Below, in pieces: positions 1 to 36,648 of a stretch of DNA of 36,648 bases (its first letter is position 1; each line of letters starts with the position of its first letter). Made by a program: the position numbers and the translations under genes. This stretch comes from Gammaproteobacteria bacterium (GTDB lineage Bacteria; Pseudomonadota; Gammaproteobacteria; Ga0077536), in NCBI GenBank assembly GCA_019747795.1, contig JAIEQK010000200.1:1-36648 (forward strand), given 5' to 3'. The notes beneath the pieces are model-generated. The model had not been told where the DNA came from. It saw nothing but the letters and a program-made list of their open reading frames with translations, and made no database searches.

Positions 1-815
1 CGCTCGTTCGCGATCCCGACCGTGCCCGGCACCGTCCCGGCCAGCAGCAGCGGGCGCAAGGTCTCGATCGCGGCTGCGACCGCGGCGACGTCGGCCAGCC
101 GCGCCGCGAACGGCAGCGACTGGCGCGGCCGCGGCGCGAGCCACAGGCCGTAGCGGGTGACGATGCCGAGACCACCGCGGCCGCACAGCCCCTCGAGGGC
201 CGGGCCGTAGGCGTAACGCGTGCGCGCCCAGCAGTCGCTGCCGGGCAGCGCGCCCATGCCGGTGCGCAGCAGCGTGCCGTTCGGCAACACCGCTTCGAAG
301 CCGCAGTAGAACGCCTCACGCTCGCCCCAGGGCCCGACGCTCCAGCGGCCTTCGAGCAGCGTGCCCAGCACGGCGCTCGCGCCGTTGGCTTCCACTTCGC
401 TGCGGAACGGCAGCTCGCGCTCGCGCAGGTGCGCGTGGAGCGCGGCGTGGCTCACGCCGGCATCGAGCACCGCGCAGCCGTCGTGACGATCGATCTCGAC
501 GATGCGCGCGAGCCGGCTCAGATCGAGCAGCACCGCGGGTCGTCGGCCATCGCCCACCCGGGCGCCGTGGCCACTCGCGTCGGGCGTCCACCACACCTCG
601 TGCGCGAGGCGCGGCACCAGGCCGACCAACTGCTGGATCTGTTCGGCGCTGGCCGGCGTCACCACCGCGCGCGGCCGCGCGCGGCGTGTGAGACCGGACG
701 GCAGCAGGGCGCCGTAGCGCGCGCCTTTCGGCAACTCGCGCGCGTGTTCGGCGCCGACCACGGTGGCCAGGCGCGCCAGCAGTACCTCGAGCGGCAGGGC
801 GTTGTCGTCGGCCAT
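1..815 (-). CDS. FAD-linked oxidase, VAO/4-cresol dehydrogenase family (partial, runs off left edge)
   Basis: The reading frame stays open from an ATG at 815 to the window edge, giving about 271 residues of the N-terminal part. It matches the PCMH-type FAD-binding half of vanillyl-alcohol oxidase-like flavoproteins: an early segment ending in VVTPASAEQIQQLVGL, a WWTPDASGHGAR glycine region in place of the usual pyrophosphate loop, LLDLSRLARIVEID, then LDAGVSHAALHAHL and RGGLGIVTRYGLWLAP. It starts 4 nt after the stop of a homologous flavoprotein gene, so the two are translationally linked and may form a hetero-oligomer. The covalent FAD attachment residue and the C-terminal cap are outside the window. 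Substrate unknown; p-alkylphenols are typical of the family. Confidence 0.85.
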   Translation of the reverse strand, partial: MADDNALPLEVLLARLATVVGAEHARELPKGARYGALLPSGLTRRARPRAVVTPASAEQIQQLVGLVPRLAHEVWWTPDASGHGARVGDGRRPAVLLDLSRLARIVEIDRHDGCAVLDAGVSHAALHAHLRERELPFRSEVEANGASAVLGTLLEGRWSVGPWGEREAFYCGFEAVLPNGTLLRTGMGALPGSDCWARTRYAYGPALEGLCGRGGLGIVTRYGLWLAPRPRQSLPFAARLADVAAVAAAIETLRPLLLAGTVPGTVGIANE

Positions 816-819
816 GGTG

Positions 820-2406
820 TCAGTCGCGCTTACGGCCGCCGCGGCCTGGCCATAGTCCGGACTTGCCGGGCGCCAGCAGGCCGCCTGGATCGAGCGCGTC
901 CTTCAGGCTCTCGCAGGTGCGCAACCACGCCTGGTCGCTCCAGGCGTACTGCGCGGCGATGTCGTCCATGAAGTCGAGATGGGTGCGCAGGACGCCTTCG
1001 CCGCGCCCATCCGCCGCGGCCGCCAGCGCGCGATAGAGCTTGGCGACGCGCGCGCCGGCCTGCGCGTCATCGCGCGCGAACACCAGCAGGTGGCGATGGC
1101 GCAGGTCGCGAGGCCCGAGCTGGAACGCGGCGAGGTAATCCAGGCCATGCTCGTCGCACAGCGCCTGGTGGGCGCGAAAGGCCGCGAGCGCCGCATCACC
1201 GCGCAGCGGCAGGCTGGTGTCGACGTCGAGATGCGCGCCGGCGCCGACCCAGTCGAGCACGGCGTGTGCCTCGGTGCTCGCGACGCCGCGAGCGAGCGCC
1301 GCGTGCAAGGCGACGCCGGGCGCGGAGCCGGTGCCATCTTCGAACTCCAGGCGCGCGCCGGCCAGTCCACGCAGCGCTTCGCGCAGCGCCTGCGCATCGC
1401 CCGCCACGCTGTCCGCGGTGCCCGCGAACGCGCCGTGATAGTTCCACGCGCCGAGCCCGAGTTCGGCGCCGAGACGCGCGCGTGCCTCCGCGGCAAGCGG
1501 CCCCGAGTCGCCGCCGAGGCGGCGGCGCGTAGTCACCAGCGCTGCGTCCAGCAGCAGGTTCACGATGACTCCGCCCGGCGCCACCACGCCGTCCAGCAGC
1601 AGCGGGCGCAGGCGTTCGACCAGGACGCGCAGGTCGTCCTCGGCCGCCACGCTCACGCGATACGCGCGCAGCACCGCGGGTCGCGGCGTGAGCGCGAGCC
1701 CCAAGCGCGTGACGACGGCGAAATTCGCCTGGCCGAACAGACTGGCGGCGGGTAGTCCGTGGCGCCAGGGCAGCACGGCGCGTGGCTTGCCGCGCTCGCG
1801 CTCGCGCGCGCCGAGCCCGGTCTCGACCACGGTGCCGTCGGCGAGCACCAGCTGCAGGCCGCATAGATTGTCGAACTGTTCGGCGCGCGGCGTGTACCCA
1901 TGGCCGCGCTCCAGCAGGTTGCCGAGCACGCTGCCCCAGCCGGCTGCCGGCGGCGCGGCCGTGAGCGCGCTGCCGCGCCGAGTGAGCTCGCGCTGCAGAT
2001 CGAGATGGCTGACGCCGGGCTCGACGAGCGCGTAGCCGAGCGCCTCGTTGATTTCCAGCACGCGGTTCATGCGCTGCAGGTCGAGCATCACCACGCCCGC
2101 CTGGCGAGCGGCCGCGCCGCCGTAGCCAAGATTGCGACCGGTGGCGAGCGGCCACAGCGGCACGCCGCGGCGTCGCGCGATCTCGAGCACCTTCTGCACC
2201 TGCTTGAGATTGGCGGGTTGCAGCGCCGCGTGCGGCGCGCGGGACTGCGCGGCATCGGGCGCGAAGTCGTCGCGGTAGCGTGCGAGGCCTGACGCCTTGC
2301 CACTCAGCACCCACTGCGGCCCGAGCGCCGCGCGCCACTCTTCGAGCGCGGCGTCGAGCGCGCCCGCGTCGACGCGGGCTGGCGGCAGCGCGTCGCGTGG
2401 TTTCAC
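820..2406 (-). CDS. FAD-linked oxidase, 4-cresol dehydrogenase (PchF)/VAO-like
   Basis: This is a 528-residue flavoprotein, close to the length of PchF. The FAD-binding motif PLATGRNLGYGG sits near residues 86-97, followed by VMLDLQRMNRVLEINE and ALVEPGVSHLDLQREL. The C-terminus has the family signature KDALDPGGLLAPGKSGLWP. Family members oxidise p-hydroxybenzyl-type substrates and pass electrons to a cytochrome c or to oxygen. I chose the GTG start at 2406 because it overlaps the stop of the upstream Tat gene as GTGA, and because residues further upstream in the same frame look like out-of-frame coding. The next gene downstream is a paralogue. No CxxCH cytochrome is visible in the window. 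The substrate is not determined. Confidence 0.87.
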   Translation of the reverse strand: MKPRDALPPARVDAGALDAALEEWRAALGPQWVLSGKASGLARYRDDFAPDAAQSRAPHAALQPANLKQVQKVLEIARRRGVPLWPLATGRNLGYGGAAARQAGVVMLDLQRMNRVLEINEALGYALVEPGVSHLDLQRELTRRGSALTAAPPAAGWGSVLGNLLERGHGYTPRAEQFDNLCGLQLVLADGTVVETGLGARERERGKPRAVLPWRHGLPAASLFGQANFAVVTRLGLALTPRPAVLRAYRVSVAAEDDLRVLVERLRPLLLDGVVAPGGVIVNLLLDAALVTTRRRLGGDSGPLAAEARARLGAELGLGAWNYHGAFAGTADSVAGDAQALREALRGLAGARLEFEDGTGSAPGVALHAALARGVASTEAHAVLDWVGAGAHLDVDTSLPLRGDAALAAFRAHQALCDEHGLDYLAAFQLGPRDLRHRHLLVFARDDAQAGARVAKLYRALAAAADGRGEGVLRTHLDFMDDIAAQYAWSDQAWLRTCESLKDALDPGGLLAPGKSGLWPGRGGRKRD

Positions 2407-2951
2407 GCGCGCAGGAGACACCAGGACACCAGGAGACCCGGCCCGTCGCCGCGCGCGGCCAGACCGGAGACGGTGCGCGCGGTCGCCTGTTCGAGCGAAG
2501 CAGCGTGCGCGAGCCGCGGCGCGGCCGTCGCCAGCCATCGCGGCCACGCGTCACCCGCGTCCGCGAGCGCCGTGGCGAGGGTGCGTACCGCGTCGCGCGC
2601 GCCGCGGAGCGTGTGCCGCGTGCGTGCCGCGACCAGCTCGTGCCGACCTTCGTACACCGGGCGATAGCCGCGCGAGGCGAGCAGGCGGGTCAGGACGAAG
2701 ACCTGGGAATCGCGACCGAGCCCCACGCAGGCGGTCTCGCGCATGTCTTCCAGCGTTGCCGCGAGCGACGCGGCGTCCTGGTGGGCGCTCTCGCTGAGCC
2801 CGCAAGCGCGCGCGAAGGCCCGTGCATCCTCGCAGCCGCCGTCCACCACCACGCGCACTGTCGACGCTGCAGACACGCGCGCTCGCGCCAGCGCCGGCGC
2901 GAGCAGCGTGGCGCTGAGCGCGCCGGTCAGGAAGGTGCGTCGATCGAGCAT
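2403..2951 (-). CDS. Tat-exported protein of unknown function
   Basis: This 182-residue protein begins MLDRRTFLTGALSATLLAPA, a textbook twin-arginine signal (RRTFL) with an AxA-like region near residue 23, so it is probably exported folded to the periplasm. I do not recognise the mature domain; it has two cysteines in the first half (GGCED, ARACG) and is otherwise rich in Ala and Arg. Its stop overlaps the start of the downstream flavoprotein by 4 nt, and it lies 36 nt after an acyl-CoA dehydrogenase, so it is the middle of a four-gene operon. A role as a periplasmic partner of the two flavoproteins is inference from position only. Confidence 0.7.
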   Translation of the reverse strand: MLDRRTFLTGALSATLLAPALARARVSAASTVRVVVDGGCEDARAFARACGLSESAHQDAASLAATLEDMRETACVGLGRDSQVFVLTRLLASRGYRPVYEGRHELVAARTRHTLRGARDAVRTLATALADAGDAWPRWLATAAPRLAHAASLEQATARTVSGLAARGDGPGLLVSWCLLRA

Positions 2952-2987
2952 GCGCGGACCTGGCGGCGGCGCGTGAGGCCCATGGCC

Positions 2988-4124
2988 TCACAGCGTGCGC
3001 GAGATGATCTCCTTCATGATCTCCGAGGAGCCGCCCGCGATGCGGCTGACGCGGTGGCCGGCCCAGGCGCGCGCGATGGGGTACTCCCACATGTAGCCGT
3101 AGCCGCCATGCAGCTGCAGGCATTCGTCCAGCACGCGGTTCAGCGCCTCGGTCGCCTGCAGCTTGGCCATCGCCGCGTCGTTGGCGTCCAGCTCGCCCTG
3201 CATGTGCAGCGCGAGACAACGATCGACGAAGCAGCGCGTGACGGCCGCCTGGGTGTGGCATTCGGCGAGCTTGAAGCGCGTGTTCTGCAGCGCGAAGAGC
3301 GGTTTGCCGAAGGCCTCGCGCTGCTTGGTGTAGGCGACCGTGTTGGCGACCGCGGTCTCGAGCGTGGTGATGGAACGCAATGCGACGATGAGCCGCTCCT
3401 GGGCGAGCTCCTGCATGAGATAACGGAACGCGCGATTTTCTTCGCCGAGCAGGCGATCGGCCGTCAGGCGCACATCGCTGTAGAAGAGTTCCGAGGTGTC
3501 CTGTGCGTGCCAGCCGACCTTCTCCAGGTTGCGGCCACGCGAGAAACCGGGGTCGTCGCGCTCGACCACGAACAGGCTCATGCCCTTCGCGCCGGCTTCC
3601 AGATCGGTCTTGGCGACGGTGATCACGAGGTCCGCGATCTGGCCGTTGGAGATGAAGGTCTTCTGGCCGTTCAGCACGAACGCATCACCGTCCCGCGTCG
3701 CGCGCGAGCGCATGCCCTGCAGGTCGCTGCCCGCGCCCGGCTCGGTCATGGCGATGGCGCCGATCAGCTCACCGGCGCACATGCCGGGCAGCCAGCGCTG
3801 CTTCTGCGCCTCGGTGCCGTAGTGCAGGATGTAGGGCGCGACGATGCCGGAATGCAGGTGGAAGGCCGGGCCGGTCGCTTCGACCTTGGCGAGTTCCTCG
3901 ATGACGATGGCGGTATGCAGGAAGTCGCCGCCGGGGCCGCCGTAGATCTCGGGCACGAAACTGCACAGCAGTCCCTGTTCACCGGCCTTGCGCCACACCT
4001 CGCGACTGACGATGCCGTCCTTCTCCCACTGCGCGTGGAAGGGCACGATTTCCTGTTCGACGAAACGCCGCACCATGTCGCGGAACAGTTCGTGTTCGGG
4101 GGCATAGACGGTGCGCGACATCAT
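2988..4124 (-). CDS. acyl-CoA dehydrogenase, long-chain (ACADL)-like
   Basis: 378 residues, normal for the family. Motifs include TEPGAGSDLQGM (near 127-138), FVLNGQKTFISNG (149-161), and the C-terminal LHGGYGYMWEYPIARAW and GGSSEIMKEII. As in human long-chain acyl-CoA dehydrogenase, the usual C-terminal catalytic Glu is replaced by Gly, and a Glu is present in the helix-G motif AQERL (E243), the position of the catalytic base in that subgroup. It would introduce the alpha-beta double bond into a fatty or branched acyl-CoA, with electrons going to ETF. The start is the first of two tandem ATGs at 4124; the open frame continues upstream without homology. First gene of a minus-strand operon leading to the flavoproteins. 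Confidence 0.9.
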   Translation of the reverse strand: MMSRTVYAPEHELFRDMVRRFVEQEIVPFHAQWEKDGIVSREVWRKAGEQGLLCSFVPEIYGGPGGDFLHTAIVIEELAKVEATGPAFHLHSGIVAPYILHYGTEAQKQRWLPGMCAGELIGAIAMTEPGAGSDLQGMRSRATRDGDAFVLNGQKTFISNGQIADLVITVAKTDLEAGAKGMSLFVVERDDPGFSRGRNLEKVGWHAQDTSELFYSDVRLTADRLLGEENRAFRYLMQELAQERLIVALRSITTLETAVANTVAYTKQREAFGKPLFALQNTRFKLAECHTQAAVTRCFVDRCLALHMQGELDANDAAMAKLQATEALNRVLDECLQLHGGYGYMWEYPIARAWAGHRVSRIAGGSSEIMKEIISRTL

Positions 4125-4191
4125 GGCTCGGTGACCTGCGAATGGAATGGCAGCGCGACTATACGCCAGCCGGCGTGACGGCGGTGGCGCT

Positions 4192-4797
4192 TCAGGGCGC
4201 GCCGTGCACGACCAGTGACGCGAGCATGGCGTCAATCTCGGCATCGGCGCGCTCAGCGCCGCTCGCCGCGTCGGTGGCGGTGACCTGCACCAGCAGCTCG
4301 GCGAGCGGTAGCAGGGTGAGCTGGATGCGCGTCGCGATGCCGTCGGGACCGGGGGCGCGCAAGGTGGCGCTGGCCGCGTCGTGGTCCGCGACCCGCACGG
4401 CCTGCGGCCCGCGCACGACAGTGAAGCCCGCGTCGCGGCGCGCCGCTTCGACCTGGGCTTCGAGCAAGGCGACGGCCGAGGCACTGCCCGCCGTCGCGCG
4501 TCGCTCGACGCTCACGCCGAAAGTCGGGTTGTGACCGGCGTGGGGCGGTGCGTGCTTCAGCGCCGCGAATAGCGCGGCGGCGCCGCGGGGCGCGAGCGCC
4601 GCGTCGAGCGCATCCGCAGCGAAACGCAGGGTGTCGCCGTCGCGCTCGGCCTCGGCCGCACCGACGTAGGTCCAGCCGGAGGCGAGGCGCAGTTCGAGGC
4701 TCGGCCCCGACTCGGCGCTTTCACCGCAGCCGGCGAGCAGCGCCGCGAGGACGATGCAGTACTGGGCGAGTCGGGTGAAGGCGTGCGGTACGGTCAT
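4192..4797 (-). CDS. putative lipoprotein, unknown function
   Basis: 201 residues beginning with a basic N-region and a hydrophobic stretch ending in the lipobox LAGC (Cys24), so lipidation and membrane anchoring are expected. The mature part is Ala-rich and polar; I recognise no domain. It contains the phrases GWTYVGAAEAERDGDTLRFA and MLASLVVHG, which look like a small globular fold. It lies 67 nt upstream of the acyl-CoA dehydrogenase on the same strand and diverges from the luciferase-like gene. Expression as a separate unit or with the dehydrogenase cannot be decided. Confidence 0.7.
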   Translation of the reverse strand: MTVPHAFTRLAQYCIVLAALLAGCGESAESGPSLELRLASGWTYVGAAEAERDGDTLRFAADALDAALAPRGAAALFAALKHAPPHAGHNPTFGVSVERRATAGSASAVALLEAQVEAARRDAGFTVVRGPQAVRVADHDAASATLRAPGPDGIATRIQLTLLPLAELLVQVTATDAASGAERADAEIDAMLASLVVHGAP

Positions 4798-4926
4798 GGC
4801 GGTGGCGGGCTCGCGACTATCTCCATGATGCCCGAGCGTCGCGTCCCACGCAGCCGCCGCCGGACCCTATCGTCGCGCGCGCCCAGTGGTTATGCTCGCG
4901 GGCCGTCAACTTGGGAGGCGTACAGC

Positions 4927-5802
4927 ATGCGATTCGGTACCTACGGCGTTTTCACCTTCACCGACCTGCTCGATGCGCCGCAGCTCGCGACGCTCGCGGC
5001 GCGCATGGACGAACTGGGCTACTCCACGCTCTGGTATCCGGAAGCCATGGGCTACGAGCCCTTCGCCATCGGCAGCTACCTGCTCGGCGCGAGTCGCAAG
5101 TTGATGGTGGCGAGCGGCATCGCCAACATCTACGCGCGCGACGCCACGGCCGCGGTGATGGGCACCAACAGCCTGAACAAGCTCTACGGCAATCGCTTCG
5201 TGCTCGGCCTCGGCGTGTCCCACGCGCCGCTCGTGGCGGACTTCCGCGGCCATGAGTACGCGAGCCCGGTGAAGACCATGCGCGCCTACCTCGATCGCAT
5301 GGACCAGGCCTGGGCCGCGCTCGGCGGCGCGCCCGCCGAGAAGCCCGTGGTGCTGGCCGCGCTCGGACCGCAGATGTCGAAGCTCGCCGCCGCGCGCACC
5401 CTCGGCACCTTTCCCTACAACATCACGCCCGCGCAGGTCGCGCTGTCGCGCGCCGCGATGGGCCCCGATGGGGCGATCATCTGCGAGCAGAAGGTGTGCC
5501 TGACCGAAGACCCGGTGGTGGCGCGCAAGGCCGCGCGCGCGACGCTCGCGGTCTACATGGGGCTGCCGAACTACTACAACAACTGGTTCCGCCTGGGCTT
5601 CGACCAGAGCGATCTCGCCAACGGCGGCAGCGATCGGCTGATGGACGCGATGGTGGCCTGGGGCTCGGCTGCGCAGATCAAGGCCAGGCTCTCGGCCTAC
5701 CTCGACGCGGGCGCGGCGCAGGTCGTGGTGCAGCCGATACGCGCCGACGGCCAGCCGGGGCCCTGCTGGCAGGCGCTCGAAGCGCTGGCGCCGAACGCCT
5801 GA
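4927..5802 (+). CDS. LLM-class (luciferase-like) flavin-dependent oxidoreductase
   Basis: 291 residues with a TIM-barrel luciferase-like monooxygenase pattern: MRFGTYGVFTF at the N-terminus, LGYSTLWYPEAMGYEPF, VASGIANIYARDATAAVMG, NRFVLGLGVSH and the late region SAAQIKARLSAYLDAGAAQVVVQPI. It resembles the TIGR03620-type putative F420-dependent oxidoreductases; whether it uses F420 or FMN here is not shown. The start at 4927 has a GGGAGG ribosome-binding site at 4913-4918 with 8-nt spacing, and upstream in-frame codons lack homology. It is followed after 74 nt by a thioesterase on the same strand. Confidence 0.85.
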   Translation: MRFGTYGVFTFTDLLDAPQLATLAARMDELGYSTLWYPEAMGYEPFAIGSYLLGASRKLMVASGIANIYARDATAAVMGTNSLNKLYGNRFVLGLGVSHAPLVADFRGHEYASPVKTMRAYLDRMDQAWAALGGAPAEKPVVLAALGPQMSKLAAARTLGTFPYNITPAQVALSRAAMGPDGAIICEQKVCLTEDPVVARKAARATLAVYMGLPNYYNNWFRLGFDQSDLANGGSDRLMDAMVAWGSAAQIKARLSAYLDAGAAQVVVQPIRADGQPGPCWQALEALAPNA

Positions 5803-5876
5803 CGCAAGCCTTCGTCATCGCGCGTGGCGACGCAGGTCGCTCGCCACGCGCGCCGCCTGCTTTCTCCAGGACGCCC

Positions 5877-6278
5877 ATGACACCCTTGGTCGACTACATC
5901 GCGACGGGCCAGGAATTCTCCCGTCATCTCGGTATGGAACTTCTGTCGGCCGAGCCCGACCGCGTGGTGATGCGCCTGCCCTACGGCGAGCATCTCGGCA
6001 CCGAGCGGGTCAACGGCGGCGCCATCGCCTCCCTGGTCGACACGGTTGGGACCTGCGCCTGCTGGAGCCATCCGCGCGTCGGGCAAGGCTCGCGCGGGGC
6101 GACGGTCGGCTTCTCCATCAACTACCTCAAGCTCGTGGTGTGCTCGGACCTTATCGCCACCGCGCAAGTGCGTCGGCGCGGTGGCAGCATCTGCGTGGCG
6201 GAAGTGACGGTGGTGAACGAAGCGGGAGAAGAAGTGGCGCTCGCCACCATCACTTACAAGCTCGACCCGCGCGGCTGA
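5877..6278 (+). CDS. PaaI-family hotdog-fold thioesterase
   Basis: 133 residues, the usual length for a single hotdog domain. The central helix motif reads NGGAIASLVDTVGT (residues 46-59), equivalent to the HGG...D motif of PaaI-type acyl-CoA thioesterases, with Asn for the His and Asp55 retained as likely nucleophile or base. Other matching blocks are SINYLKLVVCSDLIATAQV and VAEVTVVNEAGEEVALAT. It would hydrolyse an aromatic or short acyl-CoA. It follows the luciferase-like oxidoreductase with a 74-nt gap and is followed by a palindromic repeat 20 nt after its stop. Confidence 0.88.
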   Translation: MTPLVDYIATGQEFSRHLGMELLSAEPDRVVMRLPYGEHLGTERVNGGAIASLVDTVGTCACWSHPRVGQGSRGATVGFSINYLKLVVCSDLIATAQVRRRGGSICVAEVTVVNEAGEEVALATITYKLDPRG

Positions 6279-6298
6279 GCGCCACGAGCAGGAGTCCC

Positions 6299-6385
6299 TG
6301 TAGGTCGGACTTCAGTCCGACATTCCCTTGCCGTGCCTGCAGGGCAATCCTGCGACTCGAATGTCGGACTGAAGTCCGACCTACA
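6299..6385. repeat. REP-like inverted repeat pair
   Basis: Two perfect 27-bp arms in opposite orientation lie at 6299-6325 and 6359-6385 with a 33-bp centre. Each arm contains its own palindrome, GTCGGACTTCAGTCCGAC. The same 27-bp arm recurs exactly at 20776-20802. The layout, paired imperfectly palindromic elements between genes, is that of REP/BIME elements mobilised by RAYT transposases; no RAYT gene is in the window. Convergent genes end on either side (6278 plus, 6410 minus), so it may also stop transcription. Confidence 0.85.
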
Positions 6386-6409
6386 AAGGATGGAGCGAGC
6401 TGACGCAGC

Positions 6410-7420
6410 TCAACCGCGTCGCGGCGGAAACACCGGGAAATACGTCGCGCGCGCCACCACGGTGATCCAGCGCAGCAGTTCCGAGAAGATGGTCGGCTGA
6501 CGCGCGCCGCCGGTGTCCGGCGCTTCGCCTTGCAGCGCGAGCGGCGCGGCGCGGGCGTAGAGCGCCGCGCAGCCGAGGTAATGCCCCTGTTGGGCGAGGT
6601 GAATGCGATTCACGGTCTCCAGCACGCGCTGGAAGAAGGCTTCGTTCATGCGCCAGCCGTAGCGTCCCTCGCCGCGGCCGAGCGACAGGTCGCCCATGCC
6701 CTGCCACAGCGGCGCGTCGGGATCGGGCGTGCAAGCGCTGGCCAGGCTGACGAAGGCGATGAGGCTGCCGCTGCCGATGCGGAACAGGAGCTCGCGTGTG
6801 GCGAGCCACAGCTCGTTCAGGGTCTCGCGATCGATGGGCGTCCCGGTCAGCTCGCGCCAGGCGCCGGGCAGTCGCCACAGGAGATTCCAGCACAGCGTGA
6901 TGGCGGTCGTGGTGCCGCCCATCACCAGCGTGGGCGCATTGGCGCCGACCGGCGAATCGCTCTCGTCGCGATGGGGAAGCAGAGTGCGCAGCGACACGTA
7001 GCGCTCCGCGTCCACCGCGTAGCGCAACGGGCAGCCCATGCCCGCGCCGCGCAATTCGGTCGCCCAGGTGGCCGTCGCCGCATTCAGCAACTCGCTCATC
7101 ACCCGCATGGGCGCGAGCACGCCGAGCGCGAACACGTCGTTGCCGGCCAGCGCGCGTAGCTCCGGGTCGCGTCGCGCATCGTCCAGGCTGCGTCGCGCGC
7201 CGTCCAGTTCGAAGCTCATGCCGAGTCCCTTCGGATCGGCCGCCACCAGGCGCGCAACCTGCGGCCAGAACGCTTCGATGTAGGCCACGCTCTCGTGGCT
7301 CGCGGCCACCGGCGGCGGCAGCGGCGGCTCGGCGTGATGGCGCAGGCGAGTGAACATCGCGTTTACCGCGTCCAGGATGAGTTCGACTTCGTGTTCCTGA
7401 GCGGCAGGGGTATCTGGCAT
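6410..7420 (-). CDS. hypothetical protein, unrecognised family
   Basis: 336 residues, no signal peptide or clear membrane span; one hydrophobic stretch is TLVMGGTTTAITLCWNLLW in the middle. Notable conserved-looking parts are GAGMGCPLRYAVDAERYVSL, RIGSGSLIAFVSLASACTP and a Pro-rich N-terminal third. I do not recognise a family. The frame is clean with normal codon use for the window, so it is probably real. It stands alone between a REP-like element and a terminator-like hairpin that closes an upstream short gene on the same strand. No strong ribosome-binding site precedes the ATG at 7420. Confidence 0.7.
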   Translation of the reverse strand: MPDTPAAQEHEVELILDAVNAMFTRLRHHAEPPLPPPVAASHESVAYIEAFWPQVARLVAADPKGLGMSFELDGARRSLDDARRDPELRALAGNDVFALGVLAPMRVMSELLNAATATWATELRGAGMGCPLRYAVDAERYVSLRTLLPHRDESDSPVGANAPTLVMGGTTTAITLCWNLLWRLPGAWRELTGTPIDRETLNELWLATRELLFRIGSGSLIAFVSLASACTPDPDAPLWQGMGDLSLGRGEGRYGWRMNEAFFQRVLETVNRIHLAQQGHYLGCAALYARAAPLALQGEAPDTGGARQPTIFSELLRWITVVARATYFPVFPPRRG

Positions 7421-7465
7421 GCTCGAATCCGGCTATGAAAGCGCGCGCGGGGCGCGCAATGAAGA

Positions 7466-7485
7466 AGGGCCGCTTGCGCGGCCCT
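7466..7485 (-). terminator. intrinsic terminator-like hairpin after the 23-codon ORF
   Basis: A perfect 8-bp stem (AGGGCCGC / GCGGCCCT) closes a 4-nt loop that reads GCAA on the minus strand, a GNRA-type tetraloop. It is followed on that strand by TCTTC, a weak T-tract. It lies 59 nt after the stop of the short ORF at 7545-7616 and 45 nt before the start of the 336-residue gene, so it could terminate or attenuate. Confidence 0.55.
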
Positions 7486-7544
7486 CCGTGAGATTTGCTA
7501 TCCGCGCACCGCGTCTGTCGGTCGCATGATGGCCGGAACCGCGG

Positions 7545-7616
7545 CTAGGCCGACGCTCCCGTCCTCGAACCAAGATCCAACGCACGCACGGATATCACGA
7601 TAATCTCACTAGACAT
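7545..7616 (-). CDS. short ORF of 23 codons with near-perfect Shine-Dalgarno
   Basis: An ATG at 7616 opens a 23-codon frame starting MSSEIIVISVRALD and ending GASA before TAG. It is preceded by AAAGGAGGTGATCC (7631-7618), a 14-nt complement of the 16S rRNA 3' end, with about 7 nt from the core GGAGG to the ATG. A promoter-like pair and a terminator-like hairpin bracket it, giving a predicted transcript of roughly 180 nt. The peptide is hydrophobic at the front (EIIVISV) and polar at the back. I recognise no family. It could be a real microprotein, a peptide precursor, or a leader peptide controlling the 336-residue gene downstream. Codon statistics cannot decide at this length. Confidence 0.5.
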   Translation of the reverse strand: MSSEIIVISVRALDLGSRTGASA

Positions 7617-7654
7617 TGGATCACCTCCTTTGCATTACCGTTGAACAGGGTTCG

Positions 7655-7684
7655 AGTATGGAGCGAACAGCGTCGCGAGGTAAA
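7655..7684 (-). promoter_or_regulatory. candidate sigma-70 promoter for the 23-codon ORF
   Basis: On the minus strand TTTACC (7684-7679) and CATACT (7660-7655) are 18 bp apart and would start transcription near 7648, about 17 nt upstream of the strong ribosome-binding site. Matches to consensus are moderate. Confidence 0.35.
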
Positions 7685-7786
7685 GGGTGGTGATGGGCGT
7701 TCGTCGCGCCATGCGACGCGCGCGCGGAATCGATGTCGACCAACGTGGTCGAACACCCGCACCCGCCATTCACGAGGAACCCACCG

Positions 7787-8176
7787 ATGATGCGTATCAG
7801 TCTGTCCGCCCTGACGCTGCTTGGCCTGCTGTCCTCCGCCCAGGCGCAGCTGCTGGACGAACAGCAGCTGCGCCTCTTGATGGAGCAGGCGCAGGGCATC
7901 GAAGCCTGCATGACGCGGCTCGATCCCGCCGCCATGGCGGAGGTCCGCCGGCGCGGCGAGCAGGTGTCGGCAGAAATCCAGTCGCTGTGCGCGGCCGGCA
8001 AGCGTGACGAAGCCCAGGCCCGCGCCGTGGCCTTTGGCCAGGAGATGGCGGCCTCGCCCGCCATGAACGGGCTCGAGGACTGCGGTGGTCCGCTCGCCGC
8101 CCTCGTGCCCGGCGCCATCGCCGGCATGAACGGTGACAGCAGCGACAGCGTGCAGGTGTGCGACATGCAGCAATGA
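7787..8176 (+). CDS. small secreted protein, four cysteines, unknown function
   Basis: 129 residues from tandem ATGs (7787, 7790), preceded by GAGG at 7774-7777. The N-terminus MMRISLSALTLLGLLSSAQAQ is a Sec signal peptide with likely cleavage after AQA. The mature part is helical and Gln/Glu/Ala-rich (LLDEQQLRLLMEQAQGIEACM) with four cysteines spread as EACM, SLCA, EDCG and QVCD, suggesting two disulfides in the periplasm. I recognise no family. It is followed by a strong inverted repeat and then another exported protein on the same strand. Confidence 0.75.
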   Translation: MMRISLSALTLLGLLSSAQAQLLDEQQLRLLMEQAQGIEACMTRLDPAAMAEVRRRGEQVSAEIQSLCAAGKRDEAQARAVAFGQEMAASPAMNGLEDCGGPLAALVPGAIAGMNGDSSDSVQVCDMQQ

Positions 8177-8262
8177 AGGCCGCGCCGCGAGGCGTGACGA
8201 GAATCACGCATGGCCGCGCGTGTTCAGAAATGATTAAGTTCAGGAGGCCTATCGTGGCCCCA

Positions 8263-8288
8263 CCCTGAACCCGGCAGCGGGTTCAGGG
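8263..8288 (+). terminator. 11-bp perfect hairpin between two secreted-protein genes
   Basis: CCCTGAACCCG (8263-8273) pairs with CGGGTTCAGGG (8278-8288) around the loop GCAG. No T-tract follows, so it is either an imperfect terminator for the upstream gene, an mRNA 5'-UTR stabiliser for the downstream gene (start 8322), or an operator. A second small stem GCCTTC/GAAGGC follows at 8295-8308, just before the AAGGAG ribosome-binding site. Confidence 0.45.
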
Positions 8289-8321
8289 CTGGCGCCTTCG
8301 AAGAAGGCAAAGGAGCTACTG

Positions 8322-8804
8322 ATGAGTACCCACACCCACAACATCCGGACCCGCCTGGGCACGCTCGCCGGCCTCGCGCTGCTGCTCGCGGCCCAGGGCG
8401 CGAGCGCCGATCGCGGCTGGGGCCATCATTACGGCGGGGGGCACCATCACCATGGGTATGGCTCGAGCGTGAACATCTCCTTCGGGAGCTACGCGCCGTA
8501 CCCGGTCTATGCCGCCCCGCCGGTGGTGTACAGCCCGGCCTACGTGGCGCCGACCTACACCTATGTACAGCCGGCCTACGTACAGCCGGCCTACGTCCAA
8601 CCGGCTTATGTGCAGCCGACCTACGTGGTGCAGAGCGCGAGCTACGGCTACGCGCAGCCCTACTACGGCGGCTACCGAGGCCCGACCTTCGGTAACGCGC
8701 TGGGTGGCGCCCTCGGTGGCTACCTCGGCAACCAGGCCGGCAACGGCTCGGCCGCCGCCACTGCCGCCGGCGCGGTGCTGGGCTTCATGCTCGGCGGTCA
8801 GTAA
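8322..8804 (+). CDS. exported His/Tyr-rich protein with glycine-zipper C-terminus
   Basis: 160 residues. The signal peptide ends near AAQGASA (residue 29). The mature N-terminus is His/Gly-rich (HHYGGGHHHHGYG), which may bind metal. The middle is Tyr/Pro/Val-rich with four tandem copies of a five-residue unit of the type VQPAY. The end, GNALGGALGGYLGNQAGNGSAAATAAGAVLGFMLGG, is a typical two-helix glycine zipper as in Rick_17kDa-like outer-membrane or periplasmic proteins (given here only as family resemblance). AAGGAG at 8309-8314 supports the ATG at 8322. A bidirectional terminator follows. Function unknown; an envelope role is likely. Confidence 0.8.
   Translation: MSTHTHNIRTRLGTLAGLALLLAAQGASADRGWGHHYGGGHHHHGYGSSVNISFGSYAPYPVYAAPPVVYSPAYVAPTYTYVQPAYVQPAYVQPAYVQPTYVVQSASYGYAQPYYGGYRGPTFGNALGGALGGYLGNQAGNGSAAATAAGAVLGFMLGGQ
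8565..8624 (+). repeat. four tandem 15-bp units encoding VQPAY
   Basis: Units at 8565-8579, 8580-8594, 8595-8609 and 8610-8624; the first two are identical (GTACAGCCGGCCTAC) and the last two diverge mostly at third codon positions, with one Ala-to-Thr change. The frame is kept, so copy number can vary without breaking the gene. Confidence 0.9.
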
Positions 8805-8864
8805 GCAGTTCCGGGTGCTGTCGAACGTCGCGACGACGTGCGGCAGCCACCCTTCCTCACAAAC

Positions 8865-8891
8865 GACAAGGGCGCCATCGGCGCCCTTGTC
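8865..8891. terminator. bidirectional intrinsic terminator
   Basis: A perfect 12-bp stem, GACAAGGGCGCC / GGCGCCCTTGTC, with a 3-nt loop. ATTTTC follows on the plus strand and GTTTGTG on the minus strand. It lies between convergent genes ending at 8804 and 8913, and probably serves both. Confidence 0.85.
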
Positions 8892-8912
8892 ATTTTCGTC
8901 TTGCGGTGAGCC

Positions 8913-9161
8913 TCAGCCCCCTTCGATGGCCGGCAGGAAGAACACTTCGCTGTTCGGCTTGATCGTCTGCAGGTAGGGCTCCTGGAAGATTTCCCCGTCG
9001 ATAGCCACCGCCGTACGCGTACGCAGGCGCTGGCCGATGCCGGGATAGCGTTCGTCCAGCGCCTGGATCAGCTTGCGCACGTCCGCGGCGTCGACGTCCA
9101 GGTGCTGCTCGCCGTTGGCGAAGGCGCGCGCTGCATCCAACGGCAGAACGACCTTCGCCAC
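8913..9161 (-). CDS. MoaD/ThiS-family sulfur-carrier-like protein
   Basis: 82 residues with a beta-grasp pattern (VVLPLDAARAFANGEQ, DVRKLIQALDERYPGI, VAIDGEIFQEPYLQTI, EVFFLPAIEGG) and the C-terminal Gly-Gly that is adenylated and thiocarboxylated in sulfur carriers such as MoaD. It is the last gene of the molybdenum hydroxylase operon, 11 nt after the large subunit, so a role in molybdopterin synthesis or in supplying sulfur to this enzyme is a fair inference. A bidirectional terminator follows. Confidence 0.85.
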   Translation of the reverse strand: MAKVVLPLDAARAFANGEQHLDVDAADVRKLIQALDERYPGIGQRLRTRTAVAIDGEIFQEPYLQTIKPNSEVFFLPAIEGG

Positions 9162-9172
9162 GGCGCCCGGCC

Positions 9173-11458
9173 TCAGCCCTTGCCCTGGATCTTCGCCAAG
9201 AGGCGCGGCGGCGACAGGGGCAGGTCGGTGCAGCGCTTGCCGATGGCATGCGACACCGCGTTGGCGACCGCTGCCAGCGGCGGGACGATCGGCACTTCGC
9301 CGACGCCACGCACGCCGAAGGGATGGGTCGGGTTCGGCACTTCGACCAGCACGGTGTCGATCATCGGCAGGTCCGAGGCCACCGGCATGCGGTAGTCGAG
9401 GAAGCCGGTGTTCTGCATCCGTCCGTCCTTGTCGTAGATGTACTCCTCGTTCAGCGCCCAGCCGATGCCCTGCGCGGCGCCGCCCTGGAGCTGACCTTCC
9501 ACGTAGCTCGGGTGGATGGCCGTACCCACGTCCTGGATGGCGGTGTAGCGCTTGACCGACACGTAGCCCGTCTCCGGGTCCACTTCGACGTCGCAGATGT
9601 GCACGCCGAAGCCGGCGCCCGCACCCTGGGCGTTGATGTTGGCCTTGCCGCTCAGCGGACCACCCGTCTTGCCGGCCATGCGGCCGATGTCGGCGATGGA
9701 CAGCGGCTTGTGCTTGTCGGTCTCGATGGCGACGGCCTGGCCGTCACGCCACTCGACCTGGTCCGGATCGACGTCCCAGATCTTGGCGGCGCGCTCGCGC
9801 AGCTGCTTGACGAGATCCTGCGCGGCCTGGGTCACGGCCATGCCGGTGGCGAAGGTCACGCGGCTGCCGCCGGTGAGATCGCTGTAGGGCACGGACTCGG
9901 TGTCGGCGACCAGCGGCTTGACCCGCTCGTATTCCACGCCCAGCACTTCCGCGGCCATCATCGCCATGGAGGCGCGCGAACCGCCGATGTCCGGGTTGCC
10001 CTCGGTGACGATCACGGTGCCATCCTCGTTCAACGCGATGGCGGCGGAGGAGGAGAGGCCGATGTTGAACCAGAAACCGGCGGCGATGCCGCGGCCCTGG
10101 TTCGGACCGAGCGGCGCGGTCCAGTGCGGATGGGCCTTGGCGGCCTCCAGGCACTCGACGAAGCCGATGCGGGGGAAACGCGGACCGTAGGGCGCCTTGG
10201 TGCCTTCCTTCGCCGCGTTCTTGAGACGCATCTCGAGCGGGTCCAGACCCAGCTTGTCGGCCATCGCGTCGATGGTCGACTCCACTACGAAGGCGGCGAC
10301 CGGCGCGCCCGGCGCGCGGTAGGCCGCGGCCTTGGGCCGGTTGACCACCACGTCCCAGCCGACCGCGCGCATGTTGGCGAGATCGTAGGACGCGGTGCCG
10401 GTCATGCAGCCGAGGGCGACCGGCGAACCGGCGAAGGCGCCGGCCTCGTAGGTCAGCTCGACGTCGGCGGCGGTGATGGTGCCGTCCTTCTTGGCGCCGA
10501 GCTTGCAGCGGCCGAAACCGCCCGAGGTCGGGCCGGTGGCGCGCAGCACTTCGTCGCGGGTCATGACCATCTTCACCGGACGGCCGGCCTTCTTCGCCAG
10601 CATCACGGCCAGGGGTTCCAGGTAGACGACGGTCTTGCCGCCGAAGCCACCGCCGATCTCGGCCGGAATGACCTTGACCTTGGAGATCTCGAGACCGCAG
10701 AGCTTGGCGGTGTAGGCACGGACCATGAACTGGCCCTGGCTCGAACACCACACGTTGGCCACGCCGTCGGCGTTCATGCTCGCCACGCAGGCGTGCGGCT
10801 CGATGTAGCCCTGGTGCACGGTCTGGGTGTTGAACTCGAGCTCGATGATCTCGTCGGCCTCGGCGAAGCCGGCCTCGATGTCGCCGAGCTTGAGCTCGTG
10901 GCGGTGCGCGACGTTGGAGGGCTTCTCCGGCGCGGGCGTCACACCCTGGGTGATCATGTCGTCGTGCAGCAGCGGCGCGCCGGCCGCCATGGCGTCACGC
11001 GCGGACATGACCGGCTTCAGCACCTTGTACTCGACTTCGACCAGGTCCGCGGCCTGCGCGGCGGCCTCGGGGCTGGTGGCGGCGACGGCGGCCACGGCAT
11101 GACCGTCGTACAGCACCTTGTCACGGGCGATCACGTTGCGCGCCATGTCGTAGAAGCTCACCACGACTTCGCCGGCGGCGATGTCGCCGGGGCCGATGTC
11201 GGGGAAGTCCTTGCCGGTGACGATGGCCTTGACGCCCGGCACCTTGAGCGCCTTCTCGATGTTGATGGACTTGATCACCGCGTGCGCATGCGGGCTGCGC
11301 ACGACGCGGCCGTAGATCATGTCGGCGGGCTTGAAGTCGGCGCCGAAGGTGGCGCGGCCCGTGACCTTGTCCACGCCGTCCGGGCGGATCGGACGCGTGC
11401 CGACGACACGGTACTTGCCCTTGCTTATCTCACTCTGCTGCTTCTCTTCGTTACCCAT
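9173..11458 (-). CDS. molybdenum hydroxylase large subunit (xanthine dehydrogenase family, molybdopterin-binding)
   Basis: 761 residues, typical length. Motifs in order: FGADFKPADMIYGRVVRSPH near 38, VHQGYIEPHACVA near 214-226, the molybdopterin loop GGGFGGK at 269-275, AYRAPGAPVAAF at 379-390, and the C-terminal GVRGVGEVPI in which Glu721 matches the catalytic glutamate of the family. The active-site loop is neither the AYRCSFR of true CO dehydrogenase nor the RGFG form of many xanthine dehydrogenases, so the substrate is open (aromatic heterocycle, aldehyde or aryl-CoA hydroxylation). It begins 3 nt after the [2Fe-2S] subunit, with a GAGGAG ribosome-binding site. Cytoplasmic heterotrimer expected. 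Confidence 0.92.
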   Translation of the reverse strand: MGNEEKQQSEISKGKYRVVGTRPIRPDGVDKVTGRATFGADFKPADMIYGRVVRSPHAHAVIKSINIEKALKVPGVKAIVTGKDFPDIGPGDIAAGEVVVSFYDMARNVIARDKVLYDGHAVAAVAATSPEAAAQAADLVEVEYKVLKPVMSARDAMAAGAPLLHDDMITQGVTPAPEKPSNVAHRHELKLGDIEAGFAEADEIIELEFNTQTVHQGYIEPHACVASMNADGVANVWCSSQGQFMVRAYTAKLCGLEISKVKVIPAEIGGGFGGKTVVYLEPLAVMLAKKAGRPVKMVMTRDEVLRATGPTSGGFGRCKLGAKKDGTITAADVELTYEAGAFAGSPVALGCMTGTASYDLANMRAVGWDVVVNRPKAAAYRAPGAPVAAFVVESTIDAMADKLGLDPLEMRLKNAAKEGTKAPYGPRFPRIGFVECLEAAKAHPHWTAPLGPNQGRGIAAGFWFNIGLSSSAAIALNEDGTVIVTEGNPDIGGSRASMAMMAAEVLGVEYERVKPLVADTESVPYSDLTGGSRVTFATGMAVTQAAQDLVKQLRERAAKIWDVDPDQVEWRDGQAVAIETDKHKPLSIADIGRMAGKTGGPLSGKANINAQGAGAGFGVHICDVEVDPETGYVSVKRYTAIQDVGTAIHPSYVEGQLQGGAAQGIGWALNEEYIYDKDGRMQNTGFLDYRMPVASDLPMIDTVLVEVPNPTHPFGVRGVGEVPIVPPLAAVANAVSHAIGKRCTDLPLSPPRLLAKIQGKG

Positions 11459-11461
11459 GCT

Positions 11462-11938
11462 TCACGCTCCTCGCATTTCCGCAGCGGCGTTCATCACCGC
11501 GCGGATGATCTTGTCGTAGCCCGTGCAGCGGCAGAGATTGCCGGCCAGCCAGTAACGGGCCTCGGTTTCGGTCGGATTGGGGTTGCGCTCCAGGAGCGCC
11601 TTGGCCGCGACGATGAAGCCCGGCGTGCAGATGCCGCACTGGAGCGCGGCTTCCTTCAGGAAGTGCTTCTGCAGCGGATGCAGGTTCTCGCCCTCGGCGA
11701 CGCCCTCGATGGTCTCGATCTCCGCGCCCTGGGCCTCGACGCCGAGCACCAGGCAGGAGCACACCAGGCGGCCGTTCATCATGACGCTGCACGCGCCGCA
11801 GTCGCCGGACGCGCAGCCTTCCTTGCTGCCGGTCAGCCCGAGCTGCTCACGCAGCGCGTCCAGCAGGGTCTCGCCGGTGCCGCACAGGAACTCGGTCGGA
11901 TCGCCGTTGATGGTGGTGGTGACGTGATGTTTGCTCAT
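11462..11938 (-). CDS. molybdenum hydroxylase [2Fe-2S] small subunit
   Basis: 158 residues with both iron-sulfur clusters of the family: the plant-type motif GCASGDCGACSVMMNG (Cys42, 47, 50 and Cys60 or 62) and the helical-domain cysteines CGIC (101, 104) and CRC (136, 138). It passes electrons from the Mo centre to FAD. The ATG at 11938 overlaps the stop of the FAD subunit gene as ATGA, which fixes the start; the frame is open further upstream only because it shadows that gene. Confidence 0.94.
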   Translation of the reverse strand: MSKHHVTTTINGDPTEFLCGTGETLLDALREQLGLTGSKEGCASGDCGACSVMMNGRLVCSCLVLGVEAQGAEIETIEGVAEGENLHPLQKHFLKEAALQCGICTPGFIVAAKALLERNPNPTETEARYWLAGNLCRCTGYDKIIRAVMNAAAEMRGA

Positions 11939-12807
11939 GCGTTGTTCCTCGCGCGCTCGAGCGCAATGAGAGCCGCGCGGCGCGCCAGCACGCCTGCAAC
12001 CTTGGTGCGGAATTCGATGGTACCGCGCTTGTCGTCTATCGGGCTGCAGGCCGCGCTCGCGGCCGCCGCCAGCGCGTCGAGCGCCGCGTCGTCGACCTTG
12101 GTACCGACCAGCGCCTTGCCGGCCGCCTTGACCAGCAGCGGGCGCGGCGCCACGGCGCCGAGCGAGACGCGCGCATCGGTGCACACGCCCTTGGCGTCCA
12201 GCGTCAGGCTGACCGCCGCACCGACCACCGCGATGTCCATTTCCGTGCGCGGAATGAAGCGCAGGTAGGCGTCGCCGCCGCGCTTGCCGCGCTTCGGCAG
12301 GTTGATGCTGACCACGAACTCGCCGGCCTTGAGCGAGGTCTGGCCCGGGCCCGTGACGACGTCTTCGACATTCTCTTCACGCTCGCCCTTGGGACCGGCG
12401 ATGGTGACGGTGGCGCCCGCCGCGATCAGGCCCGGCACGCCGTCGGCGGCGGGCGAACCGTTGCACAGGTTGCCGCCCAGCGACGCGCGCCCCTGCACCT
12501 GCGTCGAGCCGATCAGTTCGAAGCCCTCGAGCACGCCCGGCCAGTCGGCGCGGAAATCGGCGTTCTCACCGAGTTCCTGGCCCGACACCGCCGCGCCGAC
12601 GCGAAAGCCGCCCTTGTCCTTCTTGACCTTGCGCAGTTCCGGGATCTTCTTGATATCGACGATCACGTCCGGCGAGATGCGCCCGGCACGCAACTGCACG
12701 AGCAGATCCGTTCCGCCTGCGAGTACCTTCGCCCGGCCCTTGCCTGCGGCCAACGCCTTGACGGCGGCTGCCACGGTCTCAGGCGCGGCATATTGGATTT
12801 CGGCCAC
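11935..12807 (-). CDS. molybdenum hydroxylase FAD-binding medium subunit
   Basis: 290 residues. The FAD pyrophosphate motif VLAGGTDLLVQLRAG lies near 28-42 and the second FAD motif ASLGGNLCNGSPAAD near 108-122; the C-terminal CO-dehydrogenase-flavoprotein domain follows. It starts with GTG at 12807, preceded by AGAAGGGGGAG. The gene order FAD, FeS, Mo subunit with 4-nt overlap and 3-nt gap is the compact form common in Pseudomonadota. It lies 90 nt after the fused acyl-CoA dehydrogenase on the same strand, so all five genes may be one transcript. Confidence 0.93.
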   Translation of the reverse strand: MAEIQYAAPETVAAAVKALAAGKGRAKVLAGGTDLLVQLRAGRISPDVIVDIKKIPELRKVKKDKGGFRVGAAVSGQELGENADFRADWPGVLEGFELIGSTQVQGRASLGGNLCNGSPAADGVPGLIAAGATVTIAGPKGEREENVEDVVTGPGQTSLKAGEFVVSINLPKRGKRGGDAYLRFIPRTEMDIAVVGAAVSLTLDAKGVCTDARVSLGAVAPRPLLVKAAGKALVGTKVDDAALDALAAAASAACSPIDDKRGTIEFRTKVAGVLARRAALIALERARNNA

Positions 12808-12897
12808 GACTCCCCCTTCTGGTTTCTCTGTGGATGGTGCGCGCCTGCCGCCACGTGAAGACGTGCGAGCGCGCAGACAACATGTGACGCAGTGTAA

Positions 12898-15228
12898 TCA
12901 TGCGCCGGGCAGCCGCAACACCCCTTTGGCGATGATGTTGCGCTGAATCTCGTTCGAACCGCCATAGATGGTGGCGGGTCGCGCGTTGTAGAACTGGCTG
13001 AGCACGTCGACGGTCGCGCCGTCGAAATCGCTCTTGCCGAGGGCGGCGCCCTCGGCGCCGGCCGCCTCGACCATCAACTCGGTGAGGCGGGCGAAGCTTT
13101 CGGTGGCCCAGATCTTGAGCAGTGAGACGTCCGGTCCCAGCGGTTCGCCGCGTCTGACGATGTCGGCGAAGTGCTGGTAGATGGACTCGAGATCCAGCAC
13201 GTCCAGCTTGAGCCGCGTGAGACGGTCGGCGAAGGCCGCGTCGTCGAACAGGCCGCAGGTTTCGGCCAGCGCTTCCAGGCGCATCAGCGCGTATTGTGAT
13301 TGTTTCGGGCTGCCGAGGAAAATACGCTCGAAAGTGAGTAGCGCCTTGGCGATGGTCCAGCCGTTGTTGAGGCCGCCGACGAGGCAGTTGGCCGGCACGC
13401 GCACATTGTCCAGGAACACTTCGCAGAACTCCTCGTGCCCGGCGATATTCCGTATCGGGCGTATGGTTACCCCCGGCTGATCGAGATCGATCAGGAAGAA
13501 GCTGATGCCCTCCTGCTGCTTGCCGGTCTTGGAGGTCCGCGCCAGGCAGAACATGTGGGTGGCGTCCTGCGCCAGTGTGGTCCAGGTCTTTTGCCCGTTG
13601 ATGACGAACTCGTCACCGTCCGGCACCGCCTCGGTCTTGAGGCTCGCGAGATCGGAGCCGGCATTGGGCTCGGAATAGCCCTGGCACCAGATCTCCTCGC
13701 CCCGCAGTATCGGTCCCAGGTAGCGCGCGCGCTGCTCAGGCGTGCCGTGGCGGATGAGCAGCGGCCCCACCATCTGGATGCCCATGTCGGGCGCGCGGCC
13801 CACACCCCAGCGCTCCTGCTCTTCGATGAACACCAGGAGCTTGGACGGTGAGAGGCCCATGCCGCCGTGCTCGGCCGGCCAGGCCGGCGCGACCCAGCCC
13901 TTGGCCGAGAGCTTCAGGTACCAGGGCTTGATCTCGGCCCAGCGCGGCCGGCGTGACGGGTAGCGCATCTCGGCCGGGTACTCGGCCTCGAACCACTGGC
14001 GCACGATGGCGCGGAAGTCCTCGTCCGACACGCTGTCCCACTCGCCGTTGGCCGGCGTCGCGGGTAGCTCGCGGGCGCGGCTCGCCTGCTCCTCGCCGCC
14101 GGCGGCCACCAGGCCCGCCAGGCGACGCGCGTGGTAGGTGGCATTGCCGTGGCGGGCGGCGAGCACCAGCGCGCGGTTCAGGTACAGGCCGACGTCGCAT
14201 TCGTCGGTGTAGCCCATGCCGCCGTGCAGCTGCACGGCCTGGCGGCAGATGAGCAGCGCCGCCTCGTTGGCGCGGTACTTGGCGCGGCTCGCCGCGCGGG
14301 CGCGGGCGTCGTCGTCGCGCGCGCCGTCGAAGTCCCGCAGCGCCTCGCTCACCACCGCGCCGAGGATGGTCTGCTGGATATAGAGATCGACCGCGCGGTG
14401 CTGCAGGGCCTGGAAGCTGCCGATCGGACGGCCGAACTGCTGACGGATGCGCAGGTAGTCGAGCGTGATCTCGAAGATGCGCTCGGCGAGACCGCCCAGG
14501 TAGGCGGCGGCCGCGAGCCGCGACAGCTCCCGCGCGCGGCGCAGGGCCTGTTCCACCACCGGGCCGCGCGCGATGAGCGCGCTCGCCTCGAAGCGCACGT
14601 CGCGCAGCTCGAGGCGCGCGGACTGGGTGCCATCGGCCAGGCTGCGCGCGATGCGCTCGACCACCATGGTCTCGCGCGGGCAGTGGAACAGCGCCACGTC
14701 CTCGCCGAGCCGCGCGGGCAGCAGGTAGCCGTCGGCATCGGTGGCCAGCGGCACATCGCCCACGGCGCCCGACAGCAGGTAGCCGTCGTCCAGCTTGCGC
14801 GCCTTCAGCCCGCCGGGAGCGCGGGCCGTGAACTCGGCTTCTTCGGCCAGCGCGCAGACCAGTACTCGGCTGCCGCCGATCACTTCCGTCAGCAGCGCCT
14901 GGGCGTCGCAGGCGGCGAGCAGCGACACCGCGCCGACGCCGCACTCGAGCATCGGCTCCGGGGCCAGCACGCGGCCGAGTTCACGGCACACCGCGCCGAC
15001 CGCCGCGGCGCCCAGTCCCAGCCCGCCGGCGCTCTCCGGCGCCAGGATCCCGGCCCAGCCCAGCTCGCACATCTCGCCCCACAGCGCGCGGTCGAAGGCC
15101 GGGCGCGCGCCGCGCAGCGCGCGCAGGCGCCCCACTTCGAGTGAACGGCGACAGAAATCCGCGGCGCTGTCGCGCAGCATGGTGATGGTCTCGAGGTCAG
15201 CGTGGGCGAGGGGGGCGGCAGCGTTCAT
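12898..15228 (-). CDS. fused double acyl-CoA dehydrogenase
   Basis: 776 residues carrying two complete acyl-CoA dehydrogenase modules, about 1-395 and 400-776. The N-terminal module has LDYLRIRQQFGRPIGSFQALQHR and QLHGGMGYTDECDVGLYLNRA; the C-terminal module has YSEPNAGSDLASLKT, FVINGQKTWTTLAQ and TIYGGSNEIQRNIIAKGVL. In the N-terminal module I see no substrate-loop Glu; only one half may be catalytic, as in the heteromeric FadE pairs of steroid degraders. The ATG at 15228 sits 35 nt after a promoter-like -10 and is the first Met that agrees with the family. It diverges from a crotonase gene, which would act on its enoyl-CoA product. Confidence 0.88.
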   Translation of the reverse strand: MNAAAPLAHADLETITMLRDSAADFCRRSLEVGRLRALRGARPAFDRALWGEMCELGWAGILAPESAGGLGLGAAAVGAVCRELGRVLAPEPMLECGVGAVSLLAACDAQALLTEVIGGSRVLVCALAEEAEFTARAPGGLKARKLDDGYLLSGAVGDVPLATDADGYLLPARLGEDVALFHCPRETMVVERIARSLADGTQSARLELRDVRFEASALIARGPVVEQALRRARELSRLAAAAYLGGLAERIFEITLDYLRIRQQFGRPIGSFQALQHRAVDLYIQQTILGAVVSEALRDFDGARDDDARARAASRAKYRANEAALLICRQAVQLHGGMGYTDECDVGLYLNRALVLAARHGNATYHARRLAGLVAAGGEEQASRARELPATPANGEWDSVSDEDFRAIVRQWFEAEYPAEMRYPSRRPRWAEIKPWYLKLSAKGWVAPAWPAEHGGMGLSPSKLLVFIEEQERWGVGRAPDMGIQMVGPLLIRHGTPEQRARYLGPILRGEEIWCQGYSEPNAGSDLASLKTEAVPDGDEFVINGQKTWTTLAQDATHMFCLARTSKTGKQQEGISFFLIDLDQPGVTIRPIRNIAGHEEFCEVFLDNVRVPANCLVGGLNNGWTIAKALLTFERIFLGSPKQSQYALMRLEALAETCGLFDDAAFADRLTRLKLDVLDLESIYQHFADIVRRGEPLGPDVSLLKIWATESFARLTELMVEAAGAEGAALGKSDFDGATVDVLSQFYNARPATIYGGSNEIQRNIIAKGVLRLPGA

Positions 15229-15262
15229 GCCGAGGGTACTCCGGATCTGCGGGCGACCCCGG

Positions 15263-15291
15263 ATGATAAAGTGCGCGCCGGAACCGTGAAA
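15263..15291 (-). promoter_or_regulatory. candidate sigma-70 promoter of the acyl-CoA dehydrogenase / Mo hydroxylase operon
   Basis: On the minus strand TTTCAC (15291-15286) and TATCAT (15268-15263) are separated by 17 bp in the 115-bp divergent region. The start would be near 15256, leaving a short leader. Confidence 0.4.
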
Positions 15292-15343
15292 GCGCACCGC
15301 TTCGCGCCGCTCGCGTTCGCACCGAATTACCGAAGGGGGAGTC

Positions 15344-16120
15344 ATGCAGCCTGATCTCGTCAAACTGGAGCTCGTCGAGGAATATGTCGCGCTGGTCCAG
15401 TTCGCCAATCCGCCGGTCAACGCCCACAGCCAGCAGCTGCTGACCGAGACCGCCTGGGTGTTCGACAGCATCAGTGATCGTGACGACATCCGGGTGGCCG
15501 TGCTGACCGGCCAGGGCAAGGCCTTCTGCGCGGGCGCCGACATCAAGGAACGGGTGGGCACGGCCCCCGAGCCGGGCGGCCACTGGCAGCGCAGCCGCCG
15601 CGCGCGCGAGGCCTACCACAGCATCATGGAATGCCGTAAGCCGGTGATCGCCGCGATCAACGGTCCGGCGCTCGGCGGCGGGCTGGCCTTCGTCGCGTCG
15701 TGCGACATCCTGGTGGCGGCCGACAACGCCTGCATCGGTCTGCCCGAGATCGACGTCGGCCTGCTGGGCGGCGGGCGCCATGCACAGCGCCTGTTCGGTC
15801 ATTCGCGCCTGCGGCGCATGATGCTGACCGGCATGCGAGTCTACGGTCCCGAGCTCTACCGCCTGGGCGTGGTCGAGGCCTCGGTGCCGCAGGAGCAGCT
15901 GCTCGAGACCGCGCTCGGCATCGCGCGCGAGATCGCCGGCAAGAGCCCGCTGGCGGTGACGCTGGCCAAGCACGCGCTCAACAATATCGAGGAGATGACG
16001 CTGCGTGACGGCTATCGCTTCGAGCAGACCATGACCGGGCAGCTGAGCCAGTCGGAGGACTCGAAGGAAGCGATGCGCGCCTTCGTCGAGAAGCGCAAGC
16101 CCGTGTTTCGCGGCCGCTGA
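15344..16120 (+). CDS. crotonase-family enoyl-CoA hydratase/isomerase
   Basis: 258 residues, typical length. The oxyanion-hole blocks [10 protein letters not shown] (61-70) and [16 protein letters not shown] (107-122) are present, followed by [14 protein letters not shown]. The Glu of PEI (Glu135, equivalent to Glu164 in rat mitochondrial hydratase) is retained, but the Glu that follows GGGC in true hydratases is Ala115 here, so simple hydration is doubtful and isomerase, dehydratase or C-C cleavage chemistry is possible. A GGGGGAG ribosome-binding site precedes the ATG. It diverges from the fused acyl-CoA dehydrogenase and precedes selA by only 16 nt. Confidence 0.9.
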
Positions 16121-16136
16121 GCCGCGGCCACTCTCC

Positions 16137-17576
16137 ATGGATACGCCCTCGGCCGATCCCGGGGCGGCGCGCCAGGCGCTGCTGCGTCGCGTGCCCGGCG
16201 TCGACGAAGTGTTGCGCGACCCGGCGCTGAAGGCGCTGTGCACGGCCCACGGGCGCGAACTGGTGACGGCCGAACTGAGGGCGGTGATCGAGGCCGCGCG
16301 CGAGGCGCTGGCCGCCGAAGGCGAAGCTGCCGCGGCGGGTGCAGCGAGCCCTGCGCTGGTCGCGGCCACTCGCGAGCGCGTGGCGGCGCTGCTCGCATCG
16401 TCGTTCAAGCCGGTGTTCAACCTGACCGGTACGGTGCTGCACACCAATCTTGGTCGTGCGCCGCTGCCGGAGGAAGCCATCGAGGCGATGGCCGCGGTGG
16501 CGCGTGGCGCCAGCAACCTGGAATTCGATCTCGCCACCGGTCGGCGCGGCGATCGCGACACGCACCTCGAGGACTGGCTGCGTCGCCTGACCGGCGCCGA
16601 GGCCGCCACCGTGGTCAACAACAACGCCGCCGCCGTGCTGCTCGCGCTGGCCGCGCTGGCGCGCGGCCGCGAGGTGCTGGTGTCGCGGGGTGAACTGGTC
16701 GAGATCGGCGGTGCGTTCCGCATTCCCGACGTGATGGCCCGCGCCGGCGCGAAGCTGGTCGAGGTCGGCACCACCAATCGCACCCACGCCAAGGATTTCG
16801 CCGAGGCCATCGGGCCACGCACCGCGGCGGTGATGAAGGTGCACACCAGCAACTACGCGATCCAGGGCTTCACCAAGGCGGTGCCGGAGGCGGAGCTCGC
16901 GGCGCTCGCCCACGCCCACGGTCTGCCCTTCATCGTGGATCTCGGCAGCGGCACGCTGATCGATCTCGCGCGCTTCGGCCTGCCCCACGAGACCACCGTG
17001 GCCGAGACCTTGGCCGCCGGCGCGGATCTGGTCACCTTCAGCGGCGACAAGCTGCTGGGCGGGCCGCAGGCCGGCATCGTCGCCGGGCGCGCGGACCTGG
17101 TCGCGAAGCTGAAGAAGAACCCGCTGAAGCGCGCGCTGCGCGTCGACAAGATGACGCTCGCGGCGCTGGCCGCCGTGCTCCGTCTGTACGCCGACCCCGC
17201 GCTCGCCGCGGAGCGCGTGCCGGCCCTGCGCCTGCTGCTGCGGCCGGAAGCCGAGATAGCGGCTATCGCCACGCGACTCGCGCCGAGCCTCGCCACGCGC
17301 CTGGGCGCACGCGCGACGGTCATGGTGCGGCCGTGCATGAGCCAGATCGGCAGCGGCGCGCTGCCGGTCGACCTGTTGCCGAGCGCGGCGCTGGTCATCA
17401 CCCTGCCGACGGCGCGCGGTCGCGCGCTGGAACGACTCGCCGCCGAACTGCGCGCCTTGCCCATGCCGATCATCGGCCGCGTGGGCGACGGCGCGCTGTG
17501 GCTCGATCTCCGCACCCTGGTCGACGAAGCGGCCTTCATCGCCAACCTCGCCGCGCTCGAGGCGCGCGCCTCGTGA
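16137..17576 (+). CDS. selA: L-seryl-tRNA(Sec) selenium transferase
   Basis: 479 residues. SelA converts Ser-tRNA(Sec) to Sec-tRNA(Sec) with selenophosphate, using PLP. Visible blocks are [21 protein letters not shown] near 97-117, [43 protein letters not shown] and [14 protein letters not shown], where Lys305 is the PLP-binding lysine. The N-terminal helical domain that contacts tRNA is present, so the gene is full length. It overlaps selB by 4 nt (GTGA), and tRNA-Sec lies 3.3 kb downstream on the same strand. Confidence 0.96.
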
Positions 17577-19477
17577 TCGTCGCCAGCGCCGGCCACGTCG
17601 ATCACGGCAAGACCCTGCTGGTGAAGGCGCTGACCGGCGTCGACACCGACGCGCTGCCGGAAGAGAAGGCGCGCGGGCTGACCATCGACCTGGGGTTCGC
17701 CTACCGCGACCTCGGCGACGGCGAGCCCACCGGCTTCATCGACGTGCCGGGCCACGAGCGCTTCGTGCGCACCATGGTGGCGGGCGTGAGCGGGATCGAC
17801 GTCGTGATGTTCGTCGTCGCGGCCGACGACGGTCCGATGCCGCAGACCGCCGAGCACCTCGCCATCCTGGACCTGCTCGGCGTGACCCGCGGCGTGGTGG
17901 CGCTCAGCAAGGTCGACCGGGTGGACGCCGCGCGCGTCGCCGAGGTCCTGGCGCAGATCCGCGCGCTGCTCGCGCCGACCGCGCTGGCCGAGTTGCCCAT
18001 CGTGCCGGTGTCGGCCGTGACCGGCGTGGGCGTGGAGACGCTCCGCGAACACCTGCTCGCCTTGAAGCGCGCGCTGCCGCCGCGGCCGGTGCGTGGCAAC
18101 TTCCGTCTCGCCATCGATCGCAGTTTCCTGCTGAAGGGCGCCGGCCGCATCGTCACCGGCACGGTGTTCAGCGGGCAGGTGGCGGTGGGCGACGCCGTTC
18201 ACCACGTGCCGGGCGGCGGCGAGGTGCGCGTGCGCGGTCTGCACGCCCACAACCGCGAGGCGGCCACCGCGCACGCCGGCCAGCGCTGCGCGCTCAACAT
18301 CACCGGCACGGGCCTGCGCGAGGGGGATCTCAAGCGCGGTGACTGGATGGTGGCCGCCGACGCCGCCTGCGCGAGCCAGCGTCTCGACGTGGAGATCCGC
18401 GTCTTGCCCGACGAGCCGCGCGCGCTCGCCAACCGCACGCCGGTGCACGTGCATCTTGGCGCCGCGGACGTCACTGGGCGCCTCGTGACCCTGGATGGGC
18501 AGGCCATCGCGCCCGGCGGGCGCGGCCTCGCGCAGCTGCAGCTCGATCGGCCCATGCACGCGCTGCGCGCCGACCGGCTGGTGCTGCGCGACCAGTCCGC
18601 GCGTCGCACGCTGGGCGGCGGCGTGGTGATCGATCCTCTGCCCGACATGCGCGGCCGCTCGCGGGACGAGCGGCGCGCCTGCCTGGCCGCGATGGCCGCA
18701 AGCAGCGCGGCCGAGGCATTGCCCGCGATGCTGGAGGCGCTGCCCGGCGGGCTCGACCTGGATGCCTTCTGCCGCGCCTGGAACCTGGCCAGCGCGGAGC
18801 GCGAGGCCGTGCTCGCGGCGGTGCCGCTGCGTCATTGCGGCAGCAGTGCCATCGCGCTCGCCGAAACGCGTTGGCAGGCGCTCGAGACCCTCGCGCTGGA
18901 GGCGCTGCGCGCCTTCCACCGGGCGCAACCGGAAGTCCTCGGCCAGGGCGAGCGTGAACTCGAGCGCGGGCTGCGCCAGCGCCTGCTGCCCGGCGTGTTC
19001 GCGAGCGTGGTCGAAGCCGCCGTGAGCGCCGGTCGCATCGTGCGCGATGGCGCGGTGCTGCGTCTGCCGGAGCACGCGCCGCGCCGCTCGCACGCCGACG
19101 AGGCGCTGTGGAAGCGCGTGCGTCCGCTGCTCGCCGACGATGAATTGAAGGCGCCGGTGGTGCACGACCTCGCGACGCCGCTCAAGATGAACGCTGCGCT
19201 GCTGGATGCCTTCCTGATGCGCGCCGCGAAGCAGGGCCTGGTGGTGAAGGTCAGCGCCAAGCGCTACTTCCTGCCGAGCGCCATGGCGCGCTTCGAGTCG
19301 GTGGTGCGCGAACTCGCCGCGCGACCGCCTCGAGGGCAGTTCACCGCGGCCGAGTTCCGCGACCGCGTCGGCATTGGCCGCAACGCCGTCATCGAGATCC
19401 TCGAATACTTCGATCGCATTGGCCTCACCCATCGCGCGGGCGACCTGCGCACCCTGCTCGACGTGAAACGGCGCTGA
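17573..19477 (+). CDS. selB: selenocysteine-specific elongation factor SelB
   Basis: 634 residues from a GTG at 17573 that overlaps the selA stop; upstream codons in this frame merely shadow selA. GTPase motifs: G1 GHVDHGKT (7-14), the GLTID switch, G3 DVPGHE (57-62) and a G4 of SKVD (112-115, more often NKxD). Domains II and III follow to about 340, then the winged-helix repeats that bind the SECIS hairpin, including the final [20 protein letters not shown] and ALIEILEYF-like helix. SelB delivers Sec-tRNA(Sec) to UGA codons on the ribosome. Confidence 0.96.
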
Positions 19478-19510
19478 CGCCTGCGCCCCGTCGTCCTTGA
19501 AGGAGGAATC

Positions 19511-20746
19511 ATGAAATCACTCTCGCTGGATCTGCCGCAGGGCCACCTCGAAGGCGTGTACGACGACCGCTTCGCGGCCGTCGCCGAAGCCTTCATCGCC
19601 AACTTCAGCGAGCGCGACGAGGTCGGCGCGAGCGTCGCGCTGACGCTGGAGGGACGCACGGTGGTGGACCTGTGGGGCGGCCGTCGCGCCCGGGACGACG
19701 CGCCCTGGCAGCGCGACACCGTGTGCACGGTGTTCTCCGCCACCAAGGGCGCGATGGCGCTGTGCGCGCACATCCTGGCCGACCGCGGTCTGTTGGATCT
19801 CGACGCGCCGATAAGCGATTACTGGCCGGAATTCGCCTGCAATGGCAAGGAAGACGCGCGCGTCGGCATGACGCTCGATCACTCGGTCGGCGTGCCCCAC
19901 CTGCGCGGCGAAGTGCCGCCGGGCGGCTTCTACGACTACGACACGATGGTGCGGCGGGTGGCGGAGGAGCCGGCTTTCTGGGCGCCGGGCTCGCGCCAGG
20001 GTTATCACGCCATCACCATGGCCTGGACCGTGGGCGAACTCGTGCACCGCGCCGCGGGGCGGCGTCTGGGGCGCGTGCTGGCCGAGGACGTGGCCGGACC
20101 GCTCGGCATCGAGTTCTGGATCGGCATTCCCGCCGACATCGCGCCACGGGTCTCGCCGATGATCAACGCCGCGCCGGATGATGCATGGCTCGCGACGCGC
20201 TTCGTCAAGGCCGCGCTCGGTGAGCCCGGCACGCCGACTCAACTTTTCATGCGCGACTTCCTGCTGGTCAATCCCAACGACCCGGCCTGCCACGCCGCGG
20301 AGATCGGCTCGGCCAACGGCATCGCCAACGGCCGCGCGCTGGCCGGCATGTACGCGCCGCTCGCGAACGGCGGCAGCATCAACGGCGTGCGCCTGGTCGG
20401 GCCCGACACGCTCGCGCGCATGGGCCGCACCAGCATGGCGACGCGCGACGACGTCACGCTGCGCACGCCCATGCGTTTCTCCGAGGGCTTCATGAAGGCG
20501 GTCGACAATCGCCGCGTGCCGGGCACCGTGAACTCGTCACTCATCATCGGCGACGCCGCCTTCGGCCACGTCGGGGCGGGCGGTTCTGTCGGCTTCGCCG
20601 ACCCTGACTGCCGCATGAGCTTCGGCTACGCGATGAACCGCATGGGCACCGGCCTGCTGCTGAACGAGCGCGGACAGGCGCTGGTGGACGCGGCCTACGG
20701 CGCGCTCGGCCTGCGTTCCGACACCAGCGGCGCGTGGTGTGGCTGA
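19511..20746 (+). CDS. serine hydrolase, class C beta-lactamase/esterase family
   Basis: 411 residues. The SxxK motif FSATKG (Ser76, Lys79) and a Tyr motif GYHAITMAWTVGELV (Tyr165) mark the penicillin-recognising / EstB-like fold. No signal peptide is visible, so a cytoplasmic esterase is more likely than a secreted lactamase; the late GHVGAGGSVGFADPDCRMSFGYAMNRM replaces the KTG box with a His-Gly form typical of the esterase branch. A very good ribosome-binding site, AAGGAGG at 19500-19506, precedes the ATG. It sits between selB and tRNA-Sec, perhaps by chance; no link with selenium is known. Confidence 0.88.
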   Translation: MKSLSLDLPQGHLEGVYDDRFAAVAEAFIANFSERDEVGASVALTLEGRTVVDLWGGRRARDDAPWQRDTVCTVFSATKGAMALCAHILADRGLLDLDAPISDYWPEFACNGKEDARVGMTLDHSVGVPHLRGEVPPGGFYDYDTMVRRVAEEPAFWAPGSRQGYHAITMAWTVGELVHRAAGRRLGRVLAEDVAGPLGIEFWIGIPADIAPRVSPMINAAPDDAWLATRFVKAALGEPGTPTQLFMRDFLLVNPNDPACHAAEIGSANGIANGRALAGMYAPLANGGSINGVRLVGPDTLARMGRTSMATRDDVTLRTPMRFSEGFMKAVDNRRVPGTVNSSLIIGDAAFGHVGAGGSVGFADPDCRMSFGYAMNRMGTGLLLNERGQALVDAAYGALGLRSDTSGAWCG

Positions 20747-20764
20747 GGTGCGCCGACAGCGCGC

Positions 20765-20861
20765 GTAGGTCGCCCTGTAGGTCGGACTTCAGTCCGACAT
20801 TCATTCTTCAAGGCTCTGGAAGGCATGTCGCACTGAAGTGCGACCTACAGTCCGACCTACA
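20765..20861. repeat. REP-like cluster, one intact arm and degenerate copies
   Basis: The arm at 20776-20802 is identical to the arm at 6299-6325. The opposite arm at 20824-20849 is diverged: its palindrome reads GTCGCACTGAAGTGCGAC, so both sides of the stem changed together. Partial copies flank it, GTAGGTCG at 20765 and GTCCGACCTACA near 20850-20861. It lies between a hydrolase gene and the tRNA-Sec promoter. Confidence 0.8.
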
Positions 20862-20879
20862 GGAACACCCGCCGCCCCC

Positions 20880-20908
20880 TTGGCAAGCACTGAACCCCAC
20901 GCTTAGCA
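20880..20908 (+). promoter_or_regulatory. candidate sigma-70 promoter of tRNA-Sec
   Basis: TTGGCA (20880-20885) and TTAGCA (20903-20908) are 17 bp apart. Transcription would start near 20915, two bases before the mature 5' end of the tRNA. Confidence 0.6.
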
Positions 20909-20916
20909 TGGACGGC

Positions 20917-21012
20917 GGAAGAGCATCGTCACCCGGTGGGACGCCCGGACTTCAAATCCGGTGAGACGCACGCAGGTGTGTCTGGCAGGTTCGACTCCTG
21001 CCTCTTTCGCCA
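20917..21012 (+). tRNA. selC: tRNA-Sec (anticodon TCA)
   Basis: 96 nt including an encoded CCA. The anticodon loop CTTCAAA (20950-20956) holds TCA at 20952-20954 within the 5-bp stem CCGGA/TCCGG. The long variable arm pairs AGACGCAC with GTGTGTCT. The T arm is GCAGG TTCGACT CCTGC. The D arm CGTCAC/GGGACG is a 6-bp stem with one A-G mismatch. The acceptor GGAAGAG pairs with CTCTTTC with one G-T wobble; only 12 nt lie between T loop and discriminator G, one fewer than in E. coli. It inserts selenocysteine with SelA and SelB. Confidence 0.95.
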
Positions 21013-21057
21013 AGCGCATGCTCGACCTGCGCTTCAACCGAGCCTACGCACGCCGCG

Positions 21058-21714
21058 ATGTGTTCCAACTACCGCTTGCCTGTCGCCACCGATCTCGCCG
21101 TCGACTTCGACTGCGAACCGGCGGTCGAGGACTTCGAGCCGGTGGCCTACCCCGGCTACCGTGCGCCCGTGATGGTGTTGAACCGCGCCGGCACCCGTCT
21201 GGTCGCGGAGGCCGCGGTGTTCGGTCTCGTGCCGCCGTGGGCGAAGGACATGAAGATCACGCGCAGCACCTACAATGCGCGCTCGGAGACGGTGGCGGAG
21301 AAGCCGGCGTTCCGCAGTGCGTGGAAGAAGCGGCAGTTCTGCCTGGTGCCCACTCTCGGGTTCTATGAGCCCAACTACGAGACGGGCAAGCCGGTGCGCT
21401 GGCAGATCCGCCGCGTCGACGAGAAGCCGTTCGCGCTGGCCGGCCTGCGCGAGTGGCGCCGCGAGCCCGACGGGCGCGAGTTGCGTTCCTTCTCCATGCT
21501 GACCATCAACGCCGACGAGCATCCGCTCATGTCGCGCTTCCACGCGCCGGAAGACGAGAAGCGTTCGGTGGTGGTGGTGCCACCGGAAGACTACCGGGCC
21601 TGGCTCGGTGCCGAGTCGGACGAGGAGGCGCGCGCCTATCTGAAGCTCATGGACCCCGAGGAGTTCGAGGGCGTCGCGGACCCGGCGCCGCCGCGCAAGC
21701 GGCGGGAGACCTAG
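21058..21714 (+). CDS. SOS response-associated peptidase (SRAP), YedK/HMCES family
   Basis: 218 residues beginning Met-Cys, as required for the family's Cys2, which crosslinks to abasic sites in single-stranded DNA. Matching active-site parts are STYNARSET (Asn73), LGFYEP (Glu104) and a His in SRFHAPED (His162). The family usually begins MCGRF and has a HxRMP motif; here the ends read MCSNY and FHAPED, so it belongs to a diverged branch. The ATG lies 45 nt after the tRNA-Sec CCA, with no clear promoter of its own and no good ribosome-binding site. Confidence 0.9.
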   Translation: MCSNYRLPVATDLAVDFDCEPAVEDFEPVAYPGYRAPVMVLNRAGTRLVAEAAVFGLVPPWAKDMKITRSTYNARSETVAEKPAFRSAWKKRQFCLVPTLGFYEPNYETGKPVRWQIRRVDEKPFALAGLREWRREPDGRELRSFSMLTINADEHPLMSRFHAPEDEKRSVVVVPPEDYRAWLGAESDEEARAYLKLMDPEEFEGVADPAPPRKRRET

Positions 21715-21846
21715 TCACAGCGAAGCCGGGCCTGTCGCGACCAGCTCGGCCAGCGCGGCGACCCCGGGGCCTGTAGCGCAGGGCGGCGGATGCGCCCGCG
21801 CTTACCGTACGTATCAACCAGCGCCCACCCGTGGAGTACTGCGTCC

Positions 21847-22959
21847 ATGCCCCTGCTCATTCTGTGCTTGCTGTTCCTGATCGGCGGCCAGGTCACGGCC
21901 GGTGAGGCCGGTTATGTCTTCGGCTGGTCCTTCATCGACCCCGGCGCGATGGCGCCACGCGGCGGCACCACCGCCGGCAAGACGGTGCAGCTGCAAGCCG
22001 GCTCCAGTCCCGCGTGGCAGGCGCTGCGCGAGACCGGGCTGTCGGACTTCGAGCGCGACCGTCGCGCGATCCTCGCCATGGCCGGGGAGTACCGCACCAG
22101 CTTCGATTTCCTCGAGGTGGCTGGTTTCACAGACGGCTACACACCGCCACGGCCCTATCGCAGCTGGGGTACGGAGAAGGTCTACGTGGTGGCGGACCGG
22201 GGTGAATTCATTTCACTTCAGCACGTGCTGGTGATGCGTATCGCGACCAAGGACGGCGGCGAGAGCGAGGCCATCGTGACCAAGCACTGGCGACAGGACT
22301 GGCAATACGAGCCGACGACGGTGCTGCGCTACCGCGGCAGGAACCGCTGGCAGGCGGAGAAGGTGCCCGACGCGGAGCGGCGTGGCGCGTGGGCGCAGAC
22401 CGTGTGGCAGGTCGACGACTCGCCGCGCTACGGCGACGTCGCGCGCTGGCAGCACTACGGCAATTACTCGGCGTGGGCCTCGGCCGACGGTTGGCGGCCG
22501 TTGCCGCGCCGCGAGTTCAGCACGCGTAGCGATTACGACCTGCTGGTGGGATCGAACCGCCACGTCATCCTGCCGAACGGCTGGCTGCACGAGCAGAACA
22601 ACAACAAGGTGCGCCTCGACCCGCACGATGGGCTGGCGGAAGGCGCGGTGGTGGCGCGAGAGATCGGTCTCAATCGCTACGAGCGCATCGCGGGCTTCGA
22701 TTTCGCCGCAGGCGATCGTTACGTCGAACGTACCACCGCGCTCTGGTCGGCGGTCAGCGCGCGCTGGGCGGAGCTCGCCGCCTCGGGCGAGGTTCTGAAA
22801 CTGAAGGGTGCGCCGGACAAGGATCAGCTATTTGTGCCCCTGTTCGAGTATGCCCAGACGCTGGCGAACGGCGCGGTGAAGCCCACGCCGGCAGAGATCA
22901 CTGCGCGCGTGCGCGAGCTGACCGACGCTTATCTCACCTCGCCTGCTCCTGGTCGGTAA
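21847..22959 (+). CDS. exported protein, DUF6607-like
   Basis: 370 residues. The N-terminus MPLLILCLLFLIGGQVTAGEA is a signal peptide. The body has AILAMAGEYRTSFDFLEVAGF, VVADRGEFISLQHVLVM, VTKHWRQDWQYEP, TVWQVDDSPRYGDVARWQH, WRPLPRREFSTRSDYD and GWLHEQNNNKVRLD, a pattern I associate with the DUF6607 family of unknown function. I chose the ATG at 21847 because it opens directly into the signal peptide; an in-frame ATG at 21790 would add a 19-residue extension. GGAG lies about 11 nt upstream. Single gene, probably periplasmic or outer-membrane linked. Confidence 0.78.
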   Translation: MPLLILCLLFLIGGQVTAGEAGYVFGWSFIDPGAMAPRGGTTAGKTVQLQAGSSPAWQALRETGLSDFERDRRAILAMAGEYRTSFDFLEVAGFTDGYTPPRPYRSWGTEKVYVVADRGEFISLQHVLVMRIATKDGGESEAIVTKHWRQDWQYEPTTVLRYRGRNRWQAEKVPDAERRGAWAQTVWQVDDSPRYGDVARWQHYGNYSAWASADGWRPLPRREFSTRSDYDLLVGSNRHVILPNGWLHEQNNNKVRLDPHDGLAEGAVVAREIGLNRYERIAGFDFAAGDRYVERTTALWSAVSARWAELAASGEVLKLKGAPDKDQLFVPLFEYAQTLANGAVKPTPAEITARVRELTDAYLTSPAPGR

Positions 22960-23325
22960 TGGCGTTGCTAGCGATAGATTCTGTGGATCGGATGCTGTCC
23001 AGACCTGCGCGCGGCATGGCATAGGTGTCGTCGAAAATCTGAAAAGGGACAAGGTTCGTCACCAAAAGCGTTTCGTTCCGGCAGCAGCCACGACTCCACA
23101 CGGTGACGCAACAGAGCAGGGACAGCCAGGCGATCTGGGGTTAGGGCGACGGGTTGCCGGATTCGACGGCGACGGGTGGTGTCCGTCGGGTGACCGCCTA
23201 AACGTATCCGGTCTCAGCTGTCTGGACGTGCGTGGAAGATGACAACGGCTTCACTTAAAGTCGAGTCAGGATTCCACCAGCGGCCTCGCGCGGCTGCCGG
23301 CACGTTCACGCATGGAGGTTCTTCG
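22960..23325. other. intergenic stretch without recognised genes
   Basis: 366 bp between the DUF6607-like gene and the HAF-repeat gene. Composition is less GC-rich than the surroundings. I see no tRNA, no strong hairpin with T-tract and no convincing short ORF; the promoter of the downstream gene is presumably here but I cannot place it. Confidence 0.5.
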
Positions 23326-25254
23326 ATGCAGAGCAGGGTGAGTTGCGGGGCGGTGCTGGCCATACTGGTCATTTCCGGGAGGGCCGTTGCGCTGCCGGTG
23401 TATTCGCAGGTGGACGTGGGTCTCACTGACGCTGAGCACACCCGCGATCAAACTGGCCAGCGGTACAACACTATAGTCGCGTTGAACAATGCGGGTCGGG
23501 TGGCTGGCAGAGCCGTGCGCTTCGGTACGACGGGTGTCAATGGCACGCGCCGAAACTCCCTGGGATATTCAGCCTGGCTCTACGACGGTGTCACGACTCT
23601 CAATGTAGGCCTCACCGATGCCGAGCACACCAGTGTCGTGGACGGCGAGCGCTATAGTACCGCCCAGTTTCTCAATTCCTCCGGTCAGGTCGCTGGAACT
23701 GCTCAACGCTACGATGGATTGGGCAATTACTCTGGTGCGACGTCGTGGTTCTACGACGGCGCTGCGACCTTCAATATCGGCCTCACCGATGCGGAGCACA
23801 CTGAAGGCGTCACAGGCGACCGGGTCAGCTCGGCGATAGCTCTCAACGACGCCGGTCAGGTCGCAGGCTTCGCCTACCGCAGCGCGAATGCTGGCACTGG
23901 CCCAGGCCAAACCGCTTGGCTCTTCGACGGCATTACGACCCGCAACGTCGGTCTTGTCGATGACGAGCACACCAGCGTCAGCTCCGGAGAGCGGTATAGC
24001 TATCCGATCGGCCTCAACAGCGCCGGCCAGATCGCGGGTCAAGCCTACCGCTACGATGGCGCGGGCAACCGCGTGGGCGTTTCGGCGTGGCTTTACGACG
24101 GCACCACGACCCGCAACATCAGCGTCATGGACGCCGAGCACACCATCCTCGACTCTGATGCGCGGAACAGCTACCCGGTCGCTCTCAACGATGCTGGTCA
24201 GGTCGCAGGCATTGCCGACCGTTTCGATGGCAACGGCAATCACCTGGGACAGACAGCGTGGCTCTACGACGGTGCGGAGCCCCGCGTCATTGGACTTGTC
24301 GATGCGGAACACACCAGCGTCAGATCCGGAGAGCGCTACAGCTACGCGGCTGATCTCAACGCCGTCGGTCAGGTTGCAGGCTTTGCCTATCGCTACGATG
24401 GCGCGGGCAGTCCTCTGGGCCAGACGGCATGGCTGTACGACGGCAATTCGACTGCCGACATCGGACTCACCGACGTCGAACACAGCAGCCTCACCACCGG
24501 CGAGCGTTTCAGCGAAATCCGCTCACTCAATGACGCCGGTCAAGTGGCAGGTGATGCGCGCCGCTACGACGGTGTCACGGGCGCTTCCCTTGGATCCAGT
24601 GCGTGGCTTCACAAGGGCGCCACCACCATCAACATCGGGTTGCTCGACAATGCGCACACCAACGTCGTGACAGGGGAGCGCAGCAGTACAGCTAGATTTC
24701 TCAACAGCGTCGGCCAGGTCGTGGGCGAGGCCTATCGCTACGATCACGTCACCGGCGAGTATCGCGGCTTGACTGCCTGGTTCTACGATGGCGCCATGAC
24801 GCACGCATTCGATCTAGGCCACGGAGGTAGCAACGAGTACGGATTCTCGCAATTCAGATGGCTGAGTGATGACGAGGCGTTTGGTGTCGGCTACTACGAC
24901 ACTTATGACGCCCTGAGCCAACGCCTTGGTATCCGCGGATTCGGTTTCGACCTCGTCAACGGTTTCTTCGATCTGGGCGATGCCGTAGCAGGTGGTCTCG
25001 CCGCCCAGGGCTGGGACCGCCTGGGCAGCCTGACCGGCGCGCGGGGACCCGACTGGCGACCGCTGGGCGGGCATGGGTTCCTTGCCGCTGACTTTTCCCG
25101 GTTTGGGGCACCCGACAGCCGGGCCTATCTGCTCTCCGCCTCACGTGAGGTGCCGGAGTCCGGTGCGCTTACCCTGGTGGCCGTCGGCCTGCTGGCCATG
25201 GGGGTGCTGCACTGCCGGAAGCTCTTCCCCTTGCAGTGCAGGCCGTTGCTGTGA
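23326..25254 (+). CDS. HAF-repeat surface protein with C-terminal exosortase-type sorting signal
   Basis: 642 residues. GGAGG at 23314-23318 supports the ATG at 23326, which opens the signal peptide MQSRVSCGAVLAILVISG. Eight repeats of about 57 residues follow, each with the pattern GLTDAEHT, then a LNDAGQVAG block, a YRYDG block and TAWLYDG; the LNxxGQVAG core is that of the extracellular HAF repeat. The C-terminus has VPESGALTLVAVGLLAMGV followed by Cys-Arg-Lys, resembling a PEP-CTERM signal with Ser for the second Pro, so exosortase processing and surface display or secretion are expected. Base composition is visibly lower in GC than the neighbours, suggesting transfer or fast evolution. 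Confidence 0.82.
   Translation: MQSRVSCGAVLAILVISGRAVALPVYSQVDVGLTDAEHTRDQTGQRYNTIVALNNAGRVAGRAVRFGTTGVNGTRRNSLGYSAWLYDGVTTLNVGLTDAEHTSVVDGERYSTAQFLNSSGQVAGTAQRYDGLGNYSGATSWFYDGAATFNIGLTDAEHTEGVTGDRVSSAIALNDAGQVAGFAYRSANAGTGPGQTAWLFDGITTRNVGLVDDEHTSVSSGERYSYPIGLNSAGQIAGQAYRYDGAGNRVGVSAWLYDGTTTRNISVMDAEHTILDSDARNSYPVALNDAGQVAGIADRFDGNGNHLGQTAWLYDGAEPRVIGLVDAEHTSVRSGERYSYAADLNAVGQVAGFAYRYDGAGSPLGQTAWLYDGNSTADIGLTDVEHSSLTTGERFSEIRSLNDAGQVAGDARRYDGVTGASLGSSAWLHKGATTINIGLLDNAHTNVVTGERSSTARFLNSVGQVVGEAYRYDHVTGEYRGLTAWFYDGAMTHAFDLGHGGSNEYGFSQFRWLSDDEAFGVGYYDTYDALSQRLGIRGFGFDLVNGFFDLGDAVAGGLAAQGWDRLGSLTGARGPDWRPLGGHGFLAADFSRFGAPDSRAYLLSASREVPESGALTLVAVGLLAMGVLHCRKLFPLQCRPLL
23411..24800 (+). repeat. 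eight diverged coding repeats of about 171 bp
   Basis: Each unit starts at a variant of the codons for VGLTDAEHT, at about 23411, 23600, 23775, 23944, 24118, 24289, 24460 and 24631. The last few are evenly spaced by 171 bp; the first is longer. Units differ in most third positions, so the expansion is old. Confidence 0.85.
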
Positions 25255-25478
25255 CCGTATCCTGTTTTGAGACCGATTCCGGCGCAGGGCGCGGTGGGCG
25301 GACTGGCGAACGAGACAGGCCCGTGGCTGCCTCGCGCGCATCTCCCGCGACCTAGCGGCGGCTTTCCTCAAAGCCACCGCATGGGTCCGGGTAAGCAGGT
25401 CCGGGCGTCAGCCGTACAGAAGCGGTGGCGCTCACCACCGGGCTGGCGGCGTCGCCCTGGCCGGGCGCAGTGGCCGCC

Positions 25479-27047
25479 CTACAAACTGCGCGCGCTCATC
25501 TGCCCGGCGATGAACTCCGCCTGGCGGATGGCCAGCGTCACGATGGTCAGGGTCGGATTCACCGCCGCGCCGCTCGTGTACTGGCTGCCATCGGAGATGA
25601 ACAGGTTGGGGATGTCGTGGGCCTGGCCGTGGGCGTTAACCACCCCATCGCTCGCCTTGGCGCTCATGCGGCAGGTGCCGAGGTTGTGGGTGGACGGGTA
25701 GGGCGGGGTGAGGAACACGCGCTTCGCGCCGACCGACTCGTAGAGCGCCTTGCCCTGCTTGAAGCCGTGCTCGCGCATCGCGAGATCGTTCTCGTGATCG
25801 TCGTAGTGCACGTGCGGCACCGGCAGGCCCCACTGGTCCTTCACGTCCTGGTTCAGGGTCACGCGATTGCTCGCCTGCGGCATGTCCTCGCCCACGATCC
25901 ACATGCCGGCGAGGTTCGTGTAGTGGTCCATGAAGTAGGCGAAGTCCGGTCCCCATTCACCGGGCGCGATGAAGGCGGCGGCGAAGGGCAGGCCGACCGA
26001 CACCGTCTCCATCTCGTAACCGCCGGCAAAGCCCCGTTCCGGACGGTGGTGGGACTCGTCCGAGATGATGCCCGCCATGGTGGTGCCGCGGTACATGTGT
26101 ACCGGCTCGTCGAAGGCGGCGTACACCGAGCCGGTGGTGTGGCGCATGTAGTTGCGCCCGACCTGGCCGGACGAATTGGCGAGGCCGTCGGGGTACTTGG
26201 ATGAGGCCGACAGCAGCAGCAGCCGAGGCGTCTCGATGGAGTTGCCGGCCACGCAGACGATGCGCGCCCGCTGCCTGTGTTCCTTGCCCTGCGCGTCGAA
26301 GTAGACCACGCCGGTCACCCGCCCCGTATCATTGTGCTCGACGCGCGAGACATGGCACTGCGTGCGCAGATCGAGCTTGCCGGTGGCGGCGGCCGCCGGG
26401 ATCTCGGTGTAGAGCGTCGACCACTTCGCGCCCATCTTGCAGCCCTGGAAGCAGAAGCCCAGCTGGCGACACGAGGTGCGGCCGGCGCGTGGCTGGCTGT
26501 TGATCGCCATGCGCCCGGTGTGGCAGTCCTTGTAGCCGAGCTTTTGCGCGCCGTTGTACAGCACGCGGAAATTGTTGTTGCCGGGCAGGCCGGGAATGTC
26601 GTTGGTGCGCGTCACGCCCATCTTGTCCTCGGCGCGCGCGTAGTAGGGTTCGAGTTCGGCGAGCGTCAGCGGCCAGTCCAGCAGGTTTGCGCCGTCGATC
26701 GCGCCGTAGGTGGTGCGCGCCTTGAACTCGTGTTCACGAAACCTGAGCGAGGCGCCGGCCCAGTGCGTGGTGGTGCCGCCGACGGTCTTGCAGATCCAGG
26801 TCGGAAGATTGGGGAAGTCCTTGGCCACGCGCCAGTTGCCGGACGTGGTGCGCATGTCGGTCCAGGCGAGCTGCTGGAACGAGGCCCATTCGTCGTTGAT
26901 GAACTTGGCCGAGGACTGTTCGCCGCCCGCCTCGAGCACCACCACCTTGATGCCCTTCTGGCACAACTCGTTCGCGAGCGTGCCGCCGCCCGCGCCCGAG
27001 CCGATGATCACCACCACGCCATCGTCGTTGAAGTCGAAGCTGTTCAT
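25479..27047 (-). CDS. GMC-family oxidoreductase (membrane-associated dehydrogenase large subunit)
   Basis: 522 residues. The FAD Rossmann motif GSGAGGG (16-22) with Glu39 ends the second strand; TVGGTTTHWAGASLRF and the C-terminal THNLGTCRM, ISDGSQYTSGAAVNPTLTIVTLA carry the family's conserved His and Asn region. There is no signal peptide, as expected for subunits exported with a Tat-bearing partner. It lies 12 nt after the gluconate-2-dehydrogenase subunit-3-like gene, giving the usual pair for periplasmic alcohol, sugar or choline-type dehydrogenases; a cytochrome subunit is not visible. It could oxidise the alcohol made by the nearby monooxygenase, by inference only. Confidence 0.9.
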   Translation of the reverse strand: MNSFDFNDDGVVVIIGSGAGGGTLANELCQKGIKVVVLEAGGEQSSAKFINDEWASFQQLAWTDMRTTSGNWRVAKDFPNLPTWICKTVGGTTTHWAGASLRFREHEFKARTTYGAIDGANLLDWPLTLAELEPYYARAEDKMGVTRTNDIPGLPGNNNFRVLYNGAQKLGYKDCHTGRMAINSQPRAGRTSCRQLGFCFQGCKMGAKWSTLYTEIPAAAATGKLDLRTQCHVSRVEHNDTGRVTGVVYFDAQGKEHRQRARIVCVAGNSIETPRLLLLSASSKYPDGLANSSGQVGRNYMRHTTGSVYAAFDEPVHMYRGTTMAGIISDESHHRPERGFAGGYEMETVSVGLPFAAAFIAPGEWGPDFAYFMDHYTNLAGMWIVGEDMPQASNRVTLNQDVKDQWGLPVPHVHYDDHENDLAMREHGFKQGKALYESVGAKRVFLTPPYPSTHNLGTCRMSAKASDGVVNAHGQAHDIPNLFISDGSQYTSGAAVNPTLTIVTLAIRQAEFIAGQMSARSL

Positions 27048-27059
27048 CTGTGTGCTCCC

Positions 27060-27632
27060 TCAGGCGGCGGGGCTGGCGGCCGGTGGCGGGGCGGGCAGCC
27101 AGGTGAGATCGTTGAAGCCGCGCTCGAGATAGCCGCCCTTGCTGAACGATTCGCCCTGGTAACCGAAATGCGCGAAGGCGAGTTCGTTGTTGTACAGCGA
27201 GACCACCGCGGTCGAACGTACTTTCTCGAAGAACGGACTGCCCGCGAGCTTGGTCACCAGCGCGAGCTGCGCCGGCTTGTCGAGCGCGAGCCAGTCGCCC
27301 TTCGCGCCGTCGTCGAGTTGCCTGATGCCATCCACCAGCAGCGCCTTCAAGGTCGCGTCCTTGGCGGCGAGATCGAGATCGCGCACGACGAAGGCATACA
27401 CCGCATCGTCCAGGGCCGCGTGTGGAAAGATGTGGCGCGTGACCTGGGACAGCACCCGGCCGCTACGCTCATCGAGATTGGCAAGCGGCAGCGCCCACAC
27501 CGGGCTCGGCGCGAGCGCCAGCAGCGACGAGGATGTCGCCCACAGCGTGCCGGTCAGACATCCTGCGTGAACGAGAAACTGGCGACGACTGACGGTCGCG
27601 CGCCGATCGGAGTCCGTCGTGAAGTCATTCAT
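27060..27632 (-). CDS. gluconate 2-dehydrogenase subunit 3-like protein, Tat signal
   Basis: 190 residues from an ATG at 27632 preceded by GGGGAG. The N-terminus has a twin-arginine signal, VSRRQFLVHAG (Arg16, Arg17), then the typical domain VLSQVTRHIFPHAALDDAVYAFVVRDLD and the late NNELAFAHFGYQGESFSKGGYLERGFNDLTWLP. The family's small subunits escort a GMC flavoprotein through the Tat pathway and remain in the periplasmic complex. Directly upstream of its GMC partner. The longer frame to 27662 is less likely. Confidence 0.87.
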   Translation of the reverse strand: MNDFTTDSDRRATVSRRQFLVHAGCLTGTLWATSSSLLALAPSPVWALPLANLDERSGRVLSQVTRHIFPHAALDDAVYAFVVRDLDLAAKDATLKALLVDGIRQLDDGAKGDWLALDKPAQLALVTKLAGSPFFEKVRSTAVVSLYNNELAFAHFGYQGESFSKGGYLERGFNDLTWLPAPPPAASPAA

Positions 27633-27701
27633 GCTTGAAGATCTCCCCAACCCACGAAGCATTCTTGGTTCACGCCTGTGCTGGCGTGGCGGGACTGTAT
27701 G

Positions 27702-27768
27702 CGATCGTCGGCGACTGTGAAAGCGGGGTGTCGTACAAGCCGGCCCGCTTTCCCCTGTGCGACGATCG
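27702..27768 (+). promoter_or_regulatory. nested hairpin in divergent region, possible 5'-UTR structure
   Basis: Outer arms CGATCGTCG (27702-27710) and CGACGATCG (27760-27768) enclose inner arms GAAAGCGGG (27719-27727) and CCCGCTTTC (27744-27752) around a 16-nt loop; both stems are perfect 9-bp. It lies 42 nt upstream of the pentapeptide-repeat start and 69 nt from the divergent Tat gene. It could be an RNA element or a double operator. Confidence 0.45.
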
Positions 27769-27810
27769 TGTGAGGATGCGCCGTCGACTGGACGCCGCGG
27801 AGATCAATCC

Positions 27811-28551
27811 ATGCCTTCACTGTCGCTGGACGGAGATACCGAGGCCGGCCGCGATCGGGTCGATGAAGAGACCCTGGCCGAACACATTCGCGCCCACGCC
27901 CAGTGGCTCGAGACAGCGACCGAGGCCGGTCGCTGTGTCGACCTGACGGGCGCGAACCTCACCTATGGCGGGTTCCTTGATGCGGACATGCGCCAGGCGC
28001 GCCTGGCGGGCGCACGCCTGGTGAAGGCCAACCTGCGCGAGAGCAATTTCGCCGGCGCGGACCTGCGCGGCGCCAACCTGGAAGGCGCGAGCATGGTCAA
28101 CATCGATCTGAGCGGCGCCTGCCTGGTGAGCGCCAATCTCCACCGCGTGGTGAGTCCCGGCGCCAACTTCACCGACGCCGAGGCCGACGAGGTGCGCCTC
28201 GCGAGTGCGAATCTCCTGAGCGCGGTGTTCCTGCGAACCCTGCTGCGTGGCGCGGATCTGCGCGATGTGAACCTGGCCGGCGGCGTGCTGCGCGAGAGCG
28301 TGCTGGTCGCCGCCGATCTGAGCGATGCCAAGCTGATGATGGCCGACCTGACCGGCGCCAACCTGCGCGGCGCGAACCTGTCGCGCGCGGTGCTGTTCGG
28401 TGCCGTGCTGGACGATTGTGACTTGAGTGACGCGGACTTGAGCAGCGCGGTCGGTGTTACCGCAGTGCAACTAGAACGAGCATTCGCGAACGCCGCGACG
28501 CGCCTGCCGCTCGATCTCGATGGGTGTGTGATGCGCGAGGCCTCAACTTAA
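27811..28551 (+). CDS. pentapeptide-repeat protein
   Basis: 246 residues. After about 42 polar residues, a run of A(D/N)LxX repeats extends from about residue 43 to 220 (LTGANLTYGGFLDADMRQARLAG at its start), the right-handed quadrilateral beta-helix of pentapeptide proteins. Some family members mimic DNA and protect gyrase, but many have no known role and nothing here points to one. GGAG at 27799-27802 supports the ATG. Its stop codon shares TTAA with the stop of the convergent small gene. Confidence 0.88.
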   Translation: MPSLSLDGDTEAGRDRVDEETLAEHIRAHAQWLETATEAGRCVDLTGANLTYGGFLDADMRQARLAGARLVKANLRESNFAGADLRGANLEGASMVNIDLSGACLVSANLHRVVSPGANFTDAEADEVRLASANLLSAVFLRTLLRGADLRDVNLAGGVLRESVLVAADLSDAKLMMADLTGANLRGANLSRAVLFGAVLDDCDLSDADLSSAVGVTAVQLERAFANAATRLPLDLDGCVMREAST

Positions 28552-28916
28552 GCCGTGGGCGGTTTGCCCTGCCACTGACCTGAATCGGCGATTTCCTGCA
28601 CCTGCCGGCACTCGAGTCCGATCAACTTCTGCAACACCTCCAGGCGCTTCGGCAGTTGTTCCACCGGTCCGAGCAGCGCGGCATAGCGCACGAGGATCGC
28701 CGCGAGCGCTTCCACGACCAGGAGCGGGTCTTCACGATGCTCCGCGAGAAACGCGTTGGTGTGGCGGAACAACTGCTCGACCACCTCCTGCTTGTGCCGC
28801 AAGGCCTGTTCTTCATCCGCTGCAGTTGCTGCACTGCGACGGGAATCCTGCGTCTCTGTCTTTCGTGGAGTGTCCGCTGCACTCGTTCGACGTTCGCCGC
28901 TCTCTTCAGTCGACAT
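28548..28916 (-). CDS. small helical protein, unknown function
   Basis: 122 residues from an ATG at 28916; an upstream ATG at 28988 would add 24 residues but would overlap the candidate monooxygenase promoter. The first 45 residues are charged and low in hydrophobic residues, probably disordered (MSTEESGERRTSAADTPRK); the rest is two or three amphipathic helices (QEVVEQLFRHTNAFLAEHRE, LLVVEALAAILVRYAALLG, LPKRLEVLQKLIGLECRQVQ). No family recognised. It diverges from the diiron monooxygenase operon, so a regulatory or accessory role is possible but unproven. Confidence 0.65.
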   Translation of the reverse strand: MSTEESGERRTSAADTPRKTETQDSRRSAATAADEEQALRHKQEVVEQLFRHTNAFLAEHREDPLLVVEALAAILVRYAALLGPVEQLPKRLEVLQKLIGLECRQVQEIADSGQWQGKPPTA

Positions 28917-28930
28917 CGCGCAATCTCGCC

Positions 28931-28958
28931 TTGCAGGTGTTCGAGACGTGAGTATATG
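28931..28958 (+). promoter_or_regulatory. candidate promoter of the diiron monooxygenase operon
   Basis: TTGCAG (28931-28936) and TATATG (28953-28958) are 16 bp apart, 123 bp before the first ATG. I looked for a sigma-54 TGGCAC-N5-TTGC site in 28920-29080, common for such operons, and found none. Confidence 0.35.
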
Positions 28959-29080
28959 GTACGGCCACATTTCATCAGTCAGCGCCACACGCGGCGCAGC
29001 AGTCCAGGAAAGTAGAACAAGCCTTCGAACCAGACATTTGACATGCGGGCCGCCAGCCCCAGAACTTCGGAGATCGTGAC

Positions 29081-30745
29081 ATGGCGTCGAATATTTCCCT
29101 GTCGAAGATCGTCAAGCAGAAGAGCATCAGCATCGGCGAAGCGACCAAGCGCATCTCCGACCTGGGCTGGGCGCCGTCCTACTTCGAAGAGATCCTGAAA
29201 TACCCGACCGACTACAAGGTCGACAAGGCGCCGAAGGACCCGATGAAGCAGGTCCTGCGTTCCTACTTCCCGATGCAGGAAGAGAAGGACAACCGGGTCT
29301 ACGGCGCGCTCGACGCCGCGCTGCGCGGCAACATGTTCCGCAATGTCGAGCCGCGCTGGATCGAGTGGCAGAAGCTGTTCCTCGCCATCATTCCCTTCCC
29401 CGAGATCTCGGCCGCGAGATCGATGGCCATCCAGTCGCAGATCGCGCCCGGCGAGGATCTGCGTACCGGCTACACCATGCAGATGATCGACGAGTTCCGT
29501 CACTCCACGATTCAGATGAACCTGAAGAAGTGGTACATGGAGAACTACATCGATCCGGCCGGCTTCGACATCACCGAGGCCGCCTTTGGCAAGTGCTACG
29601 CGACCACCATCGGGCGCCAGTTCGGTGAGGGCTTCATCACCGGCGACGCGGTGACCTCGACCAACATCTACCTGCAGGTGGTGGCCGAGACGGCGTTCAC
29701 CAACACGCTGTTCGTCGCCATGCCCTCGGAAGCCGCGCGCAACGGCGACTACGCGCTCCCGACCATCTTCCTCTCGGTGCAGTCCGACGAGTCGCGGCAC
29801 ATCGGCAACGGTCACTCCTTCCTGATGTCCATCGTCAAGGAGCCGGAAAACCTCGACCTGCTCGAGCGCGACCTGCGTTATGCCTTCTGGCAGAACCACG
29901 CCATCGTCGATGCCGCCATCGGCACCATCATCGAGTACGGCACCCAGGACCGTGACAAGAGCAAGGAGTCCTACGCGGAGCTCTGGCACCGCTGGATCTT
30001 CGACGACTACTACCGCACCTACATGCTGCCGCTCGAGAAGTACGGCGTGAAGATCCATCACGACGACGTCGAGGCGGCCTGGAACCGCATCGTCAAGGGC
30101 AACTACGTACACAAGGTGGCGCAGTTCTTCTCCTTCGGCTGGCCGGTCGCGTTCTGGCGCATCGACGGCATGGTGGAGAAGGACTTCGACTGGTTCGAGG
30201 CCAAGTATCCCGGTTGGTACAACGAGTTCGGCACCTACTGGGAGAACTACCGCAAGGCCAGCCTGCCGAACCAGCCGCCGCTGATGTATCTCGACTCCGG
30301 CTACGTCTACCCGCATCGCTGCTGGAGCTGCAACGTGCCGGCGCTGATCCGCGAGGACTTCTGCGTCGACGAAGTGGACGGTGAGCTCTACACCTACTGC
30401 TCCGAGGTCTGCCGCTGGACCCACAAGGAAGCCTTCGCCGCCGAGTACAACGGCCGTCCGACGCCGGCCATGGGCCGCTTCAGCGGTCGCCGGCAGTGGG
30501 AGGAGTGCTACCACGGGTGGGATCTCGCCGACGTGGTGAAGGATCTCGGCTTCGTGCGCCCGGACGGCAAGACCCTGATCCAGCAGCCGCACCTGCATTT
30601 CGACGACAGCCGCATGTGGACCCTGGATCACTTCCGGGGTCTCGAAGTGCGCAGCCCGCTGCTCGACCTGCGCGCGATGAGCCCGGCGGATCGAGAGAAG
30701 CACATCGCCAACTACCGTGCGGGCTTCACCTGCAAACCGATCTGA
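29081..30745 (+). CDS. mimA: soluble diiron monooxygenase hydroxylase alpha subunit (propane/phenol type, MimA/PrmA-like)
   Basis: 554 residues. The six diiron ligands are all in place with the spacing of methane monooxygenase: Glu108 (FPEIS), Glu138 and His141 (DEFRH), Glu203 (VAETAFTN), Glu237 and His240 (DESRH). A Cys cluster (HRCWSCN near 412-418, then YCSEVCRWTH near 439-447) is the zinc-like element seen in this subgroup. Together with the order alpha, reductase, beta, coupling protein it matches group 5 enzymes (Prm of Gordonia, Mim of mycobacteria), which oxidise propane, acetone or phenol. GGAG at 29069-29072 supports the start. The substrate here is not shown by sequence. A hairpin follows the stop. 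Confidence 0.93.
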   Translation: MASNISLSKIVKQKSISIGEATKRISDLGWAPSYFEEILKYPTDYKVDKAPKDPMKQVLRSYFPMQEEKDNRVYGALDAALRGNMFRNVEPRWIEWQKLFLAIIPFPEISAARSMAIQSQIAPGEDLRTGYTMQMIDEFRHSTIQMNLKKWYMENYIDPAGFDITEAAFGKCYATTIGRQFGEGFITGDAVTSTNIYLQVVAETAFTNTLFVAMPSEAARNGDYALPTIFLSVQSDESRHIGNGHSFLMSIVKEPENLDLLERDLRYAFWQNHAIVDAAIGTIIEYGTQDRDKSKESYAELWHRWIFDDYYRTYMLPLEKYGVKIHHDDVEAAWNRIVKGNYVHKVAQFFSFGWPVAFWRIDGMVEKDFDWFEAKYPGWYNEFGTYWENYRKASLPNQPPLMYLDSGYVYPHRCWSCNVPALIREDFCVDEVDGELYTYCSEVCRWTHKEAFAAEYNGRPTPAMGRFSGRRQWEECYHGWDLADVVKDLGFVRPDGKTLIQQPHLHFDDSRMWTLDHFRGLEVRSPLLDLRAMSPADREKHIANYRAGFTCKPI

Positions 30746-30759
30746 GTACATGACGCGGC

Positions 30760-30789
30760 GCGCGGCGACGTGAGTCCACGTCGCCGCGC
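30760..30789 (+). terminator. strong intercistronic hairpin between alpha and reductase genes
   Basis: A perfect 13-bp stem, GCGCGGCGACGTG / CACGTCGCCGCGC, around a 4-nt loop, followed by TTT. It begins 14 nt after the alpha-subunit stop and ends 60 nt before the reductase start. It may partly terminate transcription or protect the alpha mRNA 3' end. Confidence 0.7.
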
Positions 30790-30849
30790 TTTCCAAGCAG
30801 AACGCGGTCGGCGCCCTGGCGCCACCGGCAGGCGGGTGGCCTCGAGGGC

Positions 30850-31878
30850 ATGACTTACTCGGTACGACTGGAACCCATCGGCGTCGACATGCAGGTCAAC
30901 GACGACGAGACCGTGCTGCAGGCGGCGTTCCGCCAGGGCATCACGCTCATGCACGGCTGCAAGGAGGGCCAGTGTTCGTCCTGCAAGTCCGTGCTGCTGG
31001 ACGGCGACGCCGAGCACGGCGACTACTCGACCTTCGCGCTGTCGGAGTCCGAGCAGAGCGAAGGCAAGGTGCTGCTCTGCCGGCTCTACGCGCAGAGCGA
31101 CCTCGAGATCGAACTCCTCAACTACGACGAGGACATGCTCGCCAACTGGATCCCGGCGCGGACCTTCCAGGGCACGGTGTGCGGCATCGAGTCTCTGACC
31201 CACGACATCCGGCGCCTCGACGTCGAACTCGACACGCCCATGAGCTTCCATGCCGGGCAGTTCGCCGAGATCACGCTGCCCGATGGGGGCACGCGACGCT
31301 CCTATTCCATGGCCAATGCGCCGCAGGAGACCGCGACCCTGTCCTTCATCATCAAGACCTACGCGGGCGGCAAGTTCTCCGGCCGCCTGGCCGACGGGCT
31401 CGCGGTGGGCGACACCGTCGCACTGGAAGGCCCCTTCGGCACCAGTTTTCGCAACCAGAAGCACCGCGGCGGCACGCTGCTTGTGGGCGGCGGCTCCGGC
31501 ATGGCGCCCTTGCTGTCCATCCTCTGCGACCTGGTGGCCCATCAGTGTCAGGACCCGGTGCGCTTCTATTACGGCGCGCGCGGCACGCGTGACCTGTTCT
31601 ATCTCGAGCGCATCGCGGCGCTCGGCGCCGAACTCGCGGACTTCGTCTTCATCCCGGCGCTGTCCGAACCGGAGGCGGGCGACGGGTGGGACGGCGAACG
31701 GGGCCTCGTCCACGAGGTGCTCGCCCGGCAGTACGCCGACACCGGGCGCAACCCACGGCTCGAAGCCTATGTCTGCGGTCCGCCGCCCATGGTCGACGCG
31801 GTACTGCCGGTACTGCAGAAGATCGGCGTCGACGCGGACAACATCCACCTCGACAAATTCACGCCGGCCGGCAGCTGA
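30850..31878 (+). CDS. mimB: monooxygenase NADH reductase subunit (FAD, [2Fe-2S])
   Basis: 342 residues. The N-terminal plant-type ferredoxin domain has Cys37, Cys42, Cys45 and Cys77 (HGCKEGQCSSCKS ... LLCRLY). The FAD domain has RSYS at 150-153 and the NAD domain has GGGSGMAP (213-220) and VCGPPPMVDAV near 320. It transfers electrons from NADH to the diiron hydroxylase. The ribosome-binding site is poor: GAGG lies only 2 nt from the ATG, and the better AGGCGGG is about 12 nt upstream, so translation may be weak. Downstream beta-subunit gene after 50 nt. Confidence 0.94.
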   Translation: MTYSVRLEPIGVDMQVNDDETVLQAAFRQGITLMHGCKEGQCSSCKSVLLDGDAEHGDYSTFALSESEQSEGKVLLCRLYAQSDLEIELLNYDEDMLANWIPARTFQGTVCGIESLTHDIRRLDVELDTPMSFHAGQFAEITLPDGGTRRSYSMANAPQETATLSFIIKTYAGGKFSGRLADGLAVGDTVALEGPFGTSFRNQKHRGGTLLVGGGSGMAPLLSILCDLVAHQCQDPVRFYYGARGTRDLFYLERIAALGAELADFVFIPALSEPEAGDGWDGERGLVHEVLARQYADTGRNPRLEAYVCGPPPMVDAVLPVLQKIGVDADNIHLDKFTPAGS

Positions 31879-31928
31879 AGCCGACAGGGATCACAAAGCA
31901 GCACAGACAGCGCGCAGAGAGGGGAGTC

Positions 31929-32996
31929 ATGAGCGAGAACCTACAAGCGTCCGGGGCCGCGGGAAGCGCGACCTTTGCCGGCTCCGACAGCCGGCGTTAC
32001 AACTACTACAAGCCAGAAGGCAAGCGCGCGACCCTGTACGAGGACGTCACTGTCGACGTGCAGCCGGATCCGAGCAGGCACCTGCTGCAGGGCTGGATCA
32101 TGTCCTTCGCCGACGGCACGCCCTCCTACAGCGAGAAGTCGACCGCCATCAAGAGCTCCGACTGGCACGCTTTCCGCGCGCCGGACCAGGAGTGGTCGCG
32201 CACCCACTACCAGCGCCAGAGCCATATCGAGAACACCATCAAGATGGTGGTGGACAACGCGCGTGGCGACGGCGCGCCGGGGCGCTTCGACCAGGGCTGG
32301 GTGGGCGTGCTGCAGAACCAGTTCGGCGCGCTGAAGCACGCGGAGTTCGGCCTGGGTGTGGCGCTGATGAAGGCGCAGCGCGACGGCATGACCCAGATGA
32401 TCAACAACACCATCCTGACCAACGCCTCCTACAAGCTCAGGCTCGCGCAGGACATCACGCTCTACCTCGGTGACCTCGGCCTCGACATCAGCATCGACGG
32501 CGATGCCGGCAAGCAGGTGTGGTTGAACGATCCTGCCTGGCAGGGTGTGCGCAAGGCGGTGGAGGCGATCCTGGCGGCGAGCGACCACCTCGAGATCTAC
32601 TTCGCGGTGAACGTGGTGTTCGAGGCGCTGGTCGGCGAACTGTTCCGCAGCGGCTTCATCATGCGTGCCGGCCCGGTGCACAACGATTTCGTCACGCCGG
32701 CGGTGGTCTCGGCTGCGGCGAGCGACTATCGCCAGAACCTCGCCAATACCGTGACGCTGATCGGCCAGCTGACCGGCGACCCCGCCCACGGCGCGGCGAA
32801 CAAGAAGGTGATGCAGGGCTGGCTCGCGAAGTACGTGCCGCTCTGCGCCGAGGCGGCGCGGGATCTTCGCGGGATCTGGAGCCTGCAGGACAACGGTGAC
32901 CTGCACTACGACACGATTGCCGAGGACTCGCGCGCGCGCTTCAAGGACATCCTGGTCGCGGTTCAACTCAACCTGCCGGCGGACGTTTCCCTATGA
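31929..32996 (+). CDS. mimC: soluble diiron monooxygenase hydroxylase beta subunit
   Basis: 355 residues from an ATG at 31929 with GAGAGGGGAG just upstream; the frame opens further upstream only as a shadow of the reductase gene. It has the all-helical beta-subunit pattern: RRYNYYKPEGKRATLYEDVTVDVQPD, GWIMSFADGTPSYSEKSTA, EWSRTHYQRQSHIENTI and AASDHLEIYFAVNVVFEALVGELFR. It lacks iron ligands, as expected, and would pair with the alpha subunit in an (alpha-beta)2 core. It overlaps the coupling-protein gene by 4 nt (ATGA). Confidence 0.93.
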   Translation: MSENLQASGAAGSATFAGSDSRRYNYYKPEGKRATLYEDVTVDVQPDPSRHLLQGWIMSFADGTPSYSEKSTAIKSSDWHAFRAPDQEWSRTHYQRQSHIENTIKMVVDNARGDGAPGRFDQGWVGVLQNQFGALKHAEFGLGVALMKAQRDGMTQMINNTILTNASYKLRLAQDITLYLGDLGLDISIDGDAGKQVWLNDPAWQGVRKAVEAILAASDHLEIYFAVNVVFEALVGELFRSGFIMRAGPVHNDFVTPAVVSAAASDYRQNLANTVTLIGQLTGDPAHGAANKKVMQGWLAKYVPLCAEAARDLRGIWSLQDNGDLHYDTIAEDSRARFKDILVAVQLNLPADVSL

Positions 32997-33331
32997 ACAC
33001 CCAGACATTCCGCGATCTCGATCGCAAGGACACGGTGTCCCATCGCTGCGGCGTGACCATGAACGACAGCGCCGACGCGCGCGTCATCGCCGAGGTCATG
33101 CAGGAGAAGCATGGCATCGAGGTGCTGCACTACCCGGCCATGATCCGCCTCGACACCGAGGGCAAGATGGTGTTCGACATGGAGGAGCTGAGCGAGTCGC
33201 TGGGCAGGACCTTCACGGCCTACGACTTCGAGGTCGTGATGTCCACCCATTACGGGCGCATGGTGATGATCGACGAGAACAAGGTGGTGTTGTTCGGCGA
33301 CATGGAAGAAGCGCGCCAGTACGAAGAATAA
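32993..33331 (+). CDS. mimD: monooxygenase coupling (effector) protein
   Basis: 112 residues, right for the MmoB/DmpM family. Blocks: VSHRCGVTMNDSADARVIAEVM, HYPAMIRLDTEGKMVFDMEEL and TAYDFEVVMSTHYGRMVMIDENKVVLFG. It has no cofactor and controls substrate access and electron transfer at the hydroxylase. Its ATG overlaps the beta-subunit stop. It is the last of the four enzyme genes; a 181-nt gap with a hairpin precedes the chaperonin. Confidence 0.92.
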   Translation: MNTQTFRDLDRKDTVSHRCGVTMNDSADARVIAEVMQEKHGIEVLHYPAMIRLDTEGKMVFDMEELSESLGRTFTAYDFEVVMSTHYGRMVMIDENKVVLFGDMEEARQYEE

Positions 33332-33411
33332 GCCTGGCCGAGTGCCTGGCGTGGCGGCGACCTGCGTGGCTCGTCGTTGCGCCGTGCGACGCCGTCCTCA
33401 CGCCTGCAATG

Positions 33412-33436
33412 ACCGGCGTCCCGCATGGGCGCCGGT
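33412..33436 (+). promoter_or_regulatory. hairpin between coupling protein and chaperonin genes
   Basis: ACCGGCG (33412-33418) pairs with CGCCGGT (33430-33436), extended inside by CCC/GGG across a bulged T. No T-tract follows. It may separate chaperonin expression from the enzyme genes; role uncertain. Confidence 0.3.
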
Positions 33437-33512
33437 GTGAGCGTGCGTCGGCGGCACCCGTCAGACCCGATGACAAGCGGCCGCGCGACGCGCGGCGAAC
33501 AGGACCGAGTGC

Positions 33513-35147
33513 ATGCCGAAGAAGATGTTGTTCGATGACGAGGCGCGCGCTGCGCTGGGGCGCGGCGTGGAGGCCCTGACCCGGGCCGTGCAGTGCACCC
33601 TCGGCCCCAAGGGCGGCAACGCGATCATCGACGTGCCCATCGGCACGCCGCTGGTGTCGCGGGACGGTGTCAGCATCGCCGCCGAGATCGAACTGCCGGA
33701 TCGCTTCGAGAACATGGGCGCGCAGGTGGTGCGCGAGGTCTCGAAGAAGACCAACGAGGTGGCGGGGGACGGCACCACCACCGCGACCGTGCTGGCCAAC
33801 GCGTTGGTGCAGGAGGGCTTCAAGGCGCTGGCCGCGGGACGCTCGGCCTTCGATCTCGTGAACGGCATGAATGCCGCCGCCGAGGCGGTGGTGGCGGCGC
33901 TTAAGGCCGCCGCGACGCCGGTGGCGAAGATCGACGGCGCGGCGACCGCGGTCGCGATCATCGCGGCCAATGACGAGCACACCGGGCGCATGGTGGCGGA
34001 GGCGCTCGAGAGCGTCGGGCCGACCGGCATCGTCACGGTCGACATCGGCCTCACGGTCGAGACCACGCTGGAAGTGGTGGAGGGCGCGTCCTACGAGCGC
34101 GGCTACGTCTCGCACCACATGGTGAACGACATCGACAACATGGAGGCGCATCTCGAGGACGCGCTGGTGCTGCTCACCAATCACCCGCTGCGTGACGCGG
34201 ACGACGTGGCCAAGCTGCGCGCCCTGTCCAACGAGGCGGGTCGGCCGCTGCTGGTGATCGCGGACGAGTACGCCACCCAGGCGGTCGCGGCCCTGCTCGA
34301 CACCCGCGCCGGGCACCCCATCGTCGCGGTGCATCCGCCGGAATACGGCAAGTGGCGCCAGGCGATGCTCGAGGACATGGCGGTCATGACCGGCGGCCGG
34401 GTGTTCGTGAAGGAGCTCGGCAGCCACTACCGCGACGCGACGCAGGCCGATCTCGGCCGCGCGCGGCGGGTCAAGGTGTCGGCGAACAGCACGGTGATCT
34501 CGGGCGGCGCGGGTGACGCGGCGCAGATCCGCGCGCGCATGGAGCAGGTGCGGCGTCAGCTCGCGGCCAATGAGGTGCTGATCGAGCAGGACAAGTTCAG
34601 CGAGCGGCTCGCCAAGCTGTCCGGCGGCATCGCGGTGATCCACGCCGGCGGCGCGACCCCGGTCGAGCAGAAGCGCCGCGCGCAGATGATCGAAGACGCC
34701 CTGAACGCGACCCGCGCCGCGGTGCAGGAGGGTGTGGTGCCGGGCGGCGGCACCGCGTTGATCCGCACCTTGCCGGTCATCGACGAGGTGGTGGCGCGCC
34801 TCGAGGGCACCGCGCGCGAAGGCGCCGAAGTCCTGAAGCGCGCGGTGCTGCGGCCGCTCGCCGTCATCGCGCGGAACAGCGGCGTGGATCCCCAGGGCGT
34901 GATCGAGCGCGTGCTCGGCGCCAGGGGCGCGACCGGCTACAACGCACGCACGGGTGAACTGGTCGACATGCTCACAGCCGGCGTCATGGACCCGGTCAAG
35001 GTCACCTACACGGCGCTGCAGAACGCGCTCTCGGTGGCGTCGCTGATCCTCACCGCCCAGACGCTGATCGCGGACCTCGGTGACGACGAGGATCCGACCG
35101 CCGGCCCGGCGCGCGGCGGCGGCGCGGAAAAGTACGGCATGCGGTGA
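33513..35147 (+). CDS. mimG: divergent GroEL-type chaperonin (MimG-like), monooxygenase-linked
   Basis: 544 residues, full GroEL length. ATPase parts are kept: TLGPKGGN (Arg to Gly compared with GRN), SRDGVS (Asp51), [11 protein letters not shown] (85-95), [25 protein letters not shown]. The apical domain is diverged and the C-terminal GGM tail of housekeeping GroEL is missing; it ends in [10 protein letters not shown]. No groES is next to it. In mycobacteria and rhodococci a chaperonin after the monooxygenase genes is needed to fold the alpha subunit, so the same role is likely here. The ribosome-binding site is weak. An NRAMP gene follows after 13 nt. Confidence 0.9.
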
Positions 35148-35160
35148 GGAAGCACGGACC

Positions 35161-36516
35161 ATGAGTGCGAACGAGTCGTCGTTGGGTTTCGAGACGGGGT
35201 GGCGCACTGCAAGGCGGGCGAGCTCCCTGCCCGAGGTGTTTCGTTCCATTCGCGTACCGCGGGACGCCGGTGTCGCGCGACGGATGCTGGCCTTCGCCGG
35301 TCCGGGCTACCTGGTCGCGGTGGGCTACATGGACCCGGGCAACTGGGCGACCGCCATCGCCGGCGGTTCGGCCTTCGGCTACACCCTGCTGTCGGTGGTG
35401 ATGCTGGCCAACCTGATGGCCATCGTGCTGCAGTCCCTGTCTGCGCGGCTCGGCATCGTGACCGGGCGGGATCTCGCCCAGGCCTGCCGCGACCACTACT
35501 CGCCGCCGGTGGCGTTTTCGCTGTGGATGCTGGCGGAACTCGCGGTGTGCGCGACCGATCTCGCCGAGATCATCGGCACCGCCATCGCGCTCAACCTGCT
35601 GTTCGACATTCCGCTGCTGCTCGGCGTGATCCTGACCGTGGCCGATGTGCTGCTGATCCTGCTCTTGCAGGCGCGTGGCTTCCGCTACATGGAGGCGCTG
35701 ATCGTCTCGCTGATGGTGATCATCGGCGGCAGTCTCGGCTACGAGGTGCTGCTCGCGTCGCCCGAGTGGTCGCAAGTCGCCGCGGGCTTCCTGCCCTCGA
35801 CCGCGGTGCTCGAGAACCCGCAGATGCTCTACATCGCCATCGGCATCCTGGGCGCCACGGTCATGCCGCACAATCTGTACCTGCACTCGGCCCTGGTGCA
35901 GACCCGTGACTTCGACACCAGCGTCGAGGGCCGGCGCCAGGCGGTGCGCTACGCGACCATCGATTCGACGGTCGCGCTCTTGATCGCGCTGCTGATCAAC
36001 GCCGCCATCCTCATCGTCGCCGCCGCCACCTTCCACACCTCGGGCCACACGGACATCACCGAGATCCAGGAAGCGCACCACATGCTGACGCCGCTCCTGG
36101 GCGCGACCGCGGCGAGCGTGCTGTTCGCCGTCGCGCTGCTCGCCTCGGGGCAGAACTCGACCATCACCGGCACCCTGACCGGCCAGATAGTCATGGAGGG
36201 CTTCCTCGACATCCACCTCTCGCCCTGGCTGCGGCGGCTGATCACACGGCTCATCGCCGTGGTGCCGGCGGTGCTGGTGACGCTGTACTACGGCAGCTCA
36301 GGGACCGCCCAGCTGCTGGTGCTGTCGCAGGTGATCCTGAGCCTGCAACTGCCCTTCGCGGTCATCCCCCTGGTCAAGTTCACCAGCGACCGCGCCAAGA
36401 TGGGCGAACTCGTCACGCCGCGCTGGCTGACCTTCATCGCCTGGGGCCTGACCGCGATCATCATCGGGTTGAACGTGAAGCTGATCGGCGACGCGGTGGT
36501 GGGGTTCTTCGCGTAA
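35161..36516 (+). CDS. NRAMP-family divalent metal transporter
   Basis: 451 residues with eleven or so hydrophobic spans. Metal-site motifs are present: DPGN in helix 1 (Asp58, Asn61) and MPHN in helix 6 (Met235), with the conserved Ala-x-x-Met pattern (GATVMPHN). It would import Mn(II) or Fe(II) with protons across the inner membrane. The N-terminal 40 residues are hydrophilic and cytoplasmic. It is only 13 nt behind the chaperonin gene and so is probably part of the monooxygenase transcript, where metal supply for the diiron centre is an attractive but unproven role. Confidence 0.93.
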
Positions 36517-36540
36517 TTGTCGACCGCACTCCCTCCGTCA

Positions 36541-36558
36541 CCCTCGCGAACGCAAGGG
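36541..36558 (+). terminator. weak terminator-like hairpin after the NRAMP gene
   Basis: CCCTCGCGAACGCAAGGG folds as CCCT/AGGG plus GCG/CGC with one C-A mismatch; no T-tract follows. It is 24 nt after the NRAMP stop. Confidence 0.3.
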
Positions 36559-36621
36559 CTCATCGGCGCTGGTCAGCGGCAACGTGGCCTGAAGCCCACT
36601 CGCATTGCGCGAAGCCGATGG

Positions 36622-36641
36622 ATTCCTGCTTGCGCAGGAAT
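36622..36641. repeat. small palindrome of dispersed-repeat type
   Basis: ATTCCTGC and GCAGGAAT flank the loop TTGC. The sequence resembles a palindrome found scattered between genes in many Pseudomonadota. Only one copy is in the window, so the repeat nature is from general knowledge. Confidence 0.4.
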
Positions 36642-36648
36642 GACGGGG

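Follow-up and report, generated by a model that had tools for sequence, protein, structure and literature searches.

Layout of the locus

The feature described here is a putative small RNA of approximately 188 nt, encoded on the minus strand at 7461..7648 of the window, by which we mean the whole stretch of 36,648 nucleotides that was analysed; it extends from a putative start site to the tail of a terminator, and all elements of the unit lie on this strand. Key to the locus is its Shine-Dalgarno (SD) sequence, AAAGGAGGTGATCC (7618..7631), which a one-base spacer, A7617, separates from the ATG (7616-7614) of an open reading frame (ORF) of 23 codons, MSSEIIVISVRALDLGSRTGASA (7545..7616), closed by TAG (7547-7545). 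The usual proteobacterial 16S rRNA tail is GGATCACCTCCTTT, of which AAAGGAGGTGATCC is the exact and full complement over 14 nt; a 16S copy of GGATCACCTCCTTT was not found in this 5.9 Mb assembly. Within the window no second match to AAAGGAGGTGATCC exists with 2 mismatches or fewer (shuffled sequences give 0.07), and in the 5.9 Mb genome both the exact sequence and the looser pattern AAGGAGGTGA-N3-9-ATG occur once, the site at 7618-7631 being the strongest ribosome-binding site of the genome. The original prediction, which described a 14-nt complement of the 16S tail ahead of a 23-codon frame and considered so strong a site to be rare, is confirmed on both points by sequence.

Upstream of the SD, a -10-like element, CATACT (7655..7660), is accompanied by a weak -35-like hexamer, TTTACC (7679..7684; 4/6), as read from the sequence only. 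The promoter-like pair originally proposed proved weak as a whole, with 8 of 12 consensus bases and no match at CATACT/TTTACC in a consensus promoter scan; what stands is the downstream element, for which most members of the window's family have ATACT equally far from the SD. The GNRA-loop hairpin predicted downstream is real and has a GCAA loop, lying at 7485-7466, outside the interval 7545-7684 of the original prediction. A simple terminator scan left this hairpin, AGGGCCGC-GCAA-GCGGCCCT (7466..7485), unlisted; its alignment among relatives, where it is conserved with compensatory pair changes, shows it to be an intrinsic terminator, and together with the tail TCTTC it occupies 7485-7461. 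The putative limits of the transcript are supported by the -10-like element, the core and the terminator, each of which is conserved in relatives. Elsewhere in the window, a selenocysteine cluster occupies 16137-21008 on the plus strand, with selA at 16137-17576, selB within 17333-19477 and tRNA-Sec at 20917-21008.

Distribution and relation to the CC2171 family

Searches at the DNA level recovered in relatives both the terminator and a 29-base block, 7631-7603, that is identical in several genera, and the SD itself is near-invariant in the window's family and in relatives derived from the RF01867 search. The combined SD and start pattern is present in exactly one copy each in 27 of the 36 genomes of the window's family, such that the frame and ribosome site, which the original prediction proposed to seek in related genomes, are indeed conserved there; beyond this family the pattern was absent from more than 360 other sampled Gammaproteobacteria. 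In the named collection at least 117 stretches carry it, mostly from Alpha- and Gammaproteobacteria, the taxa including Rhizobiales, Hyphomonadaceae, SAR116, Hyphomicrobium, Woeseiaceae and other gammaproteobacterial MAGs. A looser pattern added two more families outside the class, one with ATGTCTCATGG and 15-18 codons, the other starting at GTG and running for 18 codons. A short ORF follows in all but approximately two of the pattern loci, which we take to be chance matches, the terminator is recognisable in most, and a peptide start of the form MSS[EDG] is common to relatives. As judged from these alignments, the transcript unit comprising core, ORF and terminator is conserved.

Since 2.9 million viral contigs gave a single pattern match, the element looks chromosomal, and a virus-borne origin was rejected; a plasmid search with one Mesorhizobium-type peptide gave no match. 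Two database labels also attracted attention. The record CAMCBY010000449.1, labelled as a Klebsiella pneumoniae MAG, agrees in length with C449, a contig of genome G001 from the window's genus, and holds the same element; its label looks wrong. LNFC01000009.1, labelled Acidobacteria, is probably mislabelled, as both its copy of the element and the neighbours are Hyphomonas-like.

At gathering thresholds, Rfam has no match at the 7461..7648 unit. In E-value mode, the covariance model of CC2171 (RF01867) aligned 7640-7467 over its full length (1-159 of 159) with E 4.6e-6 in a 261-base stretch and a score of 34.8 bits, far under the family's gathering score of 75 bits, and a search of all 5.9 Mb gave the window element (E 2.5e-5) as the only match of this model. 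Alphaproteobacterial relatives identified through the pattern search also match RF01867, many of them below the cut-off, and loci exceeding the cut-off have the same core and an ORF of 21-27 codons with a GTG start. The window element shares with CC2171 the core AAGGAGGTGATCC followed by the start codon and TGTC, the terminator, a similar length, and a helix in the position of P1 (see below) that joins post-start bases to pre-terminator bases; it is unlike CC2171 in its score, its ATG start and its occurrence in Gammaproteobacteria. We therefore classify the element, on the chain of searches linking the two, as CC2171-like and a distant homologue, and, because the gathering score is not reached, not as a formal RF01867 member.

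In 200 sampled genomes, RF01867 matches 37 at E <= 0.01, of which only 7 pass the 75-bit cut-off. Some genomes outside the class (G418 and G503) contain more than one RF01867-like locus, either two or three, whose ORFs differ, which suggests sibling RNAs; those of G418 include L204 and C1:2921849-2922077. Two other described RNAs were considered and rejected: UpsM of Rhodobacter, which lies in the mraZ 5' UTR and thus in a different position, and whose sORF overlaps the terminator and is restricted to R. sphaeroides (PMC5089854), and PmaR of Agrobacterium, which has a C-rich loop and a narrow range (PMC6234868). A literature search on SD motifs in sRNAs found nothing relevant.

Constraint on the reading frame and the RNA fold

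Among 60 representatives sharing <70% identity, ORFs range from 16 to 35 codons, with exactly 26 codons in 25 of them, and 58 fall within 18-32 codons compared with 14.8 +/- 3.3 in shuffles. For a more divergent set of 38 representatives (<60% body identity), 37 ORFs have 14-32 codons against 13.2 +/- 2.9 when shuffled and 8 and 4 in the other two frames, figures to be read with the provisos that in most loci the search pattern itself dictated the first four codons and that relatives are not fully independent. The end of the ORF is set mostly at 18-29 codons, and in the latter set every stop codon occurs (TAA 15, TGA 13, TAG 10).

The original prediction suggested, as one option, a highly translated small peptide; a functional peptide as the main point is not what the comparison supports: the start and length are kept and the amino acids are not. 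Between close relatives, the pN/pS of the ORF is 0.86, compared to 0.91 and 0.77 for the other frames, and changes are about equally distributed over the three codon positions (83/93/93). The search for synonymous-biased substitution that had been proposed detected no constraint on the peptide, with a pN/pS of 0.87 (bootstrap 0.70-1.11) that resembles those of other frames. In the terms applied to dual-function sRNAs, the ORF is selected to stay open and the peptide shows no selection. The claim that the peptide belongs to no known family agrees with searches of Pfam and NCBIfam, in which no family matches the 23 residues. Taken at the level of sequence comparison, selection acts on the open frame and on where it ends while the peptide is without detectable constraint, and as length is kept while the peptide drifts, this suggests that the act of translation, rather than its product, is what matters.

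The RNA of the window folds better than shuffled sequences (z -3.7), and RNAalifold applied to the window's family predicts helix P1, the terminator, and an inner helix in which compensatory changes occur. P1 pairs codons 2-9 with the bases directly before the terminator; in the window its 5' strand, GTGAGAT (7603..7609), falls in codons 3-5, and its covarying partner, ATCTCAC (7488..7494), adjoins the terminator. Because P1 is nearly invariant inside the window's family, its support comes from a wider set of 70 relatives from all clades, including CC2171-type loci, in which the native duplex has -10.9 kcal/mol against -7.6 for swapped strands, a difference reached in 0 of 20,000 permutations (p < 5e-5). 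The pairing sequences differ between clades, with CATGG/CCATG and ATTGTC/GACAAT elsewhere in place of GTGAGAT/ATCTCAC, which amounts to strong covariation for a helix that lies inside the ORF.

A second segment of the ORF, TTGGATC (7574..7580), is complementary in sequence to GATCCAA (7616-7622), which covers the 3' end of the SD, and the two could pair; the counterpart of TTGGATC reads GGATC or GGGTC in nearly all members of the window's family. In many alphaproteobacterial relatives the ORF or its vicinity contains a sequence that imperfectly repeats the 16S tail (GGAGCAGCCTCC; GGATCGTCACCTCC; GGATCACCTCC), which in 72 loci usually ends between 18 nt before and 2 nt after the stop. Predicted pairing of this anti-SD with the locus's own SD has a mean z of -1.04 relative to shuffles, and reaches p <= 0.05 in 18 of the 72; as these loci share ancestry, the figure is no more than suggestive of an internal anti-SD in relatives. 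In one locus, L193 (family f213), GGATCACCTCC directly after the ORF stop reproduces 11 nt of the 16S tail exactly, such that this RNA holds both this copy and the full complement of the tail. For the window, sequestration of the SD by an internal anti-SD is not above chance (-9.9 vs -11.9 in shuffles), leaving a clear switch of this kind unsupported there. An unusually exposed SD is likewise unsupported, the SD core being no more open in predicted folds than the remainder of the RNA.

Translation as the proposed function

The genomic neighbours bear on whether the RNA serves the gene that follows it, which encodes 336 residues at 6410-7420. The original prediction offered a leader as its second option; a transcription attenuator or leader peptide of this gene would fit the occurrence of the same downstream gene in both other genomes of the window's genus, but the gene adjoins the RNA only within that genus: several other genera have the RNA without it, in genome G008 the two are on different contigs, and in other clades different genes lie beside the RNA. 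Since neighbours change between genera while the RNA persists, the RNA is a stand-alone unit and not the leader of the next gene, and we regard attenuation as highly improbable. The original description of a self-contained gene is correct, and the ribosome site is conserved along with it. Leader-peptide attenuators such as trpL and ermCL remain similar in that translation of a short ORF would remodel the RNA in cis, and differ in that the window RNA has no conserved downstream gene.

Other explanations account for part of the evidence each. In a conventional small-protein gene, the 23-residue peptide would act and the strong SD would ensure high expression, as the conserved start, SD and open frame and the common MSS[EDG] beginning might imply; the absence of selection at the amino acid level argues against it, as do the reading of AGCAGCC, a conserved RNA motif of alphaproteobacterial loci, in all three frames, the clade-dependent lengths of 14 to 35 codons, and the conservation of the MSS codons also as RNA leading into P1, and we find such a gene distinctly unlikely. 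The established dual-function sRNAs (SR1/SR1P, SgrS/SgrT, Spot 42/SpfP, rnTrpL/peTrpL) resemble the element as small free RNAs with a short ORF and a terminator, but theirs is a peptide with its own role (see PMC10117765). Alternatively, the 14-nt SD could be a decoy or sponge that titrates free 30S subunits or anti-SD sRNAs of the SisA-D / alpha-r8 or cuckoo type, translation being secondary. The genome's strongest SD would suit this role, Caulobacter possesses anti-SD sRNAs and a sponge against them (PMC12559287), and rhizobia have sRNAs with anti-SD loops (PMC3927594), yet a sponge alone leaves the conserved ORF length and P1 unexplained and the window's family has no known anti-SD sRNA partner, which makes this explanation unlikely. 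The likeness to CrfA and SisA-D of Caulobacter, where SD/anti-SD complementarity operates in an alphaproteobacterial sRNA network (PMC12559287), is one of complementarity only, and no homology to CrfA is claimed. That the RNA is a purely non-coding, base-pairing sRNA with an incidental ORF would accord with Rfam, which types CC2171 as an sRNA gene and makes no reference to an ORF in its description line, and with M. huakuii MH_s33, annotated as CC2171, whose transcript was detected by RNA-seq (PMC5596092). Most Caulobacter ncRNAs are reported to be located in intergenic stretches found untranslated by ribosome profiling, which counts against the reading favoured below, and two earlier ncRNA predictions proved to be translated (Schrader et al. 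2014, PMC4117421). The constraint on ORF length, seen in 37 of the 38 divergent representatives, speaks against an incidental frame, and we hold this very unlikely. Finally, chance, or an origin as a misplaced piece or antisense copy of the 3' end of the 16S rRNA, would explain why the core complements the 16S tail, but 16S similarity appears to stop at about the 14-mer, and the conservation of the 29-base core and terminator in many genera leaves this idea with almost no credence.

The reading that we favour, and consider probable, is that the element is a free-standing small RNA of the CC2171 kind and at the same time a tiny mRNA, whose long-range fold is opened by ribosomes translating an ORF of neutral sequence. 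The maximal SD would capture 30S subunits, and initiation and elongation along the short ORF, which enters the 5' strand of P1, would melt this helix; in many alphaproteobacterial relatives ribosomes would also melt the anti-SD-like segment that lies in the ORF immediately ahead of the stop. Whether the RNA is closed or open would thereby depend on ribosome traffic. Most of a peptide of 14-32 residues would still be inside the ribosome exit tunnel, consistent with a product of no importance. Candidate outputs are the stability of the RNA, including its own decay, or a freed base-pairing 3' half acting in trans, and the RNA may also hold ribosomes. More tentatively, CC2171-like RNAs in general might be widespread translation-operated riboregulators, the maximal SD and the neutral ORF making their fold and activity report directly how available ribosomes are or in what state translation is. 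The stop would be placed such that the terminating ribosome keeps the internal anti-SD or long-range helix open; we think this somewhat doubtful as a general rule.

The locus, as the comparisons present it, is more interesting than a gene for a small peptide: a real and conserved RNA, distantly CC2171-like, whose ORF is constrained in length and neutral in sequence. As the gathering score of 75 leaves out most relatives, there is scope to broaden the RF01867 model and to record its coding potential. A family filed as non-coding and mainly Caulobacter-like reaches a large part of the Alphaproteobacteria and several gammaproteobacterial lineages that are uncultured. If the favoured reading is true, these RNAs would offer a clean natural case of a free small RNA in which translating, and not the peptide, is the function.
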